The position numbers were made by a program, and so were the translations under genes. A stretch of DNA of 64,000 nt, taken from assembly GCF_027604915.1 (NCBI RefSeq), contig NZ_JAJAQC010000041.1, forward strand, positions 1 through 64,000. The letters run 5' to 3'. The notes under the pieces were generated by a model. That model made no database searches, was not told where the DNA came from, and saw only the letters and a list, made by a program, of their open reading frames with translations. Every line of letters begins with the position of its first letter. Positions within the stretch are counted from its first letter, which is position 1. This DNA is from Streptomonospora mangrovi (GTDB taxonomy: Bacteria > Actinomycetota > Actinomycetes > Streptosporangiales > Streptosporangiaceae). Shown one piece after another: positions 1 through 64,000 of this stretch.

Positions 1-37
1 CGGCCGCCGCGGTTGACCCTGCCGCGGCGTGAGTGTT

Positions 38-43
38 TAGGGT
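38..43 (+). promoter_or_regulatory. Leaderless-type -10 element (TAGGGT)
   Basis: TAGGGT is followed by seven bases and then the ATG at 51, so transcription would start on or next to the start codon. A TTGACC at 13-18 could be the -35, although the 19-base spacer is long. There is no Shine-Dalgarno sequence before the ATG. Confidence 0.45.
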
Positions 44-50
44 CCCCGGC

Positions 51-938
51 ATGAAGATCACCGTTGTGGACAGCCACTCCGCCATGAAGCGGGTGCTGAC
101 GGCCCCGGCCGCCGAGCGCCCCGCCCTGCTGCGGTCGATGCTCGAAACCGTCAAGGAGATGTACCGCCACGCCCCCGGCGAGGTCGACCTGGTGGCCCTG
201 CACCTCCAGTCCTCCGGGTTCCCACTGGACCGCGACGAGGAGCGCTGCCTGGCCGCGCTGGAGGCGCTGGCGGCGGCCGACGCCTGGGGCCGCCTGCGGC
301 GCGCGCTGGAGGGTGCCGCATCCCTGCTGGAGGCGGCGGCCCCGGAACTGGAGTTCCCCGACATCACCTTCCTGCTCGTGCTGGGCGACCCCGGCGACCC
401 CCTGTTCATGGAGACCAGCCTCGGCGTGACCGGCTTCGGGGGGATCTCCGGCCAGATCCTGGTCACGCTGTGGCCCTTCCCCGAGAACCTCGCGCGGCTG
501 GAGGCCACCGCCCTGCACGAACTGCACCACAACGTGCGCTTCGGGCCGGGCGGGGTGGTGTGGGACCCGGCGACGGTCACGGTCGGCGAGCATGTGGTCT
601 CCGAAGGGCTGGCCGACGCGTTCGCCCGCCAGGTGGTGGGCGACGACCTCGGCCGCACCCGCATCGGCGTGCCCCACCTCGGTGACGACGCGGTGTTCGC
701 CAAGCTGGCGTCGGGGTTCGACGTGACCGGCATGCACAACTTCCCCGCCTGGGTGCACGGCGACGCCATCGCCGAGCGGCTGGGGGTGGAGCCGGTGGGG
801 CTGCCGACCGGGGCCGGTTACGCCGTGGGCAACCGGCTGGCCGACGCCTACCTGGCGGCCACCGGGCAGACGGCGGCCCAGGCCGTGCACGCCCCCGCCG
901 CCGACGTCATCGCCACCGCGCTGGGCCGCCGCGGCTGA
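51..938 (+). CDS. DUF2268-type putative zinc-dependent protease
   Basis: This 295-residue protein has a zinc-peptidase signature: HELHH near residues 155-159, followed about 27 residues later by a VSEGLADAF segment whose Glu could be the third metal ligand. That layout fits the DUF2268 (YjaZ-like, predicted Zn-protease) family. No signal peptide or membrane segment is visible, so it is probably cytoplasmic; the substrate is unknown. An in-frame GTG at 33 is possible, but the ATG at 51 is preferred because a TAGGGT -10 lies seven bases before it. It is monocistronic, with a long non-coding stretch downstream. Family assignment is reasonably firm; activity is inferred. Confidence 0.8.
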   Translation: MKITVVDSHSAMKRVLTAPAAERPALLRSMLETVKEMYRHAPGEVDLVALHLQSSGFPLDRDEERCLAALEALAAADAWGRLRRALEGAASLLEAAAPELEFPDITFLLVLGDPGDPLFMETSLGVTGFGGISGQILVTLWPFPENLARLEATALHELHHNVRFGPGGVVWDPATVTVGEHVVSEGLADAFARQVVGDDLGRTRIGVPHLGDDAVFAKLASGFDVTGMHNFPAWVHGDAIAERLGVEPVGLPTGAGYAVGNRLADAYLAATGQTAAQAVHAPAADVIATALGRRG

Positions 939-1811
939 GCACCGGACCGGCGCGCCGCAGGGGGACACAGGAGAACGCAGGGGGCGCAGGGGGCGGCGCC
1001 GCTCTGCCAGGAGCGCGGGGACGGCGTGGAGGAGGAGTCGGTGCGGCGGGCGCGGGAGGCCGGCCGCGCCGGCGGTACCGGTGGACACGAGGGGGACCTC
1101 GGGGGCGGACGCTCCTGGCGGCCAGGAAGGCCCGCGCCCCGGTCAGTGGACCCGGGCCGGGGCGGGCGCCATTTCGGGACGGAAGCGCCGCACGCCCCGG
1201 CCGTACCCCTCGTCGCGCCGGTGGACGGGACAACTGCCCACCGGGGGGAGCGTCCTGCGGCTCCCCGGACCGGCACCGTCGGCTCCCCCCGAGCCGTGCG
1301 GCACCGGCCGTGCGGACGGCCGGCGCGTCGAAGCGCCCGCCGCCCGGGGCGGTCCGGGTGCCCCCTGTGGGGTTCGCACCCGCACGCCGGAGAGGCCCTC
1401 GACTCTCCGCTGTGCGTGCACCGTCCCGGCTAACCGCCCCGGCCCCGATCATGCACAGGGATCGCCAAGGAATTTCCAACCCCGCCACCGCCTGCGGCAA
1501 CGCCGCGGATTGGGCGCGGGCGCGTGATCCGGGTGCGGCCGGTCCGCGCTCCACCGGGTCCTGACCCCGCCTTGACCCGCGCCCGACCGAGCGGGCCGCG
1601 CGCTCGCGGCCCGCTGGGCGACCGCCGCCCCGTCCCGCGCGGCCGCTCCCCCGCCCCCGCGCCGGATCCCGCCCCTCCCCGCCGCGCGGCGGCCGCCGGG
1701 CCGGGCGGCGGAGGCGCCCGCGCGCGGCCGCGCTTTTACCCGTAGCTGACCGACCCGGCGCCTGCCTTACCGTGGACCGGCCGGCCGGCGGCCCCCAGAA
1801 CCCCTGCCATT

Positions 1812-1892
1812 ACGGGCTTTCACCCGCGTAACGCAGATCACGGGAACATCAACGCTCTCCCGGGATTTCGCAAAGCACATGCCGTGTTCCAG
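1812..1892 (+). repeat. 81-bp imperfect direct repeat, copy 1
   Basis: This copy aligns without gaps to 2028-2108, with 65 of 81 positions identical (about 80%). Shared blocks include ATCACGGGAA and GGGATTTCGCAAAG. The two copies are offset by 216 bp and lie in the leader of the drug exporter gene. Confidence 0.75.
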
Positions 1893-2027
1893 CCCCCGTG
1901 ACCCCATTCGTGGGGTTCGCGGCACCACTCGTGACCTGGCGGCGGACCGGCTTTACCGGACGCTGACCGGTGGATCGGGCGAATCGCCCCGTGCGGGCCG
2001 TCACAGGCCCCGGAAATCCCCGCAGAC

Positions 2028-2108
2028 ACGGGCTTTCTCCCACGTAATTCACATCACGGGAAGATCAACGGCACCTCGGGATTTCGCAAAGGGAGTGCCG
2101 TGTTGCAG
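2028..2108 (+). repeat. 81-bp imperfect direct repeat, copy 2
   Basis: Second copy of the element at 1812-1892, ending 109 bp before the exporter start codon. Conserved blocks with a diverged centre suggest a duplicated binding site or leader element rather than a duplicated gene; neither copy encodes a plausible protein. Confidence 0.75.
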
Positions 2109-2217
2109 GCCAGGTGACCCCGTTCTGGGGCACCGGGCACCGGCCCTCGGGTCTCTCGCGGTGCCGCATCTCCTTTACCTCGTTCGCAGTCACTTCGTCC
2201 TGCCTGCTGGAGTCTTA

Positions 2218-3492
2218 GTGAGCCTTACCGCTGTGCGTTCGCGCCTCGGGACCACCCGAGCCCAGGTGCCGACTCAGCGCGCCAACCAGTCCGCCGACCG
2301 CCCGCGCCGCTCCGTCGTGCTGCTCGTGTTCATCCTGGGGGTCCTGTCCGCGACCAGCTCGCTGGCCACCGACCTCTACCTGCCGGCGTTCCCGGAGATC
2401 GCCGCGGACCTGAAGGCGCCCGAGTCGCAGATCCAGCTCACGCTGACCGCCGTGATGGTCGGCCTGGCCCTCGGCCAGCTCGTGATCGGTCCGCTCAGTG
2501 ACCAGCTCGGCCGCCGCAAGCCCCTGCTGGTGGGGATCGCGGTGTTCGCCGCCACGTCGTTCCTGTGCATGGTGGTGCAGTCGGCCGAGGTGTTCAGCCT
2601 CGTCCGGTTCGTGCAGGGCCTCGCGGCCGCCGCCGGCATGGTGATCTCCCGGGCCGTGGTCCGCGACACCTTCGACGGCGACTCCGCGGCGAAGTTCTTC
2701 TCGCGGCTGGTGCTGCTGGTGGGCCTGGCCCCGATGCTCGGCCCGCTGCTGGGCGGCCAGCTCCTGCTGATGGGTCCCTGGCAGCTCATCTTCGCCGTGC
2801 TCGGCGCCTCCGGCCTGGCCGGGTTCGCCCTGGTGCTGTTCGGCCTGCCCGAGAGCCTGCCCGTCGAGGACCGCACCCGCCAGCACCCGGGCCAGATGCT
2901 GCGGCAGTTCGGCCACCTGGTGGTCAACCCCCGGTTCATCGGCCCGACCCTGACCATGGCGCTCAGCTTCGCCATGAGCTTCACCTACATCTCGGCGTTC
3001 TCCTTCGTCTCCCAGTCGGAGTTCGACGCCACCCCGCAGCAGTTCAGCCTGATCTTCGGGATCAACACGCTCGGCATGATCCTGGGCAACCAGGTCAACG
3101 CCGCGCTGATCGGCAAGGTGCACACCACCCGCCGCCTGCTGTACGGGCTGTTCGGCGCGGCGGCCAGCGTGGCGCTGCTGCTGGCGCTGGACGTCTCGGG
3201 CCTGGCCACGCTGGTGACGGTGACGGCGGTGCTGTTCGTGATGATGTTCTTCACCGGCCTGATCTCGCCCAACGCCACCACGCTGGCGATCGTCAGCCAG
3301 CCCGCCTCCGCGGCGGGCAGCGCCTCGGCGCTGCTGGGCACGCTCCAGTTCGCGCTGGGCGGCACCATCGCGGCGGCGGCCGGCCTGCACGGCGGCACGA
3401 CGATGACCAGCATGACCCTGGTCATGCTCGGCACGGCGGTGGCCGCGGCGGCGGTGTTCGTCGTGGTGGCGGTGCGCGGTCACGCCAAGTAG
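2218..3492 (+). CDS. Bcr/CflA-family multidrug efflux MFS transporter
   Basis: A 424-residue inner-membrane protein with about 12 hydrophobic segments. TM1 is followed by ATDLYLPAFPEIAADL, the hallmark of the Bcr/CflA branch of drug:H+ antiporters, and the TM2-TM3 loop carries the MFS motif (GPLSDQLGRRKPLL). It probably exports drugs by proton antiport. The GTG at 2218 is chosen because GGAG lies five bases upstream and the first hydrophobic segment follows after about 30 residues; the open frame extends further upstream but has no coding character. The unusual feature is its long leader with two copies of an 81-bp element. The substrate cannot be read from sequence. Confidence 0.9.
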   Translation: MSLTAVRSRLGTTRAQVPTQRANQSADRPRRSVVLLVFILGVLSATSSLATDLYLPAFPEIAADLKAPESQIQLTLTAVMVGLALGQLVIGPLSDQLGRRKPLLVGIAVFAATSFLCMVVQSAEVFSLVRFVQGLAAAAGMVISRAVVRDTFDGDSAAKFFSRLVLLVGLAPMLGPLLGGQLLLMGPWQLIFAVLGASGLAGFALVLFGLPESLPVEDRTRQHPGQMLRQFGHLVVNPRFIGPTLTMALSFAMSFTYISAFSFVSQSEFDATPQQFSLIFGINTLGMILGNQVNAALIGKVHTTRRLLYGLFGAAASVALLLALDVSGLATLVTVTAVLFVMMFFTGLISPNATTLAIVSQPASAAGSASALLGTLQFALGGTIAAAAGLHGGTTMTSMTLVMLGTAVAAAAVFVVVAVRGHAK

Positions 3493-3496
3493 GACC

Positions 3497-3518
3497 GGGG
3501 CCGCCTCCGCGCGGCCCC
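3497..3518 (+). terminator. GC hairpin downstream of the MFS gene
   Basis: GGGGCCGC and GCGGCCCC form a perfect 8-bp stem around a 6-nt loop, starting five bases after the MFS stop codon. There is no U-tract, as is common in actinobacteria. Confidence 0.6.
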
Positions 3519-3711
3519 GCCCGCCGGCCCGCCCCGGCCGGCTCCCCCGCACGCAGCGCCCGTCCGGCGCAGGGCCACCCGGCCCGCCGGGCGGGCGCTG
3601 TGCTGTCTGGAGGTGCTGTCCGGCGGGGCTGTCCGGGAGTGCTGCCCGGCGGTGCGGTGCGGGTGTGCCGTGCGGGGCGGCCCCGCCCGCCCGCGCCCTC
3701 TTGGGCCCGGA

Positions 3712-4434
3712 CTAGCCCGCCCGGTCGGGGGCCGCGACCTGGATGCCCAGCGAGCCCAGCAGCATGCCGGCCTGCTCGGGCGAGACGGTGGCGCCGCGCA
3801 GGGCGACCGCGTCGGAGAGGCGGACCTCGCCGAGGTCGGCGCCGCGCAGGTCGGCGCCGTCGAAGTCGGCGCCCGCCAGGACCGCGCCGCGCAGGCGGCT
3901 GTCGTGCCACACGGTGGCGCGCAGGTCGGCCTTGGTGAGGTCGGCGTCGTCCAGGCGCAGGCCGTGCAGCTCCTGGCCGCGCAGGTTGAGCCCCTTGAGG
4001 CGGGCCAGCATGAGGTTGCAGCGCACAAAGGCGTAGCCCAGGCCGCGGCTGCCGCCCAGCGCCGCGCCGGTGAGGCGGCAGCCGGTGAACACGGTGTCGG
4101 TGAGGACCGCCCCCGCCCACCCGGTGTTGGCGAGGTCGACGCGGTCGAAGGCGGCCTCGGCGCACTCGGCGCCGGTGAAGACCGCGCCCGGCGCGCCGCC
4201 GCCCGACCAGCGGGAGCCGTCGAGGGCGGCGCCGGTGAGCTGGGCGCCGTCCAGCCGGCAGTCGGTGAACACGGCGTCGATGAGGTGGGCCCCGCTCAGG
4301 TCGGCCTCGCGCAGGTCGCAGCCGACGAAGGCGCGGGGGTGGGCGGAGGCGGCGGCGAGGGCGTCGCGCAGGTCGCGCCCGGCGAGGTCGGCGCCGCTCA
4401 CCTCGCCGCCGGTGCTCAGGTCGGGGTCGGTCAT
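3712..4434 (-). CDS. Pentapeptide-repeat protein
   Basis: A 240-residue protein built of A(D/N)LXX-type repeats, for example GADLAGRDLRDAL near residue 15, CDLREADLSGAHL near 40 and FDGADLRGADLGEVRLSDAV near 190. Such repeats fold as a right-handed quadrilateral beta-helix. Some family members (Qnr, MfpA) mimic DNA and protect gyrase, but most have no known role, and nothing here allows a specific call. There is no signal peptide. The start has no ribosome binding site; TAGCGT six bases upstream (4441-4446) suggests a leaderless mRNA. The gene is convergent with the exporter across a short gap of 219 bases. Confidence 0.88.
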   Translation of the reverse strand: MTDPDLSTGGEVSGADLAGRDLRDALAAASAHPRAFVGCDLREADLSGAHLIDAVFTDCRLDGAQLTGAALDGSRWSGGGAPGAVFTGAECAEAAFDRVDLANTGWAGAVLTDTVFTGCRLTGAALGGSRGLGYAFVRCNLMLARLKGLNLRGQELHGLRLDDADLTKADLRATVWHDSRLRGAVLAGADFDGADLRGADLGEVRLSDAVALRGATVSPEQAGMLLGSLGIQVAAPDRAG

Positions 4435-4440
4435 GGCGGA

Positions 4441-4446
4441 ACGCTA
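4441..4446 (-). promoter_or_regulatory. Leaderless-type -10 element (TAGCGT)
   Basis: TAGCGT on the minus strand is separated by six bases from the ATG of the pentapeptide-repeat gene. No good -35 was found. Confidence 0.4.
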
Positions 4447-4531
4447 CCGGCCGCCGCCGACACCTTTGCCCGCCGCGCGCCCGCGCCCCGCCCCCGTGCC
4501 TCCTGCCCCCCGGCCTGGCAGTTGCGAGGGG

Positions 4532-6166
4532 TCAGCGGTGCAGGCGCAGCGCGAGGAACAGGTCGACGCGGTGCTCCAGGCTGCTGAGGTCGCGGCCGGT
4601 CAGCTCCTCGATGCGGCCAATGCGGTAGCGCAGCGTGTTGACGTGGATGTGCATGGCCGAGGCGCAGCGCTGCCAGGAGCCGGAGTAGCGCAGGAAGCGC
4701 TCCAGGGTGGCCAGCAGGTCCGAGCGGTGGGCGCGGTCGTAGGCCAGCAGCGGCCCCAGGAGGCGGTCGCGGTAGGCGGCGCGGACCTCCTCGGGCACGG
4801 CCGACAGCAGCAGCTCGTGGGAGTCCAGTTCGGCGCCGGTGGCCACGACGGCGCGGCCCGGCCGCATCTCGGCGAGGCGGCGGGCGTGGCGGGCCTCGGC
4901 CGCCGCGCCGCGCAGGTCGGCGACCCCGGTCACGGCCGCGCTGACCCCGGCGGCCAGCCGGTGGTCGAGCAGTCGGGACTCCAGCGCCGCCGCGCCCTCG
5001 GCCAGGTGCCGGCGCAACCGGTCCGGGCCGCCGGGAGCGGGTGCCGCGCCCGGGTGGCCCGGCTCGCCCGCGCCGCCCGTATCGGCGCGCGGCGCGTCCT
5101 CGGCCACCGGGACCACGGCGAAGGCGGGGTCGGCGCCGGTCACGGCCGCGCCGGGCCAGGCGGCCAGCAGTTCGGCGAGCACCCGCCGCGCCAGGTCGGG
5201 CTCGGCGGGCGCGGGCAGCAGCGCGGCCTCGACCACGGCGTGGGGGGTGCGGGCGCGCTCCTTCTCGTCGGGCGGCCCGGCCACGCGCAGGAGCGCCGCC
5301 ACCTCCTCGAACCGCTGGGCGGCCAGCAGCCGGGGCAGGCCCTCCAGGTGGCGCGCGGCGTCGGCGGCGCGCTGCTCCACGCGGTTGCGGGCCAGGGCGG
5401 CGATGGCGGCGAGGTGGTCCACCGACTCGCGCACGTCGGCGGGCCAGCGGGCGGGGTCGCCCTCGCAGACCAGCAGCCAGCCCGCCAGCGGGTGCCACTC
5501 GCGGGTGCGCACGGGCAGCACGGTGAGGCGGCGGGCGGGCGCGCCCTCGGCGGCGGCGAGGTCCAGGGTGCGCGTGCCGGGGCGGACCGGGGTCTGGGCG
5601 GCCACGCGCAGGCGTTCGCGCTCGCCCAGCGCGGGACCGCCGGAGGCCAGCAGGCGGCCGGTGGTGGAGACCACCCAGCAGGCCAGGCGGGCCTGGGCGG
5701 CCGCCGCCGCGAAGACGCCGGGCAGGTCGGCGCCGCCGGCGAGTTCGGCCAGCAGGCGGCGGTGGCGTTCGCGGGTGCGGGCGGCCCCGTCGTCGCGTTC
5801 GGCGTCGAGGGCGCGGCGGACCTCCTCGGTGACGGCGGCGAACGAGGTCTCGGCCGGGACCTCGACCAGCGGCAGGCCGTGCTCGGCGCAGGCGGCGACC
5901 AGGTCGGGCGGGACCTCGCCCAGCGCGGTGCCCGCGCCCACGCAGGCCGCGCCGGCGCCGGCGAGCGCGCGGACGAACTCCGCGGAGTCCTCGGGGCGGC
6001 GCCGCCACATCATGCCGGTCAGCACGAGTTCGCCGCCGGAGAGGTAGCGCTCGGGGTGCAGCAGGTCGGTGGTGGCCACCCCCGAGACGGCGCGGTCGGC
6101 CGGTTCGCCGCCGCCCAGCAGCCGCAGCTTCAGGTGCGGCACCGCGACCAGGTCGCTGATGCGCAT
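4532..6166 (-). CDS. pucR: PucR-family transcriptional regulator of purine catabolism
   Basis: A 544-residue regulator with an N-terminal PucR domain (about residues 1-125), a central GGDEF-like/effector region and a C-terminal helix-turn-helix of the HTH_30 type (near 490-540), recognisable by LERFLRYSGSWQRCASAMHI followed by VNTLRYRIGRIEELTG. Proteins of this type activate or repress purine-degradation genes. It is transcribed divergently from the xanthine dehydrogenase operon, separated by about 290 bp holding a perfect AT-rich inverted repeat at 6258-6273, the obvious candidate operator. The protein matches the usual family length. Regulation of the neighbouring operon is inferred from orientation and family. 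Confidence 0.9.
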   Translation of the reverse strand: MRISDLVAVPHLKLRLLGGGEPADRAVSGVATTDLLHPERYLSGGELVLTGMMWRRRPEDSAEFVRALAGAGAACVGAGTALGEVPPDLVAACAEHGLPLVEVPAETSFAAVTEEVRRALDAERDDGAARTRERHRRLLAELAGGADLPGVFAAAAAQARLACWVVSTTGRLLASGGPALGERERLRVAAQTPVRPGTRTLDLAAAEGAPARRLTVLPVRTREWHPLAGWLLVCEGDPARWPADVRESVDHLAAIAALARNRVEQRAADAARHLEGLPRLLAAQRFEEVAALLRVAGPPDEKERARTPHAVVEAALLPAPAEPDLARRVLAELLAAWPGAAVTGADPAFAVVPVAEDAPRADTGGAGEPGHPGAAPAPGGPDRLRRHLAEGAAALESRLLDHRLAAGVSAAVTGVADLRGAAAEARHARRLAEMRPGRAVVATGAELDSHELLLSAVPEEVRAAYRDRLLGPLLAYDRAHRSDLLATLERFLRYSGSWQRCASAMHIHVNTLRYRIGRIEELTGRDLSSLEHRVDLFLALRLHR

Positions 6167-6257
6167 CGGCGCCCTCCTCCCCGCCTCGCGCGCCCGCCCG
6201 CGTGGGCGCGGTGTGCGGTGCGCGCGGCGTGGCGGACAACGTTAGCCCACGTGTGAA

Positions 6258-6273
6258 TTGTAGAAAACTACAA
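6258..6273. promoter_or_regulatory. Candidate PucR operator (TTGTAG-AAAA-CTACAA)
   Basis: A perfect inverted repeat, TTGTAGAAAACTACAA, stands out as an AT-rich island in very GC-rich surroundings. It lies between pucR and the divergent xanthine dehydrogenase operon. The position suits a shared regulator site; that it binds PucR is inference. Confidence 0.6.
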
Positions 6274-6456
6274 GGAACCGCCGCGGGCCGCTCACGCACT
6301 TCAGGGGTTCGGGCGCTGGCCGGGCGGCGGTCGGGGGCGGTTCACTGCCATCACCGGTCGCGGCGGCGGTGCGCCCCGGGGAGACGGACGGGAAGACGGG
6401 TCCCGGGCGCCCGCCGCCGCGGCCGGGGACTCCGGCGGTCGGCGAGGGGTGGGCGT

Positions 6457-7317
6457 GTGGACTTTCTGAGCCCGGACACCTGGGCCGGGGCGCTGGCCGC
6501 CAAGGCGGCGCGGCCCGAGGCGGTGCCGGTCATGGGCGGCACCGACGTGATGGTGGAGCTGAACCTGGGCCGACGGCGGCCGCACGCCCTGCTGGACCTC
6601 ACGCGGGTCCCCGAACTCGCGCGGTGGGGCGCCGAGGACGGGTACACGCGGGTGGGCGCGGGTGTGTCCTACACCCGCCTGGTCGAGCGCGTGGGCTCCC
6701 GCGCCCCGGCGCTGGCCGCCGCCGCCCGGTCGGTGGCCTCGCCGCAGATCCGCAACCGGGGCTCGGTGGGGGGCAACCTCGGCGGCGCCTCGCCGGCCGG
6801 CGACTGCCATCCGCCGCTGCTGGCCGCCGGCGCGCTGGTGGAGCTGGCCTCGGCGGCGGGCGTGCGGCGGGTGCCCGCGAGCGAGTTCTACCTGGGGCCG
6901 GGGCGCACCGTGCGGCGGGAGGACGAACTGGTGGCGGCGGTGCTGGTGCCCGAGCCGCGCGGACCGCAGGTGTTCGCCAAGGTGGGGCCGCGCAACGCCA
7001 TGGTGATCGCCGTGGTGTCGTTCGCGCTGGCGCTGGACGTCGCCGCGCGGCGGGCGGGCACGGGGATCGGGTCGGCGGGGCCGACCCCGCTGCGGGCGCG
7101 GGCCGCCGAGGAGTTCCTGGCGCGGGAGTTCGACTGGGCGGGCGGCGCGGACCCCTCCCCCGAGGCGGCGCGGCGCTTCGGCGACCTGGTGGCCGGCGCC
7201 GCGCGGCCCATCGACGACGTGCGCGGCAGCGCCGCCTACCGCCGGCACGCGCTGGCGGTGCTGGCGCGGCGGGCGTGGGCGCGGTGCGCCGCCGAGGTGC
7301 GCGGGGGCGGCGTCTGA
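6457..7317 (+). CDS. Xanthine dehydrogenase FAD-binding subunit (CoxM-like)
   Basis: A 286-residue medium subunit of a molybdenum hydroxylase. FAD-binding signatures are visible: MGGTDVMVELNLG near residue 26 and ATSPQIRNRGSVGGNLG-like sequence near 90-105 (read here as ASPQIRNRGSVGGNLG). It passes electrons from the FeS subunit to NAD or another acceptor. GTG 6457 is chosen because GAGGGGTGG precedes it and the protein then aligns with the family from its first residues. The stop codon overlaps the next start (TGATG), so translation is coupled to the FeS subunit. It is first in the operon FAD, FeS, deaminase, Mo. Confidence 0.9.
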   Translation: MDFLSPDTWAGALAAKAARPEAVPVMGGTDVMVELNLGRRRPHALLDLTRVPELARWGAEDGYTRVGAGVSYTRLVERVGSRAPALAAAARSVASPQIRNRGSVGGNLGGASPAGDCHPPLLAAGALVELASAAGVRRVPASEFYLGPGRTVRREDELVAAVLVPEPRGPQVFAKVGPRNAMVIAVVSFALALDVAARRAGTGIGSAGPTPLRARAAEEFLAREFDWAGGADPSPEAARRFGDLVAGAARPIDDVRGSAAYRRHALAVLARRAWARCAAEVRGGGV

Positions 7318-8012
7318 TGCGCGTGGAGTTCACCGTGAACGGGCACGCGGTCGCGGCCGACGACGTGTGGCCCGGCGAGAGCCTGCTGTTCGTGCTGCGG
7401 GAGCGGCTGGGCCTGCCGGGCAGCAAGAACGCCTGCGAGCAGGGCGAGTGCGGGTCGTGCACGGTCTACCTGGACGACGTGACGGTGTGCGCGTGCCTGG
7501 TGGCCGCCGGGCAGGCGGCGGGGCGGCGGGTGCGCACCGTGGAGGGTCTGGCGGCCCAGCCCGCCAGGGCGGGGGCGGGTGCCGCCGGAGCGGACGGAGG
7601 GGTCGGAGAGGCCGGAGGGATCGGCGCGGACGGGCGGGCCGGAGGTGCCGCAGTGGCGGCAGGGCCGGGGAGCGCACTCGGCGCACGCGGGGACACGGCG
7701 GCGGGCGGCGCGGCGGGTGCCGACACCGGGCAGCGGGATCCGGACGCCGAACGACTGAGCCCGGTGCAGCGGGCGTTCCTGGAGGAGGGGGCGGTGCAGT
7801 GCGGGTTCTGCACGCCGGGCCTGCTGGTGCAGGCCCACGACCTGGTCGCCCGCACGGTGGGCGCCGGCGGACCGGTGCCCGGCGACGCGCACATCCGCGA
7901 GGCGCTGGCGGGCAACCTGTGCCGCTGCACCGGCTACCAGGCGATCGTCGCGGCCGTGCGCCGGGCCGCCGAGCGGGAGCACGCGCGCCTGGCCGGCCAA
8001 GAGCGGCCGTGA
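7317..8012 (+). CDS. Xanthine dehydrogenase [2Fe-2S] subunit (CoxS-like) with a long linker insert
   Basis: A 231-residue small subunit. The plant-ferredoxin-type cluster is formed by CEQGECGSC near residues 40-48 and a Cys in VCAC near 60; the second [2Fe-2S] domain has CGFC near 160 and CRC near 202. Between the domains (about residues 80-145) is a roughly 65-residue Gly/Ala-rich, repetitive stretch not found in a typical 150-170-residue family member. All cluster ligands are present, so the protein should work. It relays electrons from the Mo centre to FAD. Confidence 0.92.
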
Positions 8013-8214
8013 GCCGCCGCCCGGGGCGCCCGCGCACCGGTGGGCGCGGCGGGGGCCGGGCCGGCGCCGTGCCCTCAGCGGGCCGCTGGTCGCGCCACGC
8101 CAGGGGCCCGGCGTGACCGGCCTGCGGGGGCCGGGCGCGGGTGGGTAGGCGGGTACGGGAGCACAGCAGTCGAAAGGGGCGCCCACGGGCGCGGTGGACG
8201 AAGGGAGACGGGCG
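8013..8214. other. Intergenic gap inside the purine operon
   Basis: A 202-bp gap between the FeS subunit and deaminase genes. It is GC-rich with no clear hairpin or promoter. The genes on either side are probably still co-transcribed. Confidence 0.4.
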
Positions 8215-9588
8215 GTGGCAACGGAGCCGGGCGCGGGCGGGGCGGACACGGTCGTCATCGACGGCGCCTACGTCGCCACGGTGGGCGGCGAGGAGTACCC
8301 CGGCGGCCACGTCGTGGCCTCGGGCGGGGTCATCACGCACGTGGGGCCGGGACCGGCGCCCACGGCGCCGGGCGCGCGGCGCATCGACGGGCGCGGGTGC
8401 CTGGCCACCCCCGGCCTGGTCAACGCCCACCACCACCTGTTCCAGTGGGCCACCCAGGGGCTGTTCGCCGACGCCACCCTCTTCGAGTGGCTGACCGGCT
8501 CCTATGAGATCTGGAGCGGCCTGGACGCCGAGACCGTCGCCGACACCACCACGGCCGGGCTGACCTGGCTGGCGCTGTCGGGCTGCACCACCGCCGCCGA
8601 CCACCACTACGTCTTCCCGCGCGGGCGCGGCGGGATCTCCGACGCGGAGGTGGCGGCGGCCCGCGCCGTCGGGGTGCGCCTGGAACTCGCCTGCGGCGCC
8701 ATGGACCGGGGCCGCTCGGCGGGCGGCCTGCCGCCCGACTCCGTGGTGGAGACCACCGACGCCGCGCTCGCCCGCACCGCCGACACCGTCGACGCCCACC
8801 ACGACCCCTCCCCCGACGCCATGACGCGGGTGGCGGTGGCGCCGTGCTCGCCCTTCACCGTCAGCCCGGAGCTGATGAGCGAGTCGGCGCGGCTGGCCCG
8901 CGCGGCCGGGGTGCGGCTGCACACCCACCTCGCCGAGACCCGGGACGAGGAGGAGCAGTGCCAAGCCGAGTACGGCTGCACGCCCGTGGAGTACGCCGAC
9001 AAGCTGGGCTGGCTGGGCGACGACGTGTGGGTGGCCCACGCCGTGCACCTGTCCGACACCGCGATCGCGCGCATCAGCGCCTCCGGCACCGGGGTGGCGC
9101 ACTGCCCGTCCTCCAACGCCCGCCTGGGCGCGGGCGTGTGCCGCACCACCGAACTGCTGGAGGCGGGCGTGGCCGTGGGCCTGGGCGTGGACGGCGCGGC
9201 CTCCAGCGAGCTGACGCGCCTGGTGGGCGAGCTGCGCCAGGCGGTGCTGACGGCCCGCGCCCGCAAGGGGCCGCGCGCGCTGAGCGCCCGCCAGGCCCTG
9301 CGCATGGCAACCCTGGGCGGCGCCCGCTGCCTGGGGCGCGAGGACCACCTGGGGTCGCTGGAACCGGGCATGCTGGCCGACGTCGCGCTGTGGCGGGTGG
9401 ACGGCTTCGGCCACGACACCGTCGACGACCCGGTGGTGGCGCTGGTGTTCGGCCCCGACGCGCCGCTGGAGCACCTGCTGGTGGGCGGCGCCACGGTGGT
9501 CGAGCGCGGTGAGTCGCGCACGGTGACGCCCGAGGCGGCAGCGGCGGCGGGCCGGCGGGCGCACCGCCGCCTGGTGGCGGACCGATGA
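8215..9588 (+). CDS. 8-oxoguanine deaminase (amidohydrolase)
   Basis: A 457-residue amidohydrolase-superfamily enzyme. The first metal motif is NAHHHLFQWATQG (near residue 65), followed by SGCTTAADHHYVFP near 125, HTHLAET near 240 and a late VGLGVDGAASSE (Asp ligand) near 325. The segment YEIWSGLDAETV is typical of the 8-oxoguanine deaminase / hydroxydechloroatrazine hydrolase group rather than classical GuaD. Deamination of 8-oxoguanine would give urate, feeding purine breakdown beside xanthine dehydrogenase. GTG 8215 is preferred to GTG 8194 because AAGGGAGA sits about seven bases before it. The 3' end overlaps the next gene by ATGA. Confidence 0.85.
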   Translation: MATEPGAGGADTVVIDGAYVATVGGEEYPGGHVVASGGVITHVGPGPAPTAPGARRIDGRGCLATPGLVNAHHHLFQWATQGLFADATLFEWLTGSYEIWSGLDAETVADTTTAGLTWLALSGCTTAADHHYVFPRGRGGISDAEVAAARAVGVRLELACGAMDRGRSAGGLPPDSVVETTDAALARTADTVDAHHDPSPDAMTRVAVAPCSPFTVSPELMSESARLARAAGVRLHTHLAETRDEEEQCQAEYGCTPVEYADKLGWLGDDVWVAHAVHLSDTAIARISASGTGVAHCPSSNARLGAGVCRTTELLEAGVAVGLGVDGAASSELTRLVGELRQAVLTARARKGPRALSARQALRMATLGGARCLGREDHLGSLEPGMLADVALWRVDGFGHDTVDDPVVALVFGPDAPLEHLLVGGATVVERGESRTVTPEAAAAAGRRAHRRLVADR

Positions 9589-12041
9589 CTCCCGGACCGG
9601 CGCCGACCGCGCCCGCCGCACCGCCGCCCTCCGCTCCGGGTTCGGCCCCGCCCGCCGGGGAGCGGGCGGCCGAGCCGGCGGGCGGCGGCGTGGGCGACAG
9701 CCCGCCGCGCCCCGACGGCACGCTCAAGGTCACCGGCGAGTTCGCCTACTCCTCCGACCTGTGGGCCGAGAACATGCTGTGGGGCATGACGCTGCGCAGC
9801 CCGCACCCGCACGCGCGCATCGTCCGCGTGGACACCGCCCCGGCGCTGCGGCTGCCCGGGGTGCACGCGGTCCTCACCCACGAGGACGTCCCCGGCGAAC
9901 CCCGCTACGGGCTGGAGGTGCGCGACCAGCCGGTGCTGGCCGCCGAAACCGTGCGCTACCGGGGCGAGCCGGTGGCGGTGGTGGCCGCCGACCACCCCGA
10001 GACCGCGCGGCGCGCCCTGGAGCGCATCGTCGTGGACTACGAGGTGCTGGAGCCGGTGTGCGACGCCCGCCGCGCCGCGTTCGACCCCGACTGCCCCCTG
10101 GTGCACCCGCCCGGGTCGGTGCCGCTGCGCCCCGAGCACAACCCGCGCGGCAACGTGCTGCGCCACCAGCCGATCCGCACCGGCGACCTGGCGCGCGGGC
10201 GCACGGTCGCCGACCTGCGCGAGCGCGCCGACGTGGTCGTCACCGGCAGCTACGAGGTCGGCATGCAGGACCAGGCGTGCCTGGGACCGGAGTCGGGGCT
10301 GGCGGTGCCCGCCGAGGACGGCGGGGTCGACCTCTACGTCGCCACCCAGTGGCTGCACGCCGACCAGCGCCAGATCGCGCCGTGCCTGGGGCTGCCGCCG
10401 GAACTGGTGCGGGTGACGCTGGCGGGGGTGGGCGGGGCGTTCGGCGCCCGCGAGGACCTGTCCATGCAGGTCCACGCCTGCCTGCTGGCGCTGCGCACCG
10501 GGCGGCCGGTCAAGATCGTCTACAACCGCGAGGAGTCGTTCTACGGCCACGTCCACCGGCACCCGGCGCACCTGCGGTTCGAGCACGGCGCCGCCGCCGA
10601 CGGGCGGCTGCTCTACGCGGCGCTGGAGATCGTGCTCGACGGCGGCGCCTACGCCTCCACCACCCCGGCGGTGGTAGGGGTGGCGGCGTCGCTGGGCCTG
10701 GGGCCGTATGAGATCCCGCACGCGGCGGTGGACGCCTACGGCGTCTACACCACCAACCCGCCGTGCGGGGCGATGCGCGGGTTCGGCGCGGTGCAGGCGT
10801 GCTTCGGCTACGAGTCGCAGATGGACCGGCTCGCCGAAGCGCTGGACATGGACCCGGTGGAGGTCCGGCTGCGCAACGCCGTGGGGCGGGGGTCGGTGCT
10901 GCCCACCGGCCAGCGGATCGACGCGCCGCTGCCGATGGCCGAGATGCTGGAGCGGGCGCGCGCGCTGCCGATGCCCCCGCCGCCGGAGGCCGCGCCCGGC
11001 CGCGTCGACCCCCTCGCGCTGCCCGGCGGCGCGGGCGGCGCCGGGGTCGGCGCTTCGGTGGTGCGCGGCGTGGGCTACGGGGTGGGGCTGAAGAACCTGT
11101 GCTTCTCGGAGGGCTTCGACGACCACTCCACGGCGCGGGTGCGCCTGGAAGTGGTCGGCGGGGTGCCGGTGGCGCTGGTGCACACGGCGGCGGCCGAGGT
11201 CGGGCAGGGGCTGGTCACGCTCCAGGAGCAGATCGCCCGCACCGAACTGGGGGTGCGGCGGGTGGCCCTGCACCCGGCCGACACGTCGGTCGGCTCGGCG
11301 GGGTCGTCGTCGGCCTCGCGCCAGTCGCACATGACCGGCGGCGCGGTGAAGGCGGCCTGCGAGGCGGTGCGCGCCCGGGTGGTGGCCCTGGCCCGGGCGC
11401 GGGGGCTGCTTGCGGGTGAGGGCGGCGGAGCCGTCGGTGGGGCTGACGGCGGCGTCCGGCTGGCGGCGGACTGCCTGGTGCCGCCGGGCGGCGCCGCGCC
11501 GGTCCCGCTGGCCGAGGTGCTGGGTGACGCGGTGGTCGAGGAGACGCGGGAGTTCCGGCACCGCCCCACCAGCCCGCTGGACCCGGTCACCGGCCAGGGC
11601 TCCTCGCACGCGCAACTGGGCATGTGCGTGCACCGCGCGGTGGTGGACGTGGACGTGGAGCTGGGCCTGGTGCGGGTGGTGGCGCTGGACGCCGTGCAGG
11701 AGGTGGGGCGCGCGCTGCACCCCCGCCAACTCGTCGGCCAGATCCACGGCGGCGCCACGCAGGGGCTGGGGCTGGCGCTGATGGAGGAGGTGCAGGTGGC
11801 CGACGGCGTCATCCGCAACCCGTCGTTCACCGACTACCTGATCCCCACGGTGCTGGACGTCCCGCCGATGCGCGTGGAGGTGCTGGAGCACGCCGACCCG
11901 CAGGCGCCCTACGGCCTGCGCGGGGCGGGCGAGCCGCCGACGCTGTCGGCGACCCCGGCGGTGGTGGCCGCCGTACGCGCCGCCACCGGCCGCCCACTGA
12001 CCCGGGTCCCGCTGCGGCCGGAGGACATCGCCCTGCCCTGA
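9585..12041 (+). CDS. Xanthine dehydrogenase molybdopterin-binding subunit (CoxL-like)
   Basis: An 818-residue large subunit. A Pro/Ala-rich N-terminal tail of about 40 residues precedes the aldehyde oxidase/xanthine dehydrogenase domain. Cofactor motifs are GVGGAFGAREDLSMQ near 283, MRGFGAVQACFGYESQ near 397 and SSSASRQSHMTGGAV near 570; the catalytic Glu lies in GLRGAGEPP near 780. With the FAD and FeS subunits it would oxidise hypoxanthine/xanthine to urate. Its ATG overlaps the deaminase stop. A substrate other than xanthine cannot be excluded, but the PucR and deaminase context supports purines. No XdhC-like Mo-insertion chaperone gene is nearby. Confidence 0.9.
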   Translation: MTPGPAPTAPAAPPPSAPGSAPPAGERAAEPAGGGVGDSPPRPDGTLKVTGEFAYSSDLWAENMLWGMTLRSPHPHARIVRVDTAPALRLPGVHAVLTHEDVPGEPRYGLEVRDQPVLAAETVRYRGEPVAVVAADHPETARRALERIVVDYEVLEPVCDARRAAFDPDCPLVHPPGSVPLRPEHNPRGNVLRHQPIRTGDLARGRTVADLRERADVVVTGSYEVGMQDQACLGPESGLAVPAEDGGVDLYVATQWLHADQRQIAPCLGLPPELVRVTLAGVGGAFGAREDLSMQVHACLLALRTGRPVKIVYNREESFYGHVHRHPAHLRFEHGAAADGRLLYAALEIVLDGGAYASTTPAVVGVAASLGLGPYEIPHAAVDAYGVYTTNPPCGAMRGFGAVQACFGYESQMDRLAEALDMDPVEVRLRNAVGRGSVLPTGQRIDAPLPMAEMLERARALPMPPPPEAAPGRVDPLALPGGAGGAGVGASVVRGVGYGVGLKNLCFSEGFDDHSTARVRLEVVGGVPVALVHTAAAEVGQGLVTLQEQIARTELGVRRVALHPADTSVGSAGSSSASRQSHMTGGAVKAACEAVRARVVALARARGLLAGEGGGAVGGADGGVRLAADCLVPPGGAAPVPLAEVLGDAVVEETREFRHRPTSPLDPVTGQGSSHAQLGMCVHRAVVDVDVELGLVRVVALDAVQEVGRALHPRQLVGQIHGGATQGLGLALMEEVQVADGVIRNPSFTDYLIPTVLDVPPMRVEVLEHADPQAPYGLRGAGEPPTLSATPAVVAAVRAATGRPLTRVPLRPEDIALP

Positions 12042-12128
12042 GCACCTGAGGGCTGGTGCGGGCACGCGGCTATCGGCCCGTGGCGCGGACGGCGGAGGCC
12101 GGGACGAGCCGTCGCGCCCGCGCCCCTC

Positions 12129-12167
12129 CCCCAAGGGCCGGGCGGGTCGTCCGCCCGGCCCTTGGGG
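12129..12167. terminator. Strong bidirectional terminator hairpin
   Basis: A perfect 17-bp stem (arms 12129-12145 and 12151-12167) closes a 5-nt loop, GTCGT. It lies between the convergent xanthine dehydrogenase and SDR genes and can serve both. Confidence 0.85.
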
Positions 12168-12200
12168 TCACCGGTGGCGGTACCGGCACCGCCACCAGGG

Positions 12201-12962
12201 TCAGGCGCCCTCGCGGTGCACGCTCAGCGGGGAGAAGCTCTGGGCCACCGGCATCAGCTCCAGGGTGTTGACGTTGACGTGCGCGGGCTGGTCCACGACC
12301 CAGCGCACCGCCTCGGCGACGTCCTCCGGGGTCAGGGGCTGGGTGTCGGCGTAGACTGCCGAGGCGCGCTCGTCGTCGCCGTGGAACCGCACCTGGGAGA
12401 ACTCCGTGCCGCCCGCCAGCCCGGGCTCGACGTTGGTCACCCGCACCCCGGTGCCGTGCAGGTCGGCGCGCAGGTTGAGGCTGAACTGGCGCACGAACGC
12501 CTTGGTCGCCCCGTAGACGTTGCCGCCGGGGTAGGGGTAGTTGCCGGCCACCGAGCCGATGTTGACGACGTGGCCCCGGCCGCGCTCCACCATGCCGGGC
12601 AGCAGCGCGCGCGTGACGTAGAGCAGGCCGGTGACGTTGGTGTCGACCATGCGCTGCCAGTCCTCCAGGTCGGCCTCCGCCGCGCTCGACAGGCCCAGCG
12701 CCAGCCCGGCGTTGTTGACCAGGACGTCGACGCGCGCGAACTCCTCGGGCAGGCCGGCCAGCGCCCGGTCCACGGCCGCGCGGTCGCGCACGTCCAGCTC
12801 CACCGGCAGCACCGCCGGTCCCAGCTCCTTCGCCAGCTCGGCGAGCCGGTCGGCGCGGCGGGCGGCGGCCGCCACGCGCAGCCCCGACTCCACGAGGCGG
12901 CGGGTGATCTCGGCGCCGAAACCCGTGCTGGCGCCGGTCACGAATGCGGTTGTGTACTCCAT
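12201..12962 (-). CDS. SDR-family NADP-dependent oxidoreductase (YdfG-like)
   Basis: A 253-residue classical short-chain dehydrogenase. The Rossmann motif TGASTGFG is near residue 9, NNAG near 87, the catalytic Ser near 136 (IGSVAGNYPYPG) and YGATK near 149-153; Arg at ARRAD after beta-2 suggests NADP. The pattern VNIGSVAG and late PEDVAEAVRWVVDQPAHVNVN match the YdfG-like 3-hydroxy acid/serine dehydrogenase branch. Substrate is not certain. It has no ribosome binding site; TAGGCT seven bases upstream (12970-12975) suggests a leaderless message. It is read towards the purine operon and shares its terminator. Confidence 0.88.
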   Translation of the reverse strand: MEYTTAFVTGASTGFGAEITRRLVESGLRVAAAARRADRLAELAKELGPAVLPVELDVRDRAAVDRALAGLPEEFARVDVLVNNAGLALGLSSAAEADLEDWQRMVDTNVTGLLYVTRALLPGMVERGRGHVVNIGSVAGNYPYPGGNVYGATKAFVRQFSLNLRADLHGTGVRVTNVEPGLAGGTEFSQVRFHGDDERASAVYADTQPLTPEDVAEAVRWVVDQPAHVNVNTLELMPVAQSFSPLSVHREGA

Positions 12963-12969
12963 GGTCGGG

Positions 12970-12975
12970 AGCCTA
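12970..12975 (-). promoter_or_regulatory. Leaderless-type -10 element (TAGGCT)
   Basis: TAGGCT on the minus strand, seven bases before the ATG of the SDR gene; no Shine-Dalgarno sequence intervenes. Confidence 0.45.
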
Positions 12976-13009
12976 GAGGGGGCGCGCGGCGGGGGTTCGG
13001 GCGGGTGCT

Positions 13010-13480
13010 TCAGTCCAGTCCGGTGACGAACCGGGTGGCCTCGGCCTCGCTCATGCCGGTCTCGCCGGCGACCAGCCGGACGGCGTCGGCCACGCGGTCC
13101 TGGTCGCGCAGGTCGCGCGCCCGCTCGGCCAGCGAACCGCCGACCGAGGCCGAGGCCGGGACCGGTCCCGCGCCGGGCTCGGGCAGCGTGGGGATGGTGC
13201 GGCCCTGGGCCAGCGCGTCGCTGACCTCCTTGGCGCTGCGCAGGTCGTAGCCGGTCTCCTCGCGGATGAGCTTGATGGCCGGGATCTGCTTGTTCTGCCG
13301 GATGAGCGCGGTGGCGCGCTCGACCAGGTCCCGCGGCAGGGGCTGGAGCAGCGGCGCGGCCGGGCGCACGGGGGGTCGGGCAGCGCCGCGCCGCCGGGCG
13401 GTCACCGCACTGGCCGCCACGAGGACGGCGACGACGACCACGACGGCGAGGACGATGAATTCAGAGGTGCCGAGGGACAT
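13010..13480 (-). CDS. Membrane-anchored protein with two L7/L12-like modules
   Basis: A 156-residue protein. Residues 8-28 are one transmembrane helix (FIVLAVVVVVAVLVAASAV), followed by a short basic, Pro-rich linker. Residues about 50-92 (RATALIRQNKQIPAIKLIRE, then TGYDLRSAKEVSDAL) closely resemble the C-terminal domain of ribosomal protein L7/L12. A second, weaker copy (LAERARDLRDQDRVADAVRL, then AGETGMSEAEATRFV) occupies 115-154. Free-standing proteins with this fold are known in actinobacteria but their role is not established. The ATG has TACAAT six bases upstream, suggesting leaderless expression. Function unknown. Confidence 0.8.
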   Translation of the reverse strand: MSLGTSEFIVLAVVVVVAVLVAASAVTARRRGAARPPVRPAAPLLQPLPRDLVERATALIRQNKQIPAIKLIREETGYDLRSAKEVSDALAQGRTIPTLPEPGAGPVPASASVGGSLAERARDLRDQDRVADAVRLVAGETGMSEAEATRFVTGLD

Positions 13481-13486
13481 GCGGGG

Positions 13487-13492
13487 ATTGTA
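13487..13492 (-). promoter_or_regulatory. Leaderless-type -10 element (TACAAT)
   Basis: TACAAT on the minus strand, six bases before the ATG of the L7/L12-like membrane protein gene. Confidence 0.5.
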
Positions 13493-13597
13493 GGGCCCCG
13501 CCGTCTTCCTGCCGGAACGCGGGGCCGAGCGCCGACACCGGCCGCCGGCACCGGCGCAGGCACCCCGCGTCCGCGTCGCCGACGCCCCGCGCCCGCC

Positions 13598-14341
13598 TCA
13601 CTCCGGCCGCAGGCCCGGTGCGGTCAGCCCCGCCACGAGGTCGGCCAGCAGCAGGTGCAGCTCGCGCTCCACGTCGGTGGGCTCGCCCCGCCCGCCCCGG
13701 TGGCCCGACAGCTTCTTGGCCAGGTGGCCCGACAGCGCCAGGGTGATCACCCCGTGCAGGGCGGCGGTGCTCAGCAGGACCATCCGCCAGGGGTCGCCGG
13801 GGCGGATGGCGCCGAGGCGCTGGCCCTCGGCCACCGCGCGCACGCACTCCTCCATCATCCGGGCGGCGGAGTCGTGCAGGTCGTCCTCGTCGACGTGGTC
13901 GCGGTGCTCGCCGTGGGCCAGCCGGTAGTGCTCGGGCGCCTCCAGGCCGAGGCGGACGTAGCCGGAGAAGGCGCGCAGCAGCGCGCCGGGCACCTCCTCG
14001 GGTGCGGTGTCGGGCCCGGGGAGGTTGCCGACCACCTCGGCCCACATGCGCTCCATCATGCGCAGGGCCACCGCCCGCAGCAGGTCGTCCTTGCCGCGGA
14101 AGTGGCGGTAGGGGGCGGTGCGCGAGACGCCGACGCGTTCGCCCACGCCGCGCATGGTGACCGCCTCGGGGCCGCCCGCCGCGAGCATGTCCCAGGCCGC
14201 GTCGATGAGGCGGCGGCGGGTGTCGGCCGCACCGGTGGAGTCGGCGGCGGAGTCAGCGGAGTCTGCGGCGGCGGAATCGGTGGAGTCGGCGGGCTCCGGG
14301 GGTGCCGCTCCTGCGGCGGCGCGCCTCTGAGCTGCGGACAT
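13598..14341 (-). CDS. TetR-family repressor, probably of the divergent Mo-hydroxylase operon
   Basis: A 247-residue TetR regulator. A low-complexity Ala/Asp/Ser N-terminus (about residues 10-40, built of ADS/DSA repeats) precedes the DNA-binding domain; the recognition helix region reads GVGERVGVSRTAPYRHF (near 64-80). The ligand domain contains LLLADLVAGL near the C-terminus. It diverges from the fused molybdenum hydroxylase gene with only 86 bp between. Its own promoter (TTGACG at 14371-14376, 17-bp spacer, TAGGCT at 14348-14353, six bases before the ATG) has its -35 inside a perfect operator, so autorepression is likely. The inducer is unknown. Confidence 0.9.
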   Translation of the reverse strand: MSAAQRRAAAGAAPPEPADSTDSAAADSADSAADSTGAADTRRRLIDAAWDMLAAGGPEAVTMRGVGERVGVSRTAPYRHFRGKDDLLRAVALRMMERMWAEVVGNLPGPDTAPEEVPGALLRAFSGYVRLGLEAPEHYRLAHGEHRDHVDEDDLHDSAARMMEECVRAVAEGQRLGAIRPGDPWRMVLLSTAALHGVITLALSGHLAKKLSGHRGGRGEPTDVERELHLLLADLVAGLTAPGLRPE

Positions 14342-14347
14342 GCGCCG

Positions 14348-14376
14348 AGCCTACGACACCAGGTTGACAGCGTCAA
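14348..14376 (-). promoter_or_regulatory. Promoter of the TetR gene, leaderless
   Basis: On the minus strand TTGACG (14371-14376) and TAGGCT (14348-14353) are separated by 17 bp, and the -10 is six bases before the ATG. The -35 lies within operator 1. Confidence 0.65.
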
Positions 14377-14377
14377 C
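14363..14377. promoter_or_regulatory. TetR operator 1 (GTTGAC-AGC-GTCAAC)
   Basis: A perfect 15-bp inverted repeat with 6-bp arms. It covers the -35 of the rightward operon promoter (TTGACA 14364-14369) and the -35 of the TetR gene, so one bound repressor would block both. Confidence 0.75.
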
Positions 14378-14392
14378 CACACTGCCTACGTT
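14364..14392 (+). promoter_or_regulatory. Sigma70-like promoter of the fused Mo-hydroxylase operon
   Basis: TTGACA (14364-14369), a 17-bp spacer and TACGTT (14387-14392). The predicted start near 14399 falls within operator 2, giving a leader of about 30 nt. Confidence 0.65.
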
Positions 14393-14404
14393 GACGTTGT
14401 CAAC
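14390..14404. promoter_or_regulatory. TetR operator 2 (GTTGAC-GTT-GTCAAC)
   Basis: A second perfect 15-bp inverted repeat with the same arms as operator 1, centred 27 bp downstream. It spans the predicted transcription start of the rightward operon. Confidence 0.75.
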
Positions 14405-14427
14405 ACGATCCACCGGGGAGCCCCACG

Positions 14428-17034
14428 TTGGACATGACCCTCAACGGAGCCGCGGCTGAGGCCAGCCCCGGCTCCGACACCACCGCCGCCGAACTCGTCC
14501 GCGACGAACTCGGCCTTACCGGAACCAAGGTCGCCTGCGGAGCGGGGGTCTGCGGCGCCTGCACGCTCCTGGTCGACGGCACCCCCACCGCCTCCTGCCT
14601 GCTGCCCGCCACCGCGCTGGCCGGGCGCACCGTCACCACCGTCGAAGGGCTGGCCGGCCCCGACGGGCTCCACCCCGTGCAGCGCGCCTTCGCCGCGCAC
14701 GACGGCATGCAGTGCGGCTACTGCACCCCCGGCTTCGTCGTGGAGGCCGCCGCCTTCGTGGACCGCCACCGGGCCGAGCACGGCGACACCCGCCCCAGCC
14801 GCGCCGAGATCGCCGACGCGCTCGCCGGCCACCTGTGCCGCTGCGGCGCCTACGAGGGCATCTACGCCGCCGTGGCGGCCGCCTGCGCGGGCGAGCACGA
14901 CACCGAGTCCCCCCTGCCCCCGCCGCGCGCCGAGGCCGAGGAGAAGGTCACCGGCCGCGCCCGCTACACCACCGACGTCCGCCCCGAGGGCTGCTGGGAG
15001 GCGGTGCTGGTGCGCTCCACCCGCGCCCACGCCCGGGTGGCCGCCGTCGACGCCGGCGGCGCGGTGCACGTCGACCTGCTCGGCGCCGACCGCACCGTGC
15101 GCTACGTGGGCCAGCCGCTGCTGGCGGTGGCCGCACCCACCCCCGCCGAGGCGCGCGCCGCCGCCGAGCGGGTGGCCGTGGACTACCGCGACCTGCCCGC
15201 CGCGCTCGACCCCGCCGCCGCCCACCACGCGGGCGCGCCGGTGGTCTACCCCACGCGCGAGGCGCAGAACGCGGCGCCCTCCAACAACGAGGGCCCGCCG
15301 CTGCCCGGGCGCTGGCGCGGCAACCTGCGGGGGCCCTCGGGGTTCGGCTGGCGCGGCGGCACCGCCGTGCGCCGCGTCAAGGACGCCGCCAAGCGCGGCG
15401 ACCGCCGCCTGGTCGCCGAGGTGTTCCGCACCGGGCCGCAGGTGCACACCGCCCTGGAGCCGCACGCGTGCGTGGCCCGCTGGGACGAGCACGGCGACCT
15501 GCACCTGCACACCTCCACCCAGGCGGTGGTGGGCGTGGCCGAGGCCGCCGCCAAGCGGTGGGGCCTGCCCCGCGAGCGCGTGCACGTCACCGCCGAGCAC
15601 GTCGGCGGCGGGTTCGGCGCCAAGGGCGGCCTGCGCGTGGAGGTGGTCGCCGCCGCCGAACTCGCCCGCGCGGCCGGCGCGCCGGTGCGCCTGGTGTTCG
15701 ACCGGGCCGAGGAGCTGACCGACGCCGGGCACCGCCCCGGCGCCCGCGTCGAACTGGGCCTGCTGGCCGACGCCAAGGGCGACCTCGCCGCGCTGACCAT
15801 GGACGCCTACAACGACGGCGGCATGTCCACCGGCGGCATGGTCGCCACGCTGGGCCTGCTGATGTACGGCAACGCGCCCCGGCGGCTGCGCGACTTCGAC
15901 GTCCTCACCAACCGGCCCCCCGGCGCGCCGTTCCGCGGCCCCGGCGGCGCGCAGTTCCACTGGGCGCTGGAGCAGGGCGTGGACATGATGGCCGAGCGGC
16001 TGGGCGAGGACCCCCTCGCGCTGCGCCGGCGCTGGGACGGCAACCGCAAGCGGCGCGCGCTCTACGACTGGGCCGCGGCACTGCCGGTGTGGGCCGAGCG
16101 CACGCGCGGCGCCGGCACCGGCCGGTTCCGGCGCGGTGTCGGGGTGGCCGCCGCCAACTGGATCTACCTCACCGACCCCGCGACGGTGGTCGACCTGGTG
16201 GTCGAGGACGGCGCCGTGGTGGCCCGCAGCGCCGTGCAGGACATCGGCACCGGATCGCGGTCGGTGATCACCGACGTCGTGCGGACCGAACTGGGCCTGC
16301 CCGCCGACCGCGTGCGGGTGGGGGTGGGGCGCAGCGGCTGGTCCTACGCGCCCGGCTCCAACGGCAGCCGCACGACCGCATCGATCGGCCCGGCCGCGCG
16401 CGACGCCGCCCGCGCGCTGCGCGAGGAGGTGCGCCGCCGGGCGCCGGGTGCGGTGTCGGGCTCGGGCGCGCTGGACCCCGAGGCGCTGAAGTCGCTGGAG
16501 GGCACCCAGGCCGGTGGGCGCCGCCGGCGCGACCGGGGCGGCTACCTCACGCCGGTGGCGCTGCCGGGCATGGGCGCGCCGGGCCGGGGCCTCACCGGCG
16601 CGGTGCACGTCATGGAGGTCGAGGTCGACACCCTGCTCGGGCAGGTGCGGCCGCTGCGCTGCTGGGCCGGGATCTCGGCCGGCCGGATGTACAACGATCG
16701 CCTGGCCCGCAACCAGTGCGAGGGCGGCGTGGTGCAGGGCATCGGCTACGCGCTCTACGAGCAGCGCCGCGACGACCCCGTCACGGGCGCGGTGCTGACC
16801 ACCAACCTGGAGGACTACCGGATCCCCGGTATCGGCGACACCCCCGAGATCACCGTGCACTTCCACGAAGAGGGCTGGGAGCACGTGGTGGGCGGCGGCG
16901 TCGGGATCGGCGAGGTCTCCACCATCGGGGTCGCGGCGGCGGTGGGCAACGCGGTCCACGACGCCACGGGCTGGCGCCCGCGCGAAGTCCCCATCCGCCC
17001 CGACCGCCTGCTCGAAGGGATCGGTTTGAAGTGA
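14428..17034 (+). CDS. Fused [2Fe-2S]-molybdopterin subunit of a xanthine dehydrogenase-family enzyme
   Basis: An 868-residue fusion of subunits that are separate in the purine operon. Residues 1-150 are the FeS part: CGAGVCGAC near 37-45, CGYC near 96 and CRC near 136. From about 165 follows the molybdenum domain: KVTGRARYTTDV, GGGFGAKGGLRVE near 395, FRGPGGAQFHW near 503 and the catalytic Glu in GGGVGIGEVST near 823. The start is TTG 14428 (GGGGAG seven bases before) or ATG 14434. It is a hydroxylase for an aldehyde or heterocycle; substrate unknown. The FAD subunit follows with a GTGA overlap. The TetR operators indicate inducible expression. Confidence 0.9.
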   Translation: MDMTLNGAAAEASPGSDTTAAELVRDELGLTGTKVACGAGVCGACTLLVDGTPTASCLLPATALAGRTVTTVEGLAGPDGLHPVQRAFAAHDGMQCGYCTPGFVVEAAAFVDRHRAEHGDTRPSRAEIADALAGHLCRCGAYEGIYAAVAAACAGEHDTESPLPPPRAEAEEKVTGRARYTTDVRPEGCWEAVLVRSTRAHARVAAVDAGGAVHVDLLGADRTVRYVGQPLLAVAAPTPAEARAAAERVAVDYRDLPAALDPAAAHHAGAPVVYPTREAQNAAPSNNEGPPLPGRWRGNLRGPSGFGWRGGTAVRRVKDAAKRGDRRLVAEVFRTGPQVHTALEPHACVARWDEHGDLHLHTSTQAVVGVAEAAAKRWGLPRERVHVTAEHVGGGFGAKGGLRVEVVAAAELARAAGAPVRLVFDRAEELTDAGHRPGARVELGLLADAKGDLAALTMDAYNDGGMSTGGMVATLGLLMYGNAPRRLRDFDVLTNRPPGAPFRGPGGAQFHWALEQGVDMMAERLGEDPLALRRRWDGNRKRRALYDWAAALPVWAERTRGAGTGRFRRGVGVAAANWIYLTDPATVVDLVVEDGAVVARSAVQDIGTGSRSVITDVVRTELGLPADRVRVGVGRSGWSYAPGSNGSRTTASIGPAARDAARALREEVRRRAPGAVSGSGALDPEALKSLEGTQAGGRRRRDRGGYLTPVALPGMGAPGRGLTGAVHVMEVEVDTLLGQVRPLRCWAGISAGRMYNDRLARNQCEGGVVQGIGYALYEQRRDDPVTGAVLTTNLEDYRIPGIGDTPEITVHFHEEGWEHVVGGGVGIGEVSTIGVAAAVGNAVHDATGWRPREVPIRPDRLLEGIGLK

Positions 17035-18011
17035 ACGCACCCCAAAACGTCGCCGCCGTCGCGGCGGCGCTGCGCGAGACCGGCGCCGAGGCGCGCGCCG
17101 GCGGCACCGACCTCATGGCGCGCCGCCGCGAGGGGATCGCCGGCGGACCCGTCACCGACCTGGCGGGGCTGGTCGAGCTGCGCGGCGTGGAGTGGCGGGC
17201 CGACGGGTCGGCCCGCATCGGCGCGCTGACCACCGTCGCCGAGGTCGCCGCCGACGCCCGGCTGCGCGCCGCCTACCCGGCGCTGGCGCTGACGGCGGCG
17301 GCGCTGGCCACCCCGCAGATCCGCGCGGTGGGCACGGTGGGCGGCAACCTGCTCCAGCGCAACCGCTGCGCCTACTTCCGCAGCCCGCTGTTCGACTGCC
17401 ACCAGAGCGGCGGCGACACCTGCCCGGCGCGCGCCGGGGACCACGCCAACGGCACCGTGGTGGACCTGGGGTCGGCGTGCGTGGCCCCGCACCCGTCGTC
17501 GCTGGCGGTGGCGCTGCTGGCGTACGCGGCGGAGGCCGAGGTGGCGGGGCAGGCGAAGGGCACGGCCGGGGGCGGGCCGCGGCGACCGGTGGCCGACCTC
17601 TACGACGGCGCCGACTCCTCCCGCGACCACGTGCTCGCGCCCGGCGAACTGCTGACGGCGGTGGGCCTGCCCGCCCCCGCCGAGGGCGAGACGGCGGCCT
17701 ACCGCCGCGCCACCTCGCGCTCGCGCGCGGAGTGGCCGCTGGTGGAGGCGGTCGCCCGCGTGGTGTGGCGCGAGGGCGCGGTGGTCGACGCCGCCGTGGC
17801 GGTGGGCGCGGTGGCGCGCACCCCCCTGCGGCTGCCGGAGGTGGAGGAGGCCCTGATCGGCGCCACCGGCCCGGAGGCGGCCGCGGGGGCGGTGGAAGGC
17901 GTGGTCGGGCGCTGCGCGCCGCTGCCCCGCAACGGGTACAAGGCGGCCCTGCTCCGCGACACCGTCCGCGACGTCCTGGAACGCGCGCTGGCGGCGGACC
18001 AGGGGATCTAG
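17031..18011 (+). CDS. FAD-binding subunit of the second Mo-hydroxylase, with an extra Cys cluster
   Basis: A 326-residue CoxM-like subunit. FAD contacts are visible in EARAGGTDLMARRREG near residue 20 and TPQIRAVGTVGGNLLQRNRC near 97-116. Immediately after lies a loop with three cysteines (RCAYFRSPLFDC, then GDTC), which separates it from the purine FAD subunit and recalls the additional [4Fe-4S] loop of PaoB/YagS-type aldehyde oxidoreductase and 4-hydroxybenzoyl-CoA reductase subunits. GTG 17031 overlaps the upstream stop. The cysteine loop favours an aldehyde-oxidoreductase-type enzyme over a plain xanthine dehydrogenase; this is inference. Confidence 0.88.
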   Translation: MNAPQNVAAVAAALRETGAEARAGGTDLMARRREGIAGGPVTDLAGLVELRGVEWRADGSARIGALTTVAEVAADARLRAAYPALALTAAALATPQIRAVGTVGGNLLQRNRCAYFRSPLFDCHQSGGDTCPARAGDHANGTVVDLGSACVAPHPSSLAVALLAYAAEAEVAGQAKGTAGGGPRRPVADLYDGADSSRDHVLAPGELLTAVGLPAPAEGETAAYRRATSRSRAEWPLVEAVARVVWREGAVVDAAVAVGAVARTPLRLPEVEEALIGATGPEAAAGAVEGVVGRCAPLPRNGYKAALLRDTVRDVLERALAADQGI

Positions 18012-18024
18012 GGGATTGAGGTGT

Positions 18025-18056
18025 GCTGCCCGCCGCCGCTCGCGGTGGCGGGCAGC
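18025..18056 (+). terminator. Terminator hairpin after the second Mo-hydroxylase operon
   Basis: GCTGCCCGCC and GGCGGGCAGC form a perfect 10-bp stem around 12 nt that can pair further. It starts 14 bases after the stop codon. Confidence 0.75.
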
Positions 18057-18091
18057 GGCGGGCGGCTTGGCGTTCCGTGGTCGCGGCGCGG

Positions 18092-18412
18092 TCAGTCGTC
18101 GTCGCGGCCGGTCAGGTAGCGGCGTACGCGGAGGCGGGCCGCGTAGCGGTCGCGGCGGTTGCCGGCCTTGGCCCAGTCCTGGCGTTCGCGGATGTGGCTG
18201 CGGCGCTTGCAGCCCGCGCAGCACGGCTTCTTGAACGACAGCAGGTGGGCGCCCGGGTCCTCCCAGCGGCAGCGGGTGTCAGGCGTCAGCCATCGGGGGG
18301 CCGGTCCCGGCGGCAGGTCGCAGACGTGGCCGTGGCTGTGGTCGTGGATGGGCTGCGGACCGTGCTCGGCGTGGCGCACCCACAGCGGTTTCGTCTTGTC
18401 GGTACGGGACAT
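18092..18412 (-). CDS. Small basic Cys-containing protein of unknown function
   Basis: A 106-residue soluble protein starting MSRTDKTKPLWVRHAEHGPQ. It has RCRWEDPGAH in the middle, then a CCAGCKRR motif near residue 68 and an Arg-rich C-terminus. The His- and Cys-rich composition suggests metal binding, but the pattern fits no zinc-finger class I can name. ATG 18412 is chosen over an upstream in-frame start because AAGGAA lies four bases before it and the preceding residues lack coding character. Similar small proteins occur widely in actinobacteria. Function not recognised. Confidence 0.7.
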   Translation of the reverse strand: MSRTDKTKPLWVRHAEHGPQPIHDHSHGHVCDLPPGPAPRWLTPDTRCRWEDPGAHLLSFKKPCCAGCKRRSHIRERQDWAKAGNRRDRYAARLRVRRYLTGRDDD

Positions 18413-18639
18413 CTCGTTCCTTCTGGAACCCGCCGCCCGTACTCCCGGACCATCCGGGCGGGCGGCTAGGTCGCCCGTTTCACCACCGCGCACCTCCCTC
18501 TTTCGCTCTCTTCGGCATCGGACGTCGCGCGATCCACCGGAGTGGAAAGCCTTTCAGGATACGGAGGGCGCCCGCCGGAGCACAACCCCGTGGGCGAACG
18601 GCCAACGGCCACCGGCCGACCGCCCCTCCCCCGGGCTCC

Positions 18640-19365
18640 TCAGCCCTCTCCCCCCGCCTCCAGGGCGCCCCGCAGCCAGCGCTCGACCTCCATCACGTGC
18701 ACGGTGGCCGCCGCGCGGGCGGCGTCGGGGTCGCGGGCGCACAGTGCCTGGTAGATGCGCTCGTGGTCCTCGCGCAGCCGCGCGGCGAGCCCGGCCTCGC
18801 GGTGGCCGCGCCACACCCGGGCGTTGAACGTGCGCGAGGACAGGCCGTCGTTGATGGCCACCAGCGTGGCGTTGCCGGTGATCTCCACGATCGCCTGGTG
18901 GAAGGAGATGTCGGCCGCCACGGTCTCGCCCTCGCCGCCGGTCTCGATCCGGTCCAGGAGCGCGCCCAGGCGCCGCAGCGCTGCGTCGTCGGCCCGCGCC
19001 GCCGCCAGGGCCGTGGCCGCCGGCTCCAGCATGCGCCGCACCTGGAGCACCTCCACCAAAGTCTCGCCCTGGGAGACCTCGGCCAGCACGGAGAACGTCT
19101 CCAGCAGGTCGCCGGGCCGCAGCGCGGTCACGTAGACACCCGAGCCGTGGCGCACCTCCAGCACGCCCAGGGTGGTCAGCGCACGGATGGCCTCGCGCAT
19201 GGAACTGCGGGAGACCCCCAGCCCGGCGGCGAGGTCGCGTTCGGTGGGCAGCCGGTCGCCGGGCCGCAGCTCGCCGCCGGCGATCATCCGCTTGACGTGC
19301 TCGATCGCCCGCTGGGTCACCGGCATGCGCGCGGCTGCCGGCGCGGCGGGGTCGGGGGTGGTCAC
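18640..19365 (-). CDS. GntR/FadR-family (FCD) regulator, likely repressor of the lut operon
   Basis: A 241-residue regulator. The N-terminal winged helix reads ERDLAAGLGVSRSSMREAIR near residues 42-61, followed by LGVLEVRHGSGVYV. An all-helical FCD ligand domain fills about 90-235, with metal-site-like histidines in ISFHQAIVEITGN and in the late AAATVHVMEVERW. It diverges from the lactate utilisation operon, and two FadR-type sites lie between them. GTG 19365 is preferred because GGAGGAAGG precedes it; upstream frame residues look non-coding. LutR-type regulators respond to lactate; this role is inferred from position. Confidence 0.88.
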   Translation of the reverse strand: MTTPDPAAPAAARMPVTQRAIEHVKRMIAGGELRPGDRLPTERDLAAGLGVSRSSMREAIRALTTLGVLEVRHGSGVYVTALRPGDLLETFSVLAEVSQGETLVEVLQVRRMLEPAATALAAARADDAALRRLGALLDRIETGGEGETVAADISFHQAIVEITGNATLVAINDGLSSRTFNARVWRGHREAGLAARLREDHERIYQALCARDPDAARAAATVHVMEVERWLRGALEAGGEG

Positions 19366-19451
19366 GTGGGCCTGCCTTCCTCCGGGGGCGGCGGCACCCC
19401 GCGCGCCGCCCGGACGCCCCGCGCGGCGGGGGCACCGGCCGGGGTCCCATC

Positions 19452-19481
19452 TTGACACCCGAGCCGCCACCAGCGTAGAAG
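19452..19481 (+). promoter_or_regulatory. Candidate promoter of lutABC
   Basis: TTGACA (19452-19457), an 18-bp spacer and TAGAAG (19476-19481). The FadR-type site begins at the next base, where it would cover the transcription start. A second possible -10, TAGAGT at 19670-19675, is closer to lutA. Confidence 0.5.
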
Positions 19482-19492
19482 TGATCGGACCA
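19482..19492. promoter_or_regulatory. FadR-type operator 1 (TGATC-G-GACCA)
   Basis: An 11-bp near-palindrome with one mismatch between TGATC and the complement of GACCA. FCD-domain regulators characteristically bind TGGTCNGACCA-like sites. It abuts the predicted lut promoter. Confidence 0.55.
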
Positions 19493-19567
19493 ATAGGGAA
19501 TCCGGCGGTGCCGAGCGACCGCGAATGCCGTGCCGCATCCCCGTATCAGTGACCAGGGACACAGCGG

Positions 19568-19578
19568 TTGTCGGACCA
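19568..19578. promoter_or_regulatory. FadR-type operator 2 (TTGTC-G-GACCA)
   Basis: A second 11-bp site sharing TCGGACCA with operator 1, centred 86 bp downstream, roughly eight helical turns. The spacing would permit looping between the two sites. Confidence 0.5.
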
Positions 19579-19738
19579 CTGTCCGGCAGGGGCGACCGGG
19601 AGGGCGCCCCCGCCGGCGCGGCGGCCCGACGCGCCCCGCCGGGTCCCGGGCGCGGGCGGCGGCGCGGCCTAGAGTCGAGGGGTCGGCGGCCCCGGGGCCG
19701 GGCCGGCCGGCGCCCCGGCGCCGGAAGTGAGGGAGCGC

Positions 19739-20479
19739 ATGCGCATCGCGTTATTCATCACCTGTGTCAACGACACCCTCTACCCCCGCACGGGGCAGGC
19801 GGTCGTGCGGCTGCTGCGCCGCCTGGGCCACGAGGTGGTGTTCCCGGAGTCCCAGACCTGCTGCGGGCAGATGCACTACAACACCGGCTACCGGCGCGAG
19901 GCGCAGCGGCTGGCGGTGCGGTTCGTGGAGACGTTCGCCGACGCCGACGCCGTGCTCGCGCCCTCGGGCTCCTGCGCGGCGATGGTCCGCGACAACTACC
20001 CGCGCCTGGGCGAGCCCGGCAGCCGGCTGGACCGCGCCGTCGCCGAACTGGCGCCGCGCGTCTACGACCTGTCCGAACTGCTGGTGGACGTGCTGGGGGT
20101 GACCGACGTGGGCGCCTACTTCCCGCACACCGTCACCTACCACCCCACCTGCCACGGCCTGCGCCTGCTCAAGCTGGGCGACCGCCCCTACCGGCTGCTG
20201 CGCGAGGTGCGCGGCATCGACCTGCGGGAGCTGCCCGGCGCCGCCGAGTGCTGCGGTTTCGGCGGCACCTTCGCGGTGAAGAACCCCGACGTGTCGGCCG
20301 CGATGGGCTCGGACAAGGCCCGCAACGTCGCCGCCACCGGCGCCGAGGTGCTGTGCGCGGTGGACAACTCCTGCCTGATGCACATCGGCGGCACCCTGGA
20401 GCGCGGCCGAACCGGCGTGAAGGCCGTCCACCTCGCCGAGATCCTCGCCTCGACCGAACAGGAGCCGGCCCGCATATGA
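19739..20479 (+). CDS. lutA: Lactate utilisation protein A (CCG-domain Fe-S protein)
   Basis: A 246-residue (Fe-S)-binding protein with two CCG domains: SQTCCGQMHYNTGYRREA near residues 38-55 and AECCGFGGTFAVKNPDVS near 169-186, preceded by the typical TYHPTCHGLRLL near 133. Together with LutB and LutC it forms the flavin-independent L-lactate dehydrogenase complex that oxidises lactate to pyruvate. ATG 19739 is chosen because MRIALFITC is the standard N-terminus of the family and AGGGAG lies just upstream. Its stop overlaps the lutB start (ATGA). Confidence 0.93.
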   Translation: MRIALFITCVNDTLYPRTGQAVVRLLRRLGHEVVFPESQTCCGQMHYNTGYRREAQRLAVRFVETFADADAVLAPSGSCAAMVRDNYPRLGEPGSRLDRAVAELAPRVYDLSELLVDVLGVTDVGAYFPHTVTYHPTCHGLRLLKLGDRPYRLLREVRGIDLRELPGAAECCGFGGTFAVKNPDVSAAMGSDKARNVAATGAEVLCAVDNSCLMHIGGTLERGRTGVKAVHLAEILASTEQEPARI

Positions 20480-22044
20480 GCAGCGTCAGCCCCCGCAGCC
20501 CGCACAGCGCCGTCCCCGCCGAGGCGGTGCCCGCCCACCGCTCCGCGACGTTCGTGGGCATGCCGCCCTTCCCCGACGCCGCGCGCGCCGCCACCCGCGA
20601 CTCCCAACTGCGGCACAACCTGCGCAAGGCCACCCACACCATCCGCGACAAGCGCGACACCGTGGTCTCCGAACTGGACGACTGGTCGGAGCTGCGCGCG
20701 GCGGGCAAGGCGATCAAGGACCGCACGCTGCGCCACCTTGACCACTACCTGGAGCGCCTGGAGGAGGCGGTGACCGCCGCCGGGGGCACCGTGCACTGGG
20801 CGGCCGACGCCGCCGAGGCCAACGCGATCGTCACCGGCCTGGTGCGCGCCACCGGCGAGCGCGACGTGGTCAAGGTGAAGTCCATGGCCACCCAGGAGAT
20901 CGAGCTGAACGAGGCGCTGGCCGAGGCCGGGATCACCGCCTACGAGACCGACCTGGCCGAGCTGATCGTGCAGCTCAGCGAGGACCTGCCGTCCCACATC
21001 CTGGTGCCGGCGATCCACCGCAACCGCGCCGAGATCCGCGAGATCTTCCGCGACCGCATGGCGGCGTGGGGCGCGCCGGCGCCCGACGACCTCAGCGACG
21101 ACCCGCGCGCCCTGGCCGAGGCCGCCCGCGTGCACCTGCGCGAGCGGTTCCTGCGGACCAGGGTGGCGGTCTCCGGCGCCAACTTCGCCGTCGCCGAGAC
21201 CGGCACCCTGGTGGTGCTGGAGTCGGAGGGCAACGGCCGGATGTGCCTGACGCTGCCGCGCACGCTGATCTCGGTGGTGGGCATCGAGAAGATCGTGCCC
21301 ACGTGGTCGGACCTGGAGGTGTTCCTCCAGCTCCTGCCGCGCTCCTCCACCGGCGAGCGGATGAACCCCTACACCTCCACCTGGACCGGGGTGACCCCGG
21401 GCGACGGTCCGCAGGAGTTCCACCTGGTGCTGCTGGACAACGGGCGCACCGACGTGCTGGCCGACACGGTGGGCCGCCAGGCCCTGCGCTGCATCCGCTG
21501 CTCGGCGTGCCTGAACATCTGCCCGGTCTACGAGCGCGCCGGCGGGCACGCCTACGGCTCGGTCTACCCCGGCCCCATCGGCGCCATCCTCACCCCGCAG
21601 CTGCGCGGGACGGCCTCGCCCGCCGACGCCGCGCTGCCCTACGCGTCGTCGCTGTGCGGCGCCTGCTACGAGGTGTGCCCGGTGGCCATCGACATCCCCG
21701 AGGTGCTGGTGCACCTGCGCGAGGAGGTCACCGCGCGGCCCGGCCACCTCGGCGAGAAGGCGGCCATGGGCGCGGCGGGCTGGGTGTTGGAGGGCGAGCG
21801 CCGGCTGGGCGCCGCCCAGCGCGCCGCCTCGGCCGCGCGGGGGCTGGTGCCGCGCCGCCTGCCGGGGCCGGGCGCGGCCTGGACCGACACCCGCGACATC
21901 CCCGAGATCCCCGAGGAGTCGTTCCGCTCCTGGTGGCGCCGCGAGGGGCGGCACGGGCGCGCGGAGACCGAGGGTCCGGCGCCGGGCCAACTGCGGGACG
22001 ACCCCGCAGAGCGGGCCGGGCGCGGAGAGGACGGTGGGCGATGA
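20476..22044 (+). CDS. lutB: Lactate utilisation iron-sulfur protein B
   Basis: A 522-residue protein combining an LUD (DUF162-type) domain (about residues 60-315) with a ferredoxin-like domain. Two 4Fe-4S motifs are clear: CIRCSACLNICPVY near 339 and CGACYEVCPV near 395. The LUD part has VKSMATQEIELNEAL, the conserved SGANFAVAETGTLVV stretch and TLPRTLISVVGIEK. The C-terminal tail (about 450-522) is basic and Pro-rich. It is translationally coupled to lutA and lutC by four-base overlaps. Length is usual for the family. Confidence 0.93.
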   Translation: MSSVSPRSPHSAVPAEAVPAHRSATFVGMPPFPDAARAATRDSQLRHNLRKATHTIRDKRDTVVSELDDWSELRAAGKAIKDRTLRHLDHYLERLEEAVTAAGGTVHWAADAAEANAIVTGLVRATGERDVVKVKSMATQEIELNEALAEAGITAYETDLAELIVQLSEDLPSHILVPAIHRNRAEIREIFRDRMAAWGAPAPDDLSDDPRALAEAARVHLRERFLRTRVAVSGANFAVAETGTLVVLESEGNGRMCLTLPRTLISVVGIEKIVPTWSDLEVFLQLLPRSSTGERMNPYTSTWTGVTPGDGPQEFHLVLLDNGRTDVLADTVGRQALRCIRCSACLNICPVYERAGGHAYGSVYPGPIGAILTPQLRGTASPADAALPYASSLCGACYEVCPVAIDIPEVLVHLREEVTARPGHLGEKAAMGAAGWVLEGERRLGAAQRAASAARGLVPRRLPGPGAAWTDTRDIPEIPEESFRSWWRREGRHGRAETEGPAPGQLRDDPAERAGRGEDGGR

Positions 22045-22724
22045 GCACACCGCAGGAGCGCGGGGAGTTCGGGACGCAGGGGGCGCGGCCGGGCGGCGGC
22101 TCGCGCGAGCGCGTCCTGGCGCGGGTGCGCGCGGCGCTGGCCGACGTGCCCGCCCGCGAGGCGCCCGAGGACGTCGCGGTGCCGCGCGCCTACACGCCCG
22201 CCCACGGGCAGGGCGCGACCGTGGACCTGCTCGTGGACCGCCTGGTGGACTACCGGGCGCACGTGCACCGGGTGGCGCCGGAGGAGCTGGCCGAGCGGAT
22301 CGGCCTGGCGCTGGCCCACCGGCGCGCCCACCGGGTGGCGGCGCCGGCCGACGCGCCCGAGGAGTGGTTCGCCCGAACCGCCACCACGGTCGTGCGCGAC
22401 GGCGGCGGGTTGGACGTGGCGGAGCTGGACGGGATGGACGGCGTGGTGACCGGCTGCGCGGTGGCCGTCGCCGAGACCGGCACGATCGTCCTGGACGCGG
22501 GGGCGGCGCAGGGGCGCCGCGCCCTCACCCTGATCCCCGACTACCACCTGTGCGTGGTGCGGGCCGACCAGATCGTGGACGGGGTGCCGCAGGCGCTGCC
22601 GCGGCTGGACCCCGCGCGGCCGCTGACCTGGATCAGCGGGCCGTCCGCCACCAGCGACATCGAACTGAACCGCGTCGAGGGCGTGCACGGTCCGCGCACG
22701 CTGGAGGTCGTGATCGTGGAGTAG
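22041..22724 (+). CDS. lutC: Lactate utilisation protein C (LUD domain)
   Basis: A 227-residue LUD-domain protein, third member of the lactate-oxidising complex. After a variable N-terminus of about 30 residues come GCAVAVAETGTIVLDAG near 135-151, the HLCVVRADQIVDGVP segment and the conserved ending ISGPSATSDIELNRVEGVHG near 200. No lactate permease gene follows in this window. The start codon overlaps lutB (ATGA). Confidence 0.93.
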   Translation: MSTPQERGEFGTQGARPGGGSRERVLARVRAALADVPAREAPEDVAVPRAYTPAHGQGATVDLLVDRLVDYRAHVHRVAPEELAERIGLALAHRRAHRVAAPADAPEEWFARTATTVVRDGGGLDVAELDGMDGVVTGCAVAVAETGTIVLDAGAAQGRRALTLIPDYHLCVVRADQIVDGVPQALPRLDPARPLTWISGPSATSDIELNRVEGVHGPRTLEVVIVE

Positions 22725-22759
22725 CGCGGGGGGGCGCCGGCGGTGCGGCGGCGGAGCAG

Positions 22760-22784
22760 CCGGTGGGCGGCGGCAGCCCGCCGG
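22760..22784. terminator. Weak hairpin between convergent lutC and the kinase gene
   Basis: CCGGTGGGC and GCCCGCCGG pair over 9 bp with one G-T wobble and a 7-nt loop. It lies 35 bp past the lutC stop. Confidence 0.35.
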
Positions 22785-22869
22785 TCCCGGTCCGGCCCCT
22801 CGGCGGGGCCGCCGGACCCGACGGGCGCACCGACTGCCCGGCCCGCCGCCCACCCCCGCTCTGCCCTGC

Positions 22870-25800
22870 TCAGCCCTCCTCGGCGCGCTGGGTGCAGGTC
22901 TCCTCGGAGCGGCCGATCTCCTCCACGCTGACCACGGCCAGGACCACGAAGCAGTACTCCTGGCCGGCGTTGAGCCCGTTGACCGTGGCCGTGGTCTCGC
23001 CGGGGTCCACGTCGGCGAGGTTGACCGGCGTGGTGCCGATGGGGCCGCCGACGACGTGGTGGGAGGCGGTGCCGCCGGTGTTGTCGGTCCAGTTGAGGAC
23101 GACGGTGGTGCCGCTGTCCTCCATGGCGACGTCGGTGGGCGCCAGCTCGGCGACGTCGCCCGCCGAGGGGGCGGGCGGGCCGCTCTCGCCGCCGGCGGGG
23201 GCGGACTGCCCGGCCTCGGGGAAGCCGCCGGCGGCCGGCTCGCCGTCGTCGCCCGAGCCCACGATGGCGACCACGCCGACCGCGACGGCGACGACGGTGA
23301 CGGCCGCCGCGCCCATGGCGATGTAGAGCGGGCCGCGCGAGGAGTTCGACCGCTTCGAGGGCGGCGGGGGCAGGGGCGCGACGGGCGGGTGCGGGGGCGC
23401 GTAGGCGCCGGAGTCCGGGCCGGGGCCGCCGCCGCTGGGACCGAAGGCGGGGTGGGGGCCGCTGCCGCCGCCGGCCGGCGAGGGGCCGGCGTAGGGGCCG
23501 GTGTCGACGCCGGCGCCGGCGTAGGGGCCGCCGGGCCGGCCCTGCGGCCCGGTCCAGGCGTCGTCGGGGCGCTGCTCCCCCATCGGCCACTGCGGACCGG
23601 TTCCCCCGGTGGAGGCGGGCGCGGCGGGGGTCTCCCCCAGGCGCGGAGCGGGCGGCGCATAGGCGGCGTGCCCAGCGGAGGCGGCGGGCCACATGGCGGG
23701 CTCCTCGGCGCCGTGGCCGGCGCCGGGCTCGTCGGCCTCCGCGTCGGCACGGTCCGCACCGGGCCGGGGCTGGTCGGCGGGCAGCACGTAGCCACCGGAG
23801 GCGGCGGCCGAGGTCTCCTCGGCGTCGCCGTAACCCGGCTCCTGCTCCCGGACGGGCATCGCGCCGCCGACGCCGGAGCCGTCGTCCTCGGACGCTGCCG
23901 ACCACATCATCGTCTCGTCGCCGGCACCGGTTCCGGTCCCGGTAGCGGGGTTTCGGTCAGCGAAGGACTCCGCCTCCGCAACCGGTTCGGGCTCGGCTAC
24001 GGGAGGCGCGTATCCGCCGGAGGCGGCCGCCCATGCGGGCTCACCCTCGGCGCCGCCGGACGTCGGATCGGCCTGCGCACCGTCGACCGGCGAGCCCTCG
24101 TCCTCCGGCACAGGCGGCCACATCGTCGTCTGCTCGTCGGACACCTCGGCAGCAGGAGGCTCATAACCCCCCGACTCCCTCTGCCAATCCGACTCGTCAG
24201 CCGGACCGACACCACTCACGGCGCCAACGGCATGCCCACCATCATCGCCAACCAGCGGTTCGTCCTGCTCCGAAACAGGCGACCACATCGTGGTCTTCTC
24301 ATCAGGCACCTCGGCAGCAGGCGACGCATAGCCGCCCGACGCCGCCTGCCAACCCGACTCGTCAGCCGGACCGACACCACTCACGGCGCCAACGGCATGC
24401 CCACCATCATCGCCAACCAGCGGTTCGTCCTGCTCGGGAACAGGCGGCCACACCGCCGTCTGCTCGTCAGGCACCTCGGCAGCAGGCGACGCATAGCCGC
24501 CCGACGCCGCCTGCCAATCCGGCTCACCGGCCGGACCGACCGGCGACTCCTCCGCCGCGGGGACAGGCGGCCACATCATCGTTTCCTCGTCGGAACCCGC
24601 TCCGGTCCCGGCAGCGAGGTTTCGGGCATCGACCGGCTCCGGATCCGCGACCGGCTCCGGGTCGGCTGCGGGAGACGCATAACCGCCAGACGCAGCCGCC
24701 CACGCGGCCTCGCCCTCGACACCGCCGGACGTCGGATCGGCCTGCGCACCGTGAACCGGCGACTCGCCGTCATCCGGAACGGGCGGCCACATCGCCGTCG
24801 TCTCGTCGGCATCCTCGACGGCAGGCGGCCCATAGCCGCCCGACGCCGCCTGCCAACCCGGCTCACCGGCCGGACCGACACCGCTCACGGCACCAGCAGC
24901 AGGCCCGCCGTCCTCGCCAACCGGCGAGGCGTCGCCGCCGGACGCGGCCGCCCACGTCTCTTCCGCCTCCGCGACGCCTTCGCCCTCACCGACCGGCGGC
25001 TCGCCGCCCTCCGGAGCGGGCGGCGCCGTCATCGTCTCTTCGTCGGACTCCGCCACCGGTTCCGGCCCGGCCACGGGTGACTCGGGACCGCCGGAGGCAG
25101 CGGCCCAGACGGCCTCCTCCTCGGCGCCGCCGATCGCCTGACCGGCCTCCTCACCGCCGAGGGGCGGCGCGTAGCCGCCCGAAGCGGACTGCCAACCCGG
25201 CTCATCCGCCGGATCCGCGCCTTCATCGGCGGTGGCTGCGTCTCCGTCGTATCCCTCCGGGGCGGCCGCCCACGTCACCTCCGCATCGGCGGCGGACGCG
25301 CCCGCACCGGTTTCGGTCCCGGCTGGCTGGTTTCGGACGCCGTCGGCCTCGGGGCCATCGGACGCGGCCGCCCAGGCGGCCGCGTCTCCGCTCACCGGCT
25401 CGGCCGCCTGCGTCTCCTGCACGGCCCACGCCGACTGCCACGACGTCGCCTCCGCCACCAGGTCGTCACCGGGCAGCGCTCCGCCCGCCGGGACGGCGTC
25501 GGCCCCGGGCGCGGGCGGCCACTCCTCCGCCGGCGCCTCGGCCGCCTGGCCCTGCACGGTCTCCTCCGCCGAGGGCGCGAAGCCGCCGGAAGCGGCCGGT
25601 TCCTCGTCCGCCGCCGCCGGGACCTCCGGCGCGAGCGGTGCGGATGCCTCGGGTGCCTCCGGCGCGGTGGGTGCGGGCGCCGCAACCGCCTCCGATGCCG
25701 CCGGGACCTCCGGCGCGCCCCCCTGTGCGGCGCCCGCCGCTCCCGCTCCGGCTGCCACTGCCGCCCCGGCGGCGCCCGCCGTCGTCACGTCCGGCTCCTC

Positions 25801-26652
25801 GGGCCGCTCCTCCGGCCGCTGCCGCGCGGGCGCCGGCGCGGTGACGCGGATCTCCAGGCGCAGCGCGGCGCGGAACTCGGCCGCCGAGGCGAACCGGTCC
25901 GCCGGGTCCTTGGCCAACGCCCGCTCGAACACCGGCCGCAGCAGGTGCGGCAGGTCGGGGCGCGGCAGCTCGGGCGGGGGGTCGGCCAGCGCGCGGTCGC
26001 GGTAGGCGAACGGGTCGATCGGCGCGCCCGCGCCCTCGGCGAACGGCGGGTACTCCGCCAGCAGCGTCCACAGCGTGGAGGCCAGCCGGTAGACGTCGGA
26101 GGCCGGACCCACCGGCTCCCCGCGCAGGACCTCCGGCGGCGCGTGCACGATCGCGTCGGGGTCGAGCCCCGGCACGGCCGGCGGGGCGTCCATCGGCAGC
26201 ACCTCGCCCGCGTCGGTGAGCGCGGCGGCGTCGCCGAACTTCAGCACGTTGGACGGTTCCACACCGTGGTAGAGCAGCCCCGTGGCGTGCACGGCCTCCA
26301 GGGCGGTGGCGACGGCGCTGCCCACGCGCACCACCTCCTCCACCGGCAGCGGGTGGCGGCGGCGCAGGTTGGTGGCGTAGTCGCCGTCGGTGCTGTACTC
26401 CATGGCCACGAAGATCCGGCCCGAGGACGTGCGGCCCCGCCCCAGCACCCGCACGACGCCGGGCAGGCGGGCCAGGGCGCGCAGCCGCTCGATCTCGGCG
26501 GCGCCGGACTCGTCGCGCATCACCTTCAGCGCGGCCGGCTCGCGGGTGCCGTCGCGCAGCGCGCGGTACAGGGTCGAGGCCGCGCCGCGATGCAGCACCT
26601 CCAGGGAGTGGAACCCGGGGGCCAGTCTGCTTTCGTGCTCCGCGCCGCTCAT
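22870..26652 (-). CDS. Membrane Ser/Thr protein kinase-like protein, probably a pseudokinase, with long repeats and an FN3 domain
   Basis: A 1260-residue protein. Residues about 14-268 are a kinase domain: Lys43 in AALKV, Glu53/55 in the C-helix, DAG near 147-149 for DFG, and the APPEVL and SDVYRLASTLW motifs. The catalytic loop reads YHGVEPSNVL (128-137), where active kinases have HRDLKPSN: the catalytic Asp is Gly130 and the Lys is Glu132. A Pro/Ala/acidic region of about 800 residues follows, carrying a dozen W-x-x-x-SGGY-x-x-P units. One membrane helix (about 1108-1133) and an extracellular FN3 domain (about 1170-1254) end the protein. GAGAGGA precedes ATG 26652. It closes the MoxR-DUF58-transglutaminase operon. 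Confidence 0.85.
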   Translation of the reverse strand: MSGAEHESRLAPGFHSLEVLHRGAASTLYRALRDGTREPAALKVMRDESGAAEIERLRALARLPGVVRVLGRGRTSSGRIFVAMEYSTDGDYATNLRRRHPLPVEEVVRVGSAVATALEAVHATGLLYHGVEPSNVLKFGDAAALTDAGEVLPMDAPPAVPGLDPDAIVHAPPEVLRGEPVGPASDVYRLASTLWTLLAEYPPFAEGAGAPIDPFAYRDRALADPPPELPRPDLPHLLRPVFERALAKDPADRFASAAEFRAALRLEIRVTAPAPARQRPEERPEEPDVTTAGAAGAAVAAGAGAAGAAQGGAPEVPAASEAVAAPAPTAPEAPEASAPLAPEVPAAADEEPAASGGFAPSAEETVQGQAAEAPAEEWPPAPGADAVPAGGALPGDDLVAEATSWQSAWAVQETQAAEPVSGDAAAWAAASDGPEADGVRNQPAGTETGAGASAADAEVTWAAAPEGYDGDAATADEGADPADEPGWQSASGGYAPPLGGEEAGQAIGGAEEEAVWAAASGGPESPVAGPEPVAESDEETMTAPPAPEGGEPPVGEGEGVAEAEETWAAASGGDASPVGEDGGPAAGAVSGVGPAGEPGWQAASGGYGPPAVEDADETTAMWPPVPDDGESPVHGAQADPTSGGVEGEAAWAAASGGYASPAADPEPVADPEPVDARNLAAGTGAGSDEETMMWPPVPAAEESPVGPAGEPDWQAASGGYASPAAEVPDEQTAVWPPVPEQDEPLVGDDGGHAVGAVSGVGPADESGWQAASGGYASPAAEVPDEKTTMWSPVSEQDEPLVGDDGGHAVGAVSGVGPADESDWQRESGGYEPPAAEVSDEQTTMWPPVPEDEGSPVDGAQADPTSGGAEGEPAWAAASGGYAPPVAEPEPVAEAESFADRNPATGTGTGAGDETMMWSAASEDDGSGVGGAMPVREQEPGYGDAEETSAAASGGYVLPADQPRPGADRADAEADEPGAGHGAEEPAMWPAASAGHAAYAPPAPRLGETPAAPASTGGTGPQWPMGEQRPDDAWTGPQGRPGGPYAGAGVDTGPYAGPSPAGGGSGPHPAFGPSGGGPGPDSGAYAPPHPPVAPLPPPPSKRSNSSRGPLYIAMGAAAVTVVAVAVGVVAIVGSGDDGEPAAGGFPEAGQSAPAGGESGPPAPSAGDVAELAPTDVAMEDSGTTVVLNWTDNTGGTASHHVVGGPIGTTPVNLADVDPGETTATVNGLNAGQEYCFVVLAVVSVEEIGRSEETCTQRAEEG
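24191..24520 (-). repeat. 165-bp coding tandem repeats inside the kinase gene
   Basis: Blocks starting at 24191 and 24356 match over almost the whole 165-bp unit (55 codons). The first 80 or so bases, including GACTCGTCAGCCGGACCGAC and the run after it, are identical. A third, shortened relative begins near 24521. Codons inside the repeats use A/T at third positions far more than the rest of the gene. Confidence 0.85.
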
Positions 26653-26701
26653 CGGCGTCCTCTCGTCGGTGGGTGGGCTGCGGCGGGCCGCGTGCGCGCG
26701 T

Positions 26702-28969
26702 TCACGGCGTCCGCCAGAACAGGGGGCGGGGGTCGAACCACCAGGTGAGCCGCTTGCGGCGGTCCCGGCCGGCGCGCAGCAGCCGCAGGCAGCGGCGGAC
26801 GCCGTCGGCCACGCGCGCCGCCGCCGCGGCGTCCACGGCGGGCCCCTCGGCGAACCCGACGCCGTTGACCGCGTGGCCGAGCCGGTCGAGGTCGGCCTGG
26901 GCGCCCGCGCGGGCGCTCTCGGGCAGCAGGTCGCGGGCGGCGGCGAGGGTGTCGCCGACCGTGCTGCCGGGCGGCAGGTCGGCGCCGCTCTGCCGCAGGC
27001 CGTCGCGCAGTTCGCGCCAGGCTCCGAGCACGCGCCGCTCGGGGGTGCCCGCGCGCAGCCGGCGGGCGCCGCGCGCCAGGCGCGCCGCCGGGACGGCGAG
27101 CAGCAGGGCGAGCAGGCCGCCGCCGCTCCACAGCAGGGCCGCCCAGGGGCCGCTGCCGCCGCGCTCGCGCGGGGGCGCCGACACGTCGTGGGTGTCGGAG
27201 TCGGGGTCGTCCCGGCTGTCCTCCTCGGCGTCCTGGGGTTCGGGCGCGCTCTGCGGCGCGGTGCCGGCGTCCTCGCCGTCCTCGCCGCCGGGGGTGACCG
27301 AGAACGGCACCCAGCCCACGCCCTCGAAGTAGACCTCGCCCCAGGCAACGGCGTCGCCGGTCTGGACGGAGTAGCGGCCCTCGCCCTCGTCGGTGCCGGG
27401 ACCGAACCCGACCGCGACCCGGCTGGGCAGGCCCGCCGCGCGCGCCAGCATGGCGAACGCGCTGGCGAACTGCTCGGACGTGCCGCCGCCGCCCTTCTCG
27501 CCGGGCGGGGCGAGGATCGCGGCGACGTTGGCGTAGCCGTGGCCGCCGGGGGTCTCCGGGTCGAAGGAGTGGGATTCGCGCAGGTACTCGGCGATGGCGG
27601 TGGCGCGCTGGTAGGGCGCCCCTTCGGCGGCGACGGCGGCCACGATCTGGTTGAGGACGGGCGGCGCGCCCTCGGGCAGGTCGCGGTAGCGGTCGAAGAC
27701 CTCCTCGGCGGGGGTGGCGGCGCCGGCCAGTTCGCCGGCCCGCCAGTCGGGCACCTGACCGGTGACCCGGTACTCGGCGCCCGCCAGGTCGCCCTCGCGG
27801 CGCACCACCGTGCCGGTCACGGGGTCGTAGCCCAGGCCGGACAGCTCCACCCGCTGCGGGGCGCCCACTACGGGCGCCCAGTTGCCGGGCAGGTCGTCGC
27901 CGACGGCGATGCGGGCGGTGGTCTCGGCGGCGTGGGGCGGGGGCGGCACCGGCGCGGGCAGGGTCTGCCCGGCGGCGCGGTAGCCGCCCTCGGGCAGCCA
28001 GGTGGTGCCGGTGAACTCGCCGAGCACGACCCAGCGCAGGTCCACGGGCTCCTCGGCGGTGACGGTCAGCAGCGACTCGTCGGGGTCGGCGGCCCACCCC
28101 GACAGGTAGCTGAGGGGGTTGAGCGCGGCCTGGGGCGCCATCGGCGGGGTGAGGGCGGTGCGCGGGTCGCCGGGCTCGGCGTCCCAGCCGGCGAGCAGGG
28201 CGGGGCCGCCGAAGACGGTGAGCGCGGCCACGACGACGGTGATCACGGCGGTGGTGGCGGCCCGGCGCAGGCCCGATGCTCGGGCGCGGGCGTCGGCGGC
28301 CTCCACCTCGACGGTCAGCGCGGCGTCGTCGGCGCCGCCGGTTCCGGGGGCGGGCTGGGGCACCGCCATCAGGGCGGCGGCGGCCACGGCGAGCATGCCG
28401 ATGGCGGGGAACCCGGGCGGGGCGGCGGGCCCGTTGAGCACCACCGCGCCCACGAGCAGCAGCAGGCCCGGCAGCAGGGCCAGGGAGGGCCGGCGGGCGC
28501 GCCAGGCCAGGGCCGCGGCCGTGCCGGCGAGCCAGGTGGCCAGCAGCGGGAGGGTCAGGGTGTCCACGCTCAGCGGCGTGGGCGCGGTGCTGGTGAGGAT
28601 GCGCGCGCCCGAGTGCAGCAGCGCCTCCCCGGCTCCGCCGAGGACGCCGGTGCCCTCGCCGGGCAGCCACGCCGCCGCCGCGAGCACGGCGGCCAGGGGC
28701 AGCGGCAGGCCGGCCAGGACGGTGCGGAACGCGGTGGTGCGGCGCCGCAGCAGCAGCGCGACCGCGACGGAGGCCACGGCGCAGGCGGGCAGGACGGCGT
28801 AGAGGACACCGGGCTGGGCGTAGCCGGGGGCCAGGGCCACTCCCCCGGCGGCGGTGGCCAGGACGAGCCCGGCGGCGGCGACCAGGGCGCGCGGCCGGGG
28901 TCCGGGGCGGCGCGCGGGCCGGCCGGGCGGCGCGGGCGCGCCGGCGCTGGGGGCGGTGGTCGCGGTCAT
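26702..28969 (-). CDS. TgpA-like transglutaminase-fold membrane protein lacking the catalytic triad
   Basis: A 755-residue protein. Several N-terminal helices (about residues 25-265) precede an extracellular transglutaminase-like domain (about 430-560), then a further helix near 608-630 and a cytoplasmic tail with a DUF4129-like end. In active relatives the motif is G-x-C-x-x-F-A, HAW and D-P-T. Here they read GTSEQFASAF, DAVAWGEV and PFSVTPG, so Cys, His and Asp become Ser, Val and Ser. The fold is kept but peptidase/transglutaminase chemistry seems lost. AAGGAGG precedes ATG 28969. It belongs to the MoxR-DUF58 operon, usually linked to envelope functions. Confidence 0.88.
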   Translation of the reverse strand: MTATTAPSAGAPAPPGRPARRPGPRPRALVAAAGLVLATAAGGVALAPGYAQPGVLYAVLPACAVASVAVALLLRRRTTAFRTVLAGLPLPLAAVLAAAAWLPGEGTGVLGGAGEALLHSGARILTSTAPTPLSVDTLTLPLLATWLAGTAAALAWRARRPSLALLPGLLLLVGAVVLNGPAAPPGFPAIGMLAVAAAALMAVPQPAPGTGGADDAALTVEVEAADARARASGLRRAATTAVITVVVAALTVFGGPALLAGWDAEPGDPRTALTPPMAPQAALNPLSYLSGWAADPDESLLTVTAEEPVDLRWVVLGEFTGTTWLPEGGYRAAGQTLPAPVPPPPHAAETTARIAVGDDLPGNWAPVVGAPQRVELSGLGYDPVTGTVVRREGDLAGAEYRVTGQVPDWRAGELAGAATPAEEVFDRYRDLPEGAPPVLNQIVAAVAAEGAPYQRATAIAEYLRESHSFDPETPGGHGYANVAAILAPPGEKGGGGTSEQFASAFAMLARAAGLPSRVAVGFGPGTDEGEGRYSVQTGDAVAWGEVYFEGVGWVPFSVTPGGEDGEDAGTAPQSAPEPQDAEEDSRDDPDSDTHDVSAPPRERGGSGPWAALLWSGGGLLALLLAVPAARLARGARRLRAGTPERRVLGAWRELRDGLRQSGADLPPGSTVGDTLAAARDLLPESARAGAQADLDRLGHAVNGVGFAEGPAVDAAAAARVADGVRRCLRLLRAGRDRRKRLTWWFDPRPLFWRTP

Positions 28970-29295
28970 GCCGCCTCCTTCCTGCGGTCGGCGCCGGGCT
29001 GTGCGCGGTCTGCGGTCGGGCTCCTGTGGGGGTGCGGGGCGGTGTGGTCCGGGGCGGCGCCCGGCCGGGCCGGACGCCACGGGTGCGGGCGGTGGTGCGG
29101 CGGGGCGCCCGGTGGAGCACCCCCTAGGACGGCTTTCGGGCGCGCCGTGGTTCCCCTCGGCGACGCGCCGGAACCGGCCGGGCGGCCCGGGGCGGCCGCG
29201 CGGGCCGCTTTCCCGCCGGCCACCGGTGCGCCGGCGAGCGCCGCCCTGCGGCGGCGGGCCGTCCCGGCGGAGGGCGGCGGGGTCACCGCGACCAT
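28966..29295 (-). CDS. Possible small Arg/Pro-rich protein bridging two operon genes
   Basis: A 109-codon frame fills the only gap in this operon. Its ATG at 29295 overlaps the end of the DUF58 gene by 13 bases, and its TGA overlaps the next ATG in the ATGA manner. Third positions are mostly G/C. The composition (Ala, Pro, Arg and His, with short basic runs) resembles a chance frame in GC-rich DNA and matches no family. The exact fit at both ends is the only argument for it; it could equally be an untranslated spacer. Confidence 0.3.
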   Translation of the reverse strand: MVAVTPPPSAGTARRRRAALAGAPVAGGKAARAAAPGRPAGSGASPRGTTARPKAVLGGAPPGAPPHHRPHPWRPARPGAAPDHTAPHPHRSPTADRAQPGADRRKEAA

Positions 29296-30410
29296 GGCGC
29301 CTCGTTCCAGCGGTCGGCGAATCCCGCCGCGTCGCCGGCGGCGAGCAGGGTGATGCCCGCGGGCGCGGCCGGGCGCTCCTCGGCGCCGACCAGGACCGCC
29401 AGCAGGCCGGCGTAGCGGTCGCGCACCTGGGCGAACAGCCGCAGGTCGGCGTCGGTGAGCGCGCCACTGACCAGCACGGCGGTGTCCCCGGCGGGCCGGG
29501 CGCGGGCCAGGCGCAGGGCGCTGGCCAGGTCGGCCTCGGGGGTGGGCCGCGCCTCGGCCAGCAGGTCCAGCAGGGTGGGCAGCCCGCCCGTGCTCTCCCG
29601 GCCCCGGCCGCTGACCAGCCGCAACTCGCAGTGCAGCGAGGCGCGCACGCCGGTGGCCAGGATGGAGGCGGCTGCGCCGGCCACCTCGTCCAGGCGGGTG
29701 TCGCCGCCGGGGGTGGGCCGGTCGTCCAGCAGCACGCACACCCGCGTCTGGGAGGTGTCGATGTACTCGCGCACCACGAGCTTGTCCAGCCGCGCCGAAC
29801 TGCGCCAGTGCACGTGCCGCAGGTCGTCGCCGGGCACGTAGTCGCGCAGCGTGTGGAAGGTCAGGGTGCCGGCGCGGGCGTTGTCCACGACCCCGTCGGG
29901 GTCGGCCACCCGGCCCACGGGGATGGCGCGCAGGTGCTCCCAGCGGGGGTGCACCCAGACGCGGTCGGTCGGACCGAAACCCCGCCGCAGCTCGGCCAGG
30001 CCCAGCGGGTCGGAGCGCCCCGCGCGCAGCGGACCGAGTTCGATCACCCCGCGCCGCGAGGCGGCCACCCGGTAGCCTGCCTCGCCGGTGGCGCGGGCGC
30101 CCAGCGGCGGCAGCGGCACGTGGCGCTCGCCGTCGGCGCCGGCCACGCGCTCGCTGACCTGGAGGGCGCGCCGCCCGGTGTTGCGGGCGCGCACGCGCAC
30201 CCGCACGGTGGAGCCGGGCGTGGTGCGCACGGCCGGGAGGGTGCGCTCGGCGACCACCTCGGCGGGGCGGCCCACCACGGCGACGGCGGCGGCGACCGCC
30301 AGCAGGGCGACGGCGCCCAGCACCGCCACCTCCTTGTACTGCGACACCACCCCCGCCGTGAGCAGCAGCGCGCCGGCGGCGGCGACCAGCCATCCCCGTG
30401 TCGTCGGCAT
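29283..30410 (-). CDS. DUF58 membrane protein partner of MoxR
   Basis: A 375-residue protein. Two hydrophobic segments lie at the N-terminus (about residues 8-48), followed by a beta-rich region and then the DUF58 signature RDYVPGDDLRHVHWRSSARLDKLVVREY near 195 (given here in two parts: RDYVPGDDLRHVHW and SSARLDKLVVREY). The C-terminal half has a VWA-like fold with VCVLLDDRPTPGG. DUF58 proteins are regularly paired with MoxR ATPases and transglutaminase-like proteins and are thought to act in envelope assembly or stress. Its ATG overlaps the MoxR stop (ATGA). Confidence 0.92.
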   Translation of the reverse strand: MPTTRGWLVAAAGALLLTAGVVSQYKEVAVLGAVALLAVAAAVAVVGRPAEVVAERTLPAVRTTPGSTVRVRVRARNTGRRALQVSERVAGADGERHVPLPPLGARATGEAGYRVAASRRGVIELGPLRAGRSDPLGLAELRRGFGPTDRVWVHPRWEHLRAIPVGRVADPDGVVDNARAGTLTFHTLRDYVPGDDLRHVHWRSSARLDKLVVREYIDTSQTRVCVLLDDRPTPGGDTRLDEVAGAAASILATGVRASLHCELRLVSGRGRESTGGLPTLLDLLAEARPTPEADLASALRLARARPAGDTAVLVSGALTDADLRLFAQVRDRYAGLLAVLVGAEERPAAPAGITLLAAGDAAGFADRWNEAPWSR

Positions 30411-31444
30411 CAGCGGCCCGCCGCCGCCCCCGTGTACCCCGGCTGGGGCGCGGGGACCTCCTCCAGGATCTCGGTCAGCACGGCCGCGCCGGTGCGCCCG
30501 CCCACCGCCGCCTCGGGCGCGAGCACCAGCCGGTGCGCCCACACCGGCGGCGCCAGCCGCTTGACGTCCTCGGGGCTGACGTAGGGCCGCCCGGAGGTGA
30601 GGGCCAGCATCCGCATCACCTGGGCCATGGCCACCGTGGAGCGGGTGGACAGGCCCACGCTGAGGGCGGGGTGGTTGCGGGTGGCGTGCGCGATCCGCAG
30701 CACGTACTCGTAGACGGAGTCGTGGACGTGGACCCGGCGCGCGGCCTCGGCCATGCGGTCCATCTGCTCGGCGCCCGTGCGCGGGGTGAGGTCCTCGGGC
30801 GAGGTGAGGCGGTCGCCGCGGATGATGGCGAGTTCGGCGGCGTGGTCGGCATAGCCCAGGGAGAGGCGCACCAGGAACCGGTCCAACTGCGCCTCGGGCA
30901 GCCGGTAGGTGCCGTCCATCTCGACGGGGTTCTGCGTGGCCACCACCAGGAACGGCGAGGGCACCATGTAGCGGGAGCCGTCGACGGTGACCATGCCCTC
31001 CTCCATGACCTCCAGCAGGGCGGACTGGGTCTTGGGCGAGGCGCGGTTGATCTCGTCGGCGACGACGACGTTGGCGAAGACGGGCCCGGGGTGGAACTCG
31101 AACTCGCGGGTGCCCTGGTTGAACACCGTGACCCCGGTGACGTCGGAGGGCAGCAGGTCGGGGGTGAACTGCACGCGGCGCCAGTGCCCGTTGACGCAGG
31201 CGGCGATGGCGCGGGCCAGGGTGGTCTTGCCGGTGCCGGGGACGTCCTCCAGCAGGATGTGGCCGCGGGCCAGCATCGCCACCAGCGCCAGGCGCACGAC
31301 CTCGGCCTTGCCGAAGAGGGCTGATTCGATGGAGGCGGCGATCCCGTCGAACTCGTCCGCGAACAGTGCCGCCTCGTCCGCTGTCACCGCGCCGGAGGCG
31401 CCGTGGGGAGCGCCGGCCGGACCGGGAGGTACATGGGTGCTCAC
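30410..31444 (-). CDS. MoxR-family AAA+ ATPase
   Basis: A 344-residue ATPase. Walker A is DVPGTGKTT near residue 67, Walker B is VVADEINRA near 125, sensor 1 is VVATQNP near 168, and the arginine-finger region is LDRFLVRLSLGY near 187. MoxR proteins act as chaperone-like remodellers of their operon partners, here most likely the DUF58 protein. The start is GTG 31444, with GGAAAG upstream. First gene of the four-gene operon reading leftward to the kinase-like gene. Confidence 0.94.
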   Translation of the reverse strand: MSTHVPPGPAGAPHGASGAVTADEAALFADEFDGIAASIESALFGKAEVVRLALVAMLARGHILLEDVPGTGKTTLARAIAACVNGHWRRVQFTPDLLPSDVTGVTVFNQGTREFEFHPGPVFANVVVADEINRASPKTQSALLEVMEEGMVTVDGSRYMVPSPFLVVATQNPVEMDGTYRLPEAQLDRFLVRLSLGYADHAAELAIIRGDRLTSPEDLTPRTGAEQMDRMAEAARRVHVHDSVYEYVLRIAHATRNHPALSVGLSTRSTVAMAQVMRMLALTSGRPYVSPEDVKRLAPPVWAHRLVLAPEAAVGGRTGAAVLTEILEEVPAPQPGYTGAAAGR

Positions 31445-31932
31445 TGGGAATCTTTCCGCATGAGTTGATCAAGAAGGGACAGCGCAGCCATTGTGCCGCA
31501 AAGTTCCCGAAGTCGGCGTCGGTACCCTGCGGATTCTTCCGGTTCGACCAAATAGTCGCTTTCGGGCCGCCGATCGGGTGACGACGCGGCCACCGGAAGC
31601 GGTCTTCGGGCCGTGGCGCGGACGCCGTGGAGACGGCGCGGCCGTGGGGGCGGGCCGCCGGGGACGGGCGTGCGGCCGGCTGCGCGGACCGGGCGGAGGG
31701 AGCCGGGGGCGGGGGCGTCTTCCGCGGCCGGGTGGGGCGGGGCCGGAACGGGCGCCGGATCGGCGCGCGCCCGCGCCGGCGGGATGCGCTCGGCGCGGGT
31801 GCCGGGCGGGGCTGTTCCGGTGGCCCCGCCCGGCGCGTGCGGGGTGCGGGTCGCGGGTTCGGGTCGCGGGTCCTGGGTGCGGACTCGGGTGCGGTGCGGG
31901 TGCGGGCCGCCGCGGCGGGCGGGGCGGGGGTC
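31445..31932. other. Non-coding region with a G-rich tract
   Basis: 488 bp between the PPOX gene and MoxR. The half next to MoxR is less GC-rich and must carry the MoxR promoter, although I could not assign hexamers. The other half contains the G-run cluster at 31841-31906. No protein-coding signal is convincing. Confidence 0.5.
31841..31906 (+). repeat. G-run cluster, G-quadruplex candidate
   Basis: At least eight runs of three or more G separated by short spacers, built of GGGTGCGGGTCGCGGG-like repeats. Located just past the 3' end of the PPOX gene, whose mRNA would carry the C-rich complement. Confidence 0.5.
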
Positions 31933-32394
31933 TCAGGCCAGCCGGGCGGGGAACCCGCCGGTGGCGACCGGCCCCCAGCGCTCCGGCGTCAGGCGCAGCA
32001 GGGCCTTGCCCTGGCGGCGCATGGCGGCGCGGTACTCCTCCCAGTCGGGGTGCTCACCGGAGATGTTGCGGAAGTACTCCACCAGCGGCTCCACGGCGTC
32101 CTCGCCCTCGATGACCTCGGCCGCGCCGTCCACCTGCACCCAGGGGCCGTTGAAGTCGTCGGAGAGCACGACCACGCTCACGCGGGGGTCGCGGGCGGCG
32201 TTGCGGGCCTTGGCGCGCTCAGGGTAGGTGGAGACCACGATGCGGCCGGAGTCGTCGACACCGCAGGTCACCGGCGACATCTGGGGCTCACCGCCGGCGC
32301 GCCGGGTGAGCAGGACGGCGCGGTGGCGCGGCCGGACGAACTCCAGCAGCTCCTCGCGCGACACCTTCGTGTTGGTGGCGATGGACGGGCTCAT
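31933..32394 (-). CDS. PPOX-class, probably F420-dependent, oxidoreductase
   Basis: A 153-residue split-barrel flavin/deazaflavin-binding protein. Recognisable parts are RHRAVLLTRRAGGEPQMSPV near residues 23-42, VVVSTYPERAKARNAARDPR (read as IVVSTYPERAKARNAARDPR) near 52-71 and VQVDGAAEVIEG near 86. This pattern is the PPOX-class probable F420-dependent enzyme family common in actinobacteria. Substrate unknown. ATG 32394 has GGGGGAGA six bases upstream. Confidence 0.85.
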   Translation of the reverse strand: MSPSIATNTKVSREELLEFVRPRHRAVLLTRRAGGEPQMSPVTCGVDDSGRIVVSTYPERAKARNAARDPRVSVVVLSDDFNGPWVQVDGAAEVIEGEDAVEPLVEYFRNISGEHPDWEEYRAAMRRQGKALLRLTPERWGPVATGGFPARLA

Positions 32395-32531
32395 CTGCGG
32401 TCTCCCCCTGTGCTGACTGCGGACTGCCGCGGCGCCGCCCGCACGCGGCGCGGGCGGGGGCGCCACGCACGGCACCCTATACCGGTGCCCGGCGGCGGCC
32501 GCGCAGCCCGCGCGGCCGCCGGCGGGCGGGC

Positions 32532-32975
32532 TCAGGCGCCGCAGTTCTCGCCGACGACGGTGACCGAGCGGTCGCCCACGGCGCCGGTGAAGTCGACGCA
32601 GATGCCCTTGGCCTCGACGTAGACCGGACCGGCGTAGGAGGAGAAGGTGCCGGAGTCCCACTGCCCCGCGCCCTCCTGGGTGCGGCGCAGCCCGACGTCC
32701 ATGTAGGTGGACCCCGAGACCGCGCCCATGGTGACGGCGCAGTTGTAGCCGGTGTTGTTGTCGTAGTACAGGTACACGGTGCCCCCGCCGCCGGGCACGG
32801 CGGCCTGGTTGACCGGCTGGGTGTAGGTGCTGCCCGCGCGGCCGTCGCGGCACACCTGCGCGGGGTCGGCGCCCTGGGCCACCGTCGCCGACGTCATGAG
32901 CAGCGAGGCGGTGATGGCCGCCACGGTGCCCGTCGCGGTGATCCAGGTCCGGGTGCGGTGCTTCCTGGGCGACAC
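32532..32975 (-). CDS. Secreted protein resembling spore-associated protein A
   Basis: A 147-residue precursor. A Sec signal peptide covers about residues 1-35 (basic MSPRKHRTRTW, a hydrophobic core, then ATVAQGADP). The mature part has TVYLYYDNNTGYNCAVTM, a DSGTFSSYAGPVYVEAKGIC segment and three cysteines (near 42, 78 and 124) plus one near the C-terminus. It resembles the spore-associated SapA-like proteins of Streptomyces in these motifs; a coat or surface role is inferred. GTG 32975 has AAGGGAG five to six bases upstream. Confidence 0.75.
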   Translation of the reverse strand: MSPRKHRTRTWITATGTVAAITASLLMTSATVAQGADPAQVCRDGRAGSTYTQPVNQAAVPGGGGTVYLYYDNNTGYNCAVTMGAVSGSTYMDVGLRRTQEGAGQWDSGTFSSYAGPVYVEAKGICVDFTGAVGDRSVTVVGENCGA

Positions 32976-33064
32976 CGTCGCTCCCTTCTGCTGTCCTCGG
33001 GCCGCCCGCGTGGGGCGGCCGGCGTCCGTGGGTCGTGCGGGTCAGGTCAGGCGGGTCGTGCCGG

Positions 33065-35359
33065 TCAGTTGAACTCGCGCACGCAGCTCGCCTGGCTGGT
33101 GGTGCCGCTCTCGGCCGCCGTGCCGTCGGCGCCCAGCGCCGTCACCGTGAACGAGTAGCAGCGCCCGGCGCCGCGCGGCTGGTAGGTGTGGGAGGTCCCG
33201 GTGGCGGTGGCCTCCTGGAGGGCGGCGGCGCCGTCGCCGCCCGGGACGACGCGGTACTCCGCCGCGCCCTCGACCGCGTCCCAGGACACGGTCACCGTGT
33301 CGCCCGACGCCTGCCAGCTCACGCTCGCGGGAGCGCCCAACTGCTGCTGGGGCATGGTGATCTCCTGGCTGGAGGCGGGCTCCCCGCTGACACCGCCCTC
33401 GGCGCGCGCCACCACGGTGAAGGTGTAGGACCCGCCGGGCTCCAGCCCGGTGATCTCGGCGGAGGCGCTGTTGGTGGTGCGCGGCGCGGGCACCGCCGAG
33501 CCCGAACCCGACGACGCCGTCACCTGGTAGTCGGCGGCGCCCTCCACGGCGTCCCACGACACGGTCGCGGTGTCGCTGCCGGTGGCCTCGGCCGTGACGT
33601 TGGCCGGTGCGCCCGGCGCCTCGGGGCCGGGGGTGACCTCCTGGGTCTGGGCGGCCGGGCCGGTGCCGTACCGGTTGACCGCGCGAACCCGGAAGCGGTA
33701 GGCGGTGCCGTTGGTCAGCTCGGTGATCTCGGCGCTCAGCTCCGATCCGCCGACCGTGCGGCTGCCGCCCTCCCAGGTGATCTCGTAGGACTCCACGGGG
33801 GCGTCCGGGGAGTACGCCTCGGGCCAGGACAGGGTCACGCTGCCGTCGCCGGCGGTGGCCGAGACGGGCGTGGGCGCGCCGGGGGCGTCGGTGCTCTCGG
33901 GTTCGTCGGTCTCGTCGCCGCCGCGACCGCCGCCGCCGTCGCCCTCGTCCTCGTCGTCGTCGCCGGCCGGCGGGTTCGTGGGCGTCTCGGACTCCTGCCC
34001 GGTGCCGGGTCGGGGCGTGGGCGCCTCGCCGCCGCCGGGCTGCTCGGTGCTGGGCACCCCGCCGGGCTGGGGCGGCGCCTGGGTGGCGGGCAGGCCGCCG
34101 GGGGGCTGGGTCTGCGGCGGCGCGCTGGGCTCGGGGGTGCCCGAGGCGGGCGCGCCCCCGCCCCTGCCCTCGCCGTCGCCGGGCGGGGGGTCGGTCTTGT
34201 CGACCAGGTTGGCCTGGCCGGAGGGGTCGACCACCGCGGCCACACCGGTGTCGGGCGAGTTGATGAACAGGTGGCCCTCGCGGGCCTCCAGCTCGATCGG
34301 GCCCTTGGCACCGGGCAGGCTGATGGGGTTCAGCTCGGTGCCGTCGGCCTGGAAGACGCGCACCCGGCCGTCGTCGGCGAAGGGGACGTAGACGCGGCCC
34401 TCGTAGGCCACGGCCGTGCCCGCGCCGTCGGGGTCGATCGCGAAGGAGGCGACCTCGGCGGAGCCGGCGGGGTCGGACACGGTGACCACCCGCCCCTTGC
34501 CGGGGACGGTGACGGCGGCGAGGTCGCCGCGGGTGCGCGGCGGCATGTCGGCGTCCTTGAGCTTGACCGGGGCGTCGAGGACGCGCGCGTCGCCGGCGCC
34601 GTCCACGGCCACGATGCGGTCGCCGCCGCGGTCCACCGCCAGGGCGCCCTCGTCCAGGACGGTCAGGCCCAGGTCGGCGCCGGGGTCGGACACCGAGACG
34701 GTCCGGGCGATGGCGGCGTCCTTGCCCTCCACGCGCACGCCCACGGCGGTGCCCTGGGTGGGCACGCCCAGCCACAGGGTGTCGGAGTTGTCGAACGCGC
34801 CGCCGACCAGGGGCCCGGGGATCTCCAGGGAGGCGCCGGTGGGCTGGAGGGTGGCGGGGTCCACGGCCTTGATCTCGCCGCCGAGCCGGTCGATGACCAC
34901 GGCGGTGTGCTTGCCCAGCACCACGCCGAAGTCGCCGCTGCGGCCCAGGTCCAGGGCTCCGGAGAAACCCATCTCGCGCAGGTCCACCGAGGTGACCTTG
35001 CCGGTGGCGGGGTCGTGCAGCAGGAGGTACTCGTCGTTCTGGGTGACCTCGACGGCGCCGCCCTTGGAGTCGGGCAGGGAGGTCACCAGGTCGACCTCGG
35101 CGTTGTTGCCGTTGACGCGGGCGAGTTCGCCGGCCGGGCTGTTCCACAGCCACGCGGCGCCGTCGGACATCTCGTCGGCGCGGCCCATGGCGCCCAGGCC
35201 GAACGCGGTGCTGATGAGGGCGGTGGCCAGCACGACGATGGTCAGGCCGGCGGCGCCCGAGCGGGTGCGCCGGCCCAGCGCGGCCAGGCGGCCGCGCAGG
35301 TCGGTGCGCCCCGGGGGCGGAGGGGGTGTCGCGGCGGGACCGGTCGGCTGGTCCACCAT
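33065..35359 (-). CDS. Membrane-anchored beta-propeller-like protein with three FN3 domains
   Basis: A 764-residue protein. After a Pro-rich N-terminus, one helix (about residues 38-60) places the rest outside. Residues about 80-370 are repetitive beta-strand units with Asp-Gly turns and propeller character. Residues about 370-480 are a Pro/Gly/acidic linker. Three fibronectin type III domains follow (about 485-575, 578-670, 675-764), each with the typical TVSWDAVEGAA or VTLSWPEAYS strand and a Y-x-F-x-V strand. ATG 35359 is the first Met close to the helix; the ribosome site is weak. Likely cell-surface; ligand unknown. Confidence 0.85.
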   Translation of the reverse strand: MVDQPTGPAATPPPPPGRTDLRGRLAALGRRTRSGAAGLTIVVLATALISTAFGLGAMGRADEMSDGAAWLWNSPAGELARVNGNNAEVDLVTSLPDSKGGAVEVTQNDEYLLLHDPATGKVTSVDLREMGFSGALDLGRSGDFGVVLGKHTAVVIDRLGGEIKAVDPATLQPTGASLEIPGPLVGGAFDNSDTLWLGVPTQGTAVGVRVEGKDAAIARTVSVSDPGADLGLTVLDEGALAVDRGGDRIVAVDGAGDARVLDAPVKLKDADMPPRTRGDLAAVTVPGKGRVVTVSDPAGSAEVASFAIDPDGAGTAVAYEGRVYVPFADDGRVRVFQADGTELNPISLPGAKGPIELEAREGHLFINSPDTGVAAVVDPSGQANLVDKTDPPPGDGEGRGGGAPASGTPEPSAPPQTQPPGGLPATQAPPQPGGVPSTEQPGGGEAPTPRPGTGQESETPTNPPAGDDDEDEGDGGGGRGGDETDEPESTDAPGAPTPVSATAGDGSVTLSWPEAYSPDAPVESYEITWEGGSRTVGGSELSAEITELTNGTAYRFRVRAVNRYGTGPAAQTQEVTPGPEAPGAPANVTAEATGSDTATVSWDAVEGAADYQVTASSGSGSAVPAPRTTNSASAEITGLEPGGSYTFTVVARAEGGVSGEPASSQEITMPQQQLGAPASVSWQASGDTVTVSWDAVEGAAEYRVVPGGDGAAALQEATATGTSHTYQPRGAGRCYSFTVTALGADGTAAESGTTSQASCVREFN

Positions 35360-35692
35360 TCCAGTCTCACTTTCGCGTTCGCGAGCGGCGGGGAGGGGCC
35401 GCGTCCGCCGGGCGTCGAAGGGTGCTCGCCGGGGCGCAGGGGTGGGCACCGGGGGGATGCGGCGCCGTCAGAGGCGGAGGGGCACCGGATTGGGCATGGT
35501 GTAGCAAAGCAGAATGCGACAAGCCAGTCAATGCGGCAACGGATCGCCCGAAACGTCGGCGCCTCGGCGGATCGGCGGCGGAATCGCACATCAGGCCCGA
35601 CCGGAACGGGGCCGGCCGCGCCGCCCGCGCGGCGCCCCGGCGGCGGGGTCCCCGGCGGTGCGGCGCCCGGCGCGCGCCGGGCGCCCGAGGCG
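35360..35692. other. Intergenic region upstream of the FN3 gene
   Basis: 333 bp. The central part (about 35490-35600) is less GC-rich than its surroundings and probably carries the leftward promoter of the FN3 protein. No other feature is recognised. Confidence 0.4.
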
Positions 35693-37459
<1,767 letters not shown>

Positions 37460-37501
37460 GCCGCCGTTCCTACCCCGCCGGGCGGCGGCTCACGCGCGGG
37501 T

Positions 37502-38398
37502 TCAGCCGTGGCGGGGGCGGTGCACGGAGACCGCGAAGGAGGCGGTGGTCTCGACGGGGGCGGACAGGGCGGCGAGCCGGGCGCCGAGGCCGCCCGCGTC
37601 CAGGTGGCGGGCGCTGGGGCCCATGGCCACCAGGGCGCGCGCCTCCTCGGGGGCCAGGCGCAGGCCGACCTCCAGTTCCTCCCGGTGGACGCGGGTGAAG
37701 TGGCCGGCCAGGCCCTCCTCCAGCCGCTCCTCCTTGCGGGCGTCGACGCTGACCAGGTCCAGCGCGGAGACGAGTTCGGCGAGGTGGCGGGCGGTGGGGG
37801 TGACCACGATCAGCGCGCCGGAGGGGTCGAGCACGCGGTGGAACTCGGCCGGCCGGCGGGGCGCGAACACGTTGAGCAGCAGCGCGGCACCGCCCGGGCG
37901 CAGCGGCAGGCCGCGCCAGGTGTCGCAGGCGGCGGCGCCGGCCCGGGGGTGGGCGCGGGCGGCGCGGCGCAGCGCGAACTTGGAGACGTCCAGCGCCAGG
38001 CCGGCGGCCCGCGGCAGCGCGTCGAGGACGGCGCGCAGGTAGTAGCCGGTGCCCGCGCCGGCGTCGGCGACGACCCCCTCGCCGGATGGCCCGTGGTCGG
38101 CGGCGAGACCGGCCAGCCGCTCGGCCAGGGGCGCGTAGTGCCCGGCCTCCTGGAACTCCTGGCGGGCGCGCACCATCTCCTTGGTGTCGCCGGTGGTGGC
38201 CGGCCGATGCCCGGTGAGCAGCCCGGCGTACCCCTCCTTGGCCACGTCGAACCGGTGTCCGTGCGCGCACCCCAGTCCCCGGCCGTCAACCGCCAGCCCC
38301 GTACCGCACACGGGGCAGGCCAGCGCGGCGAGCACGGCCGCGGGCATCCGCAACCGCGACACGGGGGCAGCGGCGGGCAGTCCGTCAGCGGAGGTCAT
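37502..38398 (-). CDS. RlmA-type 23S rRNA (guanine-N1)-methyltransferase
   Basis: A 298-residue SAM-dependent methyltransferase. A zinc ribbon is formed by CPVCGTGL near 28 and CAHGHRFD near 44; the SAM motif is VADAGAGTGYYLRAV near 109, with LLLNVFAPRRPAEFHRVL near 173. This arrangement is that of RlmA(I/II), methylating G745 or G748 in helix 35 of 23S rRNA; the RlmA(II)/TlrB branch of Gram-positives contributes to tylosin-type macrolide resistance. Whether it acts at 745 or 748 cannot be decided by eye. A TAGGCT -10 lies ten bases before the ATG. Confidence 0.88.
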   Translation of the reverse strand: MTSADGLPAAAPVSRLRMPAAVLAALACPVCGTGLAVDGRGLGCAHGHRFDVAKEGYAGLLTGHRPATTGDTKEMVRARQEFQEAGHYAPLAERLAGLAADHGPSGEGVVADAGAGTGYYLRAVLDALPRAAGLALDVSKFALRRAARAHPRAGAAACDTWRGLPLRPGGAALLLNVFAPRRPAEFHRVLDPSGALIVVTPTARHLAELVSALDLVSVDARKEERLEEGLAGHFTRVHREELEVGLRLAPEEARALVAMGPSARHLDAGGLGARLAALSAPVETTASFAVSVHRPRHG

Positions 38399-38479
38399 GG
38401 CGCCTCACAGCCTAGGCCCTTTCGCGGGAGGTGGGCCGTCGGGGCCGGTGCGCACGAGTGTCCAAGGCCTCTGGTCGGT

Positions 38480-38722
38480 ACTTCGCACGCCCGGCCAGTG
38501 ACGAAGCACACATATCGGCATCCCTTGGCCTACACGACCACCAATTGATCTTCAAAAACACACATAAACGCCCTTTCGGCACCACAGGAAACAGAACATG
38601 ATTTCATTTCAGATAATCACCATGCGATTCACATACAATAGGGATAACGCCCGCTCATGGGATCACACGGATGCATGTAATACTCGTTTTCCCCATTCAC
38701 GACTCTTTGCCTCGGGGTAACG
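38480..38722. other. AT-rich island upstream of the membrane protein gene
   Basis: This stretch is strikingly AT-rich against the approximately 74% GC background, with runs such as CAAAAACACACATAAA. It contains a good -10-like TACAAT at 38634-38639 on the plus strand, but no convincing -35. It marks the start of a segment inserted between treZ/rlmA and treY. Confidence 0.6.
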
Positions 38723-39505
38723 ATGCAACGTCGCTTCTCAGCCCTTTCTCTGGCCGTGTACGCCCTTGGCGGCACCAGCGTCCTGGCCGTCGTGTTCGCC
38801 TTGGCGTGGGCCGCCTTGACCGATGGAATGGAACTCGCCGGCCACCTCGCGTCGGTTGTCGGCGCTCTGACAGCGGTGGCCGCCTTCTTCGGGCAACTCG
38901 CGCGCAAGCGCTGCGGTGAGTCCTCTGCCGGCGGCGCCGCCGCGCCCGCCGCGGCCCCCGCTGCGGACGCCGTTGTCCCCCCGGGCGGGCAGCGCGCCGG
39001 CCGCGACAACTACAGCGGCTCCCGCGTCAGCCACAACTCCGGCCTGGTGGTCTTCGGAGTGGTCGCCGTGGTGGCCCTCGCCGTCGTGGGGGTGAACGTC
39101 CTTCCCGCCGAGGGTGACGGGCTCACCACGTGCGAACGGCCCGCGCCGCTGGACGGGAACACGCTCCGAACCCGTATGGCCACGGTCGTCTACACCGAAG
39201 GGCTGGGTTTCATGACCCGTTGCGGCCCGGGAACAGAGTTCGCCGCGGGCGCGGCCCAGGACCTTTTCGACGGTGTTCACGTGTCCATCGTCTGCCAGGA
39301 GCCCGACGGGCTTCTCGTCGCCGATCCGGAGAACGCCGCGTTCCCCGAAAACTATCCGCGGGAGTCCACGGTGTGGTTCCTGCTCAACGACGGCCGGTGG
39401 ATCTCGGAACTGTATGTGAACACGCCGAAAGGCCGGGAAACCGGATCATCCGGCAGTGTCCCGGTGTGCGACGGCAACGTGGACTATGCGACGACTCCGG
39501 CCTAG
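38723..39505 (+). CDS. Two-TM membrane protein with an external SH3-like domain
   Basis: A 260-residue protein. TM1 spans about residues 8-33 and a second hydrophobic stretch about 43-60; an Ala/Pro-rich linker follows, then another strong helix at about 107-127 (VVFGVVAVVALAVVGVNVL). The C-terminal 120 residues contain four cysteines (TTCERP, TRCGPG, IVCQEP, PVCDGN) and GFMTRCGPGTEF with VHVSIVCQEPDG, like a bacterial SH3 domain stabilised by disulfides. The gene runs opposite to its neighbours and lies in a lower-GC segment, which suggests acquisition. Function unknown. Confidence 0.75.
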   Translation: MQRRFSALSLAVYALGGTSVLAVVFALAWAALTDGMELAGHLASVVGALTAVAAFFGQLARKRCGESSAGGAAAPAAAPAADAVVPPGGQRAGRDNYSGSRVSHNSGLVVFGVVAVVALAVVGVNVLPAEGDGLTTCERPAPLDGNTLRTRMATVVYTEGLGFMTRCGPGTEFAAGAAQDLFDGVHVSIVCQEPDGLLVADPENAAFPENYPRESTVWFLLNDGRWISELYVNTPKGRETGSSGSVPVCDGNVDYATTPA

Positions 39506-39509
39506 AGCC

Positions 39510-39532
39510 GCGGTGGGCCCACGGCCCGCCGC
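39510..39532. terminator. Hairpin between convergent membrane-protein gene and treY
   Basis: GCGGTGGGCC and GGCCCGCCGC pair over 10 bp, with one G-T wobble and a 3-nt loop, four bases past the upstream stop codon. Confidence 0.6.
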
Positions 39533-39538
39533 GCACGG

Positions 39539-41866
39539 CTAGCGACGCACCAAAAGGGCCACCGGATAGCGGGTGAGCAGGGTGGACAGCGGGGCGGTGG
39601 TGAAGCCGTCGGTGCGTTCGGGGGGCAGGACCTGGCCGGTGAGCAGGTCGGTCCAGGTGCCCGGGCCCGAGGGCAGGGGCAGGACGGTGTCGCGCCACCC
39701 GCCCGACCGGGCCAGGCCCAGCGGGAGCCGGGTGGCCACGGCCGCGACGTCGCGCCGGGGGCCGCGCGCGAACGCCACGGCGTGGGCGGCGGCCGGGCCG
39801 CTGGGCTCCAGCGGGAGGTAGCCGCGCAGGTCGCGGTCGCGGCGCAGCAGCAGCGCCTGGCGCACCACGTGCAGCTTGGCCTCGCCGGTGGCGTCGACCT
39901 CGGGCAGGTGGCCGCGCTCCAGACGCTCCAGCAGGCACTCGCGCAGGGTGAAGTCGACGGGGCGGCGATTGTCGGGGTCCACGAGCGAGAGGTCCCACAG
40001 CTCGGTGCCCTGGTAGACGTCGGGCACCCCCGGGCCGAGGAGCTGGAGCAGCTTCTGGCCCAATGCGTTGCTCCACCCGGCCGGGCGCACCCGGGCCACG
40101 AACGCCGCGACGTCGGCGCACAGGTCGTCGTCGGACAGGACGCGTTCGGGCCAGGCCGCGACCTCGGCGTCGAACTCGGGGTCGGGGTCCAGCCAGGACG
40201 TGCGGACCTTCTGCTCGTGGGCGGCCTTGAGCAGGTAGTCGCGCAGCCGGTCGGCGCTGATGGGCCAGGTGCCCACGAGGGTCTGCCAGGCCAGCAGGTC
40301 CAGGGCGGGGTCGGGCAGGGCGCGGCGGCCGCGCCAGCGGCGCACGGCGGCGGCGAACTCCTCGGGGACCTCGCTGAGGACGGCCAGGCGGGCGCGGACG
40401 TCCTCGGAGCGCTTAGTGTCGTGGGTGGACAGCGTGGTCATGGTCTGCGGCCAGGCGGACTCGCGGCGGGCCAAGGCGGCGTGGAACTCGGCCACGGGCA
40501 CGCCGAAGCGGGCGGGGTCGCCGCCGACCTCGTTGAGGGCGACCATGCGGGTGGCCCGGTAGAAGGCGGTGTCCTCGGTGCCCTTGGCCATGACCATGCC
40601 GCTGGTCTGCTGCACGCGCAGGGCGAGTTCGCCGTGCGGTTCGGCGCGCACGCGGGTGTCGATCTCCGCCAGCAGGTCGGCCAGGTCGGGGCGGGCGGCG
40701 CGGGCCTGCGCGAGGGCGGTGTCCCAGGCGTCCCGGCCCTCGGGCAGGTAGCTGCGGTAGGCGGGGAAGGACGCCAGGAGTTCGGCGACGGCGTCCTCGG
40801 CGCGGCCGGGGTCGGGGTGCTCCAGCAGCGCGGCGATGCGCACGACCTCGGGGTGCAGCAGCTCGCGCGCGGCCATGCGGCGGCCCTCGGCCTTGGCGGC
40901 GGCGTGGTCGGTGGGCACGCCCAGTTCCTCGGCCGCGGCGGTCAGGCCGGGCTCGCCGGCGGGGTCCACGAACACGCCGCAGACCTCGCGCAGGGCGTCG
41001 TAGCCGGTGGTCCCGGCGACCGGCCAGGACGCGGGCAGCTCCTCGCCGGGTTCGAGGATCTTCTCGGCCACGATCCACCCGGCGAAGTGCTCGCGCAGCC
41101 GCCGCAGGTAGCCGCCGGGGTCGGCGAGGCCGTCGGGGTGGTCCACGCGCAGGCCGTCGAGTTCGCCGCGCTCGGCCCAGCGCAGGATCTCGGCGTGGCC
41201 GGCGGCGAACACGTCGGGGTCCTCCATGCGGACGGCGGCCAGCCCGGTGATGTCGAAGAAGCGGCGGTAGTCCAGCCGGGTGCGGGCGCGCCGCCAGGAC
41301 ACCAGGCGGTAGTGCTGGCGCGCGTGGACGTCGGCGGGGTTGTCGCCGGCCTGGTGGGTGCCCGGGGCCAGCGGGAAGCGGTGGTCCTCGTAGGTGAGGC
41401 AGCCGTCGGCGATTCCCAGCTTGGCCAGGGCGGCGGCGCCGTCGTCGCCGTCGTCGGCCAGGACCGGCAGCTCCAGGACGTCCTGGGACCAGTCGATGTC
41501 GAAGCAGCGGGCGTGGGCGGACTCGCGGCCGTGGCGCAGGACGTCCCACCACCAGGGGTTGGCCGCCGGGGCGGCCACCGACATGTGGTTGGGGACGATG
41601 TCGACCACCACGCCCATGCCGTGCTCGCGCAGCCGCTCGACCAGGGCGCGCCGGGCGGGGTCGCCGCCCAGGGCGGGCGCGACCTCGGTGGGGTCGACCA
41701 CGTCGTAGCCGTGCTCGGAGCCGGGCGCGGCGGTGAGGATCGGCGACAGGTAGGCGGTGTCGACGCCGAGGCGGTGCAGGTAGCCGACGAGGTCGGCGGC
41801 CCGGGTGAGGGTGAGGGCGGGACCGAGTTGGAGCCGGTAGGTGGAGGACGGGGTTTTGGGACGCAC
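39539..41866 (-). CDS. treY: Malto-oligosyltrehalose synthase
   Basis: A 775-residue GH13 family 26 enzyme that converts the reducing-end glucose of a maltodextrin into a terminal trehalose. Visible motifs are STYRLQLGPALTLTRAADLV at residue 8, VVDIVPNHMSVAAP near 89, the catalytic Asp in LDGLRVDHPDGLADPGGYL near 238 (in short, GLRVDHPDGLADPGG), IVAEKILEPGEELP near 262 and TMTTLSTHDTKRSEDVRARL near 475. Length is normal. The start is GTG 41866. Together with TreZ it makes trehalose from glycogen-like glucans; no TreX debranching gene is in the window. Confidence 0.95.
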   Translation of the reverse strand: MRPKTPSSTYRLQLGPALTLTRAADLVGYLHRLGVDTAYLSPILTAAPGSEHGYDVVDPTEVAPALGGDPARRALVERLREHGMGVVVDIVPNHMSVAAPAANPWWWDVLRHGRESAHARCFDIDWSQDVLELPVLADDGDDGAAALAKLGIADGCLTYEDHRFPLAPGTHQAGDNPADVHARQHYRLVSWRRARTRLDYRRFFDITGLAAVRMEDPDVFAAGHAEILRWAERGELDGLRVDHPDGLADPGGYLRRLREHFAGWIVAEKILEPGEELPASWPVAGTTGYDALREVCGVFVDPAGEPGLTAAAEELGVPTDHAAAKAEGRRMAARELLHPEVVRIAALLEHPDPGRAEDAVAELLASFPAYRSYLPEGRDAWDTALAQARAARPDLADLLAEIDTRVRAEPHGELALRVQQTSGMVMAKGTEDTAFYRATRMVALNEVGGDPARFGVPVAEFHAALARRESAWPQTMTTLSTHDTKRSEDVRARLAVLSEVPEEFAAAVRRWRGRRALPDPALDLLAWQTLVGTWPISADRLRDYLLKAAHEQKVRTSWLDPDPEFDAEVAAWPERVLSDDDLCADVAAFVARVRPAGWSNALGQKLLQLLGPGVPDVYQGTELWDLSLVDPDNRRPVDFTLRECLLERLERGHLPEVDATGEAKLHVVRQALLLRRDRDLRGYLPLEPSGPAAAHAVAFARGPRRDVAAVATRLPLGLARSGGWRDTVLPLPSGPGTWTDLLTGQVLPPERTDGFTTAPLSTLLTRYPVALLVRR

Positions 41867-42033
41867 GTTGGATCTTGTGCCCGTGCCGGGCGGCTTGAAC
41901 CGTGGATTCCGGCCCGGTCGGCGGCGGTGTGCGGTGGCGGTGTGCGGCGGGTCGCGGGGGCGGCGGCACTAGGATGCGTCTGCGCCGCAGGCGCCACCGC
42001 AGACCCGACCCGCAGCCAGAAAGGCCGCCCGCG

Positions 42034-42510
42034 ATGGCCGACTCCGCCACCCCCGCCGCCACCACCGTGCTGCTGCTCAACGGCCCCAACCTCAACCTGC
42101 TGGGCACACGCGACCCCGGCCAGTACGGCACCGAGACCCTGGCCGACATCGAGCGGCGGGTGCGGAGCCTGGGCGCGGAGCTGGGGGTCGCGGTGGAGTG
42201 CGCGCAGAGCAACCACGAGGGCGAACTGGTGGAGCACGTCCACCGCGCGCGCGAGATGGACGGGATTGTGCTGAACCCGGGGGCCTTCGCCCACTACAGC
42301 ATCGCCCTGCGCGACGCGATCGACGCCGTGGACACCCCGTGCGTGGAGGTGCACATCTCCAACGTCTACGCCCGCGAGCCGTTCCGCCACACCTCGGTGA
42401 CGGCCCCGGTGGCGGCGGGCTACATCGCCGGCTGCGGCCCCTTCGGCTACGAACTGGCCCTGCGCGCGGTCCTGTCCCGCATCGAGGAACGCCGCACCGC
42501 ACGCGGCTGA
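42034..42510 (+). CDS. aroQ: Type II 3-dehydroquinate dehydratase
   Basis: A 158-residue enzyme of the shikimate pathway that dehydrates 3-dehydroquinate to 3-dehydroshikimate. Family hallmarks: LLNGPNLNLLGTRDPGQYG near residue 14 (with the catalytic Tyr), CAQSNHEGELVEHVH near 62, NPGAFAHYSIALRDAI near 84 and VEVHISNVYAREPFRHTSVT near 105. It stands alone, away from other aro genes. A TAGGAT -10 lies about 60 bp upstream (near 41969). A repeat-extended terminator follows. Confidence 0.95.
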   Translation: MADSATPAATTVLLLNGPNLNLLGTRDPGQYGTETLADIERRVRSLGAELGVAVECAQSNHEGELVEHVHRAREMDGIVLNPGAFAHYSIALRDAIDAVDTPCVEVHISNVYAREPFRHTSVTAPVAAGYIAGCGPFGYELALRAVLSRIEERRTARG

Positions 42511-42541
42511 CCCCCGGCCCGTCGGTCCGACGGGCCGGGGG
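42511..42541 (+). terminator. aroQ terminator
   Basis: Perfect 15-bp inverted repeat (42511-42525 with 42527-42541) directly after the aroQ stop. Its right arm is the first unit of the tandem repeat that follows. Confidence 0.8.
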
Positions 42542-42610
42542 TCGGACGGGCCGGGGGTCGGACGGGCCGGGGGTCGGACGGGCCGGGGGTCGGACGGGCC
42601 GGGGGTCAGC
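42531..42610 (+). repeat. 16-bp tandem repeat array, about five copies
   Basis: The unit CGGGCCGGGGGTCGGA is repeated without interruption (starts 42531, 42547, 42563, 42579 and 42595); the last copy is incomplete. There are no spacers. Each unit copies the 3' arm of the aroQ terminator stem, so slippage has amplified that arm. Confidence 0.9.
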
Positions 42611-42627
42611 CTGCGCCCGCCGCGGCC

Positions 42628-42834
42628 TCAGCGGTCGAGGCGGGGCCGCACGCGGGGCGGCCGCTCATCCGGCAGCGGCGTGAGGCGGTCGTTCTCGGCC
42701 AACGGGTTGCCGCACCAGCGGCAGCACTCCTCCGTATTGCCGTCCCGCTCGCAGAGTCGGCACGTCCACGCCTGCGGCGGCGCGGGAGGCCCGGCCGCTA
42801 CCGCAGACGGGTGACCTTCGTCGTTTCCTTCCAC
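42628..42834 (-). CDS. Small zinc-ribbon protein
   Basis: A 68-residue protein with a central treble-clef or RanBP-like zinc ribbon: WTCRLCERDGNTEECCRWCG near residues 22-41 gives two CxxC pairs. The tail is Pro/Arg-rich. GTG 42834 has GTGGAGG seven bases upstream, within the end of the preceding gene, which it overlaps by 37 bases. That supports translational coupling in a two-gene operon. Binding partner and function are unknown. Confidence 0.7.
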   Translation of the reverse strand: MEGNDEGHPSAVAAGPPAPPQAWTCRLCERDGNTEECCRWCGNPLAENDRLTPLPDERPPRVRPRLDR

Positions 42835-43094
42835 TGCGCGACCTCCACTCGGTTGGGCGGGTACTCAAGCATTCGCTCCATCTGCGAAGGATTGGGACTG
42901 GCGAGAGTGGGCGCCCAGTCCTTTCCCTCGGGCATCTTTTCCGGATCGAGGGTGGCGTAATAGGAGCCGCCGAACTCTCCGTTGTCCATACTCGGCCAGA
43001 CGTAATAGGCCGGATTGACCGCGTTGAGGTCGATAATCCGGATTGCCACGTCCGAGGGCAGCGCGGCGATGATGTGGTCGGGCGGCAGGCGCAT
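42798..43094 (-). CDS. Hypothetical protein divergent from the XRE regulator
   Basis: A 98-residue acidic-to-neutral soluble protein (MRLPPDHIIAALPSDVAIRI at the N-terminus, YYVWPSMDNGEFGGSYYATL in the middle). ATG 43094 is chosen because AGGAGA lies seven bases before it; the open frame upstream is not coding-like. No family recognised. Codon use is less GC-biased than the core genes, as in the neighbouring regulator and lasso genes, so it probably belongs to the same acquired island. Confidence 0.7.
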   Translation of the reverse strand: MRLPPDHIIAALPSDVAIRIIDLNAVNPAYYVWPSMDNGEFGGSYYATLDPEKMPEGKDWAPTLASPNPSQMERMLEYPPNRVEVAQWKETTKVTRLR

Positions 43095-43237
43095 GTCGTC
43101 TTCTCCTGTGTCGGGGAACGTCCAGCACCATCCAGGGTGGCGCTGCCAACCCGCCAGGAGAAGCGGGGTGGCATCGATGGGACCGGACTGGGGGAAGTAG
43201 CCCTCGGGTGCCAACGTCTTGTGCCATGCTCGCCAAC

Positions 43238-44026
43238 ATGAACGTGCATTACCGGCAGTTCGGTGCCACCCTCCGCGAATGGCGAAACAGCAAGGGCATG
43301 ACCCTTGATCAGGTCGCAAATGCAACAAATCTAGCCAAAAGCACGATCAGCAAATTGGAGTCGGGATACCGGTCTACCACCCTCTCCAACGTCGAACGGC
43401 TTGACGCCTTGCTGGGGGCCGAAGGCGAAGTCGTAACGGCTTGGCGCGAGTCTCGGCAACGGGCAGCCGATCCCGACTGGTTGAACCGCATCCGAGAGAG
43501 CGAGGAGCGGGCCGTCGAGATCCGGGCGTTCAATCCCTTGTACGTCCCCGGACTACTCCAAACGCCTGACTACGCCCGGATAGTTTTCCGCGATGCATCA
43601 CCGGGCGAGAATCCGGAGACGATTGATGCGTTGGTTGAAGCACGATGTGATCGCCTCCGCCAACTGGCGAGCGCTGTGCGGGTCATCATCCCGGATTCCA
43701 TTCTGCGCTACCCAGTCGGCGGCGCTGCGACCATGCGGGCGCAACTGCAACACCTCATCGATCTCTCAGGTCGGGTCCGCATCCAGGTGCTCCCCGATGA
43801 CATCGGCTACCACGGCCGGTTCGCGGGATCATTCCGAATCCTCTCCTTTGACGACCGTGTTCCTCGGGTTGAATGCGAACATGCCACCGGTTCGATCGTG
43901 GAAGTCCGGCCGCCCGAGGTCAGAAGGCTGACGGCTGTGTTCTCCGAGCTTGCGAGCTGGGGCTACGATCCAGAGCGGAGTTTGGCCGCGTTGGAGGAGA
44001 TTCGAGATGGATACGCAGTGGCGTAA
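43238..44026 (+). CDS. XRE-family regulator with DUF5753 (Scr1/WhiJ-like)
   Basis: A 262-residue protein. An N-terminal helix-turn-helix (MTLDQVANATNLAKSTISKL near residues 21-40) is followed by a DUF5753 domain (about 85-255) with RAFNPLYVPGLLQTPDYAR and VLPDDIGYHGRFAGSFRIL. These regulators occur in large numbers in actinomycetes, usually next to a small DUF397 protein as here; some pairs act in development or as antitoxin-toxin-like modules. Starts at 43226 and 43208 are also open; none has a ribosome site. The 3' end overlaps the DUF397 gene by 20 bases. It may regulate the lasso cluster, but no site shows this. Confidence 0.85.
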   Translation: MNVHYRQFGATLREWRNSKGMTLDQVANATNLAKSTISKLESGYRSTTLSNVERLDALLGAEGEVVTAWRESRQRAADPDWLNRIRESEERAVEIRAFNPLYVPGLLQTPDYARIVFRDASPGENPETIDALVEARCDRLRQLASAVRVIIPDSILRYPVGGAATMRAQLQHLIDLSGRVRIQVLPDDIGYHGRFAGSFRILSFDDRVPRVECEHATGSIVEVRPPEVRRLTAVFSELASWGYDPERSLAALEEIRDGYAVA

Positions 44027-44183
44027 GAGCAGTTACAGCGGTCCTCGGGGCGACTGCCTTGAAGCCCGTATTGCCAACGATGGCGCGGCCTTGGTCAGGG
44101 ACACCCAGAACCGCGAGGGGGGCATGCTGGCGTTCCCCGTGACGGAGTGGTCGGCCTTCCTCGCCGAGGTGGACCGGCTCTAG
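44007..44183 (+). CDS. DUF397 protein
   Basis: A 58-residue protein with the DUF397 pattern: WRKSSYSGPRGDCLEA near residues 5-20, VRDTQNREGGMLAFPVTEW near 31 and a final FLAEVDRL. It partners the upstream XRE/DUF5753 regulator, and ATG 44007 lies inside that gene. Partners of this type are small and cytoplasmic and may modulate the regulator. GGAGGAGAT precedes the start. Confidence 0.88.
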   Translation: MDTQWRKSSYSGPRGDCLEARIANDGAALVRDTQNREGGMLAFPVTEWSAFLAEVDRL

Positions 44184-44209
44184 CCCTCCCCGAACAGACC
44201 TACGCCCCC

Positions 44210-44234
44210 GGCCCCGAGGTTCCCCCTCGGGGCC
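44210..44234 (+). terminator. Terminator of the XRE/DUF397 operon
   Basis: GGCCCCGAGG and CCTCGGGGCC form a perfect 10-bp stem with a 5-nt loop, followed by a T-containing stretch. It isolates the lasso genes downstream. Confidence 0.8.
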
Positions 44235-44235
44235 T

Positions 44236-44250
44236 TCGTGTTGTCGGGCG
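44236..44250 (+). repeat. 15-bp direct repeat, left copy flanking the lasso cluster
   Basis: TCGTGTTGTCGGGCG is identical to 47718-47732. The copies bracket the complete lasso gene set, about 3.5 kb apart. No integrase or transposase is inside, and a 15-bp match can arise by chance, so an insertion scar is only a possibility. Confidence 0.4.
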
Positions 44251-44396
44251 TCCCGCATGCCCGGCCGCGCCGCCAACAAAGTGAACCTCCGGCCGAACGT
44301 GGCCAGCACCACGACAAGGCGCTAGGGCTCCAGCCGGGCATGAACACGGTTACGCACCAAGCACGCTGTGTCAAAGGAATGAGAGAGGCGAGCACT

Positions 44397-44528
44397 GTGG
44401 AGCCCGAGACTCAACCGGAAGAGACATCCGAGGAGCCGAAGGTCATCACCATCGGCGACGCATCGGAACTGACTGAAGGGACGACCAACCGGAGCGGTCC
44501 GGAGGACAAGCGCTACAAGTACACCTGA
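44397..44528 (+). CDS. Lasso peptide precursor
   Basis: A 43-residue precursor (49 if ATG 44379 is used). The leader is acidic and ends in VITIGDASELTE, with the conserved Thr at position -2. The predicted core is GTTNRSGPEDKRYKYT: Gly1 would be joined to Glu9 to give a nine-residue ring, leaving a seven-residue loop/tail with two Lys and two Tyr. GTG 44397 is preferred because GAGAGAGG lies eight bases upstream; AAAGGA directly touches ATG 44379. The next genes are a cyclase, a leader-processing fusion and an acetyltransferase, which fixes the assignment. The usual YxxP leader motif is missing. Confidence 0.85.
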   Translation: MEPETQPEETSEEPKVITIGDASELTEGTTNRSGPEDKRYKYT

Positions 44529-44535
44529 CCCCTCC

Positions 44536-44574
44536 AGCGTGGCGCCAGGAACTCTCGATCCCTGTCGCCACGCT
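44536..44574 (+). terminator. Hairpin between precursor and cyclase genes (attenuator)
   Basis: AGCGTGGCG (44536-44544) and CGCCACGCT (44566-44574) form a perfect 9-bp stem; CAGG/CCTG extends it past a single mismatch. It starts seven bases after the precursor stop. Such hairpins may stop part of transcription or protect the precursor mRNA, raising precursor over enzyme levels. Confidence 0.65.
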
Positions 44575-44603
44575 CTACTGCACCTCCCACGAAAGGCTTC
44601 GTC

Positions 44604-46334
44604 ATGCGTTGGTTCGGTGGCCACGTCACGAACACACCGGCGGCACCGTTTCCCCGCCCCCACGGCGCCCGTCTGCTGACGGAGTCGCCGCATCCGGTAT
44701 GGACGGTGGGCGAGTGGAGCGGGCGCGAAACAACCCACGCCAGTGCGCACGGGCGCGAGGCGATCATCTTCGGAGTCCACGCCGTGCCTTCGCAGGCAGT
44801 TGCCTCCTGGCTTCGTGATTTCCACGCGCCGCCCGCATGGCCCGGCTGCTACACGGTCGTCGTGTGCGACCCCGATGAGATCACCGTCTTCACCGACCCG
44901 GCCCACGCCGTACCGATCTATTGCACCGAACTGGGTGGCGGATTGGTCTGGGGCTCATCGAGCCGTGCACTCGCGGCGTTGGCAGGCAGTCGGATCAACC
45001 CGGCATGGGTTGCTGGTGCCATCAGCCGTCCCATCTCGTTCCGCCCGGAAAGGCAGTCGGCTTTCAGCGGTGTCAACGCCATCGCTCCTGGGCACCGCGT
45101 GACGTTGCGTCCGGGCCGTCGGCCGCGGTCGCGGCCATGGTGGCGAATTCCCCGCCTTCTTCCCGCGCGAGAAGCCGCCTGGGGTCTACGCAGCGCACTG
45201 GAGGATGCCGTGGCAGCCCGGACGGCCATTGCCCAGCACCTTTCCTGTGATCTCAGCGGAGGCTTGGACTCGACAACCCTTTGTCTGCTGGCAGCCGACC
45301 ACGCACGGCCGCCTGCGCGGGTAACTGCGCTGACTGTTCGCCCCGCCGCCGTTGACAGCGGCGGGGACCTGGATTACGCCCGCGCCATCGTGCGCGAACG
45401 CGGCGACATCTCGCACGTCCTCTTGCCTCTGGGGACGGGCTGTGATCCCTATGCCGCGCTCCGCGAGATCGGTCCTACCGACGAACCCGCGCCGACCACG
45501 ATCACCTACGCACGCCACCGCGCCGCCTACCAAACCCTGTCCAGTATCGGCAGCCGACATCACATCACCGGTGACGGGGGCGACGCACTACTCATTCCGC
45601 CCCCATCCGCTCTGACCGGGCCAATGAGTCAGGGACCACACCACTACCTTCGCCATTTCGTGAACGAGTACGGCAGAGCCAAGTTGAACCGGACAAGTCC
45701 CTGGTCCCACCTGCGCGGACTCATCATGCCGCCTCCAGAGCAGCCGCCGGCATGGGTCACGCGGCGCGCTCAGGACTTGACCGCAATCGGCGCGGACAAG
45801 GGCGACGACGGGGAAGACACCGGAACTCTGGCCGAGATACGCACCACCGCCCGCACCGCCCAGGCTGACACCCAGATTGCCGCAGCCTGGGGCATCCGAC
45901 TCGACGCTCCGTTCTTCGACCGTGCGGTGATCGAGGCGGCTCTCCGCTTCCACCCTGTCGACCGCGGGTCCCCGTGGAACTACAAACCGCAGATCACAGT
46001 CGCGATGGCCGACGTCCTTCCGGCCCTGGTTCGGCGACGCCACACGAAAGGCGACACCACCGCCGACCACTATCGCGGCCTGCGCCACCATCTCACAGAG
46101 ACCCGGGACTTGACCGAAGGATGGCTCGCCGGACACGGACTGATCGACACCCAACGACTCAACGCCGCCCTGGGTAACGGAGCGACCGGCCTTCCCGCGC
46201 CATTCGGATCGGTGGAAGCGGCCATCGCAGCCGAAGTCTGGGCGCGCGCTGTCACGGCCGCAACGCCCATCGCTTGGACCTACAGCACGGCCCAACCAGG
46301 AAATTTCAATGGACGCTTACGTCACCGCCCCTGA
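44604..46334 (+). CDS. Lasso peptide cyclase (asparagine synthetase B-like)
   Basis: A 576-residue homologue of asparagine synthetase B, the lasso C protein. The N-terminal part (about 1-180) is glutaminase-like but lacks the nucleophilic Cys2 (it begins MRWFGG). The synthetase part has the pyrophosphatase loop CDLSGGLDSTTLCLLAADHA near 214 and ITGDGGDALL near 323. It would adenylate the Glu9 side chain so that the core N-terminus closes the macrolactam. It overlaps the next gene by 26 bases. Codon use is less GC-biased than in housekeeping neighbours. Confidence 0.9.
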   Translation: MRWFGGHVTNTPAAPFPRPHGARLLTESPHPVWTVGEWSGRETTHASAHGREAIIFGVHAVPSQAVASWLRDFHAPPAWPGCYTVVVCDPDEITVFTDPAHAVPIYCTELGGGLVWGSSSRALAALAGSRINPAWVAGAISRPISFRPERQSAFSGVNAIAPGHRVTLRPGRRPRSRPWWRIPRLLPAREAAWGLRSALEDAVAARTAIAQHLSCDLSGGLDSTTLCLLAADHARPPARVTALTVRPAAVDSGGDLDYARAIVRERGDISHVLLPLGTGCDPYAALREIGPTDEPAPTTITYARHRAAYQTLSSIGSRHHITGDGGDALLIPPPSALTGPMSQGPHHYLRHFVNEYGRAKLNRTSPWSHLRGLIMPPPEQPPAWVTRRAQDLTAIGADKGDDGEDTGTLAEIRTTARTAQADTQIAAAWGIRLDAPFFDRAVIEAALRFHPVDRGSPWNYKPQITVAMADVLPALVRRRHTKGDTTADHYRGLRHHLTETRDLTEGWLAGHGLIDTQRLNAALGNGATGLPAPFGSVEAAIAAEVWARAVTAATPIAWTYSTAQPGNFNGRLRHRP

Positions 46335-47061
46335 GCACCTACGATCGGTCGCCTTTCCCGCCGTCACAGTCCTCCTCGACACACGCACCGGAACCGTGCA
46401 GGCGCTGACCGGTACGGCGGCGAAGATCTGGGCGGAAATCGCGACCACCGCCGACCCGCAAGCACCTGTTGCCGGTATCGCCCCCGAGACCGTGGCGCGC
46501 ACCGTTAGCGCACTGGCGCAGCGACGACTGCTCCTATCCACCGCGACCGCGCAGCCCTGGAGTCCTCCGGCCATAGGCCATGAGCCATCCCCGAGCTGGG
46601 GCACCCATGTGAGCCCAGCCGCTTTGACGGCGATCCCGGCGCCCCCATGGCCTTGGCACCTGCCTGCGGCAGCGGCCCTGATCGCAACACTCATCACCCG
46701 CCATGCCGGAAGGCGGCAACGCCGGTTCGCCCGACTGCAACGGTTGGCTACCCGGCAGACTCCGCTGCGGCCCGCCCCTCCAGCCACCGTGCGCCACGCG
46801 GTACGCGCTGTACGCCGAGTCTCCCGCCTGATTCCGGCGCGCGTGGCATGTTTAGAGGAGTCAACAGCGGCCATGGTCACGCTACGCGCCTTGGGGTACA
46901 GCGCTCAGTGGCGGCACGGCGTAGCCACCGACCCGATACGGCTGCACGCATGGGTGCAAGCCGGCGGTCGTCCCGTCGACGAACCCGCCGACACCGCCAA
47001 CTACACGCCTTTTCCAGGAGCATTCCATGAGCGACCCGACCCGGCCGGTTCTCTGGGTTGA
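46309..47061 (+). CDS. Fused lasso B1-B2 protein: PqqD-like RRE plus leader peptidase
   Basis: A 250-residue fusion. Residues 1-85 look like a PqqD-type RiPP recognition element (HLRSVAFPAVTVLLDTRTGTVQALTGTAAKIW, given as PAVTVLLDTRTG and LTGTAAKIW), which binds leader peptides. Residues about 100-250 are the transglutaminase-fold peptidase: catalytic Cys in ARVACLEESTAAMV near 181-187, His in RLHAWVQAGG near 217 and Asp in RPVDEPAD near 226. In many clusters these are two proteins. It should bind the leader and cut after ELTE to expose Gly1. It overlaps the cyclase (26 bases) and the acetyltransferase (35 bases). Confidence 0.88.
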   Translation: MDAYVTAPEHLRSVAFPAVTVLLDTRTGTVQALTGTAAKIWAEIATTADPQAPVAGIAPETVARTVSALAQRRLLLSTATAQPWSPPAIGHEPSPSWGTHVSPAALTAIPAPPWPWHLPAAAALIATLITRHAGRRQRRFARLQRLATRQTPLRPAPPATVRHAVRAVRRVSRLIPARVACLEESTAAMVTLRALGYSAQWRHGVATDPIRLHAWVQAGGRPVDEPADTANYTPFPGAFHERPDPAGSLG

Positions 47062-47617
47062 ATCCGACGGCATCGCACTCGGCCCCCTGCGTGCCGATCT
47101 CGTTGCGGAGTACTGGCGCTGGGAGAACGACCCGCGCACTGTCCTGGGCTACGGCCGCCAACTCCCCGAAAGCCTTGAATCCCGCACCGAAGGACTCAAT
47201 CACCAACTGCACGGCTATCCCGACCAGGCCCGATTCACCGTCTACGAGACCGCCGACGCCCAGCCGACCCCGGTCGGGCTCGCCAGCCTGCTCATCGACC
47301 ACCAGGTGCGCACCGCCGAATTCATCATCGTCATCGCCCCCGAGGCCCAAGGGCGGCGCATCGGCACCATGGCAACCCGGCTCACCCTGGACTACGCCTT
47401 CCACCTCATCGGCCTGCGCATGGTCTGGCTGAAGGTCCTTGAACCCAACACCGCCGGCATACGCGCCTACGAGAAGGCCGGATTCCAGCACGCCGGACGC
47501 CTGCGCGACTCGGGGTACTGGCTGGGCCGACCCTGCGCCGAGGTCCTCATGGACGCCGTTGCCGCCGACTTCTCCGGACCGTCCGCTATCACCGACCTCA
47601 TCACCGACCAGCGCTGA
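47027..47617 (+). CDS. GNAT acetyltransferase, probable lasso tailoring enzyme
   Basis: A 196-residue RimJ/RimL-type GNAT protein. The acetyl-CoA loop is QGRRIGTMATRLTLDYAF near residues 109-126; the late motif ENPNTAGIRAYEKAGF-like sequence appears as LEPNTAGIRAYEKAGFQ near 141. CAGGAG precedes ATG 47027, which lies inside the B1-B2 gene, so it is the fourth gene of one lasso operon. Lys-acetylated lasso peptides with a clustered acetyltransferase are known (albusnodin). Here Lys11 and Lys14 of the core are the candidate acceptors. Self-resistance by acetylation is an alternative. Confidence 0.88.
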   Translation: MSDPTRPVLWVESDGIALGPLRADLVAEYWRWENDPRTVLGYGRQLPESLESRTEGLNHQLHGYPDQARFTVYETADAQPTPVGLASLLIDHQVRTAEFIIVIAPEAQGRRIGTMATRLTLDYAFHLIGLRMVWLKVLEPNTAGIRAYEKAGFQHAGRLRDSGYWLGRPCAEVLMDAVAADFSGPSAITDLITDQR

Positions 47618-47717
47618 CCAGGCGCGGCGGAGCGGGCGCCGGGTGCCGCACGCTGCTCCAGGCGTATTGACCATGGAGGTCGGAGGTCGGAGGTCGGTAT
47701 CCCCGACCGGAACAGTG

Positions 47718-47732
47718 TCGTGTTGTCGGGCG
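47718..47732 (+). repeat. 15-bp direct repeat, right copy flanking the lasso cluster
   Basis: TCGTGTTGTCGGGCG, identical to 44236-44250. Confidence 0.4.
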
Positions 47733-47750
47733 CCCCCTCTCATCGAGGGC

Positions 47751-47772
47751 GTTAACCTCCTGTTAGATTCTG
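47751..47772 (+). promoter_or_regulatory. PHO-box-like direct repeat upstream of pstS
   Basis: Adjacent 11-bp units GTTAACCTCCT and GTTAGATTCTG match the period and the start of the actinomycete PhoP half-site (GTTCACC-like). A further GTTACCGTTCG lies about 75 bp downstream. PstS genes are classical PhoP targets. Confidence 0.5.
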
Positions 47773-47870
47773 CGCCGTCATCCGCTCATCGGAGCGATAC
47801 CCCAGGGCCATCCTTGGGGCAATCCGACCGCGAGCGGTTACCGTTCGATCACAAGGGGGACTGACACCTC

Positions 47871-48998
47871 GTGGCCTCGTCCCGGCATCGACGCCGACTT
47901 CGGACTGTGAACGCCGCCGCTCTGGTCGCCGTGCTGGCGCTGGGCGCCGGGTGCGGCAGCGACAACGCCCTGCGCGGCGAGGAGCCCCCGCCTGTGCCCG
48001 CTGACCTCGACTGCCTGGACGGCGCCCTCTCCGGTGCGGGCTCAAGCGCCCAGGAGAACGCCATGCACACCTGGGTGGCCGCCTACCAGATCGCCTGCTC
48101 CGATGCCCTGGTGCTCTACGACGCCATCGGCTCGGGCGGCGGGCGCAGCCAGTTCATCGACGGGGCCGTGGACTTCGCCGGGTCCGACTCCGCGCTGGAG
48201 CCCGACGAGCACCGGGCCGCGCGCGAGCGCTGCACCGGCGCGCCCGCCGTCAACCTGCCCGGATACGTGGTGCCCATCGCCGTCGTCTTCCACCTGGAGG
48301 GCGTGGACGAACTGAACCTGCGCCCCACCGTCCTCGCCGAGATCTTCGACGGCCGCATCACCCACTGGGACCACCCGCAGATCGCCCGGGACAACCCCGA
48401 CGCCGACCTGCCCCACACCCGCATCACCCCGGTCACCCGCTCCGACGAGTCGGGCACCACCGAGAACTTCACGTCCTACCTGGCGGCGGCCGCCGGCGAC
48501 TCCTGGCCGCACGAGCCCAGCGGCAACTGGCCGCGCCCGCCCGCCGAGGCCGCCCAGGGCAACAGCGGCATCGCCGAGGCGGTCGAGAGCGCACAGGGCG
48601 CCATCGGCTACGTCGAGGCGTCCCACATCGGCGCGATGTCCACGGCCGCCATCGGCCGCGGCGAGGGCGAGTTCGTGGGGGTCGACCCCGACGCCGCCGC
48701 GCGCGTGGTGGCGGCCTCGCCCGAGCGCGAGGGCGGCGGCGAGCACGACCACGCCCTGGAGATCGACTACGGCACCACCGAGCCCGGCACCTACCCGATC
48801 GTGCTGGTGACCTACGAGATCGCGTGCCTGCGCTACCCCACCCCCCAGGAGGCCGAGCAGGTGCGGTCGTTCCTGGGCTACGTGTTCAGCGAGGCGGGCC
48901 AGCGCGCGGCCTCGGAGGAGACCGGGTCGGCGCCGCTGCCCGAGGACCTGCGGGCCGACCTGCTCGACGCGGTGGCCGCCATCGGCTCCACCGGCTGA
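47871..48998 (+). CDS. PstS-like phosphate-binding lipoprotein
   Basis: A 375-residue ABC-transporter substrate-binding protein. The lipobox LALGAGCGS (Cys at about residue 28) makes it a lipoprotein. Phosphate-binding features are GAGSSAQENAMHTWVAAY near 54, GSGGGRSQFIDGAVDFAGSD near 84 and RSDESGTTENFTSYL near 190. Its C-terminal half keeps the family's AIGYVEASH motif near 240. No pstC, pstA or pstB gene follows, so it is an orphan binding protein or works with a transporter elsewhere. GTG 47871 has GGGGGA about 11 bases upstream. Confidence 0.88.
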   Translation: MASSRHRRRLRTVNAAALVAVLALGAGCGSDNALRGEEPPPVPADLDCLDGALSGAGSSAQENAMHTWVAAYQIACSDALVLYDAIGSGGGRSQFIDGAVDFAGSDSALEPDEHRAARERCTGAPAVNLPGYVVPIAVVFHLEGVDELNLRPTVLAEIFDGRITHWDHPQIARDNPDADLPHTRITPVTRSDESGTTENFTSYLAAAAGDSWPHEPSGNWPRPPAEAAQGNSGIAEAVESAQGAIGYVEASHIGAMSTAAIGRGEGEFVGVDPDAAARVVAASPEREGGGEHDHALEIDYGTTEPGTYPIVLVTYEIACLRYPTPQEAEQVRSFLGYVFSEAGQRAASEETGSAPLPEDLRADLLDAVAAIGSTG

Positions 48999-49020
48999 CG
49001 CCGCCGCCGCGCGCCCGCGC

Positions 49021-50400
49021 TCAGCGGCGGCGGGCGCGCAGCGCGGCGTAGAGCCGGGCCAGCGGTGAGGGCCGGGGGTCGGGCTCGGGCCGGGGGGCGG
49101 GCGGCCGGGCGGCGCGCGGCGCGGGCGCTCTGGGCGGTCCCAGCAGGTCGACCAGCACGGACTCCCCCGCCTGGAGGCGGTAGCGGCCGTAGACCTCGGC
49201 CACGACGTCGGCGGGGTCCTCGCCGCGCACCCGCACCCGCAGCGCGCGGGTGTGCGCCCGGGTGCGCCACAGCCGCACCCCGCAGCCGCGCGCGGGGGCG
49301 CGCGCCGGAACCGCTTCAAGGACGCCCGCCCGCGCGCGCTCGGCGCGGGCGATCAGCCGGCTCAGGGCGCCCGGCGCCAGCCCCCAGTGCACCGGCACCT
49401 GGAGCAGCCACGGCGCGGGGAACCCGGTGCGCGGCGCGACGGTGCTGAACGCCACCCGGGGATGGCCCCGGTAGTGGTCGCGCACGGCGCTCAGCCCGGT
49501 GCCGCCCGGCGGGCCGGGGCCGTCGGCGCGGTCCCAGGCGCCGACCAGGGTGACCGCGAGGTCGCACCCGGTCTGGGCGAGCAGCCGGTCCACGCAGGCC
49601 CGCACGAGCGGCGCGGGCACCCCGCCGGCCTCGACCACCGCCTCGACGCGGTGGGCGGCGGCGCCCGCCGGGCCGGGCGGGGCGCCGCGGGGATCGGCCC
49701 CGCGCGCGGCCCCCGCCGCCTGCGCCAGGGCGCGTTCGGGCACCAGCACCGCGCCGGCGTGCCACAGCCGCGCGCAGAGTTCGCGTTCGCACTCGGGGCC
49801 GGAGTCGGGGTCGAGGCCGCCCGCCGCCTCGTACAGGGAGCGGCGCAGCATCAGCGCGGCGCCCGCGCGCGGCGGGTGGCCGCCCAGGGGCGCGGCGCGC
49901 ACGGCGCCGGTGCGGGCCAGGGTGGCGCATTCGGCGTGCAGGTGGTGCCAGCGGGCGTGGGACTCCACGAAGGAGGGGTCGGGGCGGGCGCCGGCGACGA
50001 GCCAGCACAGGAGGTCGCCGCCGGTGGTGTGGGCGCCGTAGGCCCGCAGGCGGCCCTGGGGCGCCGGGCCGCCCGCGCCCAGCGCGGGCACGGCGGCGGC
50101 GCGGGTGCGCGGTCCCAGGGGACCGGGCGGCGCGGGGCGGTGGGGGTCGTGGACGACGACGACCTCGATCAGCGCCGCCGGGTAGGTCTGGGCGGCCAGG
50201 GCGTCGAGGGTGGCGGCCAGCGGCGCGGGATCGGCGCCGCACACCACGACGCTGACCGTGAGCCGGGGCGTCCAGGAGCCCAGGCGCGGCGGGCACAGCG
50301 ACCGCCACTCGTTGCGGAACACCCGCAGGGGCAGCCCCTGCACGCGGCCGCGGTAGGAGACACCGTCGGCCCGCGACACACGGTACTGGTCAATGAACAC
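49021..50400 (-). CDS. Family 2 glycosyltransferase-like protein
   Basis: A 459-residue protein. LTVSVVVCGADPAPLAATLD near residue 47, LAAQTYPAALIEVVVVHDPH near 70 and GDLLCWLVAGARPDPSFVE near 127 follow the GT-A fold of GT2 enzymes; the position of the metal-binding DxD is taken by VAGARPD, which is atypical. The C-terminal 200 residues are Ala/Arg/Pro-rich. Substrate unknown; it may act on a cell-surface glycan. The start is GTG 50400 with TACAAT six bases upstream and no ribosome site. The atypical metal motif leaves activity uncertain. Confidence 0.7.
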   Translation of the reverse strand: MFIDQYRVSRADGVSYRGRVQGLPLRVFRNEWRSLCPPRLGSWTPRLTVSVVVCGADPAPLAATLDALAAQTYPAALIEVVVVHDPHRPAPPGPLGPRTRAAAVPALGAGGPAPQGRLRAYGAHTTGGDLLCWLVAGARPDPSFVESHARWHHLHAECATLARTGAVRAAPLGGHPPRAGAALMLRRSLYEAAGGLDPDSGPECERELCARLWHAGAVLVPERALAQAAGAARGADPRGAPPGPAGAAAHRVEAVVEAGGVPAPLVRACVDRLLAQTGCDLAVTLVGAWDRADGPGPPGGTGLSAVRDHYRGHPRVAFSTVAPRTGFPAPWLLQVPVHWGLAPGALSRLIARAERARAGVLEAVPARAPARGCGVRLWRTRAHTRALRVRVRGEDPADVVAEVYGRYRLQAGESVLVDLLGPPRAPAPRAARPPAPRPEPDPRPSPLARLYAALRARRR

Positions 50401-50406
50401 AGAGTG

Positions 50407-50412
50407 ATTGTA
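50407..50412 (-). promoter_or_regulatory. Leaderless-type -10 element (TACAAT)
   Basis: TACAAT on the minus strand, six bases before GTG 50400 of the glycosyltransferase gene. Confidence 0.5.
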
Positions 50413-50458
50413 GGCGGCCGGGGCCGGCGCGCACCTTTCTCTTCGGCGGCCTGTGGAT

Positions 50459-51145
50459 TCAGCCCTCGGCGGGATCGGGCGCGGTGATGGCCGCGCGCAG
50501 GCGGTCGGTGTAGGCGGCGAAGGCGGCGGCCATGTCGAAGCGGTCGGGCGCCAGCAGCCACTGGGTCTGCATGCCGTCCATGACCGCCAGCACCTCGGCG
50601 GCCACGGCGGCGCAGTCGAGGTCGGCGCGCAGCTCGCCGGCCGCCACCCCCCGCCGCAGGCCCGCGGCCAGGGCGGCGACGCCGGTGCGGTAGCGCTCCA
50701 CGAAGTAGTCGCGGGCGGGGTGGTCGGTGCCCACGGCCTCGCCCGAGAGCACCGCGAAGGCGCGGACCACGTCGGGCTGGCCGGCGTTGTGGGCCACCAG
50801 GCGGCGCGTGAAGTCGAGCACCCCGGCACCGCCGGGTTCGCTCCAGCCGCCCACGGCGCGCACGTCGCGGCGGTCGCGCTCGGCCAGCAGCTCCTCCAGC
50901 AGCCGGCGCTTGCTGGGGAAGTGGTGCAGGAGGCCGGGTTGGGACAGCCCGCAGTCGGCGGCGATGCGGGCCAGGGACGACCCGTGGTAGCCGCCCGCCG
51001 CGAAGTGCCTGGTGGCGGCGGCGAGGATGCGTTCGCGCACGGAGTCGCCCTGGGGGGTGCGCCCGGTGGGGCGCCCGCGGCGCACCGGGCGCGCGGCGCG
51101 GGTGTTATCGGGAGATTCGGTGGAAATGCGTGCCGCGCCGTCCAT
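50459..51145 (-). CDS. TetR/AcrR-family regulator
   Basis: A 228-residue repressor. After a basic N-terminal tail comes the TetR DNA-binding domain (RERILAAATRHFAAGGYHGS near 37-56, then IAADCGLSQPGLLHHFPSK near 62-80). The C-terminal ligand domain has LDFTRRLVAHNAG and a TetR_C_6-like ending. The ATG at 51145 has TAGACT seven bases upstream and no ribosome site. It reads in the same direction as the glycosyltransferase, 58 bases before it, and may share regulation with it; target and ligand unknown. Confidence 0.88.
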   Translation of the reverse strand: MDGAARISTESPDNTRAARPVRRGRPTGRTPQGDSVRERILAAATRHFAAGGYHGSSLARIAADCGLSQPGLLHHFPSKRRLLEELLAERDRRDVRAVGGWSEPGGAGVLDFTRRLVAHNAGQPDVVRAFAVLSGEAVGTDHPARDYFVERYRTGVAALAAGLRRGVAAGELRADLDCAAVAAEVLAVMDGMQTQWLLAPDRFDMAAAFAAYTDRLRAAITAPDPAEG

Positions 51146-51152
51146 GGCCGCT

Positions 51153-51158
51153 AGTCTA
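51153..51158 (-). promoter_or_regulatory. Leaderless-type -10 element (TAGACT)
   Basis: TAGACT on the minus strand, seven bases before the ATG of the TetR gene at 51145. Confidence 0.4.
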
Positions 51159-51405
51159 TGATCGCTGCGGCGGCGCGTACCCGCGCCGCGGACGGTCCCG
51201 CTCCCGCCGTCCGCCCGCCGCCTCCCCGGCTCCGGCCGGTCGCCCTGCCCTCGGCGCCCGGCGGACACTCCCCGCTTCGCGGATCCCGGTCGCACCGCGC
51301 CCGACGATCCCGCCCGGGCCGTCCGCCGACGCTTCGCGACCAGGCTCAACGCTAGGATCAGCCGGGTTCACCCCCCAAGTCCCCATGACCCAAGGTAGTC
51401 ACCCA

Positions 51406-51978
51406 ATGAACCAGTTGCAGACGCTGACCCAGTTCGCCGTGCGCCAGCGCATCCGGATGATGGTCAACCAGTACGAGGTCCGCGCCATGCTGCCCGACGG
51501 CAGCGAGGGCGACCTGATCTGCTTCGCCCAGCAGAAGCGCCTGGCGTTCAAGGAGCAGGTCACCCTCTACACCGACGACACCAAGCAGTACCCGGTGCTG
51601 GGCTTCCGGGCCCGCCAGGCGATCGACCTGGGCGCGACCTACGACGTCACCGACCACAACGGCCAGCCGATCGGCCTGTTCCGCAAGGACTTCAAGCAGT
51701 CGCTGCTGCGCTCGACCTGGCACCTGGAGCAGCCCGGCCTGTTCACCGCCACCGGCCAGGAGCGCAACCAGGTGCTGGGCGTGCTGCGCCGTTTCATCGA
51801 GGCCGCGCAGTTCATCCCCTACCACTTCGACTTCGTCGCGGGCCAGCACCCGATCTTCTCGGTGGACAAGAAGTGGGGCCTGCGCGACCGCTACACCGTC
51901 CACGTACAGGACCCCAACGTCGACCGCCGCCTGGTCATCGCCATGGCCGTGGCGCTCGACGCCCTCCAGGGCCGCTGA
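51406..51978 (+). CDS. LURP-one-related (DUF567/YxjI) protein
   Basis: A 190-residue tubby-like beta-barrel protein. IRMMVNQYEVRAMLPDGSEG near residue 16, FKEQVTLYTDD near 52 and GQPIGLFRKDFKQSLLRSTW near 87 are typical of the LURP-one family, and the amphipathic helix near the C-terminus reads RRLVIAMAVALDALQG. Function in bacteria is unknown. ATG 51406 has AAGG nine bases upstream; ATG 51385 is also in frame. TAGGAT at 51352-51357 may be its -10. Confidence 0.88.
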   Translation: MNQLQTLTQFAVRQRIRMMVNQYEVRAMLPDGSEGDLICFAQQKRLAFKEQVTLYTDDTKQYPVLGFRARQAIDLGATYDVTDHNGQPIGLFRKDFKQSLLRSTWHLEQPGLFTATGQERNQVLGVLRRFIEAAQFIPYHFDFVAGQHPIFSVDKKWGLRDRYTVHVQDPNVDRRLVIAMAVALDALQGR

Positions 51979-52321
51979 CGCTCCGGCCCCCACCGGCTGG
52001 CCGCCGCGCGAGGCGAGGCGCCCTGACCCGCCCCTCGCCCCATCCGCCGGCCCGCACGCCGGTCCACGTCAACCGCGCTGACCTGCGGTTTCACCGCTGA
52101 CCTCGCTAAATTCCCGCGAATCGGCCACACTTCAGGGGGTTGCCGGTCGGGCCCGGGCCGATCGACGCGCGTCCTTTGACCATCCGACCCCCTTGCAGCT
52201 CAGGACCGCGTGTGCCCGGGTCCGCCGGCGATCCTCCCCCGCTCCCCGCGCTGCCCTCCCCCGCCGCGGCCGCCCCAACGCGGCCGACCGCGCGGCCCCC
52301 GCGGCCCGCCGCCCGCGCCGC
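51979..52321. other. Intergenic region, convergent side of the methyltransferase gene
   Basis: 343 bp between a rightward and a leftward gene, so no promoter is required. It is GC-rich with short inverted repeats, none decisive. Confidence 0.4.
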
Positions 52322-53329
52322 TCAGGCGGGGCCGGCCACCAGCACCCGCATCTCCACGGCGAGGTCGCGCACCTCCAGGGTGCGCAGCCCCGCCGGGCGC
52401 AGCAGCGCCTCGTACTCCCCCACCGTGCGCTCGCGGCCGGCGGTCATGACCATCATGTGCAGGTCGAAGGCCCGCGACAGCCACGGGTGGCGGCCGTCGG
52501 GCATGATCCGCTCCACGATCAGCAGCCGCGAGCGCGGGCCCATCACCGCCGCGCAGTTGGCCAGCAGCCGCCCGCTGACGGTGTCGTCCCAGTTGTGCAG
52601 CACCCGGCACAGCAGGTAGACGTCGGCTCCGGGCACCACCCGCTCGCGGAAGTCGGCCCCCTCCAGGTCGCAGCGGCCCTCGGCGACGAACGGCCCCAGC
52701 CGCTCGCGCGCGTTCTCCAGCACCTGGGGGCGCTCCTGGAGGGTGCCGTGCAGGTGGGGGTGCTCGCGCAGCAGCGCCGCCAGGCGGGTGCCGTCGCCGC
52801 CGCCGATGTCGGCCACCCGCCCGACGCGGGCGAAGTCGAAGGCGGCGGGCAGCCCGGCGGCGAACCCGCTGCCCACCGACATCCCCGCGTCGAACAGCGC
52901 GGCGTCGTCGGGGTGGGCCGCCAGGTAGGAGTAGACGTCGGTGCCGTGCACGCGCTCGAACGCCTGCTCCCCGGTGCGCACGGCGTCGGGCAGCCCGCGC
53001 CAGGCCGCCAGGAAGAAGTCGCTGTTGTAGAGCAGCGCCAGATCGCGCATCGACGAGGGGTGGTCGCTGTGCAGCAGCTCGCCCATCGAGGTCAGCGCGA
53101 ACCGGCCGTCGTGCTCGGCCACCAGGCCGAGCGCGGCCAGCAGCCGCAGCAGCCGCACCAGCGGCTCGGGCCGCAGGTCCAGCGCGGCGGCGAGTTCGTC
53201 GGCGCCGCACGGGCCGTCGCCGAGCCGGTCGACCACTCCCGTGCGCACGGCGGTGACGGCGGCCTCGGCCAGCCACGGCCCCACCATCAGCCGCAGCAGC
53301 TCGCGGCTCTCGGCTTCCTGACCGGCCAT
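52322..53329 (-). CDS. SAM-dependent O-methyltransferase-like protein
   Basis: A 335-residue protein of the acetylserotonin/hydroxyindole O-methyltransferase type. The N-terminal winged helix dimerisation domain (about 10-95) contains LLRLMVGPWLAEAAVTAVRT; the SAM motif is VADIGGGDGTRLAALL near residues 170-185, with LLCRVLHNWDD near 238 and the IVERIMPDG strand near 270. Catalytic His is plausibly that of LHNWDD. Substrate unknown. GAGGAGGG five bases before ATG 53329 fixes the start. It diverges from the SWIM gene; a 273-bp gap separates them. Confidence 0.85.
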   Translation of the reverse strand: MAGQEAESRELLRLMVGPWLAEAAVTAVRTGVVDRLGDGPCGADELAAALDLRPEPLVRLLRLLAALGLVAEHDGRFALTSMGELLHSDHPSSMRDLALLYNSDFFLAAWRGLPDAVRTGEQAFERVHGTDVYSYLAAHPDDAALFDAGMSVGSGFAAGLPAAFDFARVGRVADIGGGDGTRLAALLREHPHLHGTLQERPQVLENARERLGPFVAEGRCDLEGADFRERVVPGADVYLLCRVLHNWDDTVSGRLLANCAAVMGPRSRLLIVERIMPDGRHPWLSRAFDLHMMVMTAGRERTVGEYEALLRPAGLRTLEVRDLAVEMRVLVAGPA

Positions 53330-53589
53330 GGCGGCCCTCCTCGCCCTCGACCTCGACCACGGTAACGCCGTGTGGGGGATCCGCCACCCTGAGCGCCCGG
53401 CACCGCCGACGGCGGTGCGCGCCGCGGCACCGCCCTTCCCCACCAGCGGCCCGCATCGTACCGCCTGCGGGCCGCCGCCACGCGCCCTTCGGCCCGCGCC
53501 GAGGGCCGGGTCGGCGCCCGCCGGGAAACGACTTCGACCCGATCCGCGCGGCACGCCCCGCGACGGCCGGAATTGTCGGTGGCACCCCC

Positions 53590-53595
53590 TAGATT
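53590..53595 (+). promoter_or_regulatory. Leaderless-type -10 element (TAGATT)
   Basis: TAGATT, seven bases before GTG 53603 of the SWIM gene. It probably begins the five-gene operon. Confidence 0.45.
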
Positions 53596-53602
53596 CAGGG
53601 AT

Positions 53603-54934
53603 GTGAGCGAACGCTGGACCCCCGACGACGTCTGGGCCCTCGCCCCTGACGCATCCTCCCGCAAGGCCGCCGTCAAGACCGCCAAACCGGCCTCCTGGGC
53701 GCTGCGCGGCTTCCGCGCCGGCGACTCCGGCGGAGGGCTCGCGGTGTGGGGCGAATGCTCCGGCAGCGGATCCAAGCCCTACCAGGTCGTGGTCGACCTG
53801 GCGGCCGCCCCCGCCTCCCGGTGCTCCTGCCCCAGCCGCAAGTTCCCCTGCAAGCACGCGCTGGCCCTGCTGTACCTGTGGTCGGAGAACACGGTCGACC
53901 CCGGCGACCCCCCAGAGTGGGCCGCCGAATGGCTGGCCCGCCGCGAGGCCGCGCGCGAACGCCCCGCGGCCGAACCCGCCGCGCCCGCCGACCCCGAGGC
54001 CGCCGCCCGCCGGCTCGAACGCCGCGAGGAGCGCGTGGCCGAGGGCCTGGCCGAACTCGAACTCTGGCTGCGCGACCAGGTCGAGTCCGGGCTGGCCGGC
54101 GCGCCCGGCATGGGCTACGGCGAACTCGACTCCGTGGCCGCCCGCCTGGTCGACGCCCAGGCCGGCCGCCTGGCCGACCACGTGCGCGGCCTCAGCGGCG
54201 TCACCTCGCTGCCCGACTGGCCGGCCCGGCTGCTGACCGAGTACTCCCTGCTGCGCCTGCTGACCGCCGCCTACCAGCGGCGCGAGCACCTCCCCGAACC
54301 CATGCGCGCCACCGTGCGCGCCCGGGTGGGGCTGCCCTCCTCCCCCGACCTCTCCGCGCCGGTGCGCGACACCTGGCACGTCCTGGGCCGGTGCGACTTC
54401 CCCGCCGGCCAGGTCCGGGGCCGGCGCATCTGGCTGCGCGGCGCCACCACCGGGCGCACCGCCATGATGGTGTCCTTCGCGCCCCAGGGCCAGGTGCCCG
54501 AGACCCCCGTCCGGGTGGGCACCGCCGTCGACGCCGACCTCGCCTTCCACCCCGCCGAGTCCCGCGCGGTGCTGGTCGCCCTGCACGGCGACTCCGCCGC
54601 CGAACCCCCCGGCACCGGGGCCGACACCGCCCTGGCCGACTGGTCGGCGGCGCTGGCGGCCGACCCCTGGTGCACCGCGTGGCCGGTGGTCGTGGCCGAC
54701 GCCGAGTTCGTACGCGGCACCCCCTGGCTGCTGGCCGACCCCACCGGGGCCGCACTGCCGCTGCGCCAGGACTGCTGCCCGCCGCTGACCGCGGCCGCCG
54801 TCAGCGGCGGCGCGCCGGTCACCGTGGCCGGCGAGTGGACCCCCGGCGGGCTGCGCCCGCTGTCGGTGTGGGCCCCCGACGGCCGCTGCGTCTCCCTCGA
54901 CCCCAGAGTCCCGGCCGGGGCCGCGGGCGCCTGA
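53603..54934 (+). CDS. SWIM zinc-finger protein, first gene of a MoxR/VWA system
   Basis: A 443-residue protein. The SWIM motif is RCSCPSRKFPCKHALALLYL near residues 74-93 (CxC, then CxH). The N-terminus (WTPDDVWALAPDASSRKAAV) and an Arg/Glu-rich helix (about 110-150) follow the pattern of SWIM proteins encoded with DUF5691, MoxR, DUF5682 and VWA genes. It may bind DNA or protein. Start GTG 53603 is suggested by a leaderless -10. A 65-bp gap separates it from the next gene. Confidence 0.85.
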   Translation: MSERWTPDDVWALAPDASSRKAAVKTAKPASWALRGFRAGDSGGGLAVWGECSGSGSKPYQVVVDLAAAPASRCSCPSRKFPCKHALALLYLWSENTVDPGDPPEWAAEWLARREAARERPAAEPAAPADPEAAARRLERREERVAEGLAELELWLRDQVESGLAGAPGMGYGELDSVAARLVDAQAGRLADHVRGLSGVTSLPDWPARLLTEYSLLRLLTAAYQRREHLPEPMRATVRARVGLPSSPDLSAPVRDTWHVLGRCDFPAGQVRGRRIWLRGATTGRTAMMVSFAPQGQVPETPVRVGTAVDADLAFHPAESRAVLVALHGDSAAEPPGTGADTALADWSAALAADPWCTAWPVVVADAEFVRGTPWLLADPTGAALPLRQDCCPPLTAAAVSGGAPVTVAGEWTPGGLRPLSVWAPDGRCVSLDPRVPAGAAGA

Positions 54935-54999
54935 GCCCGTACCGCCGCCCCCGGCCGCCGACCCTTCGCCCCCGCCCTTTCCCAGGTGAGAGGACCCCT

Positions 55000-56451
55000 G
55001 TGCCCCCCGACTCCCCGACCGTGCCCGCCGACACCTGGAGCGACCTCGTCTCCGCGGCCCTGGTGGGCACCGCCCGCCGCTCGGTCCCCGAACCCGCCGG
55101 CCTGCCCGAGGTCCGGCGCGACGACCCCGCGCTGGCCCTGCTGGACCGCGCCGCGCTGGCGGCGGTGCGGCTGCGCGCGGGCCGCGTGCCCGCCCGCGTC
55201 GAACCCGACGACCCCGGCCGCCTGCCCCCGGCCGCGCCCGACACCGCCCCGGCGGTGCCGGCGGCCGCCGCCCGGCGCCTGGCCTCGCTGCTGGAGGGCG
55301 ACCTCCCGCTGCTGCGCGAGTGGGCCGACCTCGCGGCCCGGCGCGGCATGGTCGTCCCGACCGACCTGCTCCCCGCCGTCCTCAACCGCGGCGCCCGCGA
55401 CCACGACCTCGGCCGGGCCCTGGCCCGCGTGGTGGGCGAGCGCGGCCGGTGGCTGGCCGCCGTCAGCTCCCGCTGGGCCTACCTGGAGCGCCACACCCAC
55501 ACCGGCGAGTTCACCGTCGAGAAGTGGCGCGCCCAAGGCGCCGAGAACCGCCGGGCGCTGCTGGAGGCCCGCGAACCCCTCCTGTCGCCCGCCGACGAAT
55601 CCCTCCTCGAAGAGGCCATGGCCGACCGCAGTTCGCGCGTGCGCGGCATCGCCCTCGCGCTGCTGGCCCAGCTCCCCGACACCGAGCGCGGCCGGCGCCT
55701 GGCCGACCTCGCCCGCCGCCACGTCACCCTGCGCGACGGCGCCGTCGAAATCAGCCCGCCCGAGGTCGCCGACCCCGACGTCCCCGCCGCGCTGGGGCTG
55801 TCGGCCGCCACCGGCACCCGCGAGGAGATCCGCGAGGAGCGGCTGTGGGCGCTGGTCACCCACGCCCCCCTGGACTGCTGGCTGGGCCGGCTGGGCGCCG
55901 ACCCCGACGAGGTCGCGGCCGCCGCCTCCGCCCACCCCGAACTGCTCGACACCCTGGCCAACGCCGCCGTCGTGCAGCGGCGCCCCGACTGGGCGCGGGC
56001 GCTGCTGCCCGCCCTGTTCCAGCGGCTCTCCCGGCGCCACCACGTGCGGTCCAGCCGCGCCCACGCCCTCGTGGGGCTGCTGCCGCCCGACGACCAGTGC
56101 GCCTGGGCCCTGGAGCACGCCAAGCAGGTCTCCCCCGGAACGCGGGGCGCCACCGCCCTGCTGTCGGTGGTCGAGTGCGTGGAGTGCCCCTGGAGCCCCG
56201 ACCTCGGCCAGATCGTGGCCGACGTCCTGATCGGCGCCGAGAACTCCGACAGCGGCCTGGCCGCCCTGGCCCACGCCGCCGAGACCCGCATGCCCCCCGA
56301 ACTACACCCCCGGATCGCCGAGGCCGCACGCACCCGCCTGGGCCCGCCCTCCGACCAGCCCGACCGCGACGCCCAGCGCGTCGCGGAGATCCTGCGCGGC
56401 CTCGCCGAGAAGCTGCGTTTCCGCCACGAGATGCACAAGGAGTTCCATTGA
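55000..56451 (+). CDS. DUF5691 protein
   Basis: A 483-residue helical repeat-like protein. It opens with WSDLVSAALVGTARRSVPEP, the conserved N-terminus of DUF5691, and contains Arg/Leu-rich repeats such as RSSRVRGIALALLAQLPDTE near 210. No catalytic motif or membrane segment is visible; a scaffold or adaptor role is inferred. The start is GTG 55000, with AGAGGA six bases upstream. Its stop overlaps the TTG start of the AAA+ gene. Confidence 0.85.
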   Translation: MPPDSPTVPADTWSDLVSAALVGTARRSVPEPAGLPEVRRDDPALALLDRAALAAVRLRAGRVPARVEPDDPGRLPPAAPDTAPAVPAAAARRLASLLEGDLPLLREWADLAARRGMVVPTDLLPAVLNRGARDHDLGRALARVVGERGRWLAAVSSRWAYLERHTHTGEFTVEKWRAQGAENRRALLEAREPLLSPADESLLEEAMADRSSRVRGIALALLAQLPDTERGRRLADLARRHVTLRDGAVEISPPEVADPDVPAALGLSAATGTREEIREERLWALVTHAPLDCWLGRLGADPDEVAAAASAHPELLDTLANAAVVQRRPDWARALLPALFQRLSRRHHVRSSRAHALVGLLPPDDQCAWALEHAKQVSPGTRGATALLSVVECVECPWSPDLGQIVADVLIGAENSDSGLAALAHAAETRMPPELHPRIAEAARTRLGPPSDQPDRDAQRVAEILRGLAEKLRFRHEMHKEFH

Positions 56452-57545
56452 GCCACCCCGCCACCGGGGCCGCCCTGCGGCCGCACGCGGAGCAGAGCTA
56501 CGCCGACGAGCTGGCCGCGCTCGAACGCGCCGACTCCCGCCCGCGCCCGCCGGGGTGGCGGATGTCGCCGTGGGCCGTCACCCAGTACATCCTGGGCGGC
56601 AAGCTCGACGACGGCACCGAGATCACCCCCAAGTACATCGGCCACCGCCGCGTCGTGGAGATCGCGGTGGCGACCCTGGCCACCGACCGCGCGCTGCTGC
56701 TGCTGGGCGTGCCCGGCACCGCCAAGACCTGGCTGTCGGAGCACCTGGCGGCGGCCATCTCCGGCGACTCCACCCTGCTGGTGCAGGGCACGGCCGGCAC
56801 CGCCGAGGAGGCCATCCGCTACGGCTGGAACTACGCGCGGCTGCTGGCCGAGGGCCCCTCCCAGGCCGCGCTGGTGCCCAGCCCGGTCATGACCGCCATG
56901 GCCGACGGTCGCCTGGCCCGCGTCGAGGAGCTGACCCGCATCCCCTCCGACGTCCAGGACGCCCTGATCACCGTGCTGTCGGAGAAGGCGCTGCCGGTGC
57001 CCGAGCTGAGCACGGAGGTCCAGGCCCAGCGCGGCTTCAACGTGATCGCCACCGCCAACGACCGCGACCGCGGCGTCAACGACCTGTCCAGCGCGCTGCG
57101 CCGCCGGTTCAACACCGTGGTGCTGCCGGTGCCGGCCACCATCGACGAGGAGATCGACATCGTCACCCGGCGCGTGGCCGACCTCGGCCGCTCGCTGGAG
57201 CTGCCCGAGGTCCCCACCAGCCTCGCCGAGATCCGCCGCGTGGTGACCGTCTTCCGCGAACTGCGCCAGGGCGTCACCGCCGACGGCAAGGCCAAGGTGA
57301 AGTCGCCCAGCGGCACGCTGAGCACCGCCGAGGCCATCTCGGTGGTCACCAACGGCATCGCCCTGGCCGCCCACTTCGGCGACGGCACGCTGCGCCCCGC
57401 CGACGTCGCCGCGGGCATCCACGGCGCCGTGGTGCAGGACCCCGTCTCCGACTCCGTGGTGTGGCGCGAGTACCTGGAGACGGTGGCGCGCGAGCGCGAC
57501 GGCTGGGACGGCTTCTACCGCGCCTGCCGCGAAGTGAGCCGCTGA
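56448..57545 (+). CDS. MoxR-like AAA+ ATPase
   Basis: A 365-residue AAA+ protein. Walker A is LLGVPGTAKTW near residue 84, Walker B is ARVEELTRIPSDVQDAL near 163, and sensor 1 is NVIATANDRDRG near 201. The start is TTG 56448, supported by AAGGAG five bases upstream and a TTGA overlap with the upstream stop. Its VWA partner is encoded two genes later. It is only distantly similar to the MoxR at 30410-31444, so the two belong to different subfamilies. Confidence 0.92.
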   Translation: MSHPATGAALRPHAEQSYADELAALERADSRPRPPGWRMSPWAVTQYILGGKLDDGTEITPKYIGHRRVVEIAVATLATDRALLLLGVPGTAKTWLSEHLAAAISGDSTLLVQGTAGTAEEAIRYGWNYARLLAEGPSQAALVPSPVMTAMADGRLARVEELTRIPSDVQDALITVLSEKALPVPELSTEVQAQRGFNVIATANDRDRGVNDLSSALRRRFNTVVLPVPATIDEEIDIVTRRVADLGRSLELPEVPTSLAEIRRVVTVFRELRQGVTADGKAKVKSPSGTLSTAEAISVVTNGIALAAHFGDGTLRPADVAAGIHGAVVQDPVSDSVVWREYLETVARERDGWDGFYRACREVSR

Positions 57546-59929
57546 TGGCGCGCGTCGACACCGACCGCGTGCACGTCCTGGGGGTGCGCCACCACGGCCC
57601 GGGCTCGGCGCGCGCCGTGGCCGCCGAGCTGGAGCGGTTGCGCCCCGACCTCGTGCTCATCGAGGGCCCGCCCGAGGCCGACCAGCTCACCCGGTTGGTC
57701 GGCGAAGGGCTGGAGCCGCCGGTGGCGCTGCTGGCCTACGTGCCCGGGGAGCCCGCGCGGGCGGCGTTCTGGCCGTTCGCGGTGTTCTCCCCGGAGTGGG
57801 TGGCGCTGCGCCACGCCGCCGACCACGGTGTCGAGGTCCGCTTCTGCGACCTGCCGGCGGCCCACACCCTGGCCGAACCGGAGGCCGCCGACTCCGCCGA
57901 GGCGGCCGGCGGCACCCCCGGCGGGGGCGGCGCGGACGGTGAGAGCGGTGCGGGCGGCGGCACCGCCCCGGCGGAGGCGGACGGCCCCGGCGGCGCGGAC
58001 ACCCCGCTGCCGGCGGCCGGCCCCGACACCGGCGACGACGCCCACCGCCGCGTCACCGACCCCCTGGGCGTGCTGGCCGAGGCCGCCGGCTACGGCGACC
58101 CCGAACGCTGGTGGGACGAGGTGGTGGAGGGCCGCGAGACCGGCCCCGACACCCCCTCGCCCTTCCCCGCCATCGCCGAGGCCATGGCGGCGGTGCGGGC
58201 CGACCTCGGCACCGGCCTGAGCGGCGCCGCCGCCGAACGCGAGGCCCGCCGCGAGGCGCACATGCGCCAGGTGCTGCGCAAGGCGCTGCGCGAGGACCAC
58301 CGGCGCATCGCCGTGGTCTGCGGCGCCTGGCACGTGCCCGCGCTCCTGGAGCACCCGCGCGTCTCCGAGGACACCGCCCTGCTGCGCGGGCTGCCCAAGG
58401 CCAAGGTCGCGGCCACGTGGATCCCCTGGACCCACGGCCGGCTGGCCGCCGCCTCGGGCTACCGCGCGGGCGTGCGCGCGCCCGGCTGGTACCACCACCT
58501 GTTCACCTCGCCCGACCGGCCGGTGGAGCGGTGGCTGGCCGAGGCCGGGCGGCGGCTGCGCGAGCGCGACCAGCCGGTGTCCTCCGCCCACGTCATCGAG
58601 GCGGTGCGGCTGACCCAGACCCTGGCGGTGCTGCGCGGCCGGCCGCTGGCCGGGCTGGAGGAGGTCGCCGACGCCGTGGAGTCGGTGCTGTGCGAGGGCG
58701 CGCGGACCCGCGCCGAACTCCTGCACCGCGACATGGTCGTGGGCGAGCGCCTGGGCTCGGTGCCCGAGCACACCCCCATGGTGCCGCTCCAGCGCGACCT
58801 CGCCGCCCAGCAGAAGCGGGTGCGCCTCCAGCCCTCGGCCACCCCGCGCGACCTCGACCTGGACCTGCGCGAGGACAACGGCCGGCGGCGCAGCGTGCTG
58901 CTGCACCGGCTGCGGCTGCTGGGCGTGAACTGGGGCAGCCCCCAGCGCTCCGGCACCGGTTCCAAGGGCACCTTCCGGGAGTCCTGGCGCCTGGAGTGGG
59001 CGCCCGAACTCGACCTGTCGCTGATCGAGGCGGGGGTGTGGGGCACCGACGTGGAGTCCGCCGCCACCGCCCGGGTGCGGGCGCGGGCCGACGGGGCCGA
59101 CCTGCCCACGCTGACCGCGCTGGCCGAGAAGTGCCTGCACGCCGACCTCACCGGCGCCATCGGCGGGGTCCTGGCCGCGCTGACCGCGCGCGCCGCCGAG
59201 GACACCGACATCGAACGCCTGATGGCGGCGCTGCCGCCGCTGGCCCGCTCGGTGCGCTACGGCGACGTCCGCAAGAGCGACTCCGCCGCGCTGCACCGGG
59301 TGGCCGCCGAACTCCTGGCGCGGGTGTGCGCCGGGCTGGCCCCGGCCCTGACCGGGCTGGACGACGCCGCCGCGGCGGCGATGGTCCGCGCGATCGACGC
59401 CGTGCAGGGCGCCGCGGTGCTGCTGGGCGGCGAACCCGAGTCCGACTGGCTGGACACCCTGGGCGCGGTGGCGGTGCGCGACTCCGCGCCGGGCCGGGTG
59501 GCCGGGCGGGCCAACCGCATCCTGCACGACGCCGGCCGCCTGGACGACTCCACCCTGGCGGTGCGCATGACCCGGGCCACCTCGCGCGGGGTGGAGCCGG
59601 CGCGCGCCGCCGCCTGGCTGGAGGGGTTCCTCTCGGGCAGCGGGCTGCTGCTGGTGCACGACACCGCGCTGCTGGCGCTGGTGGACCGGTGGCTCGCCGG
59701 GCTCTCCGGCGAGGCGTTCACCGAGGTCCTGCCGCTGGTGCGGCGCACCTTCGGCTCGTTCGCCACACCCGAGCGCCGCGCCATCGGCGAGCAGGTGCGC
59801 CGCCTGGACTCCCCCGGCGCCTCCGGCGGCGCCGAGGCCGCCCCCGACGACCTCGACCCCCGGCGCGCCGCGCCGGCGGTGGCGGCGGTGGCGGAGCTGC
59901 TCGGCCTGGCCGCGCCCGTCCCCGGCTGA
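57545..59929 (+). CDS. DUF5682 protein
   Basis: A 794-residue protein. The N-terminal part has VHVLGVRHHGPGSAR near residues 9-23 and PDLVLIEGPPEADQL near 34, and RIAVVCGAWHVPALLEHP near 258: a TraB/ChaN-like set of GxRHHG and GAWH motifs, so a metal-dependent hydrolase is possible. A Gly/Ala/Pro-rich insertion (about 110-160) separates them. The C-terminal half is helical. Its ATG overlaps the AAA+ stop (TGATG). Activity is inferred, not established. Confidence 0.85.
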   Translation: MARVDTDRVHVLGVRHHGPGSARAVAAELERLRPDLVLIEGPPEADQLTRLVGEGLEPPVALLAYVPGEPARAAFWPFAVFSPEWVALRHAADHGVEVRFCDLPAAHTLAEPEAADSAEAAGGTPGGGGADGESGAGGGTAPAEADGPGGADTPLPAAGPDTGDDAHRRVTDPLGVLAEAAGYGDPERWWDEVVEGRETGPDTPSPFPAIAEAMAAVRADLGTGLSGAAAEREARREAHMRQVLRKALREDHRRIAVVCGAWHVPALLEHPRVSEDTALLRGLPKAKVAATWIPWTHGRLAAASGYRAGVRAPGWYHHLFTSPDRPVERWLAEAGRRLRERDQPVSSAHVIEAVRLTQTLAVLRGRPLAGLEEVADAVESVLCEGARTRAELLHRDMVVGERLGSVPEHTPMVPLQRDLAAQQKRVRLQPSATPRDLDLDLREDNGRRRSVLLHRLRLLGVNWGSPQRSGTGSKGTFRESWRLEWAPELDLSLIEAGVWGTDVESAATARVRARADGADLPTLTALAEKCLHADLTGAIGGVLAALTARAAEDTDIERLMAALPPLARSVRYGDVRKSDSAALHRVAAELLARVCAGLAPALTGLDDAAAAAMVRAIDAVQGAAVLLGGEPESDWLDTLGAVAVRDSAPGRVAGRANRILHDAGRLDDSTLAVRMTRATSRGVEPARAAAWLEGFLSGSGLLLVHDTALLALVDRWLAGLSGEAFTEVLPLVRRTFGSFATPERRAIGEQVRRLDSPGASGGAEAAPDDLDPRRAAPAVAAVAELLGLAAPVPG

Positions 59930-60018
59930 CCCCGGCCCCTCCCCCGCCCCCTTCGCCCCGCCGACCCCGAGAGGAGGCTGCGGCGGCCGGCCCGCCCGCC
60001 GGCCGCCGCGCACCCCCG

Positions 60019-61233
60019 ATGACCGACCTCACCGACACCCCGGCCGCCCTCGCCGAGCCCGAGCACCAGCCCGAGCGGCTGCGCCGGTGGCGGCTGGTGC
60101 TGGGCGGCGCCGCCGCCTCGGAGTTCGCCGAACTCAACGCCGCCGACAAGCGCATGGACGGCGCCCTGGCCGCCCTCTACGACCAGGGCTCGGGCGGTCC
60201 CGGCGGGCGCGGCGGCCCCCGCTCCGCCGGCCTGGGCGGCTCGGCCCCGGCCGTGGCCGACTGGCTGGGCGACATCCGCCAGTACTTCCCCACCAGCGTG
60301 GTGCGGGTGATGCAGGCCGACGCCATGGACCGGCTCGGCCTGGACCGGCTGCTGCTGGAGCCGGAGATGATGGAGGCGGTGGAGCCCGACGTCCACCTGG
60401 TGGGCACGCTGCTCTCCCTCAACCAGGTCATGCCCGAGCAGGCCCGCGAGACCGCGCGCACGGTGGTGCGCAAGGTCGTGGAGGACCTGGAGAAGCGCCT
60501 GGCCCAGCGCACCCGCGCGGTGGTGCAGGGCGCGCTGGACCGCTCGGCCCGCACCCACCGCCCGCGCCGGGTCGCCGACATCGACTGGGACCGCACCATC
60601 CGGCGCAACCTCCAGCACTACCTGCCCGAGCAGCGCACCGTGGTGCCGCAGAACCTGGTGGGCTACGCCCGGCGCAGCCGGGGCGTGCAGCGCGACGTGG
60701 TGCTGTGCATCGACCAGAGCGGGTCGATGGCGGCCTCGGTGGTCTACGCGGGGGTGTTCGCCGCGGTGCTGGCCTCCATCCGGGCGCTGCGCACCTCCAT
60801 GGTCGTGTTCGACACCTCGGTGGTGGACCTCACCGAGCAGTTGAGCGACCCGGTGGAGGTGCTGTTCGGCACCCAGTTGGGCGGGGGCACCCACATCAAC
60901 CGCGCCCTGGCCTACTGCGAGGGGCTGATCACCCGGCCCTCGCAGTCGATGCTGGTGCTGATCAGCGACCTCTACGAGGGCGGGGTGCGCGAGGAGATGC
61001 TGCGCCGGGTGGCGGCCATGACCGCCGCGGGCGTGCAGGTGGTGGTGCTGCTGGCGCTGTCGGACGAGGGCGCGCCCTCCTACGACCGCCACAACGCCGC
61101 CGCCCTGGCCGCCATGGGGGTCCCGGCGTTCGCCTGCACCCCCGACAAGTTCCCCGACCTGATGGCCGCCGCGATCCAGGGCAGGTCCCTGGCCGCCTGG
61201 GTGGAGGAGGAGCAGGCCGCCGAGAGAGGGTAG
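60019..61233 (+). CDS. VWA-domain protein, last gene of the MoxR system
   Basis: A 404-residue protein. The N-terminal half is helical (about 1-215); the VWA domain has the metal-ion-dependent adhesion site CIDQSGSMAAS near residues 233-243 and GTQLGGGTHINRAL near 290. VWA proteins are standard partners of MoxR ATPases, the ATPase remodelling the metal-bound domain. An 89-bp gap separates it from the DUF5682 gene. No ribosome site lies close to ATG 60019; GAGAGGAGG is about 40 bases upstream. Confidence 0.92.
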   Translation: MTDLTDTPAALAEPEHQPERLRRWRLVLGGAAASEFAELNAADKRMDGALAALYDQGSGGPGGRGGPRSAGLGGSAPAVADWLGDIRQYFPTSVVRVMQADAMDRLGLDRLLLEPEMMEAVEPDVHLVGTLLSLNQVMPEQARETARTVVRKVVEDLEKRLAQRTRAVVQGALDRSARTHRPRRVADIDWDRTIRRNLQHYLPEQRTVVPQNLVGYARRSRGVQRDVVLCIDQSGSMAASVVYAGVFAAVLASIRALRTSMVVFDTSVVDLTEQLSDPVEVLFGTQLGGGTHINRALAYCEGLITRPSQSMLVLISDLYEGGVREEMLRRVAAMTAAGVQVVVLLALSDEGAPSYDRHNAAALAAMGVPAFACTPDKFPDLMAAAIQGRSLAAWVEEEQAAERG

Positions 61234-61268
61234 GCGGGTGGGGGGTGGGGGCCGGGGCGGCTGCCATC

Positions 61269-61300
61269 GGCCCTCACCGCGGACGGCCCTCACCGCGGAC
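61269..61300 (+). repeat. 16-bp tandem repeat, two copies plus a partial third
   Basis: GGCCCTCACCGCGGAC occurs at 61269-61284 and 61285-61300, with a truncated third copy. It lies between the convergent VWA and corA genes. Confidence 0.7.
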
Positions 61301-61379
61301 GGCCCTCGCCTCGGGCGGTTCGGCACCCGGCCTGGATCCCCACCCCCACGGGCCTGTCGCACCCGCGCGGTCACATCCG

Positions 61380-62558
61380 CTACATCCACTTGCGCCATTT
61401 GAAGACGACATACAGCGCCACGCTGATGCCCAGCATCAGCACCAGCGCCCAGGGGTAGCCCAACACCCAGTCCAGCTCGGGCATGTGGGTGAAGTTCATG
61501 CCGTAGACGCCGGTGATCAGGCTGGGCGCGAACAGGATGGCCGCCCACGCCGAGATCTTCTTGACCTGCTCGCCCTGGAGGTAGCTGGCCTCGGTGACCC
61601 GGCGCATCTCGTCGTTCTGCGCCTCGGTGACCAGGGTGGCGTTGACGGTGAGGATGTTCTGGAGCATGTCGCGGAACCCGCTGACCCGCTCGGCGACGGT
61701 GGTGGCGTGGTCGGCGACGTCGCGCAGGTAGCGGCGGAGTTCGGCGTCGGTGTCGTACTTCTCGAAGCCCTCGTTCAGGGAGCGCAGCATGGGCAGCAGC
61801 GGCTGGGCCGCGCGCTGGAACTCGATGACCTCGCGCGAGAGCTTGTAGATGCGGCGGGAGACGGCGGGATCGCCGGCGAAGACCTGGGTCTCGATCTCGT
61901 CGATGTCGTTTTGCAGCCCGGCCACCACGGGGGCGTAGCCGTCGACCACGGCGTCGAGGATGGCGTAGAGCACCGCCTCGGGGCCCAGGGCCAGCAGGTC
62001 GGGTTCGTCCTCCAGGCGCTTGCGCACCACCGAGAGGTCGGGGGCGTCGGTGTGGCGCACGGTGATGATGAAGTGGCGGCCCACGAACAGGTGGATCTCG
62101 CCGAACTCGACCTCCTCGGCGGCGTCGAGGTAGTGGGCCGACTTCAGCACGACGAAGAGGGTGTCGTCGTAGCGCTCCAGCTTGGGCCGCTGGTGGGCGA
62201 CGATGGCGTCCTCGACGGCCAGGGCGTGCAGGCCGAACTCCTCGGCGACCTCCAGGAGCTGGGAGCTGGCGGGCCGCAGCAGCCCGATCCAGGCCAGGCC
62301 GCCCGCGTGGCCGGGGGTGCGGCGGTGGAGGTCGGCGACGTCGGAGATGTCGACGGGGCCCTCCTGGCGGCGGCCGTCGACGTAGACGGCGGCGTCGATG
62401 ACGCTGTCCTGCACCGGAGGGGTGCCCTCATCGCTGTGGGGGCGGTGGTCGGCCCGGGGGTCCATGGACCGCTCGGGCGGCTGGGGGCGGGTGGAGCGGC
62501 GGGCCTGCTGGGCGTCGCGGATGCTGGGCAGCCAGGCGAGAGGGTTGCGTTGGGCCAT
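61380..62558 (-). CDS. corA: CorA-family magnesium/cobalt transporter
   Basis: A 392-residue protein. The N-terminal cytoplasmic domain has an extra Pro/Arg-rich tail of about 50 residues. The C-terminal end shows the signature GVYGMNFTHMPELDW near residue 345 (GMN motif) between two membrane helices (about 325-345 and 365-385). It conducts Mg2+ as a pentamer. ATG 62558 has AGGGG seven bases upstream. It is convergent with the VWA gene; its leader is long (see the following gap). Confidence 0.93.
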   Translation of the reverse strand: MAQRNPLAWLPSIRDAQQARRSTRPQPPERSMDPRADHRPHSDEGTPPVQDSVIDAAVYVDGRRQEGPVDISDVADLHRRTPGHAGGLAWIGLLRPASSQLLEVAEEFGLHALAVEDAIVAHQRPKLERYDDTLFVVLKSAHYLDAAEEVEFGEIHLFVGRHFIITVRHTDAPDLSVVRKRLEDEPDLLALGPEAVLYAILDAVVDGYAPVVAGLQNDIDEIETQVFAGDPAVSRRIYKLSREVIEFQRAAQPLLPMLRSLNEGFEKYDTDAELRRYLRDVADHATTVAERVSGFRDMLQNILTVNATLVTEAQNDEMRRVTEASYLQGEQVKKISAWAAILFAPSLITGVYGMNFTHMPELDWVLGYPWALVLMLGISVALYVVFKWRKWM

Positions 62559-62913
62559 GGGAACACCCCTGGTGTGTCGAGGTCGGCGGAGAGCGGCCTC
62601 GGGACGCGCGGCGGCCCGGGGCCGCGCGGATCTGGCGCGGCTTCAGGCCGTACTGGGAGGTTGGCTCATCGGCCTCACCTCCCGGGGTTCCGCTTTCACG
62701 TGCACAACGCGCCTCCATGGTACCTACGCCTGCGGTGGTCTGGCCGACTCGGTACCCGGGTTGCGGACGCACAATCCGACCGCTGCGCGCACGGCCGGCC
62801 GAACCGTTGCCCGCGCGGGCGACCGGACCAGTTCCCGCACGGGGCGCACGGGTTGTGCACAGGCGGTCCTACCCGTGTTGTGAACCGCCGGTCGCCCGTG
62901 GTCGGATGGAGGC
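62559..62913. other. Divergent intergenic region, corA and AlkB-like genes
   Basis: 355 bp. It must hold the promoters of both genes, and I could not assign hexamers. I looked for an Mg2+-sensing leader and recognised none. GGCGGT/ACCGCC near 62860-62888 is a weak 6-bp stem. Confidence 0.35.
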
Positions 62914-63603
62914 ATGGACCGCAGGAACGCCGCAGGTGAGACCGCCGACCTGTTCGGCGGCACGCCCCTGGAGGTGGCGCCCGGGGCGGTGCACGTGCCG
63001 GGCTGGCTGGACCCCGCCGCCCAGCGCGACCTCGTGGCGCTGTGCCGGGAGTGGGCGGGCGGCCCGGCGGGCATGCGCCGCCACCGCATGCCGCGCGGCG
63101 GGCTGATGAGCGTGCGCATGGCGGCGCTGGGCTGGTACTGGGAGCCCTACCGGTACTCCCGCACCCTGCCCGACGGCAGACCCGTGCGGCCTTTCCCCGA
63201 CCTGCTGGGCCGCCTGGCGCGTGAGGGCGTGGCCGCCGCCTACGGCCGCCCTCCGGCGCCACAGTCACCGCCCTACGACGTCGCGCTGGTCAACTTCTAC
63301 GACGCCGAGGCGCGGATGGGCATGCACCAGGACCGCGACGAACGCGCCGACGCCCCGGTGGTGTCGCTGAGCCTGGGCGACACCTGCGTGTTCCGGTTCG
63401 GCAACACCGAGACCCGCACCCGCCCCTACACCGACGTGGAGCTGCGCAGCGGCGACCTGTTCGTGTTCGGCGGCCCCTCGCGGCTGGCCTACCACGGGGT
63501 GCCGCGCACCCGGCCGGGCACCGCGCCGGAGGGCATCGGGCTGGCGGCCGGACGGCTGAACATCACGATCCGCGCCTCGGGGCTGGCGGATTCCCAGGGC
63601 TGA
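62914..63603 (+). CDS. AlkB-family Fe(II)/2-oxoglutarate dioxygenase
   Basis: A 229-residue dioxygenase. The iron ligands are visible in MGMHQDRDE (HxD near residues 135-137) and LAYHGV (His near 191); the 2-oxoglutarate Arg lies in GRLNITIR near 217. The N-terminal half has MSVRMAALGWYWEPYRY, typical of AlkB. It should remove alkyl lesions such as 1-methyladenine from nucleic acids. ATG 62914 has GGAGG only a base or two upstream; the start is slightly uncertain. Confidence 0.92.
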   Translation: MDRRNAAGETADLFGGTPLEVAPGAVHVPGWLDPAAQRDLVALCREWAGGPAGMRRHRMPRGGLMSVRMAALGWYWEPYRYSRTLPDGRPVRPFPDLLGRLAREGVAAAYGRPPAPQSPPYDVALVNFYDAEARMGMHQDRDERADAPVVSLSLGDTCVFRFGNTETRTRPYTDVELRSGDLFVFGGPSRLAYHGVPRTRPGTAPEGIGLAAGRLNITIRASGLADSQG

Positions 63604-63717
63604 GCGTCCGGAGCGGCCCGCCGCCCCGGACGGTCGACTCCCACATCGGCCGGTCACTCGCGCCGGCCGGTCCGCCGTCCCCGCCTGTCCGCCGTCCCCG
63701 CCGGTCCGCCCCGGGGC

Positions 63718-64000
63718 TCAGCCCCGGATGAGGTCGCGGATGTTGACCCACAGCAGGATCGCCACCACCACGCCCGTGGGCACCAGCAGCGCGATCCGCC
63801 AGTCGGCGGCGAAGGCGGCGATGATGCCCACCACCACCGCCACGGCCAGCAGCAGCACGGCCACGCCGGTCAGGAACGGCATGAGCTTGCGCCGGGCCAT
63901 GGCGTCGACCATGGCGAACACCAGCACCACGCCGATCATCGCGGGGGCGGTGTAGGTGCCGCGCAGGAACAGCATGGCGCCCAGCGCGCAGATCAGCAGC
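63718..64000 (-). CDS. Membrane protein, incomplete at the window edge
   Basis: The gene runs off the right edge: codons upstream of the internal ATG at 63975 stay open and hydrophobic (LLICALGAMLFLRG). The visible 94 residues contain three to four membrane helices and a short cytoplasmic end (WVNIRDLIRG). No family recognised. Confidence 0.7.
   Translation of the reverse strand, partial: LLICALGAMLFLRGTYTAPAMIGVVLVFAMVDAMARRKLMPFLTGVAVLLLAVAVVVGIIAAFAADWRIALLVPTGVVVAILLWVNIRDLIRG

Follow-up and report, generated by a model that had tools for sequence, protein, structure and literature searches.

A conserved five-gene MoxR-VWA cluster with a probable TIKI/TraB-like hydrolase partner and a counterpart in the Escherichia coli yeh genes

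Within the 64,000-nucleotide stretch of Streptomonospora mangrovi DNA analysed here (the window), five genes on the same strand encode, in order, a SWIM protein, a DUF5691 protein, a MoxR AAA+ ATPase, a DUF5682 protein and a CoxE-type VWA protein (Table 1). Pfam searches, in which each gene scores above its own cut-off, and inspection of start codons confirmed this arrangement as the original prediction had described it; starts were chosen by a ribosome-binding-like sequence or by homologue support. The accompanying statement that three of the joins are overlaps or short gaps was near enough, the actual joins being two overlaps and two short gaps. There are 65 nt between the SWIM and DUF5691 genes, a 4-nt overlap (TTGA) that places the TTG start of MoxR inside the DUF5691 stop region, a 1-nt overlap (TGATG) between MoxR and DUF5682, and 89 nt between DUF5682 and VWA. 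A divergent O-methyltransferase gene upstream and a convergent CorA gene downstream limit the cluster, within which no Rfam match or consensus terminator was found.

Table 1. Genes, sequence motifs and predicted domains of the cluster; positions are those of the window.
Feature	Position	Strand	Description	Basis or conservation
SWIM gene	53603-54934	+	443 aa, GTG start	PF04434, 32.9 bits
SWIM Cys/His finger CSCPSRKFPCKH	53822-53857	+		Cys/His invariant in alignment
DUF5691 gene	55000-56451	+	483 aa	PF18944, 279.7 bits
DUF5691 stretch VRGIALALL	55639-55665	+		
MoxR AAA+ ATPase gene	56448-57545	+	365 aa, TTG start	AAA_5, 126.6 bits
MoxR P-loop GVPGTAKT	56706-56729	+		
MoxR Walker-B-like RVEEL	56919-56933	+		
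MoxR sensor ATAND	57048-57062	+		
DUF5682 gene	57545-59929	+	794 aa	PF18934, 910 bits
DUF5682 N-terminal domain	residues 1 to about 325		TIKI/TraB-like, putative hydrolase	AF2 model and fold search
DUF5682 motif 1, GVRHH (G13-H17)	57581-57595	+	predicted catalytic His	G, R, H, H invariant (alignment A2)
DUF5682 Glu40 (LIEGP)	57662-57664	+	predicted catalytic Glu, end of strand 2	invariant
DUF5682 motif 3, REAHM (R236-M240)	58250-58264	+	predicted substrate-binding Arg	R, E, A, M invariant
DUF5682 motif 4, GAWH (G260-H263)	58322-58333	+	second predicted catalytic His	G, A, H invariant
DUF5682 C-terminal part			predicted helical solenoid	AF2 model
VWA_CoxE gene	60019-61233	+	404 aa	PF05762, 192.3 bits
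VWA MIDAS part DQSGSM	60712-60729	+		
VWA MIDAS part GGGTHI	60880-60897	+		
VWA MIDAS part ISD	60961-60969	+		

The five genes behave as one unit, as had been proposed for SWIM, DUF5691 and DUF5682 proteins partnering a MoxR-VWA core, and the evidence for this lies in gene order, natural fusions, co-occurrence and joint absence. Searching 84,980 species genomes yielded at least 587 relatives, of which the best 80 loci were examined. The order SWIM-DUF5691-MoxR-DUF5682-VWA recurs across at least eight phyla, far exceeding chance expectation. With the window's proteins as queries the order was found in Actinomycetota, Cyanobacteriota and Chloroflexota, and it also occurs in an Obscuribacterales genome, an Isosphaeraceae planctomycete and the gammaproteobacterium Thiofilum; Rhizobium, Deinococcus and Hymenobacter join the list through annotated plasmid records. 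In Streptomyces the SWIM-DUF5691 pair is inverted, yet it still adjoins the cluster. Among 61 genomes from the family to which the window belongs, DUF5691 is present in 36, and the same 36 have a full-type DUF5682 (above 600 bits), on the same contig and a few kb away; the remaining 25 have neither, save for low-scoring DUF5682 subtypes in six (36/36 versus 0/25, Fisher p about 1e-17). Across 297 genomes of the phylum, all 18 with DUF5691 over the cut-off also have DUF5682. Over 63 loci the five families diverge in step, their pairwise distances correlating at r = 0.84-0.94, although common descent of the host species accounts for part of this. The system is found in four of six genomes from the genus; in the other two the methyltransferase and CorA/AlkB flanks lie next to each other with all five genes absent, so that the block was gained or lost in one piece. 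That the genes are mere neighbours without a joint function, for which nothing speaks except the two intergenic gaps, is scarcely credible, given that the order is kept across many phyla, that some of the genes are fused, and that they co-occur one to one and are absent together. No conserved sixth gene was found, since the flanking families are shared no further than within a genus or among close relatives.

The fusions also suggest how the unit may be built. SWIM and DUF5691 share a single reading frame at six loci (L049, L053, L092, L097, L099 and L101), a 1009-aa DUF5691 protein that is probably a SWIM-DUF5691 fusion replaces both genes in Hymenobacter, and DUF5682 and VWA form a single polypeptide at two further loci (L110 and L115). 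Because natural fusions join these pairs, the sub-assemblies are likely SWIM-DUF5691 and DUF5682-VWA, with MoxR between them. The functional motifs of the ATPase are intact: its AAA_5 score and its P-loop, Walker-B-like and sensor motifs place it among the MoxR AAA+ proteins, a class marked by these elements and an Arg finger. Its GxxxTAK[ST] P-loop variant recurs at 103 of 108 loci, and its profile retrieves Midasin and NorQ from the PDB. The VWA protein combines a complete MIDAS (DxSxS...T...D) with a CoxE-like profile. SWIM homologues at the equivalent cluster position are 36-51% identical, while DUF5691 is the fastest-evolving of the five families (median 35% identity) and, in this genome, lacks a match to positions 153-191 of the PF18944 profile. 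A very weak match of the DUF5691 profile to designed HEAT repeats (E 0.75) is consistent with a HEAT-like helical solenoid, and DUF5691 is probably an adaptor of this kind. We also considered kinship between DUF5691 and DUF4132/YehI and rejected it, as the comparison showed no relation. Sequence searches of the PDB gave no solved relatives for DUF5682, DUF5691, VWA or SWIM.

In the AF2 model of full-length DUF5682 (pLDDT 86.9), an alpha/beta N-domain with a low-confidence insertion at residues 115-169 is followed by a helical C-terminal part. The GxRHHG and GAWH motifs, from which the original prediction had suggested a hydrolase, are real and nearly invariant, and they are part of a longer series. 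Motif 1 lies after strand 1 and corresponds to GxxH of TraB/YbaP, motif 3 has R[EDN]xxM in common with TraB proteins, and motif 4 corresponds to VGAxH of TraB/YbaP; the motif series of the E. coli TraB protein YbaP reads GSIH, VEAD, RNLAW and VGALH. A four-motif TraB-type pattern (H16, E40, R236, H263), composed with YbaP already known, matches 109 of 113 DUF5682 frames and none of 8778 other frames. It also matches all three further full-length PF01963 proteins (L151-L153), which played no part in composing it; such proteins were sought in 15 system-bearing genomes, TraB being nearly absent among relatives of this genome. A divergent DUF5682 subtype (L111 and L113) is without the motifs.

Because a fold search with the whole protein was swamped by unrelated helical solenoids, the N-domain was modelled alone, from the close homologue L038 (pLDDT 84.6). 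Foldseek against viral predictions gave one significant match to this model, the predicted structure of a TraB family protein from Marseillevirus LCMAC201 (E 1.5e-5, probability 1.00). Against the PDB there was no match at E 0.001, the best being a Tetrahymena complex IV subunit (E 0.0069), and TM-scores were low, at most 0.34; the non-significant list includes, at E 0.28-1.3, HopBA1 (5t09), BcR135 (2rad, 3b55) and ChaN (2g5g), which are three of the four TIKI-superfamily structural relatives named in PMC6254334. Profile comparison of DUF5682 with Ere, YbaP and TraB by hhalign was not significant (probability below 1%), and the non-significant alignments with YbaP and TraB pair the correct motif. 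Taken together, the four motifs and the results of the fold search support a hydrolase-type active site in DUF5682, whose N-domain probably belongs to the TIKI/TraB/Ere superfamily as a predicted hydrolase. Tiki is a metal-dependent member of this superfamily. EreC, by contrast, is metal-independent and positions its catalytic water with the equivalent His, Glu and His (PMC7979712), and RRSP is another metal-independent member (PMC6254334).

By sequence comparison, the closest known relative of the cluster is yehL-yehM-yehP-yehQ of E. coli K-12, which the original prediction had overlooked. YehL is the MoxR protein (42% identity over 357 aa, with the same GxPGTAK[ST] P-loop), YehM is the DUF5682 protein (27% identity, with all four motifs) and YehP is the VWA protein (36% identity), and the order MoxR-DUF5682-VWA is identical in the two systems. 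YehQ is a SWIM protein with PF04434, although only its finger can be aligned with that of the window's SWIM protein and full-length similarity is not significant; its gene stands last in the yeh set, whereas the SWIM gene stands first in the five-gene cluster. The yeh set has no DUF5691 and in its place has DUF4132 (YehI) upstream; the sole DUF4132 copy of the genome studied here is separate from the cluster, on a different contig (C56). An actinobacterial genome (G129, locus L112) carries a yeh-type set, DUF4132+WGR - MoxR - DUF5682 - VWA - YehQ-like, which a further locus (L116) resembles; therefore at least two lineages share this architecture. The yehM-yehP pair is present in 5304 of 5426 complete E. 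coli genomes (~98%), almost always as a single chromosomal copy. The open-access papers searched mention yehL, yehM, yehP and yehQ only incidentally, one of them reporting mutations in yehM when copper was the selecting agent (PMC12409786).

The addition of a probable hydrolase, fused to VWA in places, and of a finger-plus-solenoid module to a MoxR-VWA core suggests a machine that uses ATP to recognise, remodel and cleave a target. If this is how the five proteins are used, MoxR would assemble into a ring of six AAA+ subunits, the VWA protein would serve as its adaptor and hold a partner through the MIDAS metal site, and the working enzyme would be DUF5682, a TIKI/TraB/Ere-fold hydrolase acting through His16/His17, Glu40, Arg236 and His263, whose helical C-terminal arm may dock onto the VWA protein. 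The SWIM finger and the helical DUF5691 would then constitute the recognition half that delivers the target. Once the target is bound, ATP turnover by MoxR would remodel either the target or the DUF5682-VWA pair, leading either to cleavage of a peptide or ester bond or to activation of the hydrolase; the bond type and the direction of control are thus left broad in the model. Capture by the vWA domain followed by a MoxR-driven conformational change has been described as the common denominator of MoxR-vWA pairs (Kaur et al. 2020, PMC7159879). Our leading reading, to which we give about even odds, is that MoxR-VWA acts as an ATP-driven remodeller working with a DUF5682 hydrolase, SWIM-DUF5691 being the adaptor. 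A narrower and bolder version, in which the cluster and YehL-M-P-Q alike are hitherto unrecognised ATP-dependent hydrolytic machines whose MoxR ring and VWA clamp feed a TIKI/TraB-fold peptidase with targets selected by a SWIM/helical-repeat adaptor, seems unlikely to us; if it were true, the E. coli core genome would contain a class of energy-dependent protease without a Clp, Lon, FtsH or proteasome-type chamber.

The main rival to a hydrolytic machine is a maturation chaperone of the CoxD-CoxE, NorQ-NorD or RavA-ViaA kind, in which MoxR-VWA would remodel a client for cofactor insertion or complex assembly, with DUF5682 as client or docking factor rather than effector and with SWIM-DUF5691 as helpers. 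The CoxE type of the VWA protein and the reach of the MoxR profile to NorQ and Midasin fit such a role, as does the description by Kaur et al. of vWA capture and MoxR remodelling as typical of such pairs (PMC7159879). Loss or gain of the block as a whole and core status in E. coli are compatible with housekeeping, and the copper-selected yehM mutations (PMC12409786) lend this weak further support. Two considerations pull the other way. The genes of known maturation pairs adjoin those of their client enzymes, but no neighbour beyond the five genes is conserved across genera, so DUF5682 itself would have to be the client, and its conserved hydrolase-type residues would then be unaccounted for unless that client is an enzyme. 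On balance we regard a maturation role as somewhat less probable than the coupled hydrolase, and hold it as a tentative possibility.

A role in conflict or stress, which the original prediction had mentioned as a proposal for MoxR-VWA systems of this style, would make the cluster an anti-phage or self-limiting system in which MoxR-VWA sets a threshold, SWIM-DUF5691 senses the invader and DUF5682 is the effector. The GxxxTAK[ST] P-loop was noted by Kaur et al. in two conflict subsystems, the distribution outside the family is patchy (both DUFs in 18 of the 297 phylum genomes), the presumed sensor DUF5691 is the quickest to diverge, and the hosts are often large-genome, filamentous or aggregating bacteria. 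Against this stand the surroundings of the system and its own constancy. None of the five proteins has a PADLOC family beyond a weak match to the SWIM finger, and the 104 flanking proteins are mostly metabolic and give only scattered matches, without enrichment of defence neighbours; the genes on either side have routine metabolic and regulatory roles and differ between genera, and the genomic site is stable in the window's own genus. A scan of IMG/VR found no viral contig with a relative, on which ground a viral origin of the system was rejected as well, and the sole match in a phage-collection search was an unannotated 14-kb faecal contig. The E. coli pair yehM-yehP is chromosomal and belongs to the core genome, and the putative effector DUF5682 is conserved across loci (median 54% identity) rather than hypervariable. 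A conflict function therefore appears quite improbable, and among the rivals only the absence of any joint function is less probable still.

If the proposed model is right, the cluster represents a hitherto unknown ATP-coupled machine, for hydrolysis or for maturation, with representatives in many phyla. The link to the yeh genes turns it into a testable model, an AAA+/VWA pair with a probable TIKI/TraB-fold hydrolase and four residues to mutate, and since a four-gene cousin is present in nearly every E. coli, a K-12 deletion strain offers a test bed for its function. The MoxR-VWA kind is known, and Pfam and NCBI already have names for the individual families. The pairing of MoxR-VWA with a TIKI/TraB-like hydrolase is, to the extent that this could be checked, undescribed; DUF5682 and DUF5691 are named in none of the open-access papers searched.

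Among known systems, the MoxR-vWA ternary conflict systems of Kaur et al. share the MoxR and vWA core with the cluster, and their FtsH and beta-propeller subsystems also share the P-loop variant of its ATPase. None of their third components (VMAP, iSTAND, FtsH, beta-propeller) is represented by a Pfam domain in the five proteins, however, and the bpMoxR profile matches at 22.3 bits, under its cut-off of 27 bits. In place of hypervariable effector domains, the architecture here is constant across loci. SWIM, TIKI and EreA are unmentioned in that paper (PMC7159879), and none of the systems listed by its sections has such partners. The CoxD-CoxE, NorQ-NorD and RavA-ViaA pairs are likewise formed by an AAA+ MoxR protein and a VWA protein, which in the cluster is of the CoxE type, but the cluster has no adjoining client enzyme operon and instead has three extra conserved partners. 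With the TIKI, TraB-PrgY-GumN, erythromycin esterase and ChaN proteins, DUF5682 has in common the motif series GxxH...E...R[EDN]xxM...GxxH and the strand order, and it departs from them in having GVRHH in place of GE.H or GT.H, a large C-terminal helical solenoid and a predicted coupling to an AAA+ ATPase.

The stretch at 44238-47061 of the window likely holds a lasso-peptide cluster, and the G+C content there is lower, at 66-68% vs about 77%. At the C-terminal end of the small ORF within this candidate cluster, Glu occupies position 9 and Thr lies two residues ahead of Gly1. In the neighboring regulator pair, the resemblance of the second ORF to a DUF397 partner was judged by eye only. The tRNA call at 22714-22804 is probably spurious.

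Other features of the window
Feature	Position	Remark
tRNA	22714-22804	ARAGORN; anticodon undefined
Regulator, HTH_31 + DUF5753	within 43208-44183	first of two; the range covers both
Small ORF after regulator	end at 44183	DUF397 partner-like
Small ORF		just 5' of the two genes below, in the lasso-peptide candidate cluster; C-terminal end ...ELTEGTTNRSGPEDKRYKYT
Asn_synthase-type cyclase	44604-46334	
Transglut_core3 peptidase	46309-47061	

Elsewhere, the host genome carries four putative erythromycin-esterase-like (PF05139) genes, on contigs C43, C45, C72, and C98.

A further subtype, in loci L111, L113, and L114, has the gene set VWA-MoxR-DUF5682-like; in L111 and L113, the P-loop is the canonical GDPGTGKS and the TraB GxRHH and GAWH motifs are absent from the DUF5682-like protein, which perhaps represents a catalytically silent branch. 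In loci L110 and L115, a DUF5682-VWA fusion adjoins MoxR, and upstream lies a very large ORF (>1400 aa) for which Pfam gave no match.

A sister system of the yeh type, seen in L112, L116, and E. coli L002, is common to actinobacteria and E. coli. Its gene order is DUF4132, MoxR, DUF5682, VWA, with the last gene encoding a protein of the SWIM or YehQ-like kind; in L112, WGR accompanies DUF4132.
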